Below, one piece after another: positions 1 through 54,462 of a DNA stretch of 54,462 bases. The notes below the pieces were generated by a model. The model was not told the origin of the DNA. It saw nothing but the letters and a program-made list of their open reading frames with translations, and did not search any database. Both the position numbers and the translations under genes were made by a program. Within the stretch, counting starts at the first letter, position 1. Every line of letters begins with the position of its first letter. Source of the DNA: Leptolyngbya sp. Heron Island J (GTDB taxonomy: Bacteria > Cyanobacteriota > Cyanobacteriia > Phormidesmidales > Phormidesmidaceae); assembly GCF_000482245.1 (NCBI RefSeq), contig NZ_AWNH01000032.1:1-54462 (forward strand), in the 5' to 3' direction.

Positions 1-74
1 TCTGCACCGACACCAGAGAGGACCTTGAACCCCACATCTCGCTGACGTAACTCGTCAATAGTATTGATGGGGTT
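1..74 (-). pseudogene. Serine recombinase (resolvase) gene fragment at left edge
   Basis: Reading leftward on the minus strand from about 74 gives NPINTIDELRQRDVGFKVLS. This resembles the TIDELRxRGxGFKxL segment after the catalytic region of Tn3-type resolvases and Hin-type invertases. The intact resolvase at 28172-28732 has TVEGLNTRGIGFKSL at the same place. An in-frame TGA lies just upstream, and the better N-terminal frame (DLTPSI) is shifted, so the copy looks frameshifted. The rest of the gene lies outside the window. Only about 24 codons can be read, so the call is tentative. Confidence 0.4.
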
Positions 75-501
75 AAGTCATGAGTCGTGCAGGAACTCAC
101 GCTAAGACGGAATCGATGCTTCACTTGATGTCGTATTGGTGTGAATGATAATTTTAGCTAATGTTATTTTCCTGCCCATTTTGTTGTGCGGCAGGCAACT
201 AGTCAACGACAGCAGAAGGGGGAGAGCCCTAGATTTTCGACCAGAGAATTTTATCAGCGCTACATTTCAAGAAAACTAGTCCAATCCTAGTCCGAGGGGC
301 TGATTTCACTCATTTCAAGCTATAAGCTCAGCTAATGAATTACGATTGCATAGTCTATTGAAAAAGGAGTGTCTAAGCCTTGCTAGGAAATAGATACAGC
401 CTTAGCGTGAGTTTCTGTATGATTACTCATTTAACCCCGTCCTGCTGTTTTTGTAAGCGTTTGCGGATTTTTTCTTCTTGTTGGGGTGGTGACAGCATCG
501 A
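75..501. other. Intergenic debris, no gene recognised
   Basis: No convincing coding region is visible. A 23-codon minus-strand ORF (about 434-505) encodes a charged peptide rich in Glu, Gln and Lys. It resembles the tail of a degraded protein but cannot be assigned. The stretch lies between two transposase-type relics and is probably decayed mobile DNA. Confidence 0.4.
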
Positions 502-660
502 GTCAAATTATTGCCTGAAGAGAGAGCCGAATTAGAGTCACTAGTCTCAAAAGGAAAAGCCGCAAAGTGGAAACTTTCCTGTGCTCAGGCCCTGCTCAAA
601 TGTGACGAAAGCGAAGATGGCCCCGCTTGGTGTGATGACCTGATTGCGCCTTCCCTATGA
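502..660 (+). pseudogene. IS630-family transposase N-terminal fragment
   Basis: The frame starting at 502 reads VKLLPEERAELESLVSKGKA and continues through LSCAQALLKCDESEDGPAW to a TGA at 658-660. This matches the helix-turn-helix N-terminus of IS630-family transposases (a pattern like L-x-x-E-E-R-x-x-L-x-x-L-V-x-x-G, then A-x-x-L-L-x-x-D). There is no start codon in frame. The DDE catalytic domain is absent downstream, so this is a decayed remnant. The family call rests on a short recognisable pattern. Confidence 0.5.
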
Positions 661-810
661 GCATGAAAGGGATCGCTTTTTTGCAACACAACCATAATTC
701 CTTAGGAAACGCTTAAGCCGATCTATACAGACCAGTTCGACAAAGACAGGGAAGCCGCAGCTAAGTTATTTTGGATGGCATCGGTAGCGGACTTGATGAT
801 CAAGGGGTGT

Positions 811-992
811 TTGAAACGAAGCTGCAACGAAGTGCAATAAGGCTAAAGGTGAAGCCTGAAACCTTGAAAACTCGTTGACTGCTGAGCCAAAATTAGATTT
901 TCCGCCAAATTTACAGTACAAAAGAACTCATCCGAATCCCTTACAGAGCAATGTTTTCGAGCTTATTGCACCTGGTTGCAGCTTCGCTTCAA
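811..992. repeat. 182-bp near-palindromic element with 31-bp inverted ends
   Basis: Positions 811-841 and 962-992 are inverted copies of each other with 28 of 31 positions matching. Both begin TTGAA and end CAATAAG when read inward. The 120-bp centre has no ORF. The structure is that of a MITE or a transposon end pair. It sits next to IS630-type debris, but whether the two belong together cannot be told from this copy. Confidence 0.55.
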
Positions 993-1081
993 TTAGGCCA
1001 TCAAAGAACGGCTAGGAACCGAGACTGAGAAATAAGCTCTGCCTCATCCCCATGCTCTTATCGCGCTCATTAATAAGAGGA

Positions 1082-2716
1082 ATGATGACATCAACACCCA
1101 AAACTATTCTATTTTTGGCTGCTAACCCTCAAGACACTGGGCGATTGAGGCTTGATCAAGAGTTACGCGATATTGCAGAAGGACTGCAAAGGGCGCAAAA
1201 GCGCGACCGGTTTACTTTAGAACAGCGGTGGGCTGTGCGCCCCCGCGAGATCCAGCGGGCCATGCTGGATGTGAATCCAAGTATTATTCATTTCTCTGGT
1301 CATGGCACTGGAGGAACCGGGCTGATGTTTGAAGATGAGATCGGCAACGCTAAGCTTGTGGATGGAAGAGCATTGGCAGGGCTATTTGAACTTTTTGCCG
1401 ATCAAATTGATTGTGTGATCCTCAATGGCTGCTATGCCGAACTGCAAGCTAAAGTGATCGCACAACACATCCCTTACGTTATTGGCATGAACCAAGCCAT
1501 TGGCGACCGAGCTGCCATTATCTTTGCTGTCGGGTTCTACGATGCCCTCGGAGCTGGTCGCGATGTTAAGTTTGCCTACAAGCTAGGTTGTAATGCCATT
1601 CGATTGGAAGGAATCGCTGAGAATCTGACCCCAGTTCTGCTGAATCAAGCTCCTTCTCGAAACGCGACTGCTTATCCTCAATCCAAGACACCCACACCTT
1701 TTCCCACTGCAATCTCTACTAATGAAGCAATCGAGGTCTTTATCTCCTACTCACATAAAGATGAGGACTTAAAGGACGAACTCTACATACATCTAGCAAA
1801 CCTGACTCGACAAAATAAGATCAAGCCCTGGCAGGACCGAGCAATTGAGGCAGGTACGGAATGGGATACAGAAATCAAAGCGCGACTGGAGTCGGCAGGT
1901 GTGATTCTGCTCCTAATTACTCCTCGTTTTATAGCTTCTGAGTACTGTTTCGATAAAGAGATGGTTCGGGCAATGGAGCGCCATACGACAGGAATAGCAC
2001 GAGTCATTCCTATCATCATGAAGCCGTGCGATTGGCAAGATACGCCTTTCAGTAAACTCCAAGTGTTACCTAAGGATGCAAAACCTGTCACCTCTTGGAG
2101 CGATCAGGATGAGGCGTTGCTCAATGTGACTCAAGGAATCCGCCGTGTTGTTGCATCAATGCAAGACAAGAAGGTAAAGCAATCTCTAATCGCTGCTCCT
2201 GCGGCTTCTCTGAAGCAGAGTCAGGAAGTGGGAAGGTTCCCTTCGCCTACCGAGGGCTCTCTCCCCAGCCCAGCCCTTGCCCAAGACGCTTACGAGTTTC
2301 ACGTTTTCATTAGCTATCAAGCTACAGGAGAGGACAAACAATGGGTGCGCAAGTTGCTACTACCACATTTGGAATCTGCAGGGCTAAAAGTATGCCTTGA
2401 CACTCGATTTCCCCTGGGAGTGCCTATCATCACCAGTATGGAGCGAGCGGTTCAACAGAGCCAATATACGGTCGTGGTGCTCAGCCCGAATTATTTGGAG
2501 AGCGATTTTTCAGATTTCGAGAGCCTGCTATCTCAACATCTGGGATTAGAACAAAGTAAGAGCCGTTTGATTCTCCTTAAGCGGGAACATTGCGAGCCGA
2601 GGCTGGGACTCCGCATGCTGATGATGCTGGACATGACTGACGAGGACGAGTTTGAAACTAACATAAACCGACTGGTGCACCAACTGAGATTGCCTCCTCT
2701 TGGTAGTAGTCGTTAA
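1082..2716 (+). CDS. CHAT protease domain fused to two TIR domains
   Basis: About 544 residues. The N-terminus (about 7-185) is a CHAT caspase-like peptidase domain: the strand TILFLAANP, then HFSGHG with the likely catalytic His (about 74), and NGCYAE with the likely catalytic Cys (about 117). Two TIR domains follow. The first (about 216-350) starts EVFISYSHKDEDL and carries SEYCFDKEM, whose Glu is at the expected NADase position. The second (about 405-530) starts EFHVFISYQ and keeps a Glu in SDFSDFE. The start at 1082 or 1085 is preferred over 1052 because AGAGG lies just upstream. The next gene begins 14 bp after the stop, so they are probably co-transcribed. By family knowledge CHAT proteins are proteases and TIR domains cleave NAD or act as scaffolds. 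A defence or cell-death role is inference. Confidence 0.85.
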   Translation: MMTSTPKTILFLAANPQDTGRLRLDQELRDIAEGLQRAQKRDRFTLEQRWAVRPREIQRAMLDVNPSIIHFSGHGTGGTGLMFEDEIGNAKLVDGRALAGLFELFADQIDCVILNGCYAELQAKVIAQHIPYVIGMNQAIGDRAAIIFAVGFYDALGAGRDVKFAYKLGCNAIRLEGIAENLTPVLLNQAPSRNATAYPQSKTPTPFPTAISTNEAIEVFISYSHKDEDLKDELYIHLANLTRQNKIKPWQDRAIEAGTEWDTEIKARLESAGVILLLITPRFIASEYCFDKEMVRAMERHTTGIARVIPIIMKPCDWQDTPFSKLQVLPKDAKPVTSWSDQDEALLNVTQGIRRVVASMQDKKVKQSLIAAPAASLKQSQEVGRFPSPTEGSLPSPALAQDAYEFHVFISYQATGEDKQWVRKLLLPHLESAGLKVCLDTRFPLGVPIITSMERAVQQSQYTVVVLSPNYLESDFSDFESLLSQHLGLEQSKSRLILLKREHCEPRLGLRMLMMLDMTDEDEFETNINRLVHQLRLPPLGSSR

Positions 2717-2730
2717 TGAGATGAGATGCA

Positions 2731-5700
2731 ATGACGAAACGAACCAAGCAGTATGACCTATTTATCTCCTACGCGGATGCTGATCGGGAATGGGTAGAGG
2801 GATACCTATTAGACAGTTTGCAGCAGGCAGGCGTCACTTACATTACGGAATCTGCTTTCACCGTTGGTGGTGTCCGCCTCCTGGAATTTGAACGGGCAAT
2901 CCAGCAAAGTCATAGGACTTTACTGGTAGTTTCGTCGGCTTATCTAGCTGATGGAGTGAACCAGTTCATCAGCTTGCTGAGTCAGACCTATGGCATGGAG
3001 ACACAGACCTGGCCTGTAATTCCCATGCTGCTGCAGTCGGTCAGCCTACCACTGACCTTGAGGGCTTTGGTACCCCTCAAGGCAACCGAGCCTGAAGAGT
3101 GGGGTGAGTCCGTCGAACGTCTCTGTACAGACTTAAATGGAGCAGTCATCGCACCTGTTCCTCCACCGAGTTGTCCCTATCCCGGCATGGTGTCATTTGG
3201 CATTGAGGATAGCAATCTCTTTTTTGGGCGAGACCAGGAAATTGAGGAACTGCAAGCGCGCTTGCGGCTGCATTCCTTTATCACAGTAATTGGTCCCTCA
3301 GGCAGCGGCAAATCTTCTCTGGTGTTTGCGGGGCTGATTCCAGCGCTACAGCAGAGCCGTCTGTTTGGTAGCGGGGACTGGCAGATTCGGGTGATGCGCC
3401 CTGGGGAGGCCCCATTGACAACCCTAAGCAACATGCTTTCAGGCAGCTTGGACCTGCAACAAACCACAAAAAAATTATTAATTGTCGACCAGTTTGAAGA
3501 AGTATTCACAGTTGCAGGAACAGAGGCAGAACCGTTTCAGGTAGAGCTGTTGAAATTATCTACAACACCTAATGTTTATCTGGTTCTGACCGTTCGAGCC
3601 GATTTTTATTCAGAGCTAATGTCCTGCCCGCTGTGGCATCGGATTCAGAATCATCGGCTAGAGGTTGTTCCACTAAAAGGAGACTGCCTGCGGCAGGCAA
3701 TTCTGGAACCCGCAAATAGTGTTGGAGTCTTCATAGAAGCAGCGTTATTGGAACGGTTGCTAGTGGATGCAGCCGAAGAACCAGGTGTTTTACCTCTTAT
3801 TCAGGAAACATTAGTACTGCTGTGGGAAAACCTTGAGCGGCGGTTTTTGCCTTTGCGAGCGTACGAAGCGCTGATGCTGACTCGTAGCTCTTACGATAGT
3901 CCAGGCCATGAAACGAGAACCGGTCTACAAGTGGCGATCGCTCGTCGCGCGGATACCGCCCTTGCCACCCTTGACCGGGATTTTGAGAAACAGCAGCGAA
4001 TTTCACGGCGCATTTTCCTGCGATTAGTACAGTTTGGTGAGGGACGGGCGGATACACGCCGCCAGCAGCCACTTGATGAGTTACGCTCAAGCACAGATGA
4101 TCCAACCCTATTCGATCAAACGATGGAGCATCTGGTACGCTATCGTCTCCTTACACTCAGTGGTGGCGAGCGGAATTTAGCAAAAAAAGTAGATATAGCC
4201 CATGAGGCACTAATCACCAGCTGGCCTGCCCTTCAGCAATGGATTAGTGAGCGTCGCGAAGCAGAACAAACCCGCAGACGGTTAGCGGCAAAAGCAGAGG
4301 AATGGGAGCGTCTAGGTCATGGCTCAGGCGGTCTGCTGGATGCAGTCGAACTTGCTGAAGCTGAACGATGGCTCTCCAGTCCCGATGCGATCGAACTAGG
4401 TTTTGGGAAGGCGCTGATCGAATTGGTAGACGCCAGTCGCAGAGCCGTTGAGGAGGCACTGCAATTAGAGGAAGAGCGCCAGAAGAGGGAGATATCCCTG
4501 ATGCAAGCAGCCCTGGAAAAAGAACAGAAGGCTCGTCAGGCAGCGCAGCTCCGAAACCGAATTGCCATCACCGCATCAGTAATTATGACTGGCTTAGCGG
4601 GGGCCATCTTCTATTTCTGGCAAGTTTCAGAAAAGCAAAAGATGACTGCGCAGTTAGACGCCATTAGCGCATCATCAGAGTCGCTGATGCTTACTCAACG
4701 CAAATTTGATGCCCTATTAGAAGCTTTGCGGGCAGGGCACCAACTGCAGCGCCAGAAGGCAATTCCCAGTGCAACTCAACTAAATGTTATTTTTGCACTG
4801 CAGCAAGCGGTTTACGGTATTAGGGAGCGCAACCGTTTGCAGGAGCATCAACTTGCGGTAAATAGTGCAAGCTACAGTCCCAATGGTCAACTCATCGCCT
4901 CCGGCGACGACGACGGTGTCATCAAGCTATGGAACCTGGAAGGCAGCGTTAATCAATCTTTTGAGACTGAGAGTGCGGGAATCACCACCATCGACTTCAG
5001 CTTCGATGGAAAGCTAATAGCATCCGGCAGTGCAGACGGTACTGTAAAGCTGTGGAAGTTAGATGGTAGCGTTGACCGAACTTATGTTGTTCAGGATTCA
5101 GCGGTAACCAGCACCAACTTTAGCCCCGATGGAAAGTGGTTGATTGCTGCTGCAGACAATGGAACGGTGCACCTGCTCAATCTGAGCCAGCTATCAAACC
5201 GCAGCTGGCAAGCCCATGAAGAGATTACTTACAGTGCTATTTTTGCCTCCAACGGAAGCTTGGTTACCGCTGGCTATGACGGCTTCATCAAGGTATGGAA
5301 CCTGGAAGGGCAGCTCCTAAACGAGTGGAAGGGACATGAAGAACTGATCAGAAGTTTAGCCCTGAGTCCGGATGGGAAGGTGCTTGCAAGCGGCAGCGAT
5401 GATTTTTCCGTAAAGCTCTGGAGCCTGGAAGGCCAATTACTGCAGCGGTTGGAGAGCCATCAAAAGAGTATTAATAGCGTTGCCTTTAGCCCCGATAGTA
5501 AAACGCTAGCAACCGGCAGTAACGACAATTCGATCAAGCTTTGGTCTCAGAATCAAGAGAAGTTTGAATTAGAGGAAACCCTTCATGGGCACACCGATTT
5601 TATCAACGGTGTTAACTTTAGCCCCGATGGAAAAACAATCGTTTCCGCCAGTTCGGATAACAGTATCAGGATATGGAGCCGCGACAGTCAGGAGCCTAAA

Positions 5701-6696
5701 GTTGAAATTGAAGCAATTGGCTTTGATGGTGATGTTGCCTTAGATCAAATTTCAAGCTCAGCAATTAGTCCAGACGGTAGGTACGTTGCCACTGTAAACT
5801 TTGATAACTTAATCAAAATTTGGGATTTTGAGGGTAGGCTGGCTCACTCCTTTACAGCTGATCATCAGGCACCTGTAACGGGCATTAGCTTCAGCCCAGA
5901 TAATCAGATGATTGCGACTGCTAGCGTTGACAGTTCGACCAAACTCTGGAGTCTAGAAGGAAGCCCTATAGTGACTCTGAACGGGCATGATGAAACCGTA
6001 ACCAGCGTGAGCTTTAGTCCAGATGGCAGGTCAGTGCTAACCACCAGTTTTGATAAAACTGTTAAGCTCTGGGATTTAGATGGCAGCTTAAAATCGACCT
6101 GGACCGGACATAACGATAACGTTGCTCAGGCTGTGTTTGCGCCCGATGGTCGAAGCATTGCTTCAGTCAGTTGGGACTACACCCTCCGTACTTGGAGCCT
6201 AGACACGACCCCCTTGCAAACCCTTGAAGGATATACAGACGCCATTGAGAGCGTCGCTTTTTCTCCATCAGGCGATCACCGCATTGCTGCTGCCGGTAGA
6301 GAAGGCTTAATCCAGTTATGGAGTCGGGACGGTCACTTACTGGGTAAGCTCCAGAGCCCAACTGGGTGGATCAAGCAGATTAGCTTTAGCCCCACCACCA
6401 ACTTTCTGGCTACCCGACAAGACAATTGGGATGCCAGCGATGCCAATAATGGATTGATCAACATCTGGTCGGCTGGTTACAACCGCCCTAAACAACTGCC
6501 AGCCCATCAGGGAACTGTTTGGGCAATTCACTACAGAAACGATGGGACTTTAATCTCCGTTGGGGTAGATAATACAATTGCCCTATGGAGCTTTGACTTA
6601 GCGCACTTGCTCGAAACCGGCTGTGAATGGTTACAAGATTACCTCAATACCAATTCCGGACTCCACGAAGATGGCCGTCAGATCTGCGAAGAATAG
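2731..6696 (+). CDS. TIR-STAND NTPase-WD40 repeat receptor
   Basis: A 1321-residue multidomain protein. A TIR domain (about 7-140, QYDLFISYADADREW) is followed by a STAND-type NTPase starting at the typical CPYPGM...FFGRDQEI linker. Its Walker A is GPSGSGKSS (188-196) and a Walker B-like segment reads LLIVDQFEEVF. A hydrophobic helix (about 613-632) precedes roughly 14 WD40 repeats (about 706-1290, repeated FSPDGK, ASGSDD and KLWSLEG units). The TIR has Ile80 where the partner's TIR domains have Glu, so it may be catalytically dead and act as an adaptor. STAND receptors oligomerise on ligand sensing, with WD40 as sensor and TIR as signalling domain. The probable partner is the CHAT-TIR-TIR protein 14 bp upstream. 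The sensed ligand is unknown. Confidence 0.9.
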   Translation: MTKRTKQYDLFISYADADREWVEGYLLDSLQQAGVTYITESAFTVGGVRLLEFERAIQQSHRTLLVVSSAYLADGVNQFISLLSQTYGMETQTWPVIPMLLQSVSLPLTLRALVPLKATEPEEWGESVERLCTDLNGAVIAPVPPPSCPYPGMVSFGIEDSNLFFGRDQEIEELQARLRLHSFITVIGPSGSGKSSLVFAGLIPALQQSRLFGSGDWQIRVMRPGEAPLTTLSNMLSGSLDLQQTTKKLLIVDQFEEVFTVAGTEAEPFQVELLKLSTTPNVYLVLTVRADFYSELMSCPLWHRIQNHRLEVVPLKGDCLRQAILEPANSVGVFIEAALLERLLVDAAEEPGVLPLIQETLVLLWENLERRFLPLRAYEALMLTRSSYDSPGHETRTGLQVAIARRADTALATLDRDFEKQQRISRRIFLRLVQFGEGRADTRRQQPLDELRSSTDDPTLFDQTMEHLVRYRLLTLSGGERNLAKKVDIAHEALITSWPALQQWISERREAEQTRRRLAAKAEEWERLGHGSGGLLDAVELAEAERWLSSPDAIELGFGKALIELVDASRRAVEEALQLEEERQKREISLMQAALEKEQKARQAAQLRNRIAITASVIMTGLAGAIFYFWQVSEKQKMTAQLDAISASSESLMLTQRKFDALLEALRAGHQLQRQKAIPSATQLNVIFALQQAVYGIRERNRLQEHQLAVNSASYSPNGQLIASGDDDGVIKLWNLEGSVNQSFETESAGITTIDFSFDGKLIASGSADGTVKLWKLDGSVDRTYVVQDSAVTSTNFSPDGKWLIAAADNGTVHLLNLSQLSNRSWQAHEEITYSAIFASNGSLVTAGYDGFIKVWNLEGQLLNEWKGHEELIRSLALSPDGKVLASGSDDFSVKLWSLEGQLLQRLESHQKSINSVAFSPDSKTLATGSNDNSIKLWSQNQEKFELEETLHGHTDFINGVNFSPDGKTIVSASSDNSIRIWSRDSQEPKVEIEAIGFDGDVALDQISSSAISPDGRYVATVNFDNLIKIWDFEGRLAHSFTADHQAPVTGISFSPDNQMIATASVDSSTKLWSLEGSPIVTLNGHDETVTSVSFSPDGRSVLTTSFDKTVKLWDLDGSLKSTWTGHNDNVAQAVFAPDGRSIASVSWDYTLRTWSLDTTPLQTLEGYTDAIESVAFSPSGDHRIAAAGREGLIQLWSRDGHLLGKLQSPTGWIKQISFSPTTNFLATRQDNWDASDANNGLINIWSAGYNRPKQLPAHQGTVWAIHYRNDGTLISVGVDNTIALWSFDLAHLLETGCEWLQDYLNTNSGLHEDGRQICEE

Positions 6697-6705
6697 GATG
6701 TGCTT

Positions 6706-6746
6706 GGTAGTGTTTCAAACCATAGACGAGATAGTGAAGCACTACC
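6706..6746. terminator. Hairpin between convergent genes
   Basis: GGTAGTGTTTCA (6706-6717) pairs with TGAAGCACTACC (6735-6746), with one G-U at most. It lies between the convergent stops of the WD40 receptor and the DUF1036-like gene and overlaps the stop of the latter. No clear T-run follows, so it is either a weak bidirectional terminator or just a structured 3' end. Confidence 0.35.
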
Positions 6747-7488
6747 TGAAACTGAATGTTGTATAGTCATCTGAACCACCGCGAATGCGAGCACTGCTTG
6801 TCCAGCTTCTGCCGTTAGAAGCAGTAGCGCTAATTCTAGCCCGTCCTGTTGCTCTGCCTACGCTAACAAACCTACACTCACCAAGCGGGATCCCGGACGC
6901 ACGTACGGACCGGGTGCCAGAAGCAGAAACAGTCGCCGTTACCGATGCCTGATAAGGGAGGTTGTTGCATAACCTGACTAAATTGCCTTCGGGCAAATCA
7001 AAGCCATCCAGCCCGAAGCCTTGGGCATTTTCTGCGTCACAGCTATCACAGGTAAAATTCCATGTATATGATGTGTAGTTTTGTGTATCAACCTGCGAAA
7101 ATTCCTCAGTTCTCTCACTACAGTTGCCATCGGGAAGTGAGTTAAAGGCCCTGTTGGTCACACAGAATGTGTAGCCATTTCCCCACTCTCTGGCTCTGCT
7201 GGGCGTATGAGCATGGGCATAGTAGTATCTTGACCTCAGGTTTCCGCTGAGAACAACACGGCAGTCTTCCGGGTCAATTGTGTACCATCCTGACGATACC
7301 CAGCGCCCATTTTCCTTAAACCCAACCGCTGTTAACATCTGCGAATCCGATTGGTTGCAAAATCTCAGTTCAGCGCTGGCGGGTTCTTGTGGAAGGATAA
7401 CTGCCAATGTAGTTAGTCCTGAAACAACTCCGGCAGTGCAAAGGTGCTTTTTAGAGAACTTGAAAAGAAAACAAAGCGTTCTGAACAT
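6742..7488 (-). CDS. Secreted DUF1036-like Cys-rich protein
   Basis: About 248 residues. The N-terminus (MFRTLCFLFKFSKKHL..., hydrophobic stretch, then PASA before E) is a good Sec signal peptide. The mature part starts LRFCNQSDSQ and continues with VSSGWYTIDPEDC, YYYAHA and YTFCVTNRAF. This spacing of Cys and aromatic residues is seen in the DUF1036 family. The C-terminal part (about 150-248) is a second beta-rich domain with LCNNLPYQ and RSVRASG. Function is unknown; export and disulfide bonding are inferred. The chosen start has GAAGAGAG upstream, and in-frame starts at 7506 and 7542 are also possible. It is convergent with the WD40 receptor and not obviously linked to it. Confidence 0.75.
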   Translation of the reverse strand: MFRTLCFLFKFSKKHLCTAGVVSGLTTLAVILPQEPASAELRFCNQSDSQMLTAVGFKENGRWVSSGWYTIDPEDCRVVLSGNLRSRYYYAHAHTPSRAREWGNGYTFCVTNRAFNSLPDGNCSERTEEFSQVDTQNYTSYTWNFTCDSCDAENAQGFGLDGFDLPEGNLVRLCNNLPYQASVTATVSASGTRSVRASGIPLGECRFVSVGRATGRARISATASNGRSWTSSARIRGGSDDYTTFSFR

Positions 7489-7620
7489 TGCGACTCTCTT
7501 CATCATTTTTTTGGTTAACGTAAGCAGTAAGGTAGCAGCCATACTATGAAATTGAATCCAATGGGCAAACGCTAGGTTTAATTGAAGATGGTTTCAGGAT
7601 GTCCTCCCCCTTCGTAAGGA

Positions 7621-7917
7621 GAACCACATATCGCCAAATCTCTTAACAAGGTAGATTATGTACCTGCACATCCCTAAGCTTATTGAACCTTCCCATAGCT
7701 TCGCTTTCAGCACCTCTCATGTTTGTAGCACATCTTTAGTATTTTTTATCTACGTTGCTACGAAAAGAAGAACCACATATCGCCAAACCTCTTAACAAGG
7801 TAGATTATGTACCTGTACATCCCTAAGCTTATTGAACCTTCCCATAGCTTCGCTTTTAGCACCTCTCATGTTTGTAGCACATCTTTAGTATTTTTTTATC
7901 TACGTTGCTACGAAGAG
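7621..7917. repeat. 149-bp tandem duplication, two copies
   Basis: The block starting GAACCACATATCGCC at 7621 recurs at 7770 with only a few changes, for example CACATCCC versus TACATCCC and one extra T in the T-run before CTACGTTGC. Copy 1 is 7621-7769 and copy 2 is 7770 to about 7917. The only ORF crossing it (7807-8157) looks spurious. The high identity points to a recent duplication. Confidence 0.85.
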
Positions 7918-7950
7918 GATTCCACTCCAATTTCCCTGATGGGGTTATTT

Positions 7951-8017
7951 GCATATCCCCCCGAAAAGGTATATTCCACTTTGAGACACTTAAGTCTCAA
8001 CTTGTTTGCTTTGAGAC
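7951..8017. repeat. Left copy of diverged direct repeat plus TTGAGAC motifs
   Basis: Positions 7951-7978 match 12500-12527 at 25 of 28 bases; both contain CGAAAAGGTATA. Directly after it, TTGAGAC (7981-7987), GTCTCAA (7994-8000) and TTGAGAC (8011-8017) form one inverted pair plus one direct copy. The same motif clusters after the right-hand copy. This could be a protein-binding region split by later insertions. Confidence 0.5.
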
Positions 8018-8053
8018 TTTCGTTCCATCTAGGTATCGATACACACTGGCTTT

Positions 8054-9860
8054 GGGGTTGGAGTAGTAATGGATACTGTTGGCGAAGTCAAAACACGGTG
8101 TCCGTGGCAGAATTGAGCTATCAATTCCCCACTACATGGGGTGGTGACGTTAGCTAGGAGGAATGGACTCATGCTACAAGTTCAACCCACTGGCTCAGTG
8201 CCAGCTGAAACTGCTCGCATTGCTCATCAAGTCTTTCCCAAAGGTAACCGCTATCTGAAGCTGCGCGATGAACTCGGTTCAATTTATAGCGATCACGATT
8301 TTGCCGCGTTATTCCCTACTCACGGACAGCCCGCTCAGTGCCCCTGGCGACTAGCTTTAGTCTCCGTCATGCAGTTCGCAGAAGACTTGTCAGATCGACA
8401 GGCCGCAGAAGCTGTTAGAAATCGGATCGACTGGAAGTACGCACTTGGCCTGGAGCTAACTGACCCCGGTTTTAACTTTTCCGTTCTGAGCGAATTTCGC
8501 ACTCGCCTGCTGACGGGTAACCAAGAAGAGCAAATACTGAATATTTTGTTGGCGCGTCTCCAGGAAAGAGGTTGGCTAAAGGCGGGTGGGAAACAACGAA
8601 CAGACTCAACCCCTATTTTAGCGGCCATCCGCAATCTGAATCGGCTGGAAAGCGTCGGTGAAACGCTGCGAGCAACGCTGAACGACTTAGCCACGGTTGC
8701 ACCTAACTGGCTAGGCGAGTGGGTTCCCAGCGACTGGTTCGACCGCTACAGCCACGCTATCGAAGAGTACCGCTTACCCAAGGGCATTCCAGCTCGCCAA
8801 GCCTATGCCGAAACGATTGGCCGCGATGGCATGCAACTCCTAAGTGCCATCTACGATGATGGCCCTGACTGGCTACGCCAAATCCCATCAGTAGATATCT
8901 TGCGACAAACGTGGGTGCATCAGTACTTTATTGACAACGGTCAAATACGGCTGCGCTCGGCGAAGGACTTACCACCTGCCGGTCAACGCCATGACTCACC
9001 CTATGACCCACAAGCTAGCTATGGCAACAAACGCAGCACTACCTGGACGGGCTATAAAGTTCATCTGACCGAGACATGTGACGAGAACAGCATTCATCTG
9101 ATCACTCATGTAGAAACGACTCAAGCCCATATCTCAGATACTGACCAGACTCAACCCATTCATGAAGCCTTGGCGACCAAAGCGTTATTACCCCAAGAAC
9201 ATGTAGTAGATGCTGGGTATGTCGATGGGACACTATTGGTAGACAGTCGTGAAGACTTTGGGATTGAGCTGATTGGCCCAGTGCGTCCAGATGTAAGTTG
9301 GCAGGCCAAAGCGCCCAATGGCTACGATCTCAGCCAGTTTCAAATCGACTGGGAAAAGCAACAGATCACTTGTCCAGAAGGTAAGCAAAGCCAGGGTTGG
9401 CCCCCCTCAAAAGATGCTTGGGATAACCCAACTATTCGTATTAAGTTTTCTCGTACCGACTGTCGCCTTTGCCCAAATCGAGACCTTTGCACGAAAAGTA
9501 AAGCGGAGCCAAGGTCAATCACATTGCGCCGCCAGGCTGAACATGAGGCTATCCACGCAATGAGGCAGGCACAGCTAACAGAGGAGTGGAAATCTCGATA
9601 TAACGTACGAGCGGGTATCGAGGGTACGCTTTCCCAAGGTATCCGCGTCTTCGGCATGAGACGGACGCGCTACATCGGGTTGGCAAAAACACACTTACAA
9701 CACCTATTGATCGCTGCCGCGATGAACGTTGTGCGGTTGGTGAATTGGTTGAATGGTATGCCTCATGCCAAGACGCGAACCTCTCGGTTTGCAATGCTTA
9801 ATCCGGCCACATAGGAACTCCTTGGACTTCGCCAACAGTATCCATTACTACTCAAACCCC
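8054..9860. mobile_element. IS1182-family insertion sequence, complete
   Basis: A 1.8-kb element bounded by 36-bp inverted repeats, 8054-8089 and 9825-9860, with a single mismatch. Both contain TAATGGATACTGTTGGCGAA or its complement. The repeats flank one intact transposase gene. No obvious target duplication was recognised, so the exact tips could lie a few bases further out. The ends and the ORF are intact, so the element may be active. Confidence 0.85.
8171..9814 (+). CDS. tnpA: IS1182-family transposase
   Basis: 547 residues from the ATG at 8171, which has AGGAGG nine bases upstream (8156-8161); an in-frame GTG at 8141 is less likely. The N-terminal DUF772-type domain contains YSDHDFAALFPTHGQPA and LSDRQAAEAVRNRIDWKYAL. 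The DDE domain contains RTDSTPILAAIRNL (first Asp), ITHVETTQAHISDTDQTQPI, VVDAGYVDG (second Asp) and YNVRAGIEGTLSQGIR (catalytic Glu region). A CRLCPNRDLCTKS Cys cluster precedes the last motif, as is usual in this family. It catalyses movement of the surrounding element. No frameshift or truncation is seen. Confidence 0.93.
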   Translation: MLQVQPTGSVPAETARIAHQVFPKGNRYLKLRDELGSIYSDHDFAALFPTHGQPAQCPWRLALVSVMQFAEDLSDRQAAEAVRNRIDWKYALGLELTDPGFNFSVLSEFRTRLLTGNQEEQILNILLARLQERGWLKAGGKQRTDSTPILAAIRNLNRLESVGETLRATLNDLATVAPNWLGEWVPSDWFDRYSHAIEEYRLPKGIPARQAYAETIGRDGMQLLSAIYDDGPDWLRQIPSVDILRQTWVHQYFIDNGQIRLRSAKDLPPAGQRHDSPYDPQASYGNKRSTTWTGYKVHLTETCDENSIHLITHVETTQAHISDTDQTQPIHEALATKALLPQEHVVDAGYVDGTLLVDSREDFGIELIGPVRPDVSWQAKAPNGYDLSQFQIDWEKQQITCPEGKQSQGWPPSKDAWDNPTIRIKFSRTDCRLCPNRDLCTKSKAEPRSITLRRQAEHEAIHAMRQAQLTEEWKSRYNVRAGIEGTLSQGIRVFGMRRTRYIGLAKTHLQHLLIAAAMNVVRLVNWLNGMPHAKTRTSRFAMLNPAT

Positions 9861-9863
9861 ACG

Positions 9864-10038
9864 TTGGACCAGCGGGGGCATCTGGACAAAGAATTATGGT
9901 TTCGCCTGAAACTCTTTTCCAATATGGCTTTTAGATCGACCTAATGAGATCGCTCAGAAAACGCTCATTGCTTAGCGTACGTTTTGGTTCCGCTGCTACT
10001 CGAACCCCGTCTCCGCGCGCGTGCCTCCGCTGGTCCAT
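9864..10038. repeat. Inverted 17-bp pair around 175 bp, right of the IS
   Basis: TTGGACCAGCGGGGGCA (9864-9880) is matched on the opposite strand at 10022-10038 with two differences. A third copy of the core, ATGGACCAGCGGGGG (52306-52320), lies exactly at the 3' border of the group II intron. Nothing coding is seen between the arms. Confidence 0.5.
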
Positions 10039-10092
10039 CTCAGCAAAAATATTAAAGTTTTATTAAAGGATGGCCTGTATTTTTTTAGAGCT

Positions 10093-10157
10093 ATAGTATT
10101 TATGTACTATGCGCCTGAGAGTTGAGTATTCTTTTCTCTAAAAAAACACTCAACTCT
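10093..10157. promoter_or_regulatory. Two dyads upstream of the three-gene AAA module
   Basis: ATAGTA...TACTAT (about 10093-10110) is followed by a 10-bp perfect inverted repeat, AGAGTTGAGT (10118-10127) and ACTCAACTCT (10148-10157), with a 20-base AT-rich loop. They sit 100-165 bases before the first gene of the module. They could be an operator, a leader structure or a terminator for upstream reads; the sequence does not decide between these. Confidence 0.35.
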
Positions 10158-10257
10158 TGAACTCGTTTTCAGGGAAACTAAACCGTTCATGTGTGATGAA
10201 ACCCTATAGAGTCTTTCTGCATAAGAATTTTCGTTTTCTTCAAGCTTTCAGTAACTT

Positions 10258-10713
10258 ATGGCACAGCATACACCAAACCAAGAACAAGAGAATAATGAAG
10301 ACCATAAGGACTGGTCTGTAGAAGGCACGAGTATTTCATTGGATGAAATTAGTCACTTAATACGAAACTTTAACGGCCTTATTGAACAATTTAGAGGGTT
10401 ATCACGGACTATTTTTGGCAGTCAGCCAAGAGAAACTCAACAAGAGTCGAAAGCAGTTAACTTACTTAGGTATGAAGACTTGATTCAATATTTTGTTGAA
10501 GCAAAACCGGATGATCTTAAAATTTCCCAAGGAGCTTTAATAAAAGAATATAAAGGCTCTAAATATCTGATACTCCAGATATTTCTAGATAAGAACTATG
10601 AAATAGTTTCATCATCAAGTGGAAAGCCATACGGTCGACGTATTCTTGCTAAGAAGCTCGATCAAGAATTAGTAGACGCGTTTAATGGCAAAGAAATGAT
10701 CATCGTTAAGTAG
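10258..10713 (+). CDS. Hypothetical protein, first gene of AT-rich module
   Basis: 151 residues, not recognised. The first 30 residues are polar and acidic. The middle (ISLDEISHLIRNFNGLIEQFRGLSR) looks like an amphipathic helix. The C-terminal half (YEDLIQYFVEAKPDDLKISQ to the end) looks like a small alpha/beta domain with LLRYEDL, GSKYLILQIFLD and GRRILAKKLDQEL. No signal peptide or membrane segment. It is followed after 12 bp by the next gene and then by the AAA ATPase, all on the same strand and all AT-rich compared with neighbours, suggesting a co-transferred unit. Function unknown. Confidence 0.6.
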   Translation: MAQHTPNQEQENNEDHKDWSVEGTSISLDEISHLIRNFNGLIEQFRGLSRTIFGSQPRETQQESKAVNLLRYEDLIQYFVEAKPDDLKISQGALIKEYKGSKYLILQIFLDKNYEIVSSSSGKPYGRRILAKKLDQELVDAFNGKEMIIVK

Positions 10714-10725
10714 TGAGGTAAGGCA

Positions 10726-11082
10726 ATGGATCCTATCGTTACTCCATTAATTATTGGAAGTGTCCTACTTTTTTTAGGTGTCATAGCTTTGATGACATAT
10801 GAGATGGCAGAAGAGGATGCACAAGATGTTACAGATTCATTTCAAGACTCTATCCAAGATGATACAGAACTGACTGATGAGGATAAAGAAATAGCTTCAG
10901 AAAAACTCAGGCAGTTTATTGAAGTAGAGAAGAAAGGAGATAAGAAATATGAAACTCGATCTGGTGTCTTCAATAAAGACACAGGCAAAGTCTTGGATGG
11001 ACGGAAACGTACATCAGAAGATATTGACGACGAGCTAGATCGCATAGCTAAGAGTAGAAAACCGAAAGTTCTTAGTAACTAA
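10726..11082 (+). CDS. Small membrane-anchored acidic protein
   Basis: 118 residues, not assigned to a family. Residues 4-25 (IVTPLIIGSVLLFLGVIALM) form one transmembrane helix. An acidic linker follows (EEDAQDVTDSFQDSIQDDTE) and then a basic, probably helical tail with GVFNKDTGKVLDGRKRTSED. The topology suggests a membrane anchor with a cytosolic tail. It starts 12 bp after the preceding gene and ends about 130 bp before the AAA ATPase. A guess is that it recruits or is acted on by the ATPase, but nothing in the sequence proves this. Confidence 0.6.
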   Translation: MDPIVTPLIIGSVLLFLGVIALMTYEMAEEDAQDVTDSFQDSIQDDTELTDEDKEIASEKLRQFIEVEKKGDKKYETRSGVFNKDTGKVLDGRKRTSEDIDDELDRIAKSRKPKVLSN

Positions 11083-11213
11083 GAAACTGGGGTTGTCTAG
11101 TTTTTAGGAAAATCGACAGTTTCAATTTGTTGAGTAAAAAGATGGGCATTAGCAAAGCTCGAAGATGTTAATTGCGATCATGTTTTGATGTTTGATGGCA
11201 ATGGAGAGAGTCC

Positions 11214-12458
11214 ATGAGTTACAGTCATAGCTCAGAAAGATTAAGGAATATTTACGTTTCTGGCATTCCTAAAGATGTTTCTGAATCTGAAGCAGCTGTT
11301 TATCGTTCAAGAATAATTTCTGCAACAGAGAAGCTGTTAAATAGTACGATCTTAGAGAATATTACGTTGAACATCAGTACTCTCCAGTTATCAGAGAGCA
11401 ATATTAACGAGAGCACCAATAGATTAAAAGAGAAGTTGAAAGACGAAGATGCAGTAGATGATGAGCTTTCAATTGAAGAAAGAGCACGTCGCTACACATC
11501 AATGAATCCAAGACATACATTTGAAAAATTAGTTTTCCAAGACGATTTAAAATTAAAAATTGGCTACGAAGTTAAAGCTCTATCAGCCCTTTCTATCGTT
11601 CACAATATCTTAAATTACAAGTCTGTTAAGCCAGTACAACGTCGAGGATTGATTCTGGGTGGTGAGCCTGGTACAGGCAAAACAAGTGTTGCTCATGCAA
11701 TTGCAAGTAAGGCTGGGCTGCCTATCCTAACAGTTACTGCTGCCGATATAGAAAGCAAATTTCATGGAGAGGGAACGAAGAACTTAAAAGCAGCTTTTTA
11801 TGCAGCTTGGAGAGATTCTGCTTTGTTACATATAGAGGAGGCCGAGTCTCTGTGTTCTCAGCGTTTGGACGAAGTGAGTACAGGTTCAGAGCAGTCTATA
11901 AATTCACTCAGGAATCAACTTTTTAGCTGCTTAGATGAGTATCCAGTCCCGACTATTTGTACAACCAATGCTGCTCAGAACCTTGACAAAGCACTGGAAA
12001 CTAGATTGCGATATATTCACATTCCTATGCCTGACGAGAGGTGTCGAAAAGAAATTTGGGATAAATGTCTTACAATTCCTGGACGACTACACCTAGGTTC
12101 GAGTGTGTCTACCGTAGAGCTAGCCAAAATTGATAATGTTTGTGGCCGAGAAATTTCTGATGCCGTTGAAGACGCTGCCTTGAAGGCTGTGCTGAGAACT
12201 CTGGATCAAAATAAAGAACCAATCGAAGCTTGCATTACTCAAGGTGATCTTTTGTCCTCTATTGAGGATGCTCGCTCAAGGCGAATATCCAGTTCCCAAG
12301 GACAAGCTTTAACGGATAGTGATAAAGAGGAAATTGGTGGAAGGCTGAGAGAATTAGTTTCTCAAGCAGAAGATGGAAGAGACACTCCTAATACAACATA
12401 TGTTTTATTTAAGGATTCAACTAGTCTAGAGAATTCAAGGGACGGTAAATCTAAATGA
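11214..12458 (+). CDS. AAA+ ATPase (classic AAA type)
   Basis: 414 residues. The first ~110 residues are helical, with no known domain. The AAA core has Walker A GGEPGTGKTS, Walker B-like LLHIEEAESLC (last acidic residues present), the sensor-1 stretch PTICTTNAAQNLDKALETR, and a following arginine (LRYIHIPMPDE) consistent with the second region of homology. The C-terminal lid (about 300-355) is followed by a polar tail. The start is supported by GGAGAG just upstream. The closest architecture is the Cdc48/FtsH-like remodelling AAA group without a protease domain. It probably forms a hexamer that remodels a protein substrate; the two genes before it are candidate partners. Function is inferred only from the fold. 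Confidence 0.8.
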   Translation: MSYSHSSERLRNIYVSGIPKDVSESEAAVYRSRIISATEKLLNSTILENITLNISTLQLSESNINESTNRLKEKLKDEDAVDDELSIEERARRYTSMNPRHTFEKLVFQDDLKLKIGYEVKALSALSIVHNILNYKSVKPVQRRGLILGGEPGTGKTSVAHAIASKAGLPILTVTAADIESKFHGEGTKNLKAAFYAAWRDSALLHIEEAESLCSQRLDEVSTGSEQSINSLRNQLFSCLDEYPVPTICTTNAAQNLDKALETRLRYIHIPMPDERCRKEIWDKCLTIPGRLHLGSSVSTVELAKIDNVCGREISDAVEDAALKAVLRTLDQNKEPIEACITQGDLLSSIEDARSRRISSSQGQALTDSDKEEIGGRLRELVSQAEDGRDTPNTTYVLFKDSTSLENSRDGKSK

Positions 12459-12839
12459 TAGGCCGTGCGTCAGACTAAGCTTCGAGATAGGAGGTTTCTG
12501 CATAACCCCTCGAAAAGGTATAGTCCAGAATAAGATACATGCGTCTCATCCTGGGAAGCACCTTACTCTTTTGCTTACGAAAGCAGATAGCTACACAGTC
12601 AAGAAACACTGTATCAGGCTTTCCGGCGTCTCATAAAGTCTAAGACGATCTGAGAAACGCACAGCGAGACATGAATTGAGACACACTTATCACTACGTCT
12701 CAAAAAGTACGGTTTTGAATTGCATGACTAGTTTTGGCCTATATCGCTTGCTAGTTATATTCTGAAACCCTTGGTTTCTCGTTTCCCTTCTAAGCAAAAC
12801 CCTTGACTTCCAGAAGAATAGTTGCTGTGCAACGCAACT
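12459..12839. promoter_or_regulatory. Non-coding stretch with right copy of direct repeat and GAGAC/GTCTC cluster
   Basis: Positions 12500-12527 are the right-hand copy of the repeat at 7951-7978. After it, GTCTC/GAGAC occurs at 12543, 12628, 12666, 12678 and 12697, several as part of TTGAGAC. No gene is seen. The arrangement suggests repeated protein-binding sites (partition, resolvase or regulator). A short dyad GTTG...CAAC lies at about 12820-12833. Confidence 0.4.
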
Positions 12840-13146
12840 ATGCAATGGGTAAAGAAGTCTGAAAGTCTATCACAGCAAGCTTTTGCGCGATTGGTCCAGA
12901 AAAGTGAAGATGAACGGAATAATCAGCTTTTCAGGCAACTGGCACATACCTTGTGCCGATCACTCAGTCCAACTTTGGTCCGGTCAAGTTTTTGAGCTGT
13001 CACAACTGTTAGACAAGGCTTCTATCGATTATGTGGCAGCTGGTAACAGCTTCGCTAGTATTGATCCCAATAGCGGGGAATGGGGCAGCTCTAATGCAGA
13101 GATAGCCTCAAACCGAACCAGGGAATCCGTACCGAAACCGAAATAG
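12840..13146 (+). CDS. Small plasmid protein split by a +1 frameshift
   Basis: Two overlapping frames. Frame A starts at ATG 12840 and encodes 51 residues (MQWVKKSESLSQQAFARLVQ... to LVRSSF), stopping at TGA 12993-12995. Frame B, open from 12883, continues from the same point as ELSQLLDKASIDYVAAGNSF and ends at 13146. Joined at the T5 tract (12989-12993) they give one smooth ~101-residue protein. The junction TTT TGA G would allow a +1 slip of tRNA-Phe at a slow UGA, much like prfB, but a plain single-base insertion (mutation or sequencing error) is equally possible. Function unknown. The following gene has a relaxase-tail-like domain, so a mobilization link is possible. Confidence 0.45.
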
Positions 13147-13203
13147 GCAGTACGCCTGTACGCATCCTAAACTAATCGCCATTGTTGTCTCACCTCGCAC
13201 ACC

Positions 13204-14073
13204 ATGGCCACCCCCAACAATGCGCCAGGGATTGTCCGTCAAACTACCAATCCCGTCACCACACCTAATCAGCAAACGGCGCAGCGATCGCAAAACATTG
13301 TTCAACGAACCTCGCAACCATCGCGTCCCGCAGTAACGCAGCCTCAGGTCAGCGCGACCCGCAGCAATGTGGCGAGAGACGCGATCTCAAACACCCGGCC
13401 CAGTCAACCGCACCAAACGACTGCCGCTGCCGTCAATCCACCAGCGCCGGTGGTGAAAAAATCAGACCTGTCGGATATTAAGGCATCGCCTGAACTAAAC
13501 GCCCGTCTGCAAGGCATCAACAAAGCGTATCACTCCAAAGACCCGAAGGGTTACAGAGGTGAGGCCACCCGCGAATATCAAAGGGAGCTAGGCCGCCAGT
13601 GTGTCATGCATGGCGGGAAAGGGAGGCTAGGTACATATGAGAATCGCAAGAATGCTGATCATGAGATTGCCTCTCGTATGCTGATCGCAGGGTTTAGTGA
13701 AAAGCAAACAGCACAAACGATTGCCCAGGCATCCCCGAATGCCGCGAATATCAAGAGTCAAGATGGGCGTAAAGCCTACGGTCAAGAGGCCGTCAAGAAG
13801 GCTGCAGAATTACCGCACGTCGTAGATAAAATGCGGGAAGTGCAAGCCGGTAAAAAACAAAATCCCTCGCTTAAGGGGGAAAAGCGATTAAAAGAGTTTA
13901 ACCTGCATACACAGGTAGCAAAACCGCAACAGCAAGGCCGTGCTGTTGTTGATCGCAGCCCCAGAAAAGCCATGCAGCAGGCCCGCAGCCATAGCGCCCG
14001 CAAGTTTGGCAATCGGTCAGCAGGTATGGTCCGATCAACTGGTGCGCGTCGGGCCAGAGGCGGTAGACACTAG
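13204..14073 (+). CDS. Relaxase C-terminal-domain-like protein
   Basis: 289 residues. The first ~90 are Pro/Gln/Thr-rich and probably disordered. The central domain (about 90-200) contains DHEIASRMLIAGFSEKQTA then IAQASPNAANIKSQDGRKA. This closely resembles the tail of the MobA relaxase in this window (ITAKLRIAGFSFNAINRAVI...RSPIAASLP). The C-terminus is very basic (SARKFGNRSAGMVRSTGARR) and would bind nucleic acid. It lacks the relaxase histidine motif. It may be an accessory protein acting on the same DNA or partner as the relaxase tail, or a remnant of another relaxase. There is no strong ribosome binding site; the ATG at 13204 was chosen because the following frame is continuous. Convergent with the next gene (4-bp overlap at the stops). 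Confidence 0.6.
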   Translation: MATPNNAPGIVRQTTNPVTTPNQQTAQRSQNIVQRTSQPSRPAVTQPQVSATRSNVARDAISNTRPSQPHQTTAAAVNPPAPVVKKSDLSDIKASPELNARLQGINKAYHSKDPKGYRGEATREYQRELGRQCVMHGGKGRLGTYENRKNADHEIASRMLIAGFSEKQTAQTIAQASPNAANIKSQDGRKAYGQEAVKKAAELPHVVDKMREVQAGKKQNPSLKGEKRLKEFNLHTQVAKPQQQGRAVVDRSPRKAMQQARSHSARKFGNRSAGMVRSTGARRARGGRH

Positions 14074-14513
14074 GTTTTCTTTGCTTGTTGTAGTTTTGCT
14101 TTTAACTGTTCGAGCCCACATTCCGGCACATACGGTCGCTCAATTGCCAACTGCGTCATTGCCTCTTGTAGGCGTTCAGAACAGTGCTGTACCAGTACAT
14201 GATTATCATTCTGATACAGGGCATCGATAATATTGTTGTCTTCATCCAGGCGATTAATATCCCAGTTCACCTTTTTTAATTTGGTGAGGAAGTTGTCGGC
14301 TAGTTTTGCAACCCTTTTACCGTTCTCTTCAAATGCCTTCTTTGCCTCTGGCGTGTTGAAGCTCGCCCGGATTTCTTCCACGGTTTGCGGGGTATCATCA
14401 AACTGAATCTCCCCTTTGCTCATTCCTGTGTAAATCTCGTCCAAAAAGGTTTTGGGTTGATCAGGGCGGCGCTTATCCTTTTCCAGATAAAAGTTTGTAA
14501 TTTCAGTTGTCAT
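14070..14513 (-). CDS. Hypothetical plasmid protein, all-helical
   Basis: 147 residues from the ATG at 14513 (MTTEITNFYLEKDKRRPDQP); the frame is open further upstream, but that would run into a terminator stem. The sequence is acidic and mostly helical (VEEIRASFNTPEAKKAFEEN, ADNFLTKLKKVNWDINRLDE) with no known motif or membrane segment. A strong terminator separates it from the upstream minus-strand genes, so it probably has its own promoter around 14515-14545. Function unknown. Confidence 0.55.
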   Translation of the reverse strand: MTTEITNFYLEKDKRRPDQPKTFLDEIYTGMSKGEIQFDDTPQTVEEIRASFNTPEAKKAFEENGKRVAKLADNFLTKLKKVNWDINRLDEDNNIIDALYQNDNHVLVQHCSERLQEAMTQLAIERPYVPECGLEQLKAKLQQAKKT

Positions 14514-14546
14514 TGCCCGTAGGATAGCCGAAAACCCTATGTTTTT

Positions 14547-14592
14547 CAATAAAAAAGCCCTAAGGTCGCATGACCTCAAGGCTTTTTTATTG
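14547..14592. terminator. Strong bidirectional intrinsic terminator
   Basis: CAATAAAAAAGCC (14547-14559) and GGCTTTTTTATTG (14580-14592) are perfect complements. Inside them TAAGGTC pairs with GACCTCA around a GCAT loop. A-run and T-run flank a GC core on both strands. It ends the minus-strand transcript of the genes from 16087 to 14610. Confidence 0.85.
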
Positions 14593-14609
14593 AACGTGGT
14601 TTAAGCTCG

Positions 14610-15362
14610 CTACTGACACTCAGGACTCTCAGGTGGTTTCGCCCCAAACGTGCATGCCATATTTATAACATTGGCGAGCTGCCACTCTGATTGTTGGGTA
14701 AGAATCGCAACCTGTTGCTGCAATCGGTACTGTTGCCACCCCAAAAACAGCACCCCGGACAGTGAGAGTAGCGCCACCCACATCCAGCCACTACCGGCGC
14801 GCCGCGCGCCGTTGACCCCGTTGTCCAGGGTCACAAGCCGTTGGTTGACGTGGCTGTTTTGCTGTGTGAGCTGGCTGTTGAGGCTGTCGAGTCCTATCTG
14901 TAGCTGATTGGACAAGCTGTTGACAGTGGTGCTCAAGGCTTGGGAGGTGGCTTCTGACGTATTCAAGCGCTGCGTGAGCGTGTTGCAGGCTGTCACCAAG
15001 AGCTGTAACGCATCGCTCAGCCGCTTCGAGGTTTCCGCCAGCTGCTGCATCACCGCGCCCTTTTCCGCCACCAGTTCCAACGTCTTCAAATTCGTTGCGG
15101 TCCACGCTTCTAGCTCCTGTTTATGAACATCAAATAACGACTGCCAGTCTTGCGGTGCATCTTCGACAATCACTTGTAGCTGGCCCAGTGCGATCGCAAT
15201 CAGCCACAACGGATCGTCTACCTGAATATCTAGGCGCAGCACCAATTCCAGCACGCGGGCTTTCTGATCTGCCTTAAGGTCCATCACCACCCGATCAAAC
15301 GGGGTGAGGGTAGGGGCTGATGATGCTCCGTTGGTATTGTTGGAGTAGTTGTTCACTGACAT
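14610..15362 (-). CDS. Coiled-coil membrane protein
   Basis: About 250 residues. Residues 18-100 (FDRVVMDLKADQKARVLELV, DDPLWLIAIALGQLQVIVED) form a helical domain. A long coiled coil rich in Gln, Leu, Ser and Thr follows (about 80-190). A single transmembrane helix lies near residue 200 (WMWVALLSLSGVLFLGWQQY), then a short tail with two Cys. Its start overlaps the stop of the upstream ParA-like gene (TGATG), so the two are translationally coupled; an in-frame GTG at 15365 is an alternative. This pairing with a ParA-like ATPase and a coupling protein suggests a transfer-related role. Family not recognised. Confidence 0.65.
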   Translation of the reverse strand: MSVNNYSNNTNGASSAPTLTPFDRVVMDLKADQKARVLELVLRLDIQVDDPLWLIAIALGQLQVIVEDAPQDWQSLFDVHKQELEAWTATNLKTLELVAEKGAVMQQLAETSKRLSDALQLLVTACNTLTQRLNTSEATSQALSTTVNSLSNQLQIGLDSLNSQLTQQNSHVNQRLVTLDNGVNGARRAGSGWMWVALLSLSGVLFLGWQQYRLQQQVAILTQQSEWQLANVINMACTFGAKPPESPECQ

Positions 15363-16087
15363 CACAGCACCCCCACCGATTCAATTGCAGCATAGGCTTC
15401 GCGTAGGTACTTTTTCACCCGCTGGCGTTCGATCGACGAAAAGCTGGTGTGGTTTAGCGCCTGCCCGAACGTTAAACTTTCTCGATCAATGCGGTTACGG
15501 GTTGATGTGCCATTAAACCTCCCCAGCTTGATCACCGGCGTGTCGTGGGTTTTGATCAGCGCTTGTAGGGCGTCATCTTCCGCAAAACCCGACCAGTCTT
15601 GCCCACCGGTGCCCTCATTTAGCACGATGATTGTTCTCCAGGCCGCGGCTCCTTCGAATGTGGTCAACACATGCCGGAGCAGCGAGAGAGAATCCCACCC
15701 TCCATCCGAAACGAACCAGTAAATGAAGGAAACCCCGTCCTCTTCCGCCAGTGACAACAGGTCGAGTGCCTCAAACCAGGCTTGCAAACTCGGCATCACC
15801 TGAGCGGGCAGGTTGACGATAGTCCGTTTTTCCAATGCACAATTGTAGATGATATTTGCGTGATCTTCATACTGGCTTCCTTCTGATAGGATGCCGTACT
15901 TCACATCGATAACAGACTTGTAAAGCCTTGCCATGTCTGGATTACTGCGATCGGTTTCCACACAATGGAAATCCAGTCCGGAATCGAGACAGAGCTGTAT
16001 CATTGTACGACTCAATATGCTTTTTCCGACACCGCCTTTCTCGCCCCCCGCCAGGTGACAGAGGTTTGGTTGTTTTCGGGCTGTCAT
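15362..16087 (-). CDS. ParA/MinD-like ATPase of the transfer region
   Basis: 241 residues. The N-terminal CHLAGGEKGGVGKSILSRTM is a deviant Walker A (KGGVGKS), and CVETDRSNPD corresponds to the switch region of MinD/ParA ATPases. The rest is shorter and more divergent than chromosomal ParA, with no DNA-binding N-terminal extension. There is no ParB partner beside it. Its neighbours are a coiled-coil membrane protein (overlapping) and, upstream, the VirD4-type coupling protein. This resembles the VirC1/MobD-type ATPases that help bring the relaxosome to the coupling protein. The assignment to transfer rather than partition is inference from position. Confidence 0.75.
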   Translation of the reverse strand: MTARKQPNLCHLAGGEKGGVGKSILSRTMIQLCLDSGLDFHCVETDRSNPDMARLYKSVIDVKYGILSEGSQYEDHANIIYNCALEKRTIVNLPAQVMPSLQAWFEALDLLSLAEEDGVSFIYWFVSDGGWDSLSLLRHVLTTFEGAAAWRTIIVLNEGTGGQDWSGFAEDDALQALIKTHDTPVIKLGRFNGTSTRNRIDRESLTFGQALNHTSFSSIERQRVKKYLREAYAAIESVGVL

Positions 16088-16109
16088 GGATCATTTTTAA
16101 CGAGACTAC

Positions 16110-16146
16110 AAAAGGCAAAGGCCCGCTATTCTCAAAGCAGCGGGCC
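16110..16146 (-). terminator. Intrinsic terminator, minus strand
   Basis: GGCCCGCT (16120-16127) pairs with AGCGGGCC (16139-16146). On the minus strand the stem is followed by TTTGCCTTTTTG. It ends the transcript of the small membrane protein gene at 16161-16412. Confidence 0.75.
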
Positions 16147-16160
16147 GTAAGAGAAGAGGT

Positions 16161-16412
16161 TTAACGCATTGCACGTCGCCGCTGATTGCTACGGGTCAAG
16201 CGATAGACGCTCACCACACACCAGATAACGTCGATGACGTAAAGCGGCACCGCAATCACCAGTAACCAGCCAAATGACATCACGACCAGTACCAGACACA
16301 CGATAAACAGGACAAATTGGACAAAGCCGCTAATCAGGCCTCCAGCCAGAATGGTGCCGACACCGGGCACAACAAGATTGGTCAAATTACAAATCAGTTC
16401 TTTGATACGCAT
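16161..16412 (-). CDS. Small two-helix membrane protein
   Basis: 83 residues. Two hydrophobic segments, about 12-38 (LVVPGVGTILAGGLISGFVQ) and 36-66 (FVLFIVCLVLVVMSFGWLLV, then IAVPLYVIDVIWCVVSVY), and a basic C-terminus (RLTRSNQRRRAMR). Glycines in the first helix allow close packing. It lies between two terminators, so it is transcribed alone. It is embedded in the coupling-protein/ATPase block and may be an inner-membrane transfer component, but no family was recognised. Confidence 0.6.
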   Translation of the reverse strand: MRIKELICNLTNLVVPGVGTILAGGLISGFVQFVLFIVCLVLVVMSFGWLLVIAVPLYVIDVIWCVVSVYRLTRSNQRRRAMR

Positions 16413-16445
16413 GATGCAAAAAAGAGAAAAACAACAAAAGGGTGA

Positions 16446-16499
16446 GGGGGCATAAAGCCCCCATAATCAAGTGATCGGGCCGCCTGTAGGCGGCTAGTT
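16446..16499 (-). terminator. Double hairpin after the coupling-protein gene
   Basis: GCCGCC-TGTA-GGCGGC (16479-16494) and GGGGGC-ATAAA-GCCCCC (16446-16462) lie right behind the stop at 16501. On the minus strand the second stem is followed by a T-rich stretch (CCCTTTTGTTGTTTTTC). Confidence 0.65.
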
Positions 16500-16500
16500 T

Positions 16501-18537
16501 TTACGCAATTTCACCGTCGATAACCGTCTCATCGGTGTTGAGAAAGCTGAAATCCACCTGTTCAATCGCCAACGGTGCCGTTGACTCAGCGGGGCCTAGC
16601 AGTCCCTCAAACGTGGTTTCTCGTAAATCATGAGGCAGTAGGCCAGCCTGCTTAAAAAGCTTGTCAAAACCCAACCGCACCATGTCTTCCTGCGTCCAGC
16701 GTCGGAGCGTCTCATGTTCTTGAGCGATGGGCATGTAAGCTGGCACCGTCTTATCCTCAGCAAGCAGATGCTGACTGAGATAGTTGGATGGCACCTCATA
16801 GGGATAGACCATGTGCCCGACCTTATAGACACCATGGATGCCAGTATTCGAATCCTTATCAGGCTTTGGCAGATTGAGGAAATGCTCAGGCGGAACCGCA
16901 AAACGTCTGTCTAGGTGCTCCGCGTTCGTTGTTGCTCTGCGGCCACGTCCTGAGCGACCAGTCCCCCAACCTTCAGCCACATAAGTCGCCAACTTTTCAC
17001 GGACTGTAGTCTCACCGATTTGTTTTGCTGCCCACTCAGCCGTTTCATGGTCCAAAACCCGCAAATAGGCGGCATGGTCACACTGGCCGATAATGCTGTT
17101 GGCAATCTCTTGGCCATAGACCTCACGCAAGTCGGAAATAGCTTGGAAGGCCAACACCAAACAGACTTTGTAAGCGGCAGCGAGACGCGCGACCCGTTCC
17201 AAATTACCGATACGACCCAATTCCGGTAGCTCATCCAAGAACAGGAAGGTATATCCCGATGTATGCTCACTGGTGAGCACCTGGGCGACCCGTGTCACAT
17301 ACAAGGTGTAGATAGGGCGAATCAGCGCCTCATTTTTTCGGTCAAACCCTACCAGGACACAGCCATGGCCCTCTTTCCAGTCGGTGATGGAATGAAGGCG
17401 ACCGGCCCGCATGTGGGCATCCATATAGGCTGCAACAACCCGGTATCGCTCGATATATGTGGCTAGGGTGGCAATCACACTATCGCGGGTTTCTCCACTC
17501 CCCAGCGTTTTCAGAACAGGCGCAAGATCAGGGTCACAACTCAACAGCGGGATAAAAATATCCTCTGACTCCAGAGCCAAAATCAGGTCACGGAAATACC
17601 AGTTTCCAGGAGCATAGCGCATCAGCAATTGCACCATCCGCACCACCAACATCCGGGCACCATCGTTAAAGAATTTACCGCTACCGGCATTCGGCACATC
17701 GGGAATCAGAATGCTACCAATCGCTTCCGAGTCCACAGCCGTTGTGAAATCTTTGGCGAGATGCCAACAATACCCCCGCGCATCCGAAGCATTCATGAGA
17801 GTGATTGAGTCCTCAGGAATCCCCCAGCCGACCAACAGCGAGTAAAACTCTGGTTTAAAGTCGGTGATCAGCGCCCGGCGTTCATGGCCTGGATAAGAGT
17901 TGCGTAAGATGTCCTGCAGAGCGAGAGACATCGACATACTCTTTCCTGATCGAGTGGTACCAACATTTAAAGTGTGGGTGACCATATCCTTGGTCGGCAA
18001 TTGAACACCACCAAGCTCATAGCCCTGGTCTGATGGTGGTCGTGTACCCTCAAAACGTTCTCGTACCCGGTGAACGGTGGTAACTTTGGTTCCCCGTTCG
18101 TGCTCTACCGGCAGTGGTCGGGTAATGAAGTACCGCACTGGCAACGGCAGTAAAATGGCTGCCACAGCCCCAAGCGCGTAGCTTTGCGACATTAGGAATA
18201 ACAATCCCATATGCCCCGGCACCATCAATGCCCACAGGCGACGGATTGGCCAGGTCTCCTTGGTCGCTTTTTTCAGCTCATAGCGAAAGATATGCCGATG
18301 CACCGCATAGCCTAAAACCAGGTGATAGAGCAGCAGTGGTAGTTGATAGCCCAGAATATCCAAGGGCGGTGCGGGTGATACCAATAGTGCCACCCCAGAC
18401 CATAACAAACATTCCCCACTCAGGTGCAGCATATGCAGGGCGGGTTTCTCTTCCATCCGTCGTTCAACGGCACGGACAGGAGCAAATAAGTGCAACATGA
18501 AAATTGATCCAAAAACAAAACAACAAAAATCAGGCAT
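16501..18537 (-). CDS. traD: VirD4/TraD-type conjugal coupling protein
   Basis: About 678 residues. The N-terminus has several hydrophobic segments (first ~30, about 45-85 and 110-135), as expected for the membrane anchor. Walker A is GTTRSGKSMSM (about 193-203) and Walker B is YTFLFLDELPELGRI. The stretch LAAAYKVCLVLAFQAISDLR resembles the conserved motif after Walker B in TraG/VirD4 proteins. The C-terminal extension is acidic and not typed. It would carry the relaxase-DNA complex to a secretion channel. The start is uncertain: the frame is open to 18588, but the Cys/Arg-rich beginning looks unnatural, so the ATG at 18537 was chosen; 18498 is also possible. It is the strongest evidence that the element can be transferred. 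Confidence 0.9.
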   Translation of the reverse strand: MPDFCCFVFGSIFMLHLFAPVRAVERRMEEKPALHMLHLSGECLLWSGVALLVSPAPPLDILGYQLPLLLYHLVLGYAVHRHIFRYELKKATKETWPIRRLWALMVPGHMGLLFLMSQSYALGAVAAILLPLPVRYFITRPLPVEHERGTKVTTVHRVRERFEGTRPPSDQGYELGGVQLPTKDMVTHTLNVGTTRSGKSMSMSLALQDILRNSYPGHERRALITDFKPEFYSLLVGWGIPEDSITLMNASDARGYCWHLAKDFTTAVDSEAIGSILIPDVPNAGSGKFFNDGARMLVVRMVQLLMRYAPGNWYFRDLILALESEDIFIPLLSCDPDLAPVLKTLGSGETRDSVIATLATYIERYRVVAAYMDAHMRAGRLHSITDWKEGHGCVLVGFDRKNEALIRPIYTLYVTRVAQVLTSEHTSGYTFLFLDELPELGRIGNLERVARLAAAYKVCLVLAFQAISDLREVYGQEIANSIIGQCDHAAYLRVLDHETAEWAAKQIGETTVREKLATYVAEGWGTGRSGRGRRATTNAEHLDRRFAVPPEHFLNLPKPDKDSNTGIHGVYKVGHMVYPYEVPSNYLSQHLLAEDKTVPAYMPIAQEHETLRRWTQEDMVRLGFDKLFKQAGLLPHDLRETTFEGLLGPAESTAPLAIEQVDFSFLNTDETVIDGEIA

Positions 18538-18736
18538 AAATCGTCCGTAACAGGTGCAGCAGCGTCCTCTACGGCACCGGGAACACATCGACGGACGATC
18601 CTGGTGCGTCGCTCACGCTTGCGCGTCAGCGGTTTCCAAGGTCGTCGCCGACATCGAAAAGAGAGAAATGTCATAACGAAAAACCAGCAAAAACAGCCCC
18701 ACCCCGCTCAAAAGCAGAGCAGGGCATAGGGGCAAA

Positions 18737-19024
18737 CTAAGCGGCTGTCTCAGCCGTATCCGGGGTGAAATTGGCGACCAGAAAGTCCACTAAAATCTGC
18801 GCAATCAGCAGTTTATGGATTGACTCTTTTATCGATTCAATTTCATGGATCTGAGTGGCAAAACGCTGTGTATTGCAATCCAGAAAAGCATCTGACTCGA
18901 TGGCAAAATCCAGAGCAAGTAAACACAGCGTGACAATATCGGACTGACTTCCCTTGGCCAACATCTCTGCCACAGCGGGCAGCGACGACACGTTGACGGT
19001 ATCAGCATGAGAAACAAGAGTCAT
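18737..19024 (-). CDS. Hypothetical small helical protein
   Basis: 95 residues, with no recognised family. It is mostly helical (SLPAVAEMLAKGSQSDIVTL, SIKESIHKLLIAQILVDFLV), without a signal peptide or clear membrane helix. It lies about 200 bp upstream of the coupling-protein gene on the same strand. A GC-rich imperfect dyad and runs of A separate the two, so they may be independent. Spacing and strand suggest a transfer-region protein. Confidence 0.55.
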   Translation of the reverse strand: MTLVSHADTVNVSSLPAVAEMLAKGSQSDIVTLCLLALDFAIESDAFLDCNTQRFATQIHEIESIKESIHKLLIAQILVDFLVANFTPDTAETAA

Positions 19025-19066
19025 GGCTTTCTTTAACCTCAGAAAAAATGGACAAACGACCCCATG

Positions 19067-19087
19067 CGCAAGGGCTTTTCCCTTGCG
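19067..19087. terminator. Hairpin between two minus-strand genes
   Basis: CGCAAGGG (19067-19074) pairs with CCCTTGCG (19080-19087) around CTTTT. It lies downstream of the 19245-19787 gene on the minus strand. The T-rich tract comes only about 17 bases later, so termination is plausible but not certain. The rest of 19088-19244 shows no gene. Confidence 0.4.
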
Positions 19088-19244
19088 TGGGGGTGAAACT
19101 GTTGAATTGAAAAAACAGGCAGGCCAAATGGCCCTATTTCTTAGCTAGTGTCGTGTTGCATTGGCTGTTCTTGATTAAGATAGAGTGGTCACGTTTTGAT
19201 ACGCGCCGATGGCCCAAGGCTAGTGGGTCGTCAGCGCATTTCCG

Positions 19245-19787
19245 TTACGCGCAATCAGGAAAGCTGACCTTGCCGTCCATAAGACGCAGAGGTGGTACCT
19301 GCTTGAGTTCAACGGGGTCTATTTCTAAACGTAGTAACTCACGCCACAATTCGAGCTTCAAGCGCTCTACGCGCGATAGTTTTTCATCCTCCGCCATGAG
19401 CAAATACCAAAGCTCTCTGGATTGCTCCCAGAGCTGTTTGGTATTGCCCTTACCATCACAGGTGAGAGTCTGATAAATATCAAACTGGCGCTTTTGTTCC
19501 TCATCTAGCGAGCTCATCAGCATGACCTGTCTGACCTGGAACGCCAATCGGGGGGATATTTCCTCCTCAATTTCACAATTGGGCTGTCCAACCGAAATCG
19601 GCAGTACCGCAATAACGTGGTTGGGTTTACTTGGGTGCGGCTGAAAGCCTGACCAGTCATCCATACGTGCGTCTAATTGCCTGGTGACATAGCTCTGCAC
19701 AATAGGGCCGTGCTGTGCCTCGACTGCAAGCATCAGCGTGGCTTTGAGGTTTGGGCAAAGCTGATCAATTACGTTGTTTGAGTTCAT
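19245..19787 (-). CDS. Hypothetical plasmid protein
   Basis: 180 residues, not recognised. It is a soluble-looking alpha/beta protein with SQVRQVMLMSSLDEEQKRQF-like helical segments in the second half (first residue of that stretch uncertain) and a hydrophobic strand HVIAVLPISVGQP. No catalytic motif is apparent. Its start faces the plus-strand gene at 20071 across a 280-bp region with a long perfect palindrome, so the two genes are probably divergently controlled by the same regulator. Confidence 0.55.
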   Translation of the reverse strand: MNSNNVIDQLCPNLKATLMLAVEAQHGPIVQSYVTRQLDARMDDWSGFQPHPSKPNHVIAVLPISVGQPNCEIEEEISPRLAFQVRQVMLMSSLDEEQKRQFDIYQTLTCDGKGNTKQLWEQSRELWYLLMAEDEKLSRVERLKLELWRELLRLEIDPVELKQVPPLRLMDGKVSFPDCA

Positions 19788-19908
19788 GATCTTTTGCGAA
19801 AGAGAATGAGTGTTGCTTGAACTGCATCGGTTCGGGTGAGCACCAATGCTCGTTTCGTGACCATTCTAGAGAACGCTCAAACCCTTGGCTAGCAAGGATA
19901 AGAAGGAT

Positions 19909-19944
19909 TTGTTTCTCGTTGTTTCTAGAAACAACGAGAAACAA
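19909..19944. promoter_or_regulatory. 36-bp perfect palindrome, probable operator
   Basis: An uninterrupted perfect palindrome centred between 19926 and 19927, built from AACAACGAGAAA and its complement. A further direct copy of ACAACGAGAA follows at 19941-19950. It sits between divergent genes starting at 19787 (minus) and 20071 (plus). Such a site would suit a dimeric or tetrameric repressor, or a recombinase or partition protein. A second short dyad, AGTACAGTACT, lies at about 19981-19991. Confidence 0.6.
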
Positions 19945-20070
19945 CGAGAAATTTTATAAAAACGTCTAAAAGCTTTGTCAGTACAGTACTAGAGGTTTTA
20001 GTCACAGATTTTTGTAAAGTTTTATGAAATAGGTTGGGGTGTATTAACTCCTAACGGCAATGAGGCCCCT

Positions 20071-20706
20071 GTGAACGATGATCAAAACCCGCAAAAACCT
20101 TTTGACCCCAATGTTTTAGTGTTCAAACAACATAGAAAAGCCAGTGAAGTGTTGAACCAGCATTACGGCGAGGACCCGGCTGTGATTGCGGCGCAATACT
20201 TTACGACTGCGAATGACAGAACCTATCTGCGTGGGTTGATGTATCGGCAAGCTGACCGCTTATATTGGGAAGGACGCTCGCAGGGCGATATTCAATCTAA
20301 GCCTGACATCTTTCTAGCTAGAGAATCTTGGATAGCGGGACTTAAAGAGTCATCACTTGGGCAAGCCTTACAAGCACGTTTGGATTCAGAAGGGATTATC
20401 ATCAGGCCCTTTGAAGAAGGGCGTAGGCTCTACAAGCAGTTAAGCAACGAAGAATTTTATAAACAGGCGATCCAGTTCGTGTACTGTATGGCCACGGTCA
20501 CAACCGAATACCTCCAACAGTTGGACTATGAAAAGTGGTTTGAGGATCACTCAAAGACCCATCCAGAGATTTATAAACGTCAGCAGAAACAGGGCTACCT
20601 TCAGTGCGATATATATCAGGGGAATCCACGTTGTGACCTGCCCCCAAATTATCTAGCGGCCTTACAAGCAGAGCAGCAATTACAAGCGCTGCTGGCGGAG
20701 CGCTGA
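20071..20706 (+). CDS. Hypothetical plasmid protein
   Basis: 211 residues starting at a GTG (MNDDQNPQKPFDPNVLVFKQ). It is helical and charged, with DRTYLRGLMYRQADRLYWEG, EEGRRLYKQLSNEEFYKQAI and a final PPNYLAALQAEQQLQALLAE helix. No membrane segment or known motif. It is divergent from the 19245-19787 gene and lies 57 bp before the NACHT gene on the same strand. Its base composition is closer to the transfer block than to the AT-rich receptor genes, so linkage to the latter is doubtful. Confidence 0.55.
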   Translation: MNDDQNPQKPFDPNVLVFKQHRKASEVLNQHYGEDPAVIAAQYFTTANDRTYLRGLMYRQADRLYWEGRSQGDIQSKPDIFLARESWIAGLKESSLGQALQARLDSEGIIIRPFEEGRRLYKQLSNEEFYKQAIQFVYCMATVTTEYLQQLDYEKWFEDHSKTHPEIYKRQQKQGYLQCDIYQGNPRCDLPPNYLAALQAEQQLQALLAER

Positions 20707-20763
20707 CCAAAGCCAAAGTCTCGGTTACACTGGTGGCCATGGTGTAGTTACCTTCATGCTTCC

Positions 20764-22350
20764 ATGCCAATCCCCCCACTGTTGACTCAAAAAGTCAAAC
20801 TAAAAGAACAGTATAGGAATGAAAAATCCTCAAATTCTTATCAGCAAATACTTGCGCGTGATTTTGGCAAGGGAGCGCAAACGAGAGTAATCGAAAAAAT
20901 AGCAGAGAAATACGGAAAGCAAACAGGCAATAATACGACGAACTTAAATAAATTTCTTCGTGGCACTGAACCCAGTCTTTATCAATATGCCCGGCGTTTT
21001 TGCGAAGCCATCTGGCCGAATTGGGATGAAAATCGCTGGGATGATTGGTTAGACCCTATTGAGGATGTTCCTACCAAGCGAAACTCAAAAAAAGTTTTAG
21101 AAGCTGAAGCTGTAACCAGCTGGAAATCTAAGCAACCTAGAAAGTTTGAAGGACGTGAGTACGTTTTTACGGCCTTCGAAAATTATAGAAAAGAAAATAC
21201 AAAAGGATGCTTTATTCTAGTCGGCGATCCCGGCGAGGGTAAATCAGCTATTGTCGCGGAGCTAATTAGACAAAATAAAGAAAAAGAAAATCGCAATTTC
21301 TTATATCACTTCAATCAACGCGGGGGCTATAGAACAGCGACGGAATTTCTAGAAAATATCTCTAATCAATTAGTAAGTCGGTTCTCCATCAGTGAAGGAA
21401 CTAAGCAAAAGAAGTCATATCAAAATGGTATTTATTTTGAGAAAGTTCTCACAGAAGCTGCCCAACAGCTACAAGGCCAGCAGCTGATTATTGCCATCGA
21501 TGCTCTTGATGAGGTGGACCTAGCATCACAGCAGGATGACAGAGCAAACGTCCTTTATTTGCCAGAACGTATACCAGAAGGCGTCTTCTTTTTTCTGACT
21601 AAGCGCAGAGAAGCAGCGCTACAGGGACGTTTAAATTTCGGTCCTGATCAGAAGATATTTGATTTTCTCGATTACGGCAAAGACACAGAGATTGGTCGTA
21701 CAATCACGAACGATATTCGTCAGTATATTGAACAATACTTGGACTCTGAAACTTATCCAGAATATGCTCAAAAAATCCAGGACTGGCTGTCGAAAACCTC
21801 TAATAAACAAGATAAATTTATCACAACGTTGATGGCGCGCAGTCAGCGGAACTTTATGTATCTGTATAACGTTATTCCTCAGTTTGTTCCTGGTGGTATT
21901 TATCAAGATCTAGAAAAACCAGACGAATTGCCTTTAGGTCTGATGGAATACTATCGAGACCATTGGCAACGCATGGGTATGACCAGACCGGATCGCTCGG
22001 AAGTAGAAGTCCATATCATTTATCTACTCACAGAATCCTACAGTTGGATACCGGCGAGTATCATCGCCAAGTATGCCAGTATCAGTGTTGGCGAGCGTGT
22101 AAGTCAGATCAGGGTGGTGGATCATTTCAAACGGTGGATGCAATTTCTGCATTCATTCTTAGTTGAAGGAGAAAAATGTTACTTGATTTACCATGAGAGC
22201 TTTAACGACTTTCTCCATCAAGAAGACACTATTCAAGCGTCAAAGGCGGATATTTCTTGTGTGAAGAGAAATTATCGGTCAGCATTGTATGGCTTCTTGC
22301 TCAACGCCAGTGATGATCCCGACGACGATGACGATGGTGATGATTATTAA
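20764..22350 (+). CDS. NACHT/STAND NTPase, N-terminal half of a split receptor
   Basis: 528 residues. The first ~90 (IEKIAEKYGKQTGNNTTNLN, FLRGTEPSLYQYARRFCEAI) look like a helical DNA-binding-like or effector-associated domain. The linker RKFEGREYVFTAFENY leads to the NTPase with Walker A GDPGEGKSA and Walker B LIIAIDALDEVD, typical of NACHT-like STAND ATPases. The winged-helix and arm region ends with YHESFNDFLHQEDT and a very acidic tail (DDPDDDDDGDD). In the common cyanobacterial architecture the chain would run on into a helical linker and WD40 repeats. Here these begin in the next gene 67 bp downstream in another frame. The predicted role is ligand-triggered oligomerisation in immunity or signalling. 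No effector domain was identified. Confidence 0.82.
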   Translation: MPIPPLLTQKVKLKEQYRNEKSSNSYQQILARDFGKGAQTRVIEKIAEKYGKQTGNNTTNLNKFLRGTEPSLYQYARRFCEAIWPNWDENRWDDWLDPIEDVPTKRNSKKVLEAEAVTSWKSKQPRKFEGREYVFTAFENYRKENTKGCFILVGDPGEGKSAIVAELIRQNKEKENRNFLYHFNQRGGYRTATEFLENISNQLVSRFSISEGTKQKKSYQNGIYFEKVLTEAAQQLQGQQLIIAIDALDEVDLASQQDDRANVLYLPERIPEGVFFFLTKRREAALQGRLNFGPDQKIFDFLDYGKDTEIGRTITNDIRQYIEQYLDSETYPEYAQKIQDWLSKTSNKQDKFITTLMARSQRNFMYLYNVIPQFVPGGIYQDLEKPDELPLGLMEYYRDHWQRMGMTRPDRSEVEVHIIYLLTESYSWIPASIIAKYASISVGERVSQIRVVDHFKRWMQFLHSFLVEGEKCYLIYHESFNDFLHQEDTIQASKADISCVKRNYRSALYGFLLNASDDPDDDDDGDDY

Positions 22351-22417
22351 AGCTGGCATGTGATCGAGAGACTTTCCCTATTCTGTACATAATTGTCCCT
22401 CCTTTCTCTAATCCACT

Positions 22418-24817
22418 GTGAAAAACAATCTTGTTGAAGAATGGCTAGATCAGTGTACGCCAGCCGGTATAATATGCACTTTGCGTGAGTCGGTTAAGAA
22501 GGCAGCTGAAGATGGTGATAGACGCACTGTCAGAAAGATGCTCAGCAGCTATATGTTTGTGTCCGCGAAACTTAACACGACGGGACCTCAAAAACTTGAG
22601 TTTCAAGATTTAATAAATGACTACGAGCTAGCGAAGCCCTTGTTCACCAAGGATAATATTGCCCGTATCCAAACGGCTTTACAGTTGTCTGCTGATATTT
22701 TGAAGGATGACCCTAGCCAGCTTGCAACGCAGCTTTGGGCACAATTGTGTGGACATCCTTCAAGGACAATTCAAAAGCTTCTGAATAGCGCTGTCAAGGC
22801 GCAAGATACCTGGCTACAACCCATCACACCCAGTCGGGCTATCAACACAGGCAACGGTTTGTATGCAGATCATGCAACCTTGGTTAGAAAGTCAGAAACT
22901 ATTATCGCGCTTGCACTCACCCCAGATTCAAAAAAAGTTATTGCTGCCAATGCACAAGGCTACCTTAGCGCCTGGAATGTAGAAACTGGCAATAAACTAT
23001 TTGATTTTGGTGAGGCAGAAAACGTTTCCTGTTCTCATAGCGGCAGCATTCTTTCGCTTGGAATACTTGCTGATGAAGATTATGTCATGTCCGTTTGTGA
23101 TCAAAGTGAGGTGTGTTTCTGGGATATTGGTACCGGAAGACGAGTCTTGCACAGAATATTACCTGACAGGCCGATAGCCTTTTCAATATCTGCAGATGGT
23201 TGTTTTGCTGTTATTGGTACCAGTGAAGTCATTAAAGGTTTCAAGATCGTTAAGACTGGTTTACCGCATGAACCATTTAAGTTTTTAGTGGGTAGACATC
23301 AGCATATACCTTATCGAGGCAAGGGCTGGGGTGATCTGAGGTCATTAGCGATCAACTCAGGTGGCACACTTATACAGGCAAATTTCACAGAAACTTCCGT
23401 AGCATTTGCTTTCAACAGTCAGGGTGAAATTCACCCTTATTTTAATCATGGGCTAGGCCAGAACTCTCAATTTTTGTTTGGGAAACAGATCCTTATTTTT
23501 GGTGGGACTAATTTTATTAGTATTCAAAGTATGAAGTCTTCAAGAGAAGAGCCATTTGTTCTTCACTACGCAGACTTGGCATTAATGAGCCCTTTACTGT
23601 ATTGTATCGGGCTGAGCCCACAAGACTCCTATTTGGCTGTTGGTCGTCCACAAGGTCAGATAGAAATCCATGAGATTAATACTCAACAAAAGCTGCACGC
23701 TTTCAATGGCCATAGTGACCCAATTAAGGCAATTGCCATTTCATCCGATGGCCGCCATTGTATTTCTGCATCTGATCAGAACTTCAGATTCTGGCGATTA
23801 GAGCCTGGTCAGTCTTTAGAAATCGATATTTCTTATACAAAAGGTCGTATCACCTGTGTTGATGTTTCACCTGATGCTAAGTATGGCCTTGCTGCCAGCC
23901 GGGAAGAAATTACCATTTGGTCCTTTGAAGAAGGCCAGCTGCCACAAAAATATGCTGTAATTCCCGCCTTTAATATGGGGAAAGCCTACTTTAATCAATC
24001 AGCAACAAAAGTCATTTGGCAAGGGAGTGCCCCTGGCTATAGCATGTCAGCGTTCCACCTCTGGGATATAGAGACTAAACAGAACGATTCACCCGTACCA
24101 GTGAATGAACAAGACATCATTTATGATTTTGTCATAACTGGTGATGGCAAAAGTATTATTACCTACGTCGAAGGTCGGTCAGACCAGCAGATCGTAATTC
24201 GCGATATAACGTCTCAACATAACGGCTTTCGGTTGTTTCAAGGGCCACATAACATCTCAACATGCACCCCTTATTTTGGAGAAAAAATCAAGGGAATTTC
24301 AGCTATTCCCAATAGTCCTAATTTCTTCACCTGGACTTTGGGAGGAAAAGAAATCCGGTATTGGACGCTGAATAACAAAAGGATTACATATCAAATTCTT
24401 AACCCACAAACAACGTCACACCGGTATACCGTATTATCAGCGTCATCGTATAAACAGTCACTGATAGCGGCACGGATCGAAGAAGATCAGTCCAATACAG
24501 TAGAAATTTGGGAGTACGATAGTCACCATCAGAGCTATGAACAACGATACCTATTTAATAGTAACCATCAACCAGCGTTTCATAAGGATATGGTGAAAGG
24601 CGTTTCATTATCGTCAGATGGTCAGATGCTGATTACCTCTTCTAGTGATTGTACAGTTTGTGTGTGGGATACTCGAACAAAAGAATTGCTTGCTAAGTTT
24701 GTAGGTGATCAGAGCTTTGAGACTTGCTTTCTATCATCAGATGATAGAACGATTTTCGTAGGAGATTATGCAGGAGCCAAGCATCTACTGCGTCTCAACC
24801 GTGATCGCACACTGTGA
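22418..24817 (+). CDS. WD40-repeat protein, C-terminal half of a split NACHT receptor
   Basis: 799 residues from a GTG start. The N-terminal helical part (about 1-130) contains LNSAVKAQDTWLQPITPSRA, the linker that in single-chain NACHT-WD40 proteins joins the arm region to the propeller. About 12-14 degenerate WD40 repeats follow (LTPDSKKVIAANAQGYLSAW, DPIKAIAISSDGRHCISASD, SLSSDGQMLITSSSDCTVCV). There is no NTPase domain. The gene lies 67 bp after the NACHT gene and is not in its frame. The most economical view is fission of a NACHT-WD40 gene, with the two products assembling again. The intergenic gap shows no leftover coding sequence. Confidence 0.8.
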   Translation: MKNNLVEEWLDQCTPAGIICTLRESVKKAAEDGDRRTVRKMLSSYMFVSAKLNTTGPQKLEFQDLINDYELAKPLFTKDNIARIQTALQLSADILKDDPSQLATQLWAQLCGHPSRTIQKLLNSAVKAQDTWLQPITPSRAINTGNGLYADHATLVRKSETIIALALTPDSKKVIAANAQGYLSAWNVETGNKLFDFGEAENVSCSHSGSILSLGILADEDYVMSVCDQSEVCFWDIGTGRRVLHRILPDRPIAFSISADGCFAVIGTSEVIKGFKIVKTGLPHEPFKFLVGRHQHIPYRGKGWGDLRSLAINSGGTLIQANFTETSVAFAFNSQGEIHPYFNHGLGQNSQFLFGKQILIFGGTNFISIQSMKSSREEPFVLHYADLALMSPLLYCIGLSPQDSYLAVGRPQGQIEIHEINTQQKLHAFNGHSDPIKAIAISSDGRHCISASDQNFRFWRLEPGQSLEIDISYTKGRITCVDVSPDAKYGLAASREEITIWSFEEGQLPQKYAVIPAFNMGKAYFNQSATKVIWQGSAPGYSMSAFHLWDIETKQNDSPVPVNEQDIIYDFVITGDGKSIITYVEGRSDQQIVIRDITSQHNGFRLFQGPHNISTCTPYFGEKIKGISAIPNSPNFFTWTLGGKEIRYWTLNNKRITYQILNPQTTSHRYTVLSASSYKQSLIAARIEEDQSNTVEIWEYDSHHQSYEQRYLFNSNHQPAFHKDMVKGVSLSSDGQMLITSSSDCTVCVWDTRTKELLAKFVGDQSFETCFLSSDDRTIFVGDYAGAKHLLRLNRDRTL

Positions 24818-24951
24818 GTCAGACTGTATGCACTACCAGCTTGAAAAATGGCTGTCTCGCACCCGGACAATATCAGACCGCTATTACACAGCAGAGGTGA
24901 ACCAGACTATTTTCGGTGACTGGCAGTGCGAGCGCCGGTGGGGCAGCCTAA
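24818..24951. other. Gap between convergent genes
   Basis: A plus-strand frame from ATG 24828 (MHYQLEKWLSRTRTISDRYY) runs to 24989 and overlaps the end of the pentapeptide gene on the other strand. It could be a small protein but has no recognisable features or start signal. No clear terminator hairpin was found. Confidence 0.25.
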
Positions 24952-27120
24952 TTAGGCTTCTTCTATCCATGCCTTTGCGACCGCCCTGATGACACTTACA
25001 TAAGCATTATTTTCTAGAACTTCATCAATTGCCGCAATACCTCCTGCTTGTAGAGATTTTACTATTTTCTGCCTAAGAATTGCTGGAGCTTGCTCATTGA
25101 CGTATTCTATCTTTTCTTCTTCAGAAGCACTGGGAGAACTTTGTTCTAGTTGTTTAATAAGATCCTGTATTTCTCTTGCAGATTCAACAATTGTCTTTTC
25201 TTGATTTTGATTGTAATACACTGTTTGTTCTGAATTTTGATCCCCATAAATATTGTCTGTGATGTTTCCGACTGGTCCGTCAATGTTAATAACCTTGCTT
25301 GAATCCGTACTTGACATGATTTCTTTTAATTCTTTAACTACGTTTAAGACGAACTCTAGCGGTGGTAAATCACTGTAGCTCTCTGGCTCAGAATTGGCCG
25401 CGCGCTCTTTTTCTACAGATTCATAAACTCGTTGAAATTTCTGCTCTATTGATGCTTTATCAGTTCTTGAAGGCACACGGATACTAATAATGACATCATC
25501 ACCTATGCTCTTAATCTGCTGAAATGATTCTGGCCGTATTTCTGGATTACTTTGTACAACTTCCCTTAACGCTATATCAAGAGCCTGCTGATTATCACTT
25601 TTTCGAATACGAAATTGAACTGTTTCAACATCTTTTCCGTATTTTTCCTTGAATTCACCAGATTTGAATATTTCCGGATATGGTGGCTCACGACGTCTTC
25701 CGGCCATATTGCCTGGCAACTTTTCTTTAAAAACGTATTCACAAATTACGTCATCTAGAATTGTTGTTTCGTCAATCTTCCATCCTTCTATACACGCACC
25801 GGTTAAGCAAGCTTCTGTTAAGTTTGCCCCTACTAATCTAGCTTGATTGAAATTCGCTTCATTTAAATTACATCCTTTCAACTTTGCATAATTTAAGTTA
25901 GTCTCGACAAAGAGAGCATTCTTTAGAGAAGCATTTTCCAGGTTCACACCCTCTAAATTTAATTTACTGAAGTCTCTTTCCTTGACTCGCTCTCCTCTGA
26001 TGATCTTTCGAATTTCAGGATTTTGAAGATAACAATTTTCATGGAGCACGAAGTTGAGAGATCTGGAACCTCTCCAGTTCGTTCTTCGAAGCTGTGCACC
26101 TTTGAAATTGGCACCTCTAACTTGGGCTGAAACAAAGTTAGCATCGGTAAGATCGGCACTTATAAAAAGAGTCCCACTGCGAGCTGCAAACTCCATGTAT
26201 GTATCCCAAAGCCAATCAAATTTTTTATCTCCGTAAATTGCTGATTTTGCAAACCAACTACCAAAAGGCGCACCAATCAACGCACCCAGAATAGCTGTAA
26301 ACCATCTATCTTGAGTTGACTCGCCTAGAGTTGGGACGATAGCTTTCAAGGCAGGAAAAAGTGCAGCGAGACCCTTGTCAAAACCAAGTGTTGAGCCATA
26401 AGCAATTAGAAGCAAGTTGATTATTAAGAAAATAAGCAGGGGTAAAGTTGTAGAAAGAGTGCTTGTAATGTCACCTTTAAAGCCATCTTTAGCTATACCT
26501 ATAAATGCCCCTACTAGAACAACTACGATCATCGCAGTTCCGATTTGTACAAGAAATATAGAAACCGCACTAAGATTAAAGTTGATTAATAATGTTCTAA
26601 GAAAAGCTGTAAAAATAAAAGCATATATCCCAACTAAAAATTGTTCTGTGAATGATGGCTTTTTGCGAGGTGCACGTAAAAAGTACGTTGAGAATGTAGT
26701 AATAATTGCTGTAGGGAATGCTGAAAAAATGGATATAAGGAATGTGATAACGATGATGAGAATGCGTCCAACATTACTCAAACCTGTCTCTGCATAGGAA
26801 AAATTAGCACGGGTAAGAACAGCATCAGAAAAATCAGTTCCTTCGATATGAGTATGGCTAAAATCAACTTCTGGCAAGCTCCCATCTAGATCAACTGATG
26901 CATTTGTGAAGTTTGCCCCTTTGAGATTCGCCCCTTTAAATTTGGCTCCTCCAATCTCGGCACCACTAAAATCAGCATTTCTAAGATTGGCTTTTTGAAA
27001 TTTTGCCCCGCGAAGTTTAGCACCACTAAAATTGGCATTCTCTAAATTCTGGCCAAGTTTACCCCCGCCAAAGGTTTCGCCATCAAGATTTTCACCAGAG
27101 TAATTTCTTCTACGAGCCAT
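24952..27120 (-). CDS. Membrane pentapeptide-repeat protein
   Basis: 722 residues. Pentapeptide repeats of the A(D/N)LXX type occur at about 15-115 (LENANFSGAKLRGAKFQKAN) and again at about 320-450 (LTDANFVSAQVRGANFKGAQ; LKGCNLNEANFNQARLVGAN). The first block is a plain quadrilateral helix. Between them are about five hydrophobic segments (about 115-300; ILIIVITFLISIFSAFPTAI, FLVQIGTAMIVVVLVGAFIG). The C-terminal ~270 residues are soluble: a segment with DNQQALDIALREVVQSNPEI, then a Gly/Asn-rich NIDGPVGNITDNIYGDQNSE, then a helical end (LQAGGIAAIDEVLENNAYVS) of a type common in cyanobacterial signalling proteins. Membrane location is predicted and function unknown. The gene is AT-rich and stands alone. 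Confidence 0.8.
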   Translation of the reverse strand: MARRRNYSGENLDGETFGGGKLGQNLENANFSGAKLRGAKFQKANLRNADFSGAEIGGAKFKGANLKGANFTNASVDLDGSLPEVDFSHTHIEGTDFSDAVLTRANFSYAETGLSNVGRILIIVITFLISIFSAFPTAIITTFSTYFLRAPRKKPSFTEQFLVGIYAFIFTAFLRTLLINFNLSAVSIFLVQIGTAMIVVVLVGAFIGIAKDGFKGDITSTLSTTLPLLIFLIINLLLIAYGSTLGFDKGLAALFPALKAIVPTLGESTQDRWFTAILGALIGAPFGSWFAKSAIYGDKKFDWLWDTYMEFAARSGTLFISADLTDANFVSAQVRGANFKGAQLRRTNWRGSRSLNFVLHENCYLQNPEIRKIIRGERVKERDFSKLNLEGVNLENASLKNALFVETNLNYAKLKGCNLNEANFNQARLVGANLTEACLTGACIEGWKIDETTILDDVICEYVFKEKLPGNMAGRRREPPYPEIFKSGEFKEKYGKDVETVQFRIRKSDNQQALDIALREVVQSNPEIRPESFQQIKSIGDDVIISIRVPSRTDKASIEQKFQRVYESVEKERAANSEPESYSDLPPLEFVLNVVKELKEIMSSTDSSKVINIDGPVGNITDNIYGDQNSEQTVYYNQNQEKTIVESAREIQDLIKQLEQSSPSASEEEKIEYVNEQAPAILRQKIVKSLQAGGIAAIDEVLENNAYVSVIRAVAKAWIEEA

Positions 27121-27319
27121 AGTGAATAGTAGATGCGTTTTATTTTCTTAAAAGCCAGTATTGTAACCATGTAACTACAATTTAATATGTTTTTGTTCAT
27201 AAGAATGATCAAAATTAAGAAAGAATGCTTATTATCTAAGTCTACAAAAAGTTTGTTAGTTGATTACCTACGGATGACATCAGTTAGATATGCGCTTTTT
27301 CGTAAATAATTTCCTGGAA
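27121..27319. other. AT-rich non-coding gap
   Basis: No gene was found. It probably holds the promoter of the pentapeptide gene (minus strand) and the 3' end of the vapBC transcript. AT-rich with no clear hairpin. Confidence 0.4.
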
Positions 27320-27700
27320 TTATCGAATCAGCCTTACATCTACTGGTAAATCCAACTCTGCCCATTTTTTGTCGGCTGTCAGGACTGGCATTTTCTTGCT
27401 GATACCTAAGGCAAGGCATGCCCGGTCACCAAGAGATAGTCCCTGGCGTTTTGTCTCACGACTCAGATAACCAGTGAGAAAAGAAGTCTCTTTATTGAGA
27501 GGAACGATACCATCCATAAACGGGGCTAAAATCTCCCATAAAACGGCCTTAGACGATATTGTTCTAGCGAAATAAGCAACAGCTTCGGCAAAGTTTACAG
27601 TGAGGCTGAAGCCCTCATGAACATATGGTCTGACGATTTCATGGCCTGGTTCTTCTTTGATAAGAGCAATAATGGCAGAACTATCGAAAACAACAGACAC
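27320..27700 (-). CDS. vapC: VapC-type PIN-domain toxin
   Basis: 126 residues. It begins MSVVFDSSAIIALIKEEPGH (first PIN aspartate D6), has a central acidic helix (FAEAVAYF) and carries SLGDRACLALGISKKMPVLT plus TADKKWAEL, giving the further PIN acidic residues. PIN toxins are Mg-dependent RNases that act on tRNA, rRNA or mRNA. It starts 2 bp after the stop of the AbrB-type antitoxin, the usual VapBC arrangement, and is probably autoregulated through the antitoxin. Confidence 0.9.
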   Translation of the reverse strand: MSVVFDSSAIIALIKEEPGHEIVRPYVHEGFSLTVNFAEAVAYFARTISSKAVLWEILAPFMDGIVPLNKETSFLTGYLSRETKRQGLSLGDRACLALGISKKMPVLTADKKWAELDLPVDVRLIR

Positions 27701-27702
27701 GC

Positions 27703-27969
27703 TTAAATACTCTGATCGTTCTCTTGTTCTCGAATGGCCTCTTCACCACGCCACTTCAGAAAATCCTCAACCGAGCATTCATCCCAGGCATTGTGCTGTT
27801 TTAACAAGGTACGCGCACGTTCTAGTTGCTGCTCAAGGGTTATGAGTTTTAACTCTCCTCCCTCTTGTCGAAACGTAACAGTATCCCCTTCTTGTATACC
27901 AAGCTCTTTGCGGAATTGAATAGGAATAGTGACTCGGCCACCTGCGTATATTTCTGCATTAATATCCAT
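27703..27969 (-). CDS. vapB: VapB antitoxin, AbrB/SpoVT type
   Basis: 88 residues. The N-terminal swapped-hairpin domain is clear: MDINAEIYAGGRVTIPIQFR, KELGIQEGDTVTFRQEGGEL. The C-terminal tail (NAWDECSVEDFLKWRGEEAI) would wrap the toxin. It binds its own promoter and neutralises VapC. It lies immediately upstream of vapC on the same strand and stabilises the replicon. Confidence 0.9.
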   Translation of the reverse strand: MDINAEIYAGGRVTIPIQFRKELGIQEGDTVTFRQEGGELKLITLEQQLERARTLLKQHNAWDECSVEDFLKWRGEEAIREQENDQSI

Positions 27970-28020
27970 TTCTATGTATTTAGCAGAATAACAAAAGAAT
28001 GTATATTCTTCTTTTTATGA

Positions 28021-28171
28021 GAGGTTGTCCGAAAAACGACCGTTTTTTGGAGTCGCTGACAACAGTTATGTAGCAAACCGCATTTTAAGGCTTTGCTGTG
28101 GATTGCATTGTCTAAAAACTTATCTGATAATCTATGTCTGAAAAAGGTCAGTAATTAATGAGTTTTTTGAC
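28021..28171. promoter_or_regulatory. Probable res site/promoter region of the resolvase
   Basis: CCGAAAAACG and CCGTTTTTTGG form an imperfect dyad at about 28030-28052, inside TTGTC...GACAA (about 28026-28067). The 150 bp between vapB and the resolvase start are otherwise non-coding. Serine resolvases usually bind dyads beside their own gene, so this is a candidate res site. No sites II/III could be assigned with confidence. Confidence 0.4.
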
Positions 28172-28732
28172 ATGTTAATCGGGTATGAGCGCGTTTCAAC
28201 ACCGGAGCAATCATTAGAGCCGCAACATGACAAGTTGAGAGAGGCTGGCTGTGAACAAATATTCAGCGATATTGTGAGCGGAGCCAAAGCGGCCCGACCT
28301 GGTTTGGATGAAGCGCTTAGCTATATCCGTGAGGGCGACGTGTTGGTGGTGGTGAAACTCGACCGACTTGGCCGGACGCTCAAACACCTTATTGAAACGG
28401 TCGAGGGTTTGAATACACGCGGTATCGGCTTCAAAAGTCTGGCTGACGGCATTGACACTACCACGTCCGCCGGCAAGCTGATGTTTCACATCATTGGTGC
28501 GATCGCAGAGTTTGAGAGAGACTTAATCAGAGAGAGAACTCAGGCCGGTCTAAAAGCCGCCCGTGCAAGGGGGCGATTAGGTGGACGACCCACAAAAGTC
28601 ACCCCGCAAATGATCAGGCAGATCGAGGCTATGTTGCACGACGATACCATCACAGTTGGTGAGGCATGTACAACGGTGGGTATCAGCAAAGCCAGTTATT
28701 ACAAGCATCGTCAAAATGTAGAAGGCTTATAG
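28172..28732 (+). CDS. Serine resolvase/invertase
   Basis: 186 residues, the usual length for the family. The catalytic domain starts MLIGYERVSTPEQ with the nucleophile Ser9, then VVVKLDRLGRTLKHLI and IGFKSLADGIDTTTSAGKLM. The E-helix (AIAEFERDLIRERTQAGL) connects to a C-terminal helix-turn-helix (GGRPTKVTPQMIRQIEAML; GEACTTVGISKASYYKHRQ). It resolves multimers or cointegrates or inverts DNA. Its position next to toxin-antitoxin pairs fits a plasmid stability region. No cognate transposase is nearby, so it is probably not part of a Tn3 element. The full-length catalytic residues look intact. Confidence 0.92.
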   Translation: MLIGYERVSTPEQSLEPQHDKLREAGCEQIFSDIVSGAKAARPGLDEALSYIREGDVLVVVKLDRLGRTLKHLIETVEGLNTRGIGFKSLADGIDTTTSAGKLMFHIIGAIAEFERDLIRERTQAGLKAARARGRLGGRPTKVTPQMIRQIEAMLHDDTITVGEACTTVGISKASYYKHRQNVEGL

Positions 28733-28860
28733 ATCAATGAGTAGTGGATACACGAAAGTTATAGCTATTTTTTATACAAATACTACAGCACTCGCGACTT
28801 ATTGTAAGTCAAAGAAATAAAATCTAAGATAAAAAGGTATTTTAGCCAAAGCAACAAAGA

Positions 28861-29649
28861 ATGAGCTGGAAAAACTGGGGTGATCACCCTGTTGTTGTTA
28901 CCATCGGAGTAGTGTCAGCCTTATGCGCCATTGTAGGAGGCGCATATGCTTTTTACACAGGCACCTCAACGGAGCCATACGAGCCTATTGAGAATTCCGT
29001 GTTTAATACGGCAGACGACTCGCAAATAACCGATAGCCAGATTCGCGGTAGCAGTGAGACCAATGGTGATGGCAATATTACTGGCGATGGAAACGTGACC
29101 GGCGAGGGCAATATCATCCAAAGTGACTCTCCAGGCGGTGTTATTAACTCAACCCAGGGGGACAATAGCCCCAATGTCAACAATGCTCAGGGGGATGTGA
29201 CTATCACTTACGGAGCCAAGAAAAACATCGCTAAGTTTGAGGGTAAAATTGTCGACATTAGTACTCAAGAAGATACTGGATTCAGCACATTCCTTTACGA
29301 TAACGATAATGAGGTTGTCTTTATCGACGGTTATATCGATTGGCTAGCGGTAGATAATGATGACAGCGATACAATGGTAAGTGTCTGTTTGTTTGATGAT
29401 CCTACTTGTAGTGCTGATGGGGCTTCATTTCAAGTTGGCCATCGTTGCCCTGAGGATGTTCCAACTTCGCTACCTTGTTCTGGTATCTACTACCACCTTG
29501 ATCTGAGTGCTGATGACACTGGTCGATTTACGTATGTGCAGGGTGCCTATTACTTAAGAGGATACTGGTCAGTGAGGAGTAATCCCGGCTTACGACAGGG
29601 AATTATGAGCATCAGCTTACTTCCCGTCGAGGTAGAAGACGCGATCTAA
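28861..29649 (+). CDS. Membrane-anchored protein with Gly-Asn repeat
   Basis: 262 residues. One N-terminal transmembrane helix (about 10-34, VVVTIGVVSALCAIVGGAYA) is followed by a spacer and a short Gly/Asn/Asp repeat (NGDGNITGDGNVTGEGNI, then GGVINSTQGDNSPNVNNA). This looks like a small beta-solenoid or a flexible arm. The C-terminal ~140 residues (IAKFEGKIVDISTQEDTGFS onward) form a beta-rich domain with four Cys. The family was not recognised. The Gly-Asn linker resembles the one in the pentapeptide protein at 24952-27120. Likely exposed outside the membrane. Confidence 0.55.
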   Translation: MSWKNWGDHPVVVTIGVVSALCAIVGGAYAFYTGTSTEPYEPIENSVFNTADDSQITDSQIRGSSETNGDGNITGDGNVTGEGNIIQSDSPGGVINSTQGDNSPNVNNAQGDVTITYGAKKNIAKFEGKIVDISTQEDTGFSTFLYDNDNEVVFIDGYIDWLAVDNDDSDTMVSVCLFDDPTCSADGASFQVGHRCPEDVPTSLPCSGIYYHLDLSADDTGRFTYVQGAYYLRGYWSVRSNPGLRQGIMSISLLPVEVEDAI

Positions 29650-29737
29650 TACGTTTCTAAGGTCCATGAAGCGAAGCTGTCATGCAACTTATCCTCGTTG
29701 GGGTTTCCTGCATATCTCCAGCATTGAGAAATACAAA

Positions 29738-29857
29738 ATGGCCTATGGCCCCGACTCGTGCCCGTCTTGCGGGTTGAATGCCTGGGCCAAACCGTTTGTC
29801 AGGCTGATGTGCGCGGAATGTCTGAAGGTCATGGAAGCAGAGGACCAGTTGCCATAG
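29738..29857 (+). CDS. Tiny zinc-ribbon protein
   Basis: 39 residues from ATG 29738 (MAYGPDSCPSCGLNAWAKPF). Two CxxC pairs, CPSC near the start and CAEC later, are spaced as in a minimal zinc ribbon. An in-frame start at 29666 would add 24 residues with no conserved look. The function of such ribbons is usually nucleic-acid or protein binding. It is small, so a chance ORF is not excluded. The following 150 bp (to 30010) hold only a HIP1 site and no gene. Confidence 0.4.
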   Translation: MAYGPDSCPSCGLNAWAKPFVRLMCAECLKVMEAEDQLP

Positions 29858-30010
29858 CCGCTACATCCTCACAGCCCCTTGCCTGTGGAATCCATGCCAT
29901 AGGTCATACTGCATGACGAGCCTCGGCGGATGCGATCGCACACCTGGCAACGTAGTCATTGTTGTTTCCTTAGAAATTTAGTAAGTTAGTGGGCAAAGAC
30001 AGACACCGTT

Positions 30011-30295
30011 ATGGATATTTCGCTCACACCACAATCAGAAGCTTTTCTGCAGCAGGCCATGGGTGCTGGCAAGTCTGCCGATGATGTCATCAATGAGGCT
30101 ATTGCCTTACTACAGCATACCCGTGAGCAAGAGGCTAGCTGGTTACAGACAGAGCTGAGAAGGGGTGAAAACAGCGGCCCCCCCCTACCCTACACATCGA
30201 CTTTATTGGATGAGCTAGAAGATCAAGCCCTGGCTGACCTAGCAACAGGAAACACAACAGTTGATCCCAGTGTCTGGCCCGTCGAGAGAGCTTAA
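30011..30295 (+). CDS. parD: ParD-type antitoxin (ribbon-helix-helix)
   Basis: 94 residues. MDISLTPQSEAFLQQAMGAG, then KSADDVINEAIALLQHTREQ, is the RHH fold typical of ParD/CopG-like antitoxins. The C-terminal part (SWLQTELRRGENSG...STLLDELEDQAL) is the toxin-binding arm. The partner gene overlaps its end, consistent with translational coupling. It represses its own promoter. Confidence 0.85.
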   Translation: MDISLTPQSEAFLQQAMGAGKSADDVINEAIALLQHTREQEASWLQTELRRGENSGPPLPYTSTLLDELEDQALADLATGNTTVDPSVWPVERA

Positions 30296-30581
30296 GCTTC
30301 TGCCGAGAGCGGCAGAGGATATTAAGGACATTTTGAAGTACACGCAAAATGTCTGGGGCGAAGCCCAACGGCGTAAATACAAGCAAGCGATTGATAACTG
30401 TCTGTTACAGATTAAGGCTGATCCATCCCCTCGAAGCAGGACTGAAACAGCCATTCCTGGTTACTATCGCCGTCATCTTGGTAAAGGGTGTAAACATTAT
30501 GTATTTTACAAGCTGACGAATACTGAGATTCTTGTTGTCAGATTGCTGTATGACAGAATGGATTTTGGTCAGCACCTTTAA
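30270..30581 (+). CDS. parE: ParE-type toxin (RelE/ParE fold)
   Basis: About 103 residues from GTG 30270 (an in-frame TTG at 30261 is an alternative). RELKLLPRAAEDIKDILKYT, RRKYKQAIDNCLLQIKADP and GYYRRHLGKGCKHYVFYKLT then TEILVVRLLYDRMDF match ParE toxins. Most ParE proteins inhibit DNA gyrase. It overlaps the parD end by 26 bp. Together they form a second plasmid addiction module after vapBC. Confidence 0.88.
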   Translation: MSGPSRELKLLPRAAEDIKDILKYTQNVWGEAQRRKYKQAIDNCLLQIKADPSPRSRTETAIPGYYRRHLGKGCKHYVFYKLTNTEILVVRLLYDRMDFGQHL

Positions 30582-30640
30582 TCCCTCTTTGGATAAGCCG
30601 ATCGCGCTCTAACCTCAGTTCTGTCTCAGCTGTACCAATG

Positions 30641-31390
30641 CTATGGCCTTGGTGGAAGCTGTAAAAGTTCTGCTACCTTCGGCAGTAAGAACCCTTCTGC
30701 ATCCGCCATCAGACCAAGCAAACCAGCACCTCGGACCATAAGGTGCAAAAACTTTGTGAGTACGGAAGTCTTTCTCTCTTCTGGGGTTAACCCACTCAAT
30801 TTTAAGAGTGTGCCGCCGATATTGGCTTCAATCACACGCCGTAGACCGGTGCTGCCGCTGATGGAGTAGTACTGAATAGCAGAACAAACCTCATCCAACC
30901 GAATAAATAGGAAGTTCTTAATGTCATCATCTAAGTCGCTTTGCCTGATGTCTTCCAGAAGCTCCTTTGCACTGGTGAGCAGGTCATTCAATTGATCCTG
31001 GCTCAATTTTGTAAGCCGCGTTTCTCGATCAATGGCATTTGCTGTCATTTCAAGCAAATCCATCAACGACTGATCCTTCAGACCACTAGAAAAAATCTTC
31101 CACTGATCATTCAAGAAATTTTTACTGTAGAGCAGTGATCGAATGCGAATCAACGTTCGCATGTGAGGGTTAGAATTCACTGAATGTAAGCCTTTTACAG
31201 CATCCAGAGAACTTCTCAGAAGGCCAAAAAGCTCATCGGTACAAGATATTAGGCTTTCATTATCATCAACAGAAACTTCAAAAACCTTTGCCCATATGAG
31301 TTTGCTTGCAGCCGTAGGCTGTCCATTGCCAGCCTCGAAAGCCTTGATCAGTAAACTATGCAAACGTCGAACGGGGTTGTCGTATGCCAT
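30641..31390 (-). CDS. Hypothetical helical protein
   Basis: 249 residues from ATG 31390 (MAYDNPVRRLHSLLIKAFEA); the frame is open to 31573, but the extra part has a GC-rich non-coding look. Almost entirely alpha-helical (DELFGLLRSSLDAVKGLHSV; LLTSAKELLEDIRQSDLDDD; VLTKFLHLMVRGAGLLGLMA). No known domain or membrane segment, although the last ~50 residues are fairly hydrophobic. The all-helical sequence resembles accessory proteins of phage or immunity loci, but this is only a general impression. It lies alone between parE (convergent) and the divergent region at 31.4-31.9 kb. Confidence 0.55.
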   Translation of the reverse strand: MAYDNPVRRLHSLLIKAFEAGNGQPTAASKLIWAKVFEVSVDDNESLISCTDELFGLLRSSLDAVKGLHSVNSNPHMRTLIRIRSLLYSKNFLNDQWKIFSSGLKDQSLMDLLEMTANAIDRETRLTKLSQDQLNDLLTSAKELLEDIRQSDLDDDIKNFLFIRLDEVCSAIQYYSISGSTGLRRVIEANIGGTLLKLSGLTPEERKTSVLTKFLHLMVRGAGLLGLMADAEGFLLPKVAELLQLPPRP

Positions 31391-31654
31391 TGGTGACAAC
31401 AAAGAGGAACATCTGCCCCAGTTTAACCAATGAGCCAAAAATCGGCTGTATGTATTAGCCAGCCTTAATTTAACGCCCTGGCCTAGTTGCTGGTTCGAAC
31501 TATCTAAGAGGGCCTTGCCCCCTCGCGCCGACAAGAAAAATAGACCCGACCCGTGTTGCTGCGCTGCCCGCACCAGTCGGGCGATTTTTCTGTGTCGTTA
31601 CTACCCCCCACCCTTCGCCAGGGAGGCAGAGGAGCAGGCGGGGCCTGCCCCTGA
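31391..31654. other. GC-rich gap with hairpins
   Basis: No gene is seen. AGGGCCTTGCCCCCT (about 31509-31523) forms a short stem. CCCGAC (about 31548) and GTCGGGCGATTTTTC (about 31576-31590) form a long-range stem ending in a T-run, which may be a plus-strand terminator. The string GGTTCGAAC near 31490 looked like a tRNA T-loop, but no acceptor or anticodon arms fit. Confidence 0.35.
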
Positions 31655-31852
31655 TTAATACAGGGGTGTATCAGATGACTTGGTATGTACCTGGGGTTGT
31701 TGTTCTTTTATATGCTCTGCAACGCTACGGACCATTGCTGCTGACCCTGTCCCAGTTTTATCAACGGTAGCTGCGGCTGCCAACACCGTTTCCCTGATCG
31801 ACTGAATTGGTCGTTCAACAGGTTGCGGTTCAGAAGAAGGATTATGTTTCAT
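31655..31852 (-). CDS. Small hypothetical protein divergent from methylase
   Basis: 65 residues from ATG 31852 (MKHNPSSEPQPVERPIQSIR). The sequence ETVLAAAATVDKTGTGSAAM is a plausible helix. Its start codon and that of the plus-strand methylase-like gene share the CATG at 31850-31853, so the two are exactly divergent. No motif was recognised. A longer frame exists upstream but overlaps the methylase gene. Confidence 0.35.
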   Translation of the reverse strand: MKHNPSSEPQPVERPIQSIRETVLAAAATVDKTGTGSAAMVRSVAEHIKEQQPQVHTKSSDTPLY

Positions 31853-32849
31853 GTCACCAGTGTCGTCTCTGAAGAAAGAGTTTACGGGGCTTCTTAATAG
31901 TCTCTGCCGGAGCCGCAGTCCAGGTAGTGTGTTTAGTGATTGGCTAGAGATTGCCGCAATCACATTGCATCAACTGCCCTATCATAGCGGCGATTTTCTA
32001 AAAACAGATGCCGCTTTTGTTGATTTGGAAGCAAAGTATATGGAGCGTATCAAAGGCTATAGTCGAGAGGAGCTGAGCGGCTTCAGTAAGATGCTTGGCT
32101 GTACAATGATGGCGCATCAACAGAGCTTTAGTGATTTTCTGGGTGAGATAGCCTCTGAAGCAGAGCTGCTAAACACCAGCAAGTCTGGTGGACAGTTTTT
32201 CACGCCTTATCCCATCTGTCGAATGATGGCGAAAATGACCTTGGAAAATGCCCGTGACATCTACGAGGAAAAAGGCCTCATCACTCTCTGTGAACCGGCC
32301 AGCGGCGGCGGTGCGATGGTGATTGCCTGTGCGGAAGAGCTGATGGACCAGGGACTAGACCCGCGCTCTTGCTTACAGGTGGATTGCACTGATGTCAGCC
32401 GGGATGCGTTCAATATGACTTACATTCAGATGGCAGCACTTGATCTGCAAGCTGTCGTCCGTCATGGCAACACCCTCAGTATGGAAATGTGGGAGAGCCG
32501 TCCTACACCGCAGCTGCGGTACTTCGATCAGTGGCTCAAAGAACAACAATTCTGGCACCGGCTAGAGGAGTTACGTGACCTGATCGTTAATCCCGATGCC
32601 TTTTTTGTCAAGGCTGAAGGCGAAGCAGATGGCGTTGATCAACAACCAGCACCAACTAAACCTGTAACATCATCAGAATCAGCTGAGGTCAGTGCAGATC
32701 AACCCTCTTTGTTTGACTTAGAAACGATGGATACCTTTGCCGCTCCCAGCCATGGAGAACGTCAGCGGTCTACCAAGCGACAAGCAGATGTTGCGCTGCC
32801 GTTAGAACGGCAGATGGACTTGTTTGCTAATGAGGGCAATGAGTCTTGA
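31851..32849 (+). CDS. N6-adenine methylase-like protein lacking the catalytic motif
   Basis: 332 residues. The N-terminal helical part is followed by SGGQFFTPYPICRMMAKM and motif I LCEPASGGGAMVIACAEEL, as in HsdM-like N6-adenine methylases. The SAM-binding core continues to CTDVSRDAFNMTYIQMAALD. Where (N/D)PP(Y/F) is expected, the sequence is RHGNTLSMEMWESRPTPQLR, so the catalytic motif is not visible. Plasmid methylase-like proteins of this type are common. The C-terminal ~90 residues are low-complexity and polar with a short DLETMDTFA segment. Methyltransferase activity is therefore doubtful; DNA or SAM binding remains possible. No specificity subunit or restriction gene is adjacent. Confidence 0.75.
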   Translation: MSPVSSLKKEFTGLLNSLCRSRSPGSVFSDWLEIAAITLHQLPYHSGDFLKTDAAFVDLEAKYMERIKGYSREELSGFSKMLGCTMMAHQQSFSDFLGEIASEAELLNTSKSGGQFFTPYPICRMMAKMTLENARDIYEEKGLITLCEPASGGGAMVIACAEELMDQGLDPRSCLQVDCTDVSRDAFNMTYIQMAALDLQAVVRHGNTLSMEMWESRPTPQLRYFDQWLKEQQFWHRLEELRDLIVNPDAFFVKAEGEADGVDQQPAPTKPVTSSESAEVSADQPSLFDLETMDTFAAPSHGERQRSTKRQADVALPLERQMDLFANEGNES

Positions 32850-32935
32850 TGAGAGACCAGCGGAAGCATGTGAGCAGAAAGTGACGCTCAAAAATCCCTG
32901 GGGTATGATGACGATATTCCCTTGTCCTACTCCCT

Positions 32936-33115
32936 ATGGACCCTTCGGCGCTGATTCAGATCCTTTCCGAAATCGCTTCCGACCTAACGGTTGGAGCCGG
33001 TTCAGCGGCGGCGGCTTGGGGACTTCAAGAGCTGGCTAAGAAACGCCAATGTAGGAACAGACCATTGACGGCAACTACGGGATTTCAGCAATTGATCAAA
33101 AAAAAAACTATTTGA
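32936..33115 (+). CDS. Possible small hydrophobic-helix protein
   Basis: A 59-residue ORF starting MDPSALIQILSEIASDLTVG and continuing AGSAAAAWGLQELAKKR, which looks like an amphipathic helix with Gly/Ala packing. A -10-like TATGAT lies about 20 bp upstream. There is no ribosome binding site, and the tail runs into a poly-A tract (33099-33107). It follows the methylase gene by 86 bp. It may be a real small protein or chance. Confidence 0.3.
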   Translation: MDPSALIQILSEIASDLTVGAGSAAAAWGLQELAKKRQCRNRPLTATTGFQQLIKKKTI

Positions 33116-33180
33116 TGGGTATTTATTACTAATGTTGTTTTAGTAATCTCTAATATTCAGGCGACACATAGCTTTTGCAT

Positions 33181-33495
33181 TTATTCGTAACCAAATAAAA
33201 AATCTAAACCACATCTACATTGCTCGATCCGAATCTGCTTCCCGCAACCAACAACACAGTTGCACAAGCCGCTCCTTTCCAAGATCTGGAGGGAAGCATC
33301 GCGTCCCACCATTCCACGGTTGCAAGCCTCTTGGTAGGCGTTGATATTCCGGCACATGGCCTGCTTTTGCTCAAGCGATAAGGTTAATCGCTCGCCTTCA
33401 CCCAGTGACCGGGGGGCTTTGAAATTGGCTATTTCTTCAGCAACATCTTGGAGCGCGAATTGCTCATCATCGTCGCTGGTCTCATCCGCTTCCAT
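33181..33495 (-). CDS. Cys-rich small protein downstream of rep
   Basis: About 104 residues from ATG 33495 (MEADETSDDDEQFALQDVAE). The acidic N-terminal half is followed by ANFKAPRSLGEGERLTLSLE and a Cys-rich end (GLCNCVVGCGKQIRIEQCRC), which may bind zinc. Its start overlaps the end of the primase-type rep gene by 14 bp, so it is translationally coupled to it. A role in replication or copy control of that replicon is a fair guess. The longer frame to 33552 would overlap rep further. Confidence 0.55.
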   Translation of the reverse strand: MEADETSDDDEQFALQDVAEEIANFKAPRSLGEGERLTLSLEQKQAMCRNINAYQEACNRGMVGRDASLQILERSGLCNCVVGCGKQIRIEQCRCGLDFLFGYE

Positions 33496-35149
33496 ACTCT
33501 CCCTCTCGCCGACGCAACTGCGCCCTTGCCTCAGCGACCAGGATTGGGTCATCGGACGCCAGCCACTCCTTCAAGTTGGCGATATGCGCCGCTTCTACCT
33601 CCTCTTGATAGGTGTCTACCTGCGCCGTTTGTGTCGCCGCCTGACTGGTGCGACCGGCTTCTATAGAGCGATGAATCTCCAACCACAGTTGTTGCGGTAC
33701 AGGGCTGTTGCTGTCCTGCTGTTTTTTACGACCTAAGCTGTTATTTTTACCTGTTTCAAAACTGCCAAAACCCTTGTCCTCAGGTTTTTTACTATCTCTT
33801 ACACAATAAGCTTGTGCAGACTGTGACGGTGCCTCAAGCGCCGTCACCTGCCCTTGAGAGGTTGGGGGGTCTGGGGGGTGTTCATCACCCACCGATGGTG
33901 TCGATAACCGTTGGTCCGTTGTAGGTATAAACCGGGGGTGCCATAAGCTTTTGTGTTCGTCCTTGTAGAGGGTCGAGCCGCCGATCCCCTGCTCTAGCAA
34001 CAAATCAAAACGTTCGCTGATACTATCCGGCCAGGTGTCGTTATCGATAAATGCCTGCACAGCATTGCTGATTCTCTCCCTAGCGGCTTGCTGCTGTCGT
34101 TCGTTCCAGCTTGGCCCCTCTGGTTTAGGAGGCTCCTTTGACACACTGTTATGGCCGTAGGGGAAATAGTCGCTGCTATTCTCGATGGAGCGCGCCCAGG
34201 CTGCAATCCGTTTGTCTATATCCTCCTTATGCCCGCACCAAAGTTCATACCCCGGCAGGCTAAGAACAGTTTGTTTGATATGGGCTTCCAATGCCTTACC
34301 TTGTAGGGGGGCCGGTGCATCCAGCAAATGGCCAAAGATGTAAGACCGCATTGTTATTCGTCCTAAAAGTCGATTTGTTTGCTTCCGACCCGTCCAGCCG
34401 ACAGCAATCTCAGCATTTAAGTCGTTCAGAAACTTCTCTGCTTTGCTGGAAACATTGTAGGTGCGTCGTTTGGCTTGGCTGATGATGGCGGCCAGCTGCG
34501 GCAGGTTGATGTCGTTGTGCTCGGTTGCCGTGGACCAGGCCTCTATAAACCGATGACGACAGCCACTGACCGGCTCTAGATCCTCATTCAGTAAATACCC
34601 GCCCTGCTGCAATGGCAGGCGATGCCCGTTGTAGAGGGTTTGTTCACCGGGGTTATAAGACTTGGCATTGGGGAACACTTCCAACCACCCCGGCAGCACC
34701 TTAAACCCCTTGTTCTCAACCAGGGTGGTGATCGCTAAACCCACCTGCCATGATGGCAGCGATATTTCAAAGGGGAAATATATGTGGAGACCGCCGCTGT
34801 CTGAACTTGTGACGGTAAGATGCTGCACCAGGCCCAGCTCTTCTAAAGTTTCTGATAACCGCGTAATCGCCAGGGCATCCCGACGTGGATGGTACGGCGA
34901 TCCCCGATCAATATCAATCAGGGCATAGTTCGTCGTCTGCCCGAACCGAACACCATATAGATAACTGCCTTGTTGCAGTAGTCGGTCAGAAAGAGGATGT
35001 CTGGATTCGGTCTGCCACTGTGGCTTGCTGCCAGGGTCGGGGTGTGCGGAAAACAGATAATCGAAGCGATGCGGCCACAACCCCAGGAAACGATCGTTTT
35101 CTTCCTGGATATATGTGGAACGCAGCGAAGCATATGTAGCTGCTGTCAT
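33482..35149 (-). CDS. Primase-type (AEP) plasmid replication protein
   Basis: 555 residues. The N-terminal half has the archaeo-eukaryotic primase signature: YALIDIDRGSPYHP with DxD at 79-81, and SSDSGGLHIYFPF with the catalytic His at about 122. A segment after it (KGFKVLPGWLEVFPNAKSYN) fits the third AEP motif. The middle (TRRNVSSKAEKFLNDL-like region to about residue 330) is helical. The C-terminal ~180 residues are low-complexity and then helical (EEVEAAHIANLKEWLASDDP). Proteins of this kind act as primases and initiators on small cyanobacterial plasmids. Here it has a structured upstream region with a probable antisense RNA. It overlaps the Cys-rich gene downstream. The oriV of this replicon was not located. 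Confidence 0.75.
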   Translation of the reverse strand: MTAATYASLRSTYIQEENDRFLGLWPHRFDYLFSAHPDPGSKPQWQTESRHPLSDRLLQQGSYLYGVRFGQTTNYALIDIDRGSPYHPRRDALAITRLSETLEELGLVQHLTVTSSDSGGLHIYFPFEISLPSWQVGLAITTLVENKGFKVLPGWLEVFPNAKSYNPGEQTLYNGHRLPLQQGGYLLNEDLEPVSGCRHRFIEAWSTATEHNDINLPQLAAIISQAKRRTYNVSSKAEKFLNDLNAEIAVGWTGRKQTNRLLGRITMRSYIFGHLLDAPAPLQGKALEAHIKQTVLSLPGYELWCGHKEDIDKRIAAWARSIENSSDYFPYGHNSVSKEPPKPEGPSWNERQQQAARERISNAVQAFIDNDTWPDSISERFDLLLEQGIGGSTLYKDEHKSLWHPRFIPTTDQRLSTPSVGDEHPPDPPTSQGQVTALEAPSQSAQAYCVRDSKKPEDKGFGSFETGKNNSLGRKKQQDSNSPVPQQLWLEIHRSIEAGRTSQAATQTAQVDTYQEEVEAAHIANLKEWLASDDPILVAEARAQLRRREGEYGSG

Positions 35150-35297
35150 TTGTGCTGATGGGGGTAGAAGGACACACCCACCGGCAGAACGCTATGTCAG
35201 CCCTTTTGCTGTGCTGATTTTAGAAGCAACAAATCTTTGCAGCGTTGCCGCCCCAAAAATTGCCAGCAAAATCCATGAGCTGTGCTAGGATAATCGC

Positions 35298-35415
35298 AAG
35301 CTCTTTGAGAGCGTCTTAAATTTGGTTGCTCAACCGTATTTAAGGGACGTTCTGTTCAGTGGATAATTGAATATTTAGAAAAACCTTCAAACTTGCCGGT
35401 TCGGGAGGTTTTTTT
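35298..35415 (+). ncRNA. Predicted countertranscribed (antisense) RNA for the rep leader
   Basis: Starts after an extended -10-like TGTGCTAGGATAAT (35281-35294) and ends in a terminator (35379-35415) whose arms AAAAACCTTC and GGAGGTTTTT close around an inner AAC/GTT stem. Between them 35308-35353 folds into a long hairpin: 8 bp (35308-35315 with 35346-35353, one G-U), a two-G bulge, 6 bp (35316-35321 with 35338-35343), then GGTT/AACC around GCTC. It is antisense to the leader of the primase-type rep gene on the other strand. This bulged stem plus GC-poor closing stem is the usual layout of plasmid copy-control RNAs such as CopA/RNAI-type. Length about 115-120 nt. No clear -35 box was found. 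Prediction only. Confidence 0.6.
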
Positions 35416-35446
35416 AATGCTGTTTTTTATTCCATAGGCAGTACAT
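35414..35446 (-). CDS. Ten-residue leader peptide upstream of rep
   Basis: ATG at 35446, encodes MYCLWNKKQH and stops at TAA 35414-35416. A perfect GGAGG lies 4 bp upstream (35451-35455) and a -10-like TATGAT at 35474-35479. It is the best ribosome binding site in the region, better than that of rep itself. The stop falls exactly where the antisense RNA terminator begins, so ribosomes would meet or open the hairpin complementary to it. In IncFII and IncI plasmids the tap and repY leader peptides work in this way. The length is too short to judge coding by composition. Confidence 0.5.
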   Translation of the reverse strand: MYCLWNKKQH

Positions 35447-35473
35447 TTGTCCTCCGAACAACAGTGATGGCTT

Positions 35474-35479
35474 ATCATA
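35474..35479 (-). promoter_or_regulatory. Candidate -10 box of the rep transcript
   Basis: TATGAT on the minus strand, with transcription start expected near 35467, 12 bases before the leader peptide's GGAGG. The -35 region is weak (GATCAA or similar). Placing it here gives an mRNA leader of about 315 nt before the rep ATG, covering the whole antisense RNA. Confidence 0.4.
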
Positions 35480-35542
35480 CCGTTTCAGTGTGGGCTTTGA
35501 TCGACCGTCGCAAAAATCGTTAAGGTGCGGATTGCCGCCCTT

Positions 35543-35887
35543 TCATGGACTTCTTGCCTGTAACTCTGCCAGGCCCCCCTCAACAACATCCTTCACACAC
35601 TCACAAATAAAGAGGAACTTCTTTTCGTACTCGGCGTTAAGTGGATACGTCTCTGTATGCTCCATCAGAGCCGCAATCATCAGCATCTGAAAGGGAAACC
35701 TGCGGTCGGTCACGTCATATTCGATCTCGTACAACGTATCGATGAAGTGGTGAATCAAAGCAGGGCTGGCCTCTTCCGCTAACAGTTTGAGCGGGTCATG
35801 GCCGAATATAGAAGGTAAATCACTCATGGCGGTTTCCTCGCTGTTGTTGACTGTCTCTTTTGGCCCGTCGTCTTGATGCTGTCCCAT
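35543..35887 (-). CDS. Hypothetical plasmid protein
   Basis: 114 residues, or 94 if the internal ATG at 35827 (MSDLPSIFGHDPLKLLAEEA) is used; both have a purine-rich box in front. The sequence is helical, ending EKKFLFICECVKDVVEGGLA. No known domain. It lies immediately upstream of the rep control region and downstream of the hydrolase gene on the same strand, so its transcript may run into the rep leader. Confidence 0.5.
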   Translation of the reverse strand: MGQHQDDGPKETVNNSEETAMSDLPSIFGHDPLKLLAEEASPALIHHFIDTLYEIEYDVTDRRFPFQMLMIAALMEHTETYPLNAEYEKKFLFICECVKDVVEGGLAELQARSP

Positions 35888-35908
35888 AACGCCCCCTATA
35901 CAGGGGAT

Positions 35909-37291
35909 TTAAGAAGTTCGCGCAGTGATGGACCCCATAAATAGCTGTTGTTCTTTGCGCCTCCGTGTCACCAGCCCCGGTGCTACCTCTGGCGTGGTTT
36001 GTCCGTGCGGTATCCAATGCACCCACTTGCTAAACTCCTCCCCGGCCTGTTGGTGATTCCCAGCATTCAAATGACGCAACAGTTTAGAGCTCGCTAGCCC
36101 ACCGGTGTTGTATTGAAAGCTGACCAGTGCCGCGTTCTGGTCAGGAGACAATGGCACCGTTACTAACTCCCTTACCTGCACCTCAGCGGCGGCTAGATAG
36201 GCTGATAATCGTTGTTCTGCCTCATGCTCAGAGATGGTTTCGCCAGGGTACGACGGCGTACCATAGCCAATGCTCCAGCGGGCGCGCCCGTCTGCTGTAG
36301 TGCCGTCAGGGTATGCTTCCAGATGTAACCCTTCCAATTGTTTGACCAAAGTTAGGGCCTCTGGTGATTTCGTGCTGGATTGCAGGGCTGTCGGTTGATT
36401 ACCCTGTTTCCAGAAAGCAAACGCCTTTTCTAAAATCGGTCGTGTCGCCTCACGGTTCCAACGCTCACCGTTGGCTGGGTCGATGACGGCATGGATATGG
36501 TCTCCTGTGGAGTTACCCGTTGAGCCCTGTAGTCCTAATGACTGCCCTAGTTTCACTGGGTCACCGGCCGCCACATCGCTCTCGTGTAAATGCGCCATAA
36601 ACCAGCGATCGCCGTTCTGACAATCGAGCCAGATGTAATTTCCGGCCCGTTCATAGAATCCGGCTTTATCCACGATCCCAGGGCAAGGGCTAGGAATAGC
36701 CACACGTGTGCTGTCACTGGTCGGATTTACAAGGGTGAAGTCCCACGCTCCTGGTGGCGATTCATCCAACAAATGTGGTGTTGCAATATCTAGCGGTTCA
36801 AAAGCGACAGCGTTTGACCGCAGGCCCGCATCTGATTGACCCAATTCAGGAATCAACCAGCCAATACCGGGAATTTGACTCAACTCATCAAGGCGGCCCT
36901 CTAGCATCTTGACTGCCCAATCAAAGGCGGCATAGCCAGCAACGCCCACCAACAGAAACAACACCACAACAAATTGCACCAGGGCTTCGATTAGGCTGCG
37001 TTGCTGTGCATAACGCTCTGTATTCAGCCAATCGCGCCGTCGTTGTAGCTCGTTTTGCTCACGTATGGCGTCCGTCAGTGCCGTGAGCGCCAGAGTCGCT
37101 GTTATGCCCTCACGGCCGTCAATTGAGGGAACGTGCTTATCCAGCACATATCCAGCGACAGGATTGCGTGATACCTGTCGCCTACCCTGCTTCGCGAGCC
37201 GCTGAGCAATCTGCCATTGCCAAGATAAATCTGATTTAGAATCCTTCGTATTCTGTGGCTTTGCTTGGGGATTCGCTTTCGACGATTTCAT
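35909..37291 (-). CDS. Membrane-anchored M23 peptidase plus GH24 lysozyme
   Basis: 460 residues. An N-terminal transmembrane helix at about 113-135 (ALVQFVVVLFLLVGVAGYAA) follows a polar head. The M23-type domain (about 200-290) contains ICLDCQNGDRWFMAHLHES-like sequence (first residue uncertain) with VKLGQSLGLQGSTGNSTGDH and HIHAVID, the second zinc ligand motif. The C-terminal ~150 residues are a GH24 lysozyme: LEGLHLEAYPDGTTADG (catalytic Glu, Asp), ARWSIGYGTPSYPGETIS, NAALVSFQYNTGG. Together they cut both the peptide and glycan parts of the cell wall. Such enzymes open the wall for transfer machinery, and the position in the transfer block supports a VirB1-like job. A phage origin is also possible. 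Confidence 0.85.
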   Translation of the reverse strand: MKSSKANPQAKPQNTKDSKSDLSWQWQIAQRLAKQGRRQVSRNPVAGYVLDKHVPSIDGREGITATLALTALTDAIREQNELQRRRDWLNTERYAQQRSLIEALVQFVVVLFLLVGVAGYAAFDWAVKMLEGRLDELSQIPGIGWLIPELGQSDAGLRSNAVAFEPLDIATPHLLDESPPGAWDFTLVNPTSDSTRVAIPSPCPGIVDKAGFYERAGNYIWLDCQNGDRWFMAHLHESDVAAGDPVKLGQSLGLQGSTGNSTGDHIHAVIDPANGERWNREATRPILEKAFAFWKQGNQPTALQSSTKSPEALTLVKQLEGLHLEAYPDGTTADGRARWSIGYGTPSYPGETISEHEAEQRLSAYLAAAEVQVRELVTVPLSPDQNAALVSFQYNTGGLASSKLLRHLNAGNHQQAGEEFSKWVHWIPHGQTTPEVAPGLVTRRRKEQQLFMGSITARTS

Positions 37292-37421
37292 TAGCTGCGT
37301 CCCATCTTAGGTTGACATCGTTCAGCAAAGTGTCGGTCTTTTCTGGAAAGAGAATTTTTGAGCAAAGCATAATGACCAGCGCCATCATGATGCAGGTCAA
37401 TCCATCAACAATGACCTTCAC
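37236..37421 (-). CDS. Small single-helix membrane protein
   Basis: 61 residues. MKVIVDGLTCIMMALVIMLC, SKILFP is one hydrophobic helix, then a polar tail. It overlaps the start of the M23-GH24 gene by 56 bp in another frame, which suggests coupling. The hydrophobic pattern and conserved spacing with the next small gene support it, but there is no family match. Possibly a holin-like or transfer accessory protein. Confidence 0.45.
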   Translation of the reverse strand: MKVIVDGLTCIMMALVIMLCSKILFPEKTDTLLNDVNLRWDAANEIVESESPSKATEYEGF

Positions 37422-37423
37422 CG

Positions 37424-37612
37424 CTAACGCTCCTCTGCATTCTGATTCGGCAAAGGCTGAGTGACGGAGCGATAGACCCGTGCTGCCATCACCATGCCGT
37501 CATCAATAATGGGACCGAGTTTGAGATGACCTTTCTCGATGGAGGCAAAGAACAAGGTCATGCCCATAAACAGGACCAGTAAGGCCCCACCGGATTTCAG
37601 TAAATTCCACAT
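37424..37612 (-). CDS. Small membrane protein
   Basis: 62 residues. MWNLLKSGGALLVLFMGMTL, FFAS is a transmembrane helix, followed by a polar tail (VMAARVYRSVTQPLPNQNAE). It ends 2 bp before the next small membrane protein, in a tight minus-strand run of small envelope proteins. Function unknown; a transfer-channel role is inferred from context. Confidence 0.45.
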   Translation of the reverse strand: MWNLLKSGGALLVLFMGMTLFFASIEKGHLKLGPIIDDGMVMAARVYRSVTQPLPNQNAEER

Positions 37613-37643
37613 GGTTCGCTATCAATAAGCATGAGTAAGGGGG

Positions 37644-38993
37644 TTAACTGTTATCGGCCGCTGTGATCGCGGCTCTAAAGTCACCGCTGGTCATCTGCTC
37701 CCAATAGGTAGCCAGTGATTGCCAACGATGGTCAGCGTTTTTCCGTTGCAATTTGGTTTCATTAAGAGCAGCCGCCAGCTCCTCTTGATAGGGCTTGCTT
37801 GGATCAGCCAGCTCGGTCCGTGACTTGATCTGACCACTCTCTATCGCTTCGATAATTTCCGGACAGGCTTTCCATACCTTCAGCAACCAATCCAGGCCCG
37901 GTTCCACCACTTGAACAATCTCGTGCTCTTTAAAATGGGGAATCAACTGACAGCGTATTTCCTCTTGCGTGAAGTACAGCATCGGATGCAACTGATCATT
38001 ATCCATGGCCGTCACCTCGTCCACCTCTGCCAGGGTCTGTTGAAAGAGTTGCTTTTGCTCTTGCTCCAATCCAAGAACTTGCTGCAGCCTTTTCGATCGC
38101 GCCAGTTTTGGAAAGACCAGCCACGGGAACGAGCTTAGATATTCAATGGGGAGACCGGTTTCTTTAGCACCTATCCGCTGAATGCCCGTCACCAACATGA
38201 CACCACGCTTCCCAGCTCGGTTATAGGCCACCTTCAACTCTTTGAGGAAGGTGATGTAATACTCCTCCTCTTCAGGCATGCCAGGGAAACTGCGGATATT
38301 ATTCAGCTCATCAAAAAATATTAGGAGCGGTGTTGTTGCCCCCTTGCTTTTGAGTCGCTTTTGCAGCGTCTGTCGTATGGCATTGAGCCCAGCTAGGTCC
38401 TCAAAAATATGTGTGCCTAACTTCAAATGCTCCGGCCAGGGTGTTCCATTGGGGTCGGACTGATTGAAGCTGTATTCGGGGTCGAAGATCAGCACCTCGC
38501 CCTCTGGATTGAGAATGGTGAACTGTTCCACCAGTCGTTGCGACACCCGTGTCTTACCTTCACCGGGAAGACCGGCCACAATCAGCGGATCAAACCGTTT
38601 GCTTGCTGGGTCCATGGTGACGAGCCCATTGAAAAAGAGTGGGTCTTCACTCATTCGGGTGTACTGCTCTTGCAACTTGCCCAAGACCGGCACTTGTGCG
38701 GCGATTGCCGATACCACCCGACGGCTTTGATTCTCAACTGTTGTCGGGTTAAACAGCTCAGTGATGCTATCGAACACTTCATTAGAGTAAGCGTTCACTG
38801 CTTGGTCAGGACGGATGCCTTTCTTTGCTGCACTGACAACACCCATGGTGGTTAAGGCTGCCCCCGCAACATACGCAGGCCAGGACCGCAGCATCAGACT
38901 GCCACCAATGCCCAGTAGGATAAGACTCCCTGCTGTGAGCGCTCGCCTATCTTTGGCCGCATTGCCAGAACTAGCAGGATAAGTTGACATCAT
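37644..38993 (-). CDS. HerA/VirD4-like P-loop ATPase
   Basis: 449 residues from ATG 38993, which has AGGAGG nine bases upstream; the frame is open to 39059. The N-terminus has two hydrophobic stretches (about 15-55, ALTAGSLILLGIGGSLMLRS). Walker A is VAGLPGEGKTRVSQ and Walker B is LLIFFDELNNIRSFPG; a glutamine-containing sensor region follows (RGVMLVTGIQRIGAKETGLP). The general form is that of the HerA/FtsK/VirD4 DNA-pumping superfamily, but it is shorter than a coupling protein. It overlaps the next gene by 23 bp. It may be a second coupling-type or channel ATPase. No VirB4 signature was recognised. Confidence 0.75.
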   Translation of the reverse strand: MMSTYPASSGNAAKDRRALTAGSLILLGIGGSLMLRSWPAYVAGAALTTMGVVSAAKKGIRPDQAVNAYSNEVFDSITELFNPTTVENQSRRVVSAIAAQVPVLGKLQEQYTRMSEDPLFFNGLVTMDPASKRFDPLIVAGLPGEGKTRVSQRLVEQFTILNPEGEVLIFDPEYSFNQSDPNGTPWPEHLKLGTHIFEDLAGLNAIRQTLQKRLKSKGATTPLLIFFDELNNIRSFPGMPEEEEYYITFLKELKVAYNRAGKRGVMLVTGIQRIGAKETGLPIEYLSSFPWLVFPKLARSKRLQQVLGLEQEQKQLFQQTLAEVDEVTAMDNDQLHPMLYFTQEEIRCQLIPHFKEHEIVQVVEPGLDWLLKVWKACPEIIEAIESGQIKSRTELADPSKPYQEELAAALNETKLQRKNADHRWQSLATYWEQMTSGDFRAAITAADNS

Positions 38994-39555
38994 AGATCGC
39001 AACCTCCTGTCGTGATTGATTGGATTGATCAGCGGCGTGCCACTGCACGGCAACTGCAACGGCTTGGCGTTCAGCTGCGAGCGTGGTCAGTGTATCGAAA
39101 TGGTCAGGGTTGCCCTGGAAAGTGCCAGCCTTCGCCGCCAATATGGCTAACTCCCCCCGCACCGCTTCATCGCGGGTTTTTAGAAATATACCGGTATCGT
39201 TTTGTTTTGCCCCCGCCCGGAGCAGGTATGCGGCCCTGGCATCGATATAGGTTAGGTACTGCTTCAACGCCGCGTGACAGATAGAACCTGCTGCTGGATT
39301 GACATCCGTTGGATACACCGTGGGGCTATCGACGGGAATATCGGCCATGCTGTCCGTTTCTGTCCTGGCTGATGGGGACTCCTCAGCCAGAGCTGCACCG
39401 GTCGTCGTCTCAGGGCGCTCAGCCGCCCCCTGCCCTGTCGCTTTTGTGGGTTTGGATGCAGGCCCATTGGGAAGGAGCACATCGATCATCATCCCCAAGC
39501 CACTGACCAAAAATAGAGCGCAGATAAAGATACCAAACGGTTTAAGGGGTTTCAT
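38971..39555 (-). CDS. Membrane-anchored hypothetical protein of transfer block
   Basis: 194 residues from ATG 39555, whose ATGA overlaps the stop of the upstream gene. The N-terminus MKPLKPFGIFICALFLVSGL is a signal or anchor helix. A Pro/Thr/Ala-rich stretch (residues about 40-95) is followed by a helical domain with CHAALKQYLTYIDARAAYLL and LAAERQAVAVAVQW. Probably periplasmic. Its position, coupled at both ends to membrane and ATPase genes, suggests a component of a membrane complex. Confidence 0.6.
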   Translation of the reverse strand: MKPLKPFGIFICALFLVSGLGMMIDVLLPNGPASKPTKATGQGAAERPETTTGAALAEESPSARTETDSMADIPVDSPTVYPTDVNPAAGSICHAALKQYLTYIDARAAYLLRAGAKQNDTGIFLKTRDEAVRGELAILAAKAGTFQGNPDHFDTLTTLAAERQAVAVAVQWHAADQSNQSRQEVAIYDVNLSC

Positions 39556-40223
39556 GTCGATGTGCTCCCCTGCTCCAGATCCAGAATCCGCTGATAGCGT
39601 TCCAGTACTAACTGCCACACCATAAATTGAGGGTCTTCTGTCTTATCTTGTTGCAACAAACGCGCCTGCTCTTCCTTGGCGAGTTCAATCGCCAATTCTG
39701 TACGGCTTGGTAACTCAGGCAAAACCACTGGTTTTTGATTGGGCAAAAGCAGTGTCGTCCCAATATAGAAAAGCAGTGCGGTGACGGAGCCGAAAAACAG
39801 CATCAGATGATAGGCTGCTTCGCCCCAATGGAGCACACCGGACATGAAGAATGAGTAGATATTAAAGCCAACAAAAGCGGTCACAACCGGCAGCCAAATC
39901 CGAAAGCCTAACCGACGAAACCGGATCAGAAAAAGCCAACCAGTACCGACCAATAAACCGGCATTGATGACATCGCCAGCCGTGCCATGTTGCAGAGAAT
40001 GACTAACAGTAACCGCTAAAACTGTAGCGCTAAAAATATGCTTCCAAGACCGCCACCAGGGCACGCGCTGCGACAGCGCTTGGGTCTGATCAGGGTGCGC
40101 TTGGGGGGTGTCTGACGGCGCTTCTGAGGCTGAAAAGCTTGAGCGCTCCGTAGGCGCGGCGCTTTTTTGCGTGTTAGTCGAGAGAGCGGAATCAGACAGA
40201 GGGATATTGCTGGTCATCATCAA
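39552..40223 (-). CDS. Four-helix membrane protein
   Basis: 223 residues. After a Ser/Pro-rich head (about 1-55) there are four hydrophobic segments (about 62-80, 85-105, 110-135 and 140-160; GLLVGTGWLFLIRFRRLGFR, HLMLFFGSVTALLFYIGTTL). The C-terminal helix (ELAIELAKEEQARLLQQDKT) is cytosolic. No family was recognised. Translationally coupled to the following gene. Confidence 0.6.
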   Translation of the reverse strand: MMMTSNIPLSDSALSTNTQKSAAPTERSSFSASEAPSDTPQAHPDQTQALSQRVPWWRSWKHIFSATVLAVTVSHSLQHGTAGDVINAGLLVGTGWLFLIRFRRLGFRIWLPVVTAFVGFNIYSFFMSGVLHWGEAAYHLMLFFGSVTALLFYIGTTLLLPNQKPVVLPELPSRTELAIELAKEEQARLLQQDKTEDPQFMVWQLVLERYQRILDLEQGSTST

Positions 40224-40293
40224 TACCTCTAACGAGATGTTCAGAACAAAACCGAGCGTGAGAGAGAAAAACAGCTGGGTAAACCTGTATTAA

Positions 40294-40515
40294 TTACTGA
40301 TTTTGGGACTGCTGTTCGGACGATTCAGGTATGAATTGAAGGGGAGAAATCTTTGCTAATTGCGAAGAGGGTTGAGGCACATCTGGTGCCTGTAAGATTG
40401 CCGCAAGTTGTGGAGTATTGAGAAGGTTTTCAGACACCACTGGTGCGGTTAATGTCACAAACAAATTATCAGAAACCGGTGACGATAATAACGGCTGAAA
40501 CTCTTGACTGACCAT
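40294..40515 (-). CDS. Small proline/leucine-rich hypothetical protein
   Basis: 73 residues, MVSQEFQPLLSSPVSDNLFV, with repeated short LxxP/SxxL segments and a polar end. No motif. On the same strand, between parR and the membrane protein. Plausible but weakly supported; it has no strong ribosome binding site. The next 110 bp (40516-40625) contain no recognisable gene. Confidence 0.35.
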   Translation of the reverse strand: MVSQEFQPLLSSPVSDNLFVTLTAPVVSENLLNTPQLAAILQAPDVPQPSSQLAKISPLQFIPESSEQQSQNQ

Positions 40516-40625
40516 GGGCTAGGTTGGGTCTTGAGAGACATCGCTCTTGAACCAGAGAATCATTCAATCCCTATGCCGGGGGCATCAATGCTGCTGGAAT
40601 ACGCACAGATGCAGGATTTGTCTGA

Positions 40626-40898
40626 TCAGAGGGGTGGCAGTTCGGACAAGGTTAAGACAGGTTGTTCAGGTGTGATGTGCACTGGAATGGTTTTTTGCGG
40701 TTTGGACTGCCCTGCCCGCTGTTGTCTGCCTTGAGTTTCGGGGGCATCCAGCTTGCCCAGCAGGCGCAGCTGCACATAGGCACTGAAGCTGATGCCCAAC
40801 TCACTAGACCCGTCCACCACGGCATCAGCGACAGAGCCACTGAGGTTGACGCGAATCTGATCCCCCGGTTCACGGTCTTTCTGTGCTCCTTTAGCCAT
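40626..40898 (-). CDS. parR: ParR-like RHH partition adaptor
   Basis: 90 residues. The core DQIRVNLSGSVADAVVDGSS, ELGISFSAYVQLRLLGKL is a ribbon-helix-helix DNA-binding fold. The Pro-rich tail (APETQGRQQRAGQSKPQKT) may contact the filament. Its start overlaps the end of the ParM-like gene by 8 bp, the usual parM-parR order. In R1-type systems ParR binds a centromere and caps the ParM filament. The assignment depends on the neighbour. Confidence 0.6.
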   Translation of the reverse strand: MAKGAQKDREPGDQIRVNLSGSVADAVVDGSSELGISFSAYVQLRLLGKLDAPETQGRQQRAGQSKPQKTIPVHITPEQPVLTLSELPPL

Positions 40899-41898
40899 TA
40901 ATCAGTAACCCCCTAAGACTGACGGTTTGTGGATCTTCCAAACTCAGATACCGGGGGTTTTCTTCAATGAGGGTGTTTGCCAATGGAGCGGAACCACCCA
41001 CCACCACGATTTGACCATAGCGACCCTCAAACGCTGACCAGCGCGAGCGGATCTCCCCCCGAATGTCCGCTAGCCACTCAGGTAAGCAGTGGTCAAAGAT
41101 ACTCTTAAATTCCCGGCCTGACGGCACCTGGAAACTACCGTTCTCGATCGCATCCATAATTTCGGGAATGCATCTGGGACCCGCCATATAGGATTGAATC
41201 TTCTCAGCCAGAGCAAACGTCCCCGATAGGATCAATTGGCTTTGCCGCATGGGTGCTCCCGTAGGTGAAAACAAGCGCGCAATGCCCGTTCCGCCGCCTA
41301 AGTCCAGCACACCATTCATGGCGGCAGGATAGTGCCATTTCTGCTCATTGGTTGCGACCAACCAGGCTGGCTGCCCTTCATCATGAACAGCAACCTGGCT
41401 CACCACTAAACGAATCTCTTGGCCGTCCACTGTGGCGCTGTGCGCGCCCTCTAGGGCTTTTAGTGCCGTCACCTGGTCCGGTTGCTGGGTGTCTGGCGTT
41501 ACGGTGCGCAGTAACTCGATATGGACATCTCCAAACAGGCCCAATTCTGCGAGTGCCGCAAATAGGAACACTTTGGCATGCACCCATTTATGGCCGTCTG
41601 CCCCCTGGAAAGTTGGTCGTGCGCCATATGAGACAGCATCGGCACCAACGACAGTACGGATAGCGCCGATCTCTACTAAATGACTTTGTGCAGATAACTG
41701 GTGCGGGGAAACTTCTTGGAAAGCTGGTATCACAGCGCGATAGCTGGCCAGCTTTTTCATGTGATCGCCGTAGCCGAATTTTGGAAAACGATTGCCCAAA
41801 TCAAAGCCGAATACAGACATTGTTTTGAGTGCACTGTTTCGGGGTGATTTTGACTTCGAAGGTTTGGATTGGGTTGACACAGTCGTCGCTGACATCAA
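40891..41898 (-). CDS. parM: ParM/StbA-like actin-type partition ATPase
   Basis: 335 residues. The actin-like phosphate motifs are MSVFGFDLGNRFPKFGYGDH (phosphate 1; start of the core at about residue 27) and MNGVLDLGGGTGIARL (phosphate 2), with an adenosine-type motif GQIVVVGGSAPLANTLIEEN near the end. The first 26 residues are a Ser/Lys-rich extension. ParM filaments push plasmid copies apart. It shares the locus with a ParR-like RHH protein and an upstream region with repeated operator-type sites, so this is a complete type II partition cassette. Confidence 0.85.
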   Translation of the reverse strand: MMSATTVSTQSKPSKSKSPRNSALKTMSVFGFDLGNRFPKFGYGDHMKKLASYRAVIPAFQEVSPHQLSAQSHLVEIGAIRTVVGADAVSYGARPTFQGADGHKWVHAKVFLFAALAELGLFGDVHIELLRTVTPDTQQPDQVTALKALEGAHSATVDGQEIRLVVSQVAVHDEGQPAWLVATNEQKWHYPAAMNGVLDLGGGTGIARLFSPTGAPMRQSQLILSGTFALAEKIQSYMAGPRCIPEIMDAIENGSFQVPSGREFKSIFDHCLPEWLADIRGEIRSRWSAFEGRYGQIVVVGGSAPLANTLIEENPRYLSLEDPQTVSLRGLLING

Positions 41899-41947
41899 AC
41901 AGACCTCAGAAAACTAGTTTGGTCTCTCTAGGAATGAGTGTAGCATA

Positions 41948-42050
41948 ACGTAAGCAATTGCTTACGTATCTCTTTTTTATTGATTAGCAATACTTTACGA
42001 ATTTCTGAACGTTGCAGTTCGTAAGCAATTGGCATACTTTTAGTAAGACG
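41948..42050. promoter_or_regulatory. Palindromic repeats between parM and RHH gene (operator or centromere)
   Basis: ACGTAAGCAATTGCTTACGT (41948-41967) is a perfect 20-bp palindrome. CGTAAGCAATTG recurs at 42020-42031, and shorter related pieces (CTTTACGA about 41993-42000; GTAAGACG about 42043-42050) lie between and after. The sites sit in the divergent promoter region of parM and the RHH gene at 42067. Confidence 0.6.
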
Positions 42051-42066
42051 TTCATATCGTCCAGCC

Positions 42067-42255
42067 GTGAGCAAACGAGTGATGATTACCCTGCCCGACG
42101 GGATTGCCGATGCGCTGGAACGATGGGCAATATCAGAAGGAAATAAATCCAGCACTCTCGCCGGATTTATTGTTGAAACTCAAGTGCGTAATGCCTTGGC
42201 GAATGGCATCATTCCAGAACCAGGCAATGCCCAATCAAAAGATGCAAAGAAATGA
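42067..42255 (+). CDS. Ribbon-helix-helix regulator
   Basis: 62 residues from GTG 42067. MSKRVMITLPDGIADALERW, AISEGNKSSTLAGFIVETQV is a CopG/Arc-type RHH fold; the tail is Lys/Asp-rich. It is divergent from parM across the palindromes at 41948-42050 and is the most likely protein to bind them. The stop overlaps the next start by ATGA, coupling it to the coiled-coil gene. Confidence 0.75.
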   Translation: MSKRVMITLPDGIADALERWAISEGNKSSTLAGFIVETQVRNALANGIIPEPGNAQSKDAKK

Positions 42256-42623
42256 CCGACCGTCTTGATCGTATTGAAGTCATGCTTGAGCAGTTGGTGA
42301 TGGCTCAGACGCGGACCCAACAGCAGTTGGACAGCACCAATCGGGCTGTCGCCGCCCTTGGCGAGCAAGTCACGGGCATGTCTAGCCGACTTGATCAATC
42401 GTTCGAGAATTTTACCGGGGCTATCAACGAAGGATTTGCTGTGCAGGACGAGCGTCAACGCACCACGCAGCAACAGATTGAAGTGCTGATCGGCGAAAGC
42501 CAGCAAAATATCAGACAGCATCGAGACTTCATGCAACGTTTCGATGCTATCACCGAAACCCTACAGTCCCTCCTCACCCAAGTACTCACCCGCCTCAATC
42601 AATTATGGGACCGAGCGTCGTAG
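42252..42623 (+). CDS. Coiled-coil protein coupled to RHH regulator
   Basis: 123 residues, MTDRLDRIEVMLEQLVMAQT, RTQQQLDSTNRAVAALGEQV and a long Gln/Arg/Leu heptad pattern to the end (LQSLLTQVLTRLNQLWDRA). No membrane segment. Typical of short coiled-coil proteins paired with small regulators on cyanobacterial plasmids. Function unknown. Confidence 0.65.
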   Translation: MTDRLDRIEVMLEQLVMAQTRTQQQLDSTNRAVAALGEQVTGMSSRLDQSFENFTGAINEGFAVQDERQRTTQQQIEVLIGESQQNIRQHRDFMQRFDAITETLQSLLTQVLTRLNQLWDRAS

Positions 42624-42661
42624 CGCTAGATTTTTGAAGTAAAACAAAGCTTTTTTTAAAG

Positions 42662-42686
42662 CTGCCTGAATGGCAGGTTCTTTTGT
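42662..42686 (+). terminator. Hairpin with T-run
   Basis: CTGCC-TGAAT-GGCAG (about 42662-42676) followed by GTTCTTTTG. It ends the RHH/coiled-coil transcript before the gene at 42693. Confidence 0.6.
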
Positions 42687-42692
42687 GACTCA

Positions 42693-43508
42693 ATGGAAAT
42701 GACTATTTCCCTGGGACAAACGCCTATGTCACTCGTTGAATATCTCTATGTCGATCACCGGCGGCTCGATTCGTATGTCGAGCAGTTTATGTCCCTGCAA
42801 ACCTTTGATAAGGTGCCAGTTTGGAAAGCTGGTATGGGTTTAACCGGGCTACGTGTGGAAGGCACCCAGCAACAGCAGGCACGTCCCTTGACGACCCATG
42901 AAAAAGTGATGGCACTGAATGACTACCTAACCAAAGGTAACCATGTGAGTTATGGCCGTTGGCATGGAAAAGCTGAAAAGCCGCCGACGTTCATTATTGA
43001 AGAGTGCAAGGCAACGAAAATCTTTATTCCAGCGAAGGACACATCGATAGGCACTTTTACTGGGATGACGATATGGTTTTCAGAATCTGGAGATAAGGAT
43101 GCGGGTTCAAATCTTATCCTGCTTGAGGACTTACTAGAATATGATCAGGAAAACAGCAAGCCATTCTACAGCAGGCAAAGCAGTTACACATGGTTACTGT
43201 TTTTGCTGGATCAAGTTTCTAAAGATATTCGAGCGTCGTTAGGCTTGGAAAATTTAAATCGTAGGATACATCAGTATCGTCGCCTACACCGATCTTTATT
43301 ACAAGGCAATTTAGCTTTCTTACGTCAGTTCGGTTGTGATCTTGCTCAGAGCCGAGAAATTTGCACTCTATACCGCATAAGGGACTTTTGTGTTGATGTC
43401 AAAGATTATTCTAATAATTCCTACGATATAAGACCTTACATTGCTGGATACCCCATTTATATTGCAGAGGCAGGAGAATCCGCTTTAGCAATAAGACCTG
43501 ATGATTAA
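42693..43508 (+). CDS. Hypothetical protein
   Basis: 271 residues, or 260 if the ATG at 42726 (MSLVEYLYVDHRRLDSYVEQ) is used. The opening EYLYVDHRRLDSYVEQF is a strand-helix pattern seen in several uncharacterised bacterial proteins. The rest is alpha/beta with IIEECKATKIFIPAKDTSIG and a helical segment RRIHQYRRLHRSLLQGNLAF. No catalytic motif. Transcribed alone between a terminator and the convergent parB gene. Confidence 0.5.
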   Translation: MEMTISLGQTPMSLVEYLYVDHRRLDSYVEQFMSLQTFDKVPVWKAGMGLTGLRVEGTQQQQARPLTTHEKVMALNDYLTKGNHVSYGRWHGKAEKPPTFIIEECKATKIFIPAKDTSIGTFTGMTIWFSESGDKDAGSNLILLEDLLEYDQENSKPFYSRQSSYTWLLFLLDQVSKDIRASLGLENLNRRIHQYRRLHRSLLQGNLAFLRQFGCDLAQSREICTLYRIRDFCVDVKDYSNNSYDIRPYIAGYPIYIAEAGESALAIRPDD

Positions 43509-43556
43509 TAAATATCGACCCCCTGCTCTTTAAGAATCACTAGGTTTTTCCTGTTT

Positions 43557-44483
43557 TCAATCGCCTAACAGTTTTTCTATGGCATCTAAGTGCTGCCTAA
43601 GTTCCTTGCGTTTAGCACTGTCATTCCATATCGGTGATTTTTTGGCCCGTCGATAAATCGTCCCCATGCGATCAATGGCTTTAGACACTTCAGATGCCCC
43701 ATCATCTTTCGTGTTTAACGCTCTAATTCTCTGCTGAATTTCTCGACGGGTTAGTTTTTTTTCATCTGCTTCTTCGAGTAGAGCTTTGCGCTCAGTTTCA
43801 TCTTCTACCCGTGAAATTAGGCGGCCTGTAGAATACGCAATGTCTCCTTTTGAAATGGCTGTATATATGTCTTCAGGAAGATCTAGTAGAGGCAATCTGT
43901 TGGTTCTGAAGCTATTGGGTGTGAACCGCCCAATAACGTCAAAGAGCGCCTTAATGGTCTCCCATTCATCAAAATTGGGTTCAATTTTTTTCCTGCTTGC
44001 AACAGCGATTGAATTGAAATGGTTGAGAACAACCTCCCTTTCCTGTTCCAATTTTCTGCAAAGTAAACCCAAGATAGCTTGGGTTTCTTCAACAGGGTTC
44101 AGATCGTCTCTTTGCAAATTCTCCATGATGGCAGCTTCAAATGCCTCATCATCCGAGAAGTTTCGTACGACACAGGGAACCTCATCAAGTTCCAGTGCTG
44201 TTGCCGCTTTATACCGTCGTTCCCCAGCAACGATTTCATACCCCCCACCCTCTTTCGGGCGAACAACAAGAGGTTCTAAAATCCCTTTCTCTTTTATCGA
44301 AGCTTCCAATTGAACCATTTTTTCAGGCGCAAAATATGACCTTGGCTGTTTATTTGCAGGATTCAGTTGCTTTAACTTGATCCATTGTGCAGCTGCTTCC
44401 TCATCAGGAAGAGGATTGCTCACCATAGGGGTCACAATCTTCATTTTGTATGGTCCAGGTTGAGGTTTTTTCTTTGCGGCCAT
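43557..44483 (-). CDS. parB: ParB-type partition protein
   Basis: 308 residues. The N-terminal ParB/Srx domain has LNPANKQPRSYFAPEKMVQL, IKEKGILEPLVVRPKEGGGY and EIVAGERRYKAATALELDEV. AIMENLQRDDLNPVEETQAI is the CTP-binding/DNA-contact motif. A helix-turn-helix follows in the middle and a helical C-terminus (ALLEEADEKKLTRREIQQRI). It spreads from a centromere site and acts with ParA. Its start overlaps the stop of parA (TAATG). Confidence 0.92.
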   Translation of the reverse strand: MAAKKKPQPGPYKMKIVTPMVSNPLPDEEAAAQWIKLKQLNPANKQPRSYFAPEKMVQLEASIKEKGILEPLVVRPKEGGGYEIVAGERRYKAATALELDEVPCVVRNFSDDEAFEAAIMENLQRDDLNPVEETQAILGLLCRKLEQEREVVLNHFNSIAVASRKKIEPNFDEWETIKALFDVIGRFTPNSFRTNRLPLLDLPEDIYTAISKGDIAYSTGRLISRVEDETERKALLEEADEKKLTRREIQQRIRALNTKDDGASEVSKAIDRMGTIYRRAKKSPIWNDSAKRKELRQHLDAIEKLLGD

Positions 44484-45235
44484 TACAAAGTATCCATTTT
44501 TACGGCAATTTCTTTTAGAACACTGACAGCAGGGCTTTGTGGAGCGTAGAGTGCCAAAGGCATTTGAGCCTGAGATGCATTGGCAAAGTCTGTTTTTCGG
44601 GGAATTGTCGGCATAATTGGCCCGACTTGCTCAGCAATAGCTTTTATGGACTCCAGGCTTTGATTGGCTTGGGTTGTACGACCATCAAACATGGTGGGTA
44701 CCATACCAGCAATTTTCAGCTTTTTGTTAGCCACCTGCATAATTTCCAGAATGGTTCTAACCAATAATTCAGTCCCTTTCAGAGCCTTGAATTCTGTTTG
44801 AATCGGAATCATCACATGGGTTGCTGTTACCAAGCTCATGACACTCAATATGCCAAGACTAGGGGGGCAATCTATCAAGATAAAGTCATAGCTTTCAGAT
44901 GCTGAGGCGAGTGCATTTTTGAGACGTTGCTCCCGCATCAGCGCAGCTGCCAGTTCCATTTCTGCACGACAAAGTTCAATGCTGGAAGGCGCTAAATCCA
45001 TGCCATGCAAATCTTGATAAAGCATTAACTCGTTTTGGTGAACCACGGCATCATAAATTGTCGTCTCTAAATCCATCGGTTCAAGACCCATAAAGGCGGT
45101 TAAAGATCCCTGTGGGTCCATATCAACTAAAAGGACTTTTCTACCTAAATCAGCTAATTGATAGCCGATATTCATCGTTAGTGTCGTTTTGCCAACCCCA
45201 CCAGATTGATTAAAAAAAGCGATGATGCGACTCAT
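44483..45235 (-). CDS. parA: ParA partition ATPase
   Basis: 250 residues from ATG 45235 (MSRIIAFFNQSGGVGKTTLT); an in-frame start 11 codons upstream is less likely. The deviant Walker A is QSGGVGKTT, then LLVDMDPQGSLTAFMG (switch I), DFILIDCPPSLGILSV (Walker B). No N-terminal DNA-binding extension, so type Ib-like. Immediately upstream of parB. The operators are probably the palindromes at 45275-45365. Confidence 0.94.
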   Translation of the reverse strand: MSRIIAFFNQSGGVGKTTLTMNIGYQLADLGRKVLLVDMDPQGSLTAFMGLEPMDLETTIYDAVVHQNELMLYQDLHGMDLAPSSIELCRAEMELAAALMREQRLKNALASASESYDFILIDCPPSLGILSVMSLVTATHVMIPIQTEFKALKGTELLVRTILEIMQVANKKLKIAGMVPTMFDGRTTQANQSLESIKAIAEQVGPIMPTIPRKTDFANASQAQMPLALYAPQSPAVSVLKEIAVKMDTL

Positions 45236-45274
45236 AAAAATCTTTGCAAGGTATGGGTTGTGAAACAAATGGAG

Positions 45275-45365
45275 TGTGAATACCGGTATTCACAGGACAC
45301 ATGATATATCGATGATCATCAGTTTCTACAAGTAAGGTTTGGTTTTTGTGAATACTGGTATTCAC
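45275..45365. promoter_or_regulatory. Two palindromes between parA and repA
   Basis: GTGAATACCGGTATTCAC (45276-45293) is a perfect palindrome. GTGAATACTGGTATTCAC (45348-45365) is a second copy differing only in the centre. They lie 55 bp apart in the divergent region of parA and the repA initiator, so they may be the parS centromere or the ParA/ParB operator. Confidence 0.7.
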
Positions 45366-45403
45366 GGGGCTTGTAAGCCTCGATTTGTTTGCTATGGTTC
45401 ACT

Positions 45404-45421
45404 ATCGGAATATCGCGGACA
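45404..45421 (+). promoter_or_regulatory. Single iteron at the repA start
   Basis: ATCGGAATATCGCGGACA, identical to the first and second origin iterons at 46481 and 46504. It lies just upstream of the preferred repA start at 45428, so initiator binding here would repress repA. Such autoregulation is usual for iteron plasmids. Confidence 0.75.
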
Positions 45422-45427
45422 TTCAGG

Positions 45428-46468
45428 GTGACACAAGCTCCTCAGCAAATAGATCTTTTTCTATCAGATATAGCTAGGGCACCGCTCAAGAATGACCGTG
45501 TTCTGATGGAGTTTCCTTTCTTCTCGATTCAGAAATCACCTCGGCATGAACCGATGGTGTTTATCAACGGCGATACGCAAATCCGAATTGAGCCAGGCCC
45601 GAAAGGCATAGCGACCGTCTGGGATAAAGACATTCTGATTTACCTGCAAACTATCATTAATGACCGGATTGAAAAAGGACTCACTGTTCAGAGAATGATT
45701 CGGTTTTCTGCTTATGATTGTCTTAAGGTGACGGGCAGGGGGACCGGCAAGCATTCCTATGACTTGTTTATAAACGCCCTGGATCGCTTGCGCAGTACTA
45801 ACATTGTCACAAACATTACATCAGGCAATCAGCGTGAGCGTGGTGGGTTCGGCTGGATAGAGTCATGGCGCATCATTGAAGAGGAAAAATCCGATGGGCG
45901 CTTCATTATGAAAGCGGTTGAAGTCACCCTCAACGATTGGATGTTTCGTGCGCTGGTAAATGACAGACGAGTCCTATCGATCAATGAGGATTATTTTTCT
46001 ATAAAAGGGGGGCTAGAACGGCGGTTGTACGAGCTGGCACGCAAACACTGCGGCCGTCAGAGCAGATGGACGATCAGCCTTGAAAAACTAGCAGAAAAAT
46101 GTGGCACCACCCGAGAAGCACGCAAGCTTAAAGCTGACATTCTCGCCATGCAAAAAAAGCAGCCGCTGCCTGACTACACCATAAAAATCGATGAGGGCAG
46201 GCGAAGGGGGCAAAAAATCAGCGCCCAAACAGTGATCTTTGCACCGCTTACACCTGTAAAAACGGTATACAAACGTGCCAACCTTAATATTTCTGAGGCA
46301 ACTTATTCAGAAGCAGTGCGCCTCTATCCTGGTTACGACATCGAATTTATCTGTAATGCCTGGAAAGAGTGGGCAAAAAACAAACAACACCCTCAAAAAC
46401 CTGATCAAGCCTTCCTCGCTTTTTGCAAAAAATATGCGTCCGATAATCCAATTCTGGCCTGTGGATAA
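45428..46468 (+). CDS. repA: Replication initiator RepA (RPA family)
   Basis: 346 residues from GTG 45428; a TTG at 45389 in the same frame lies before the iteron and is less likely. LSDIARAPLKNDRVLMEFPF, FSIQKSPRHEPMVF, GPKGIATVWDKDILIYLQTI and SAYDCLKVTGRGTGKHSYDL match the RPA/Rep-A-type plasmid initiators with two winged helices. The second winged helix (EDYFSIKGGLERRLYELARK; SRWTISLEKLAEKCGTTREA) contacts the iterons. Six iterons follow its stop and one lies before its start. It initiates replication from the adjacent origin. Confidence 0.92.
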   Translation: MTQAPQQIDLFLSDIARAPLKNDRVLMEFPFFSIQKSPRHEPMVFINGDTQIRIEPGPKGIATVWDKDILIYLQTIINDRIEKGLTVQRMIRFSAYDCLKVTGRGTGKHSYDLFINALDRLRSTNIVTNITSGNQRERGGFGWIESWRIIEEEKSDGRFIMKAVEVTLNDWMFRALVNDRRVLSINEDYFSIKGGLERRLYELARKHCGRQSRWTISLEKLAEKCGTTREARKLKADILAMQKKQPLPDYTIKIDEGRRRGQKISAQTVIFAPLTPVKTVYKRANLNISEATYSEAVRLYPGYDIEFICNAWKEWAKNKQHPQKPDQAFLAFCKKYASDNPILACG

Positions 46469-46740
46469 GTGCACCTCACCATCGGAATATCGCGGACATT
46501 ACTATCGGAATATCGCGGACAATCACTATCGGAATATCACGGACAAACTATCGGAATATCACGGACAATCACTATCGGAATATCACGGACAAACTATCGG
46601 AATATCGCGGACATAAAACCGCAATTTCCTTTTATAAAACAGTTATTTCTAAGAGGCGTAACTGTTTAACAAATACACTCTGTAACTTTACTAACAAATA
46701 ATTAATTAACAAATAACTAACGTCTAACGGTTGTGGATAA
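46460..46740. other. oriV: Origin of replication oriV (iterons, AT-rich stretch, DnaA boxes)
   Basis: Six direct repeats with the core ATCGGAATATCRCGGACA at 46481, 46504, 46528, 46550, 46574 and 46596, spaced 22-24 bp (about two helix turns). The first two and the last have GCG, the third to fifth CAC. Consensus DnaA boxes TGTGGATAA lie at 46460-46468 (in the repA stop) and 46732-46740. Between the iterons and the second box is an AT-rich tract with repeated TAACAAATA-like units (about 46660-46720). This is a textbook iteron origin. Confidence 0.92.
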
Positions 46741-47075
46741 GTCGGCTAAGACACGAATAGGCTGGCAATAAAAGGTATGCTCCTGAGGTGGAAATAAAGC
46801 CCTACACAGCAACCATCCACCCAGCATCAGAATTGCTTTCAATAAAAATCGATTTTAAGCGCCATAGAGCATCATCCATATGCTTTCACGTAGGGTAGTA
46901 CCCAAGACATCCATTCCGAGTATGTCTCGGTGATGATATGGGCAATGAGCGGCATTGTAGTTCTAGAAGTAGGTCCAGTTTCCCACAAACTGATTTTTAC
47001 CAAGGCGGTGCTTCAAGGGCGACGATGAACCAATTCAAACCATGATGGTTTTACATGGGACAAAACGGGCTGCGA
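46741..47075. other. Non-coding stretch downstream of oriV
   Basis: No gene, repeat or clear hairpin was recognised. ORFs that read through the iterons (for example 46275-46669, with repeated IGISRT) are artefacts of the repeats. Confidence 0.4.
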
Positions 47076-47630
47076 CTACTCCATCACCAGAGATACCAAA
47101 TCCTCACCATCAATGATCGTGATATTCCCTGCTAGCTCCTCGACAAACCTACTGTCCGTACAGGTGAATCCCGTATGGATGAAAACACCCCCCTGGGCTT
47201 TTTCGCGATGCACAACGCTGGCGAGTGCAATGACATGTTCAGGGTCAATTTCTCCGCGATACCGCTTGGCTTGGATCAGAAATTTTTCGCCAGTTGGTAA
47301 GAAAAAAGTCCCGTCAATGCCCCCATCATGGGTAAAACAGCTGCGCATTATGCGCCAACCATGGTCATCTATCGTAGTCAGTAAGACTGCCTCATAAACG
47401 AAGGGACATATCACCCTTAGTACCTCAAGGATGGACGGGGTTTTCTCGGCTAGAGTCAGGTGCGCATAGTCCTTGCGAATCCGCTGCAAGATGATGCGAG
47501 CATTCTTCATCGCCTGTTTCTGTGTCGGCACTTGGAAAACTCGGCCATCCACAGGCCGTTTGAGTCGCTTGGGTTTATACTTCCACACCCAGGATGGAAT
47601 TTGAAAAGCTTGATCAGCAACAGCCGTCAT
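47076..47630 (-). CDS. Mrr-like restriction endonuclease domain protein
   Basis: About 184 residues from ATG 47630 (MTAVADQAFQIPSWVWKYKP). The C-terminal ~110 residues have the Mrr/PD-(D/E)XK pattern: HDGGIDGTFFLPTGEKFLIQ, then AKRY, giving Asp and QxK at the expected spacing. The N-terminal part is helical. Mrr-type enzymes cut methylated or foreign DNA. It lies alone in the replication-mobilization interval, so a plasmid-borne restriction or exclusion role is possible. No methylase is adjacent. Confidence 0.75.
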   Translation of the reverse strand: MTAVADQAFQIPSWVWKYKPKRLKRPVDGRVFQVPTQKQAMKNARIILQRIRKDYAHLTLAEKTPSILEVLRVICPFVYEAVLLTTIDDHGWRIMRSCFTHDGGIDGTFFLPTGEKFLIQAKRYRGEIDPEHVIALASVVHREKAQGGVFIHTGFTCTDSRFVEELAGNITIIDGEDLVSLVME

Positions 47631-47992
47631 CGATGAGCATTCCCCCTGCACATTTCGTCTGCCAAGATGCCGTTCTGAGCGCACCCCGTCAAGCTGGGGT
47701 CCTTAGCCTCATAGTCGCCATTTGAGCCGCGTCAGCACTACCCTTTGGCCTTTTCAGAATCTCCCCTAGCCAAAATCCCCTCGATACGTGCTCACGGCCT
47801 TCTATTGCCGTTTTGACGCGTAGGGTAGGCGGGTGTCGTCTCTTGTTGCCAGCTCCCTGCTCTGCAGCATGGCCTAATGTAGTTGGCTAGGCGAATCACC
47901 TCATGATGAGGTATGCGCGTGAAGTTCGATAAAAATACTCTTTCAAAACCTGGCTAGAATAGAAGAGTGGGGGCGTGAATTAGCTCTACAAC
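47631..47992. other. Non-coding gap upstream of the Mrr-like gene
   Basis: No gene was found. A short stem ACCCC/GGGGT lies near 47683-47702. The stretch probably holds the promoter of the Mrr-like gene. Confidence 0.35.
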
Positions 47993-47994
47993 AC

Positions 47995-48024
47995 AAAAGC
48001 CCAGACCCCTTGGCCCAGGCTTTT
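47995..48024. terminator. Bidirectional hairpin terminator
   Basis: AAAAGCC (47995-48001) pairs with GGCTTTT (48018-48024), with a GC-rich interior. It lies downstream of the small membrane protein gene on the minus strand. Confidence 0.6.
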
Positions 48025-48062
48025 GCAATGCGTGTCTAATTGTTGTCAGATAATTTAAGTCC

Positions 48063-48284
48063 TCACTTTTTCACCTCCGTTTGCGCTGGTGGTTCCAGTT
48101 GACCAGGCTCCCTGAAGTTGGGTGACAACACAATGCCTGAGCCAGTGAGTAACGCTAAGCCGATAGGAATCAACCAGGGATTTAACCCACTGATCAAATC
48201 CTTAGTCAATTCCCGAGAAACCTCTATGGATGCTCGAATAATAAGCCCTGAATCAGGCTTCTGAGGTGGTTTTTCCAAAGACAT
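48063..48284 (-). CDS. Small membrane protein
   Basis: 73 residues from ATG 48284 (MSLEKPPQKPDSGLIIRASI). One hydrophobic segment (PWLIPIGLALLTGSGIVLS) is followed by a Pro-rich tail. No family was recognised. It is alone, with a terminator behind it. Confidence 0.45.
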   Translation of the reverse strand: MSLEKPPQKPDSGLIIRASIEVSRELTKDLISGLNPWLIPIGLALLTGSGIVLSPNFREPGQLEPPAQTEVKK

Positions 48285-48753
48285 ATTACGCTTCGTTAGG
48301 ATACAAAACCTACTACCCAGCGAAGGCAAAATTCACACTAATGGCGAGCTGTGACTCTTCAGTTCAAACAGTTGATACGACTTTTCGTGTACCGATTTTG
48401 AACCAAGACCTTAAGACAGCCTTCCCATACCGACAGTGCCGATACGATAAAGAGCAAAGACCAAACCACTAAACGTGGATGCCTTACTAGGTATGATTCA
48501 AAATCGAGTACAAAAGCAAGAGTGGTTGCTAATGAAAAATCTTTTGACTCAAATTTTGATTGAAGAGATGAAAAACCACTCCCAAGTAGCTAAGATTGTG
48601 ATAGTTCATTAATTCTAGCAATCTTTTTTGAAAATAGCAGGACTCTAGCAATGTATCAGGTGTGACTATTTCTAGAGTCGGTCTACCTTTCACAACAATC
48701 AATATCTACGAATTTAGGGCATTCTAGCTATTGCGCTACCTGGCACCGCACTC
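48285..48753. other. Non-coding gap
   Basis: No convincing gene, RNA or repeat. The 68-codon plus-strand ORF at 48266-48472 has no ribosome binding site or recognisable features. Confidence 0.4.
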
Positions 48754-49296
48754 TTAATAAGCTACCCCGCGTGGAAATTTAGGAACCGTAGCCAGAAAAT
48801 CAGCAAAGGCCCTTTCCCAAACCCCGAAAATCAGCACGGTTCCAATGGTGAAAATTCCAACACACACCGTTTCTTGCCAGCTTCGGGTTTTGAACAGATT
48901 GAAACTGTAATTACCCTTACGCGGCCACAACAGCGGCACCCCGGAAGGGGTCAAACTGTCGCCCAGAATATGGGACAAATAGCCAATAATCAGCGGCGTT
49001 ATCAGCCATGCCAGATGTTGATAGGCGGGCAGGGTAGTGACGGCCACTAACAGCCAAAGCAGCACCACAACCGCCAATAGAGAATGCGTTACCCCTCTAT
49101 GTCCACAGAGTGAAGAGATAGGGACACTCACCAGCAACATGCGCCGCCCAAGCGCGCTCTCAGGGTGATCTAAATCCGGCATCATTCCCCCGATCGCAGC
49201 GGTCATCGTCCCCTGAACCTCGATCGGTAAATTGGTCATAGTTGCGTACAGCCACCAACAGCTCATGGCAAACGGGACGTGATTTTGCGCCATCAT
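48754..49296 (-). CDS. YdjM-like inner-membrane metal-dependent hydrolase
   Basis: 180 residues. The conserved motifs are present: GGMMPDLDHPESALGRRMLL, CGHRGVTHSLLAVV, and GYLSHILGDSLTPSGVPLLW. The acidic and His residues are those expected of the membrane-bound YdjM family (DUF457-like metal hydrolases). Three or four hydrophobic segments. In E. coli, YdjM is LexA-controlled; no LexA box was identified here. Its substrate is unknown. The gene ends 20 bp after the mobC-type gene's stop, on the same strand. Confidence 0.85.
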   Translation of the reverse strand: MMAQNHVPFAMSCWWLYATMTNLPIEVQGTMTAAIGGMMPDLDHPESALGRRMLLVSVPISSLCGHRGVTHSLLAVVVLLWLLVAVTTLPAYQHLAWLITPLIIGYLSHILGDSLTPSGVPLLWPRKGNYSFNLFKTRSWQETVCVGIFTIGTVLIFGVWERAFADFLATVPKFPRGVAY

Positions 49297-49316
49297 TGGA
49301 TTTGTCTTACCTTCGA

Positions 49317-49895
49317 TTAAAGGTTGAAGTGTTGGGCAACAGATTGATCACTCGCCTCAGGTAACACATGTGGATGCGGGAGAGGGATATTTTCTTCCCT
49401 GTCTTCCTGGTCATTTGCCACATCATGTACCGGCACATCTGTATGAATCACAGCAGGTGGACTGACTGTCGCTTCAATTAGAGATGTTGGCAACGTCGTG
49501 GTGATTGTTTTTGCCGTACCAGTATCAGACGCTTCCACGGTGATTGTGGCTGCTTTTTTCTTCCGCCGTGCTCGTTTCGGTTTCTTCGCTAATTTAGGCA
49601 GGTCAAACACCTCTCTGTCGCGATCTGTCACCAGACTAATGTTCAATATGTGAATCAGTTCTTCGAAAGTTTGACACGGGGCTTTTCCCTCTTCCAGCGC
49701 GCGCAGCAAGTATCCACCGACGATATATTTACGGCGGTTTTCGCGGGTGCGGTCAGATTTTGCAATCAGTTTCTCAATTTCTTTGGCGCGCTTGGCGGCC
49801 TGCTCGGCTTTTTGCAAAGCCTTCTGTTTTTGTTGTTCTAATATCTGTCTTCGTGTCGCCACGGTTGTATCCCTCCACCCGCAGTTTCCAGCCAT
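49317..49895 (-). CDS. mobC: MobC-like relaxosome accessory protein
   Basis: 192 residues. The N-terminal half is a basic coiled coil (QKQKALQKAEQAAKRAKEIE) followed by SDRTRENRRKYIVGGYLLRA, a pattern typical of TraC/MobC-type proteins that help the relaxase at oriT. The C-terminal half is low-complexity. It is divergent from mobA across the oriT region, the usual order in Ti/RSF1010-like systems. The ATG at 49895 is preferred, although a downstream in-frame GTG at 49859 is possible. Confidence 0.75.
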   Translation of the reverse strand: MAGNCGWRDTTVATRRQILEQQKQKALQKAEQAAKRAKEIEKLIAKSDRTRENRRKYIVGGYLLRALEEGKAPCQTFEELIHILNISLVTDRDREVFDLPKLAKKPKRARRKKKAATITVEASDTGTAKTITTTLPTSLIEATVSPPAVIHTDVPVHDVANDQEDREENIPLPHPHVLPEASDQSVAQHFNL

Positions 49896-49983
49896 GATAG
49901 CTAAAATTAGTAATAATGTACTGGTCAGGGTGGCGACATTTGCGCAGGTTGTACAGTCGGTATCTTTGCAACACCCCCGCGCC

Positions 49984-50080
49984 GTCTGCTCCTCAACAGT
50001 CCTGAAAGTGAGAGAAATGGGTTGGCCGGAGCAGACAAAGGGCGCAACTATACATTACCGGGCGGTAATGGTTGCGTCGG
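49984..50080. other. oriT: oriT region (Ti/RSF1010-like)
   Basis: AAGGGCGCAACTATACATTA begins at 50038. CGCAAC (50043-50048) pairs with GTTGCG (50071-50076) and, inside it, ATTACC (50054-50059) pairs with GGTAAT (50064-50069) around GGGC. The flanking AAGGGCGCAA...TTGCGT core and its spacing match the origin recalled for Agrobacterium Ti and rhizobial MOBQ plasmids. GTCTGCTCC (49984-49992) and GGAGCAGAC (50029-50037) form a second inverted repeat just upstream. It lies between divergent mobC and mobA. The exact nick was not determined. Confidence 0.8.
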
Positions 50081-50125
50081 GGGCAAACCCCCTGATCCCC
50101 CTGGCGGCGTTCCTGAGTGACACCA

Positions 50126-52162
50126 ATGGCACTTTACTATCTCGACTTTAAGGTCATCTCTCGTAGTAAGTCTGCGACGACCATCACAGCGAAAGCCGCC
50201 TATCGGTCCGGTGAAAAAATCCACGACACAACCAATGGTGAAACCTACGATTACACGCGCAAAAAAGGCGTTTATGGTTGTGAGATTTTAACCCCGGACA
50301 CCGCGCCAGGTTGGGCCAGCAATCGATCGGAATTGTGGAACGCTGTTGAGCGAAAAGAGGATCAAAGCACGCGACGCAATACCGCTCAATTGGCGCGTGA
50401 AATGCTGCTCGCTTTGCCAACAGAATTGGACCACGATCAAAAACAAACGTTGGTGCGTGAGTATGTGCAAACCCACTTTGTCAAACGTGGCATGATTGCT
50501 GATATTGCCTATCATGATTTCGATTCTCATAATCCGCATGCCCATGTGTTGCTCACCATGCGAGAGATCACCGCAGACGGCTTTGGCACTAAAAACCGCA
50601 CCTGGAATAACAAAAAGTTGATCAGCGAATGGCGGGAGGAGTGGGCTAACCACGTCAATCGTGATCTAGAGCAGGCTGGCTACTCTGAACGCGTCGATCA
50701 TCGCAGCCTGAAGGAACAGGGAATTGACCGAGTGCCCCAGATACACTTGGGGCCGGTCGTCTGTGAGATGGAGCGTAATGGAGTGCGCACCGATGTGGGC
50801 GATACCTACCGAGCGATTGCCAATGAAAATCGGCGACGGGCACAACGTAATACCGTGGTCCAGCAACAGCATGCATCAGCTGAGTTGATCCTCAGCACTC
50901 AAGCAGATGGGGACACGCAACAAGCATCCGATGAACGCTCACTGATCGAACAGTGGCAGCAGTACAAGGAGCTAGAGCCGGAACGAGATAAGCCCCAAGA
51001 GACCTCTGTATGGGAGGAGATAAAATCTTGGGGCGTGACCGACAGAACCATCGACGTATTGAAGACCTACACTGGCCACCAAGCAACCCAGGAACGAGAT
51101 CGCCGCCTTGACATAGCGATGCGATCAACCGTTCCCCCTGATACCTCTGCAACGGTTGAGCAGCTCTACTGCACTGGCCTCAAGCAACGCCTCTCAGACA
51201 AGGGCAGGGGGTATTACCGAGTTGCCGACAGGTGGTTGTTGACAGAACGTTTGGCAAGACGCGGCGTTAGTAAAAATCAGGCACGGCGCATTCTCGCCGA
51301 ATCAAGTCCAGAGATAATGGAGCAGCACCCAAACCAACGGGTGATGTTTATTCGCCGTCTTGTAGACAAGGTTTACAACCGAGAGACTCAGCGACAACAG
51401 AGTGAAGCCATTCTCAACCGGCAAAGCCAAGCCGCAGCACAGCTAGAAACCAGCACCACGGCCCAGGCCCCACCAGTAAAGCCCGGCCAAGGTGCCGCTT
51501 TTGGGAAATATTCCACCTTTGAAGTCCGTCATACCCTTGGCCAAGAGTACACACCGCCATATCGCCCGTTCTACGACCCTGCCAATGAAAATTTGGTCTT
51601 AGACAACCCTAACCACACTGAAACTAATATTGCTGAACTGGATGCCGATTTAGTCGCGGCCATTAAGCAAGCGGCTCGACAATCCCCTAACAGTCGCCTG
51701 CGAATTAACCAGGCTCACCGAATACGACAGAAAACCGATGCTGAAACAGAACAACAGGCTGGAAGTCATGCTATGGCTAAGCGGGAATATGCCAAGGAAT
51801 TGAGCCGTCAGGCTGAGGCATACGGCGAAACAGCGGTGCTCAAGCCTGAGACTGACGTGGACATTACGGCAAAGCTCAGAATTGCAGGCTTTAGCTTCAA
51901 TGCCATCAACAGAGCTGTGATCGAACGCAGTCCCATCGCTGCCTCTCTTCCTTCCACCGAGCATCAATCGAAGTATCTGGAACTGCTGGTGATGCCCACC
52001 TTGAGATCGTCCTATGTCAGGCAAGCCAAGGAAAAGAAACGACAGGAGCTACAACAACGAGGACAGGAGCATGAGTATCGACTGGATCGATTGGGACTCG
52101 CAACAGATGTCAGCAAAAACCGAGAACCACGTAAACAGCAACGCCGAGGACCAAGACGATAG
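50126..52162 (+). CDS. mobA: MobA/MobL-type relaxase (MOBQ)
   Basis: 678 residues from ATG 50126; an in-frame GTG at 50117 is less likely. MALYYLDFKVISRSKSATTI, TAKAAYRSGEKI carries the probable catalytic Tyr (about 26). The metal-binding motif is YHDFDSHNPHAHVLLTMRE (His residues at about 130, 135, 138 and 140). RTWNNKKLISEWREEWANHV follows. The long C-terminal part (about 250-678) contains a helical region and a tail (VDITAKLRIAGFSFNAINRA) shared with the protein at 13204-14073. It nicks oriT and stays bound to the 5' end during transfer. The adjacent oriT, mobC and coupling protein make a complete mobilization set. Confidence 0.95.
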   Translation: MALYYLDFKVISRSKSATTITAKAAYRSGEKIHDTTNGETYDYTRKKGVYGCEILTPDTAPGWASNRSELWNAVERKEDQSTRRNTAQLAREMLLALPTELDHDQKQTLVREYVQTHFVKRGMIADIAYHDFDSHNPHAHVLLTMREITADGFGTKNRTWNNKKLISEWREEWANHVNRDLEQAGYSERVDHRSLKEQGIDRVPQIHLGPVVCEMERNGVRTDVGDTYRAIANENRRRAQRNTVVQQQHASAELILSTQADGDTQQASDERSLIEQWQQYKELEPERDKPQETSVWEEIKSWGVTDRTIDVLKTYTGHQATQERDRRLDIAMRSTVPPDTSATVEQLYCTGLKQRLSDKGRGYYRVADRWLLTERLARRGVSKNQARRILAESSPEIMEQHPNQRVMFIRRLVDKVYNRETQRQQSEAILNRQSQAAAQLETSTTAQAPPVKPGQGAAFGKYSTFEVRHTLGQEYTPPYRPFYDPANENLVLDNPNHTETNIAELDADLVAAIKQAARQSPNSRLRINQAHRIRQKTDAETEQQAGSHAMAKREYAKELSRQAEAYGETAVLKPETDVDITAKLRIAGFSFNAINRAVIERSPIAASLPSTEHQSKYLELLVMPTLRSSYVRQAKEKKRQELQQRGQEHEYRLDRLGLATDVSKNREPRKQQRRGPRR

Positions 52163-52320
52163 CTAATTTCTTCCAAAGATTTAACTGGTCTACGTTTCGG
52201 CGATCAGGCGGTGGATAGAAGTAGCTTCGCTAGTCCTACCCTCTCTTGCTAAAGAACAGAGCAAAACGTCTGAAATTTAGTCGTAGTTTTTGTGTAAGTC
52301 AAATAATGGACCAGCGGGGG
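52163..52320. other. Gap between mobA and intron border
   Basis: No gene was recognised. The last 15 bases (52306-52320, ATGGACCAGCGGGGG) are the 3' exon of the group II intron and repeat the sequence found twice at 9864-10038. Confidence 0.6.

Positions 52321-54462
<2,142 letters not shown>

Follow-up and report, generated by a model that had tools for sequence, protein, structure and literature searches.

The window, by which we mean the whole stretch of DNA analyzed here, is a complete contig of 54,462 bases from Leptolyngbya sp. Heron Island J, the genome of which measures 8.06 Mb. Its minus strand carries a rep gene (33482..35149) for a protein of 555 amino acids, for which searches of Pfam, NCBIfam and PHROG gave nothing at E 0.001 and the PDB held no sequence relative. 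In alignments of 12 and of 28 relatives the residues D79, D81 and H122 are invariant and stand in AEP-like contexts, and the family of the window Rep carries the catalytic DxD and SxH-type motifs of AEP Rep proteins. Weak Pfam profile matches were obtained for members of the family other than the window protein: two of 12 matched Prim-Pol (best E 0.0032) and three of 12 LigD_Prim-Pol. An AlphaFold model of the window Rep (mean pLDDT 76, pTM 0.48) matched the CAPP Prim-Pol domain in Foldseek (E 1.7e-7, target TM 0.62) and, more weakly, the primase RepB' (E 4.2e-4, target TM 0.34). By its predicted fold the protein is an AEP primase-polymerase.

The Rep family was located by tblastn on 66 plasmid records and occurs in 72 of the 388 genomes of the class (E <= 1e-130); a search of genome contigs with a single protein recovered no relative, an alignment-based search did. 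Iteron-like arrays (an 11-mer at least four times) are present in 34 of 129 upstream clusters and in none after one shuffle, and a repeat search of 32800-36000 found no iterons near the window rep. In a 13.2-kb plasmid of Leptolyngbya boryana the AEP gene is the only evident initiator candidate, as judged from annotation and the ORF list. Because of the plasmid records, the iteron-like arrays and this plasmid, the AEP family is probably a true Rep family, with a predicted role in replication. The same family is encoded on a 66,991-base contig classed as viral (L245, 3001-4563), perhaps a phage-plasmid.

A second set of replication genes is found at 43557-46613 of the window, where genes for ParB, ParA and a replication initiator of the RPA type (PF10134) lie together with six repeats of 23 nt (46476-46613). 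The contig may thus be a two-replicon plasmid, and as this second replicon looks complete, the AEP rep may not set the copy number. Other features of the contig are a MobA/MobL relaxase with a RepB_primase_C domain (50117-52162), a second RepB_primase_C protein (13204-14073), a defence-like protein with CHAT and TIR domains (1052-2716) and, upstream of the rep leader, a fused M23 peptidase and phage-type lysozyme (35909-37291). The end of a group II intron with its reverse transcriptase/maturase carrying HNH occupies 52321-54086, and a group II intron was the only match in Rfam.

Upstream of rep, elements on both strands face each other. The plus strand shows an extended -10 with TGC-TAGGAT, read directly as TGTGCTAGGATAAT at 35281-35294 and lacking a good -35, followed by a predicted cis-antisense RNA of about 118 nt (35298..35415). 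Folding of 35299-35416 gives two main hairpins, 35308-35353 and 35376-35416, and a small one in the linker between them (-38.3 kcal/mol, z -4.07; none of 200 shuffles folds as well). The first, stem-loop I, has its apical loop at 35328-35331, and its opposite strand (35308..35353, minus) is the putative antisense target in the rep leader. The linker (35354..35375) holds CAGTGGATAA, which is common to close relatives in the alignment. The second hairpin with its U-tract (35376..35416; T-run at 35409-35415, plus strand) is a candidate terminator, possibly a bidirectional one since A/T runs flank it on both sides. On the minus strand a possible -10 of the rep leader promoter (TATGAT, 35479-35474) and a Shine-Dalgarno (SD) sequence (GGAGG, 35455-35451) precede a leader ORF of 10 codons, MYCLWNKKQH, with its ATG at 35446 and its TAA at 35416-35414 (35414..35446). 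A nested two-codon ORF, ATG GAA TAA (ATGGAATAA, 35435-35427), competes with the 10-codon ORF as the leader of the window; by eye it corresponds to CTATGAACTAA (ATGAACTAA) in close relatives. The leader stop lies 5 nt ahead of the terminator stem, and the 3' end of the antisense RNA (35415) reaches the stop codon only. Between leader stop (35414) and rep start (35149) there are 264 nt, and the antisense target lies inside that gap.

A sequence-only reading of the window had already described the plus-strand -10, hairpin and terminator and the minus-strand TATGAT, GGAGG and ten-residue ORF, and all are present at these coordinates. Its remark that the ORF stops where the antisense RNA ends also holds, with the TAA at 35416-35414 and the terminator end at 35415, and the juxtaposition recurs in relatives. 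A generic promoter and terminator scan of 35100-35600 returned no site on either strand, so that the window by itself would not prove the case, and a separate consensus promoter search found no antisense promoter in the window, where the -10 stands without a good -35.

In the close relatives L003, L004, L008 and L009 a good antisense promoter (TTGCAG-17-TAAAAT or TAGAAT), the hairpin, the conserved linker and the terminator are found at the corresponding place. A consensus of the antisense promoter, applied without a control, matched 20 of 26 loci, the window not among them. Three of these relatives, L003, L008 (in the window's own genome) and L009, have leaders about 90% identical upstream, and among them 12 of 17 columns vary in the loop of the hairpin, 6 of 11 in its 5' arm and 3 of 17 in its 3' arm. 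The terminator has 3 variable columns of 41, the promoter 3 of 29, SD and ORF 0 of 23 and the start of rep 41 of 325. Among these three relatives the hairpin loop is the most variable part of the leader, as in copy-control RNAs.

Covariation was examined in two clades. Nine hand-picked antisense RNAs of a second clade (from Kovacikia plasmid pB, Stenomitos frigidus, Leptolyngbya FACHB-321 and others) show four base pairs in which both partners differ; slid controls show 0-2, and three of 500 shuffles reach four. In the nine RNAs 95.6% of cells are paired, and further pair types are not in excess (7, shuffle mean 8.0). For the window clade, RNAalifold on five sequences gave 3 of 27 pairs changed on both sides, and inner pairs were lost or weakened when L030 was added. 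The sequence-only reading had looked to a conserved loop with compensatory stem changes for support; the compensatory changes appeared in the second clade, and the loop is variable among L003, L008 and L009.

Across the family, terminator-like hairpins on the antisense strand upstream of rep occur in 89 of 129 clusters against 26 in one mononucleotide shuffle, leaving 40 without one by the hairpin test applied; on the sense strand they also exceed the shuffle (64 against 26 of 129). Of 22 leader loci, 20 have a U-tract of at least 4/7 on the antisense side and 6 have one on the sense side, which makes the hairpin chiefly an antisense terminator. An architecture scan without control matched 55 of 160 loci. 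By sequence, then, the region has what is expected of a cis-antisense copy-control RNA, namely its own promoter, a stem-loop with a variable loop and a terminator opposite the rep leader. The claim that an antisense RNA precedes a primase-type rep is supported by the conservation of promoter, hairpin and terminator in close relatives, by the variable loop, by the covariation in the second clade and by the AEP fold, its transcription and role in copy control being predicted. The parts and their conservation, the variable loop and the covariation in a related clade are established in silico.

An RNA model built from the nine second-clade RNAs (model R1, distinct from plasmid R1) and run on 44 sources matched, beyond its own sequences, L030, L019, L041, L156, L018, L044 and the window at 35299-35417 (E 0.05), with weaker matches in L066, L074, L003 (E 0.49) and L133. 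An unrelated AT-rich stretch at 10500-10588 of the window matched better (E 0.022) than the antisense RNA site. In 60 genomes of the family the model found nine places and nothing in the window's own genome. Three of the nine, in G015, are one training locus and two contig-end sites with the same leader; L247 and L249 adjoin a rep, and the weak matches L248, L250 and L251/L253 are without one.

A strong SD with a short ORF ending just before the antisense terminator recurs in part of the Rep family, as read from the sequences. In L003, L004, L008 and L009 the ORF is ATG-AAC-TAA after AAGGAGG, and a TAAGAT lies at nearly the distance from the SD that TATGAT has in the window. Elsewhere the leader reads MT (L027, L100), MF (L107, L115, L116, L117, L120), MN (L113), MNKS (L018, L019) or MPKNA (L074), has 11 codons (L052) or 26 codons with common W, L, D/E and FY (L096, L098, L110, L162), or is reduced to an AUG followed by a stop (L054, L068, L071, L083, L247, L252, L254). 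Leader lengths among relatives are thus 26, 10-11, 4-5 or 2 codons, or AUG-stop, and the ten-residue peptide MYCLWNKKQH is not conserved. The leader listing has 52 rows from 33 of 129 clusters; loci with a weak SD or GTG/TTG starts were set aside, for example L020, L026, L032, L040, L045, L056, L067, L105, L109, L163, L237, L245 and L030 (MSP). Four loci (L044, L047, L038, L150) hold a long SD match without a nearby ATG where relatives hold the leader ORF: in L044 a 13-nt perfect match (TAAGGAGGTGATC) has no ATG in the next 30 nt, and a GTG inside it opens 19 codons without spacing, while L047 and L038 have matches of 10 and 9 nt, respectively, without ATG. The group around L076, L081 and L088 keeps AGGAGG near -466 and has no short ATG ORF.

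The position of the leader was followed in 22 hand-picked loci, which include L003, L008 and L009, added from a separate listing; the leader-bearing loci L107, L117, L162, L247, L252 and L254 are outside this set. In all 22 the leader ends before the stem of the terminator begins, against 13 and 11 of 22 when the other two frames are read, a contrast that is indicative only since the loci are related and were picked for SD and ORF. The distance from stop to stem is 2-37 nt, and 13-37 nt in the two-codon and start-stop forms. A -10 candidate for the rep leader is present in 13 of the 22 and in none of the other nine. Counted by cluster, 16 of 89 have an SD match of 7 nt or more at a distance of 12-75 nt ahead of the antisense terminator; three control windows gave 3, 0 and 2 of 89. 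An SD with ATG and an ORF of at most four codons was found in 12 of 129 representatives, one of which, L153, does not adjoin the terminator; 200 shuffles gave 0.95 on average and 4 at most. Considering 89 of 129 clusters with an antisense terminator and the few with SD and ORF, the terminator belongs to the majority of the family and the leader to a minority.

The start-stop form was also sought genome-wide. The pattern AAGGAGGTGA-N3..9-ATGTGA gave 15 matches in 388 genomes and its reversed control two. Five of the 15 share their strand with an AEP rep and precede it by 445-598 nt. Two (L269, L271; the same sites as L252 and L254) are at contig ends with the antisense RNA behind, one (L267) has a terminator-like hairpin by eye and is followed by a remaining 490 nt of contig in which no rep relative lies, two (L264, L268) have such a hairpin by eye and other downstream genes without a Pfam match, and in five (L258, L259, L260, L261, L263) a clear module was not seen. 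At the L261 site (L282, G013:C56, 1542-2441) a DUF3854 gene of the CyRepA1 type follows the start-stop AAGGAGGTGATGACAATGTGA at a distance of about 900 nt, with no clear antisense terminator. Within 1.2 Mb of retrieved loci SD-AUG-stop occurs seven times, each time in a rep leader with this plan, three of the seven loci having been retrieved with model R1. With one codon between AUG and stop there were 16 unique matches in the loci, nine in rep leaders with an antisense terminator and seven not. SD-AUG-UAA gave four matches in 194 genomes (one being the L068 site) and one in the control.

A variable loop, together with promoter, hairpin and terminator in this order on the antisense strand, suggests an antisense regulator of rep. 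In the explanation that we favor, and consider somewhat probable, an antisense RNA on the rep leader sets the copy number and the presence of a ribosome on the leader, not the peptide, keeps rep expressible. We infer both transcripts and their starts, the copy control, the translation of the leader and the mode of ribosome action. The plus strand would give a short antisense RNA (35298-35415) pairing with the leader of the oppositely transcribed rep mRNA; first contact would be made at the variable loop of stem-loop I, which would set plasmid specificity, and pairing would lower the amount of AEP-type Rep and with it the plasmid copy number. The rep mRNA would start shortly before the strong SD. 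Ribosomes loaded there would translate the one to a few codons of a leader ORF and stop immediately upstream of the antisense target, and their presence, not the peptide, would keep the mRNA expressible, either because its 5' end is shielded or because the border of the target is covered. Ribosome presence is favored as the signal because leaders of 1-26 codons and SDs without ATG would have in common a 5'-proximal ribosome or 30S subunit on the rep mRNA, directly ahead of the antisense target.

Bacillus cry3A carries a STAB-SD, at which a bound 30S subunit stabilizes the mRNA. By analogy, the 5'-proximal SD could itself be the functional element, with a bound 30S stabilizing rep mRNA and the start-stop being harmless or recycling the ribosome, an alternative that we regard as possible and less probable than the favored explanation. 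It would account for the long SDs without ATG (13 nt in L044, 10 nt in L047, 9 nt in L038) and for the AGGAGG kept near -466 without a short ATG ORF in the L076/L081/L088 group. Against it speak the position of the stop, which, where an AUG is present in the hand-picked loci, precedes the terminator in 22 of 22, ATGTTCTAG, identical in all five loci picked for the MF leader despite their differing SD and spacer, and the common residues W, L, D or E and FY in the four loci with 26-codon leaders.

That the plasmid is run by the RPA-iteron-ParAB replicon, the AEP gene and its leader being a silent or conjugation-linked primase module, seems rather unlikely. The RPA gene (45389-46468; PF10134, E 1.1e-72) does stand beside ParA/ParB and the six 23-nt repeats (46476-46613), the AEP gene is near the lysozyme/M23 gene, and the contig also has a TraD-like coupling protein; but the AEP ORF is intact, iteron-like arrays accompany 34 of 129 of its relatives' upstream clusters, and the 13.2-kb L. 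boryana plasmid, with its other ORFs judged by annotation, has no other evident initiator candidate.

We consider improbable an attenuation mechanism confined to the window clade, in which the hairpin 35376-35416 would end sense transcription unless a ribosome at the leader stop occluded its 5' arm. The 5 nt between stop and stem in the window would suit it, as would the sense U-tract (6 T of 7 in the window; 4/7 in L003, L004, L008 and L009), whereas in the two-codon and start-stop forms 13-37 nt separate the stop from the stem, and on the sense side 16 of the 22 loci with a leader have fewer than 4 T of 7, a count on which a bidirectional attenuator as the general mechanism was rejected.

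Direct termination-reinitiation coupling from leader to rep, in the style of tap-repA, is very improbable. In plasmid R1 the antisense target lies before tap, and tap overlaps the start of repA. Leader ORF and antisense RNA co-occur in the window as well, but the order there is reversed and 264 nt, with the antisense target between, separate leader stop and rep start, so that a simple tap-like coupling is unlikely. The sequence-only reading had proposed leader-peptide coupling as in tap or repY; the leader ORF and the antisense RNA remain of this proposal, while the lack of peptide conservation, the reversed order and the search of 17 loci that found no pseudoknot speak against it.

Two long-range pairings were tried and rejected. 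For an IncI-type pseudoknot from target loop to rep, 17 loci were examined and none gave a signal (the best, L009, ranked 21 among 200 shuffles and the window 116). Pairing of the leader SD with the pyrimidine stretch before rep, seen in the fold of the window, ranked 55 of 200 there and was unremarkable in most of 25 loci, the outliers L110 (rank 2) and L054 (rank 7) pairing at different places.

If the presence of a ribosome on the leader is indeed the signal, a portable copy-control module may be envisaged in which an initiating ribosome would be parked on an AUG-stop or near-minimal ORF next to an antisense target, the supply of ribosomes thereby gating plasmid replication, common to unrelated cyanobacterial Reps (AEP, and DUF3854 at L282); we offer this as a tentative and doubtful extension. 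The leaders form a natural set of start-stop sequences with which the behavior of a ribosome that terminates directly upon initiation could be studied, since some relatives keep the plan although nothing but a start codon and an immediate stop is left of their leader.

Several known systems resemble the predicted arrangement in part. In R1/IncFII (copA-tap-repA), as far as described in PMC5717011, an antisense RNA and a leader ORF likewise control rep expression. In contrast, the window has the order leader, target, rep, with no leader between target and rep abutting the rep start and a gap of 264 nt from leader to rep, and the Reps are unrelated. The I-complex plasmids (IncI/IncK/IncB) use a stem-loop antisense RNA with its specificity in few loop nucleotides, and their UUGGCG loop motif is found in the sense loops of L107, L115, L044 and L156, not in that of the window (PMC10724649, as partly available). 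Unlike repY/repZ, no pseudoknot from target loop to rep was found in 17 loci. REx-C of Pseudomonas replicons, by the description in the available part of PMC5304414, is a portable putative antisense RNA with stem-loops and a dispensable, poorly conserved leader ORF; it is similar as a control module accompanying different Rep families, and differs in that its leader ORF comes after the stem-loops, adjacent to rep.

Few cyanobacterial plasmids have a known mode of copy control, and the published cases that we found concern other Rep families. Among the best matches of a literature search covering titles and abstract openings, mostly open-access, no such control was found for this AEP family, and within the same scope no SD-AUG-stop leaders in plasmid control. 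The region described here is a candidate site of control for an AEP Rep family that is widespread and has no Pfam name, and its variable loops could define compatible vector sets.

The nearest published system that we found, as far as the accessible parts of the papers go, is asRNA1/ssr7036/CyRepA1 of pSYSA in Synechocystis 6803. Its asRNA1, a cis-antisense RNA about 150 nt long, is abundant and predicted to form three stem-loops, and an extra ssr7036 transcript raised the copy number without need for translation (PMC9978351). CyRepA1-type Reps have primase and helicase domains with DUF3854, CyRepA2 is described in the same paper (PMC10079941), and CyRepX genes are likewise accompanied by antisense sRNAs (PMC10899382). 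As in the window, pSYSA has a cis-antisense RNA and a short sense-strand ORF upstream of a primase-type rep. The two differ in that asRNA1 is complementary to the 64-codon ORF itself (PMC9978351), whereas the window-type RNA lies behind an ORF of 1-26 codons, the stop of which precedes the stem by 2-37 nt in 22 loci. They also differ in the Rep, with DUF3854 and a helicase in pSYSA (PMC10079941) and an AEP fold without Pfam match in the window. The novelty suspected by the sequence-only reading is therefore half right: antisense control before a cyanobacterial primase-type rep is already known from pSYSA (PMC9978351, as partly available), there with a different Rep family and another layout.
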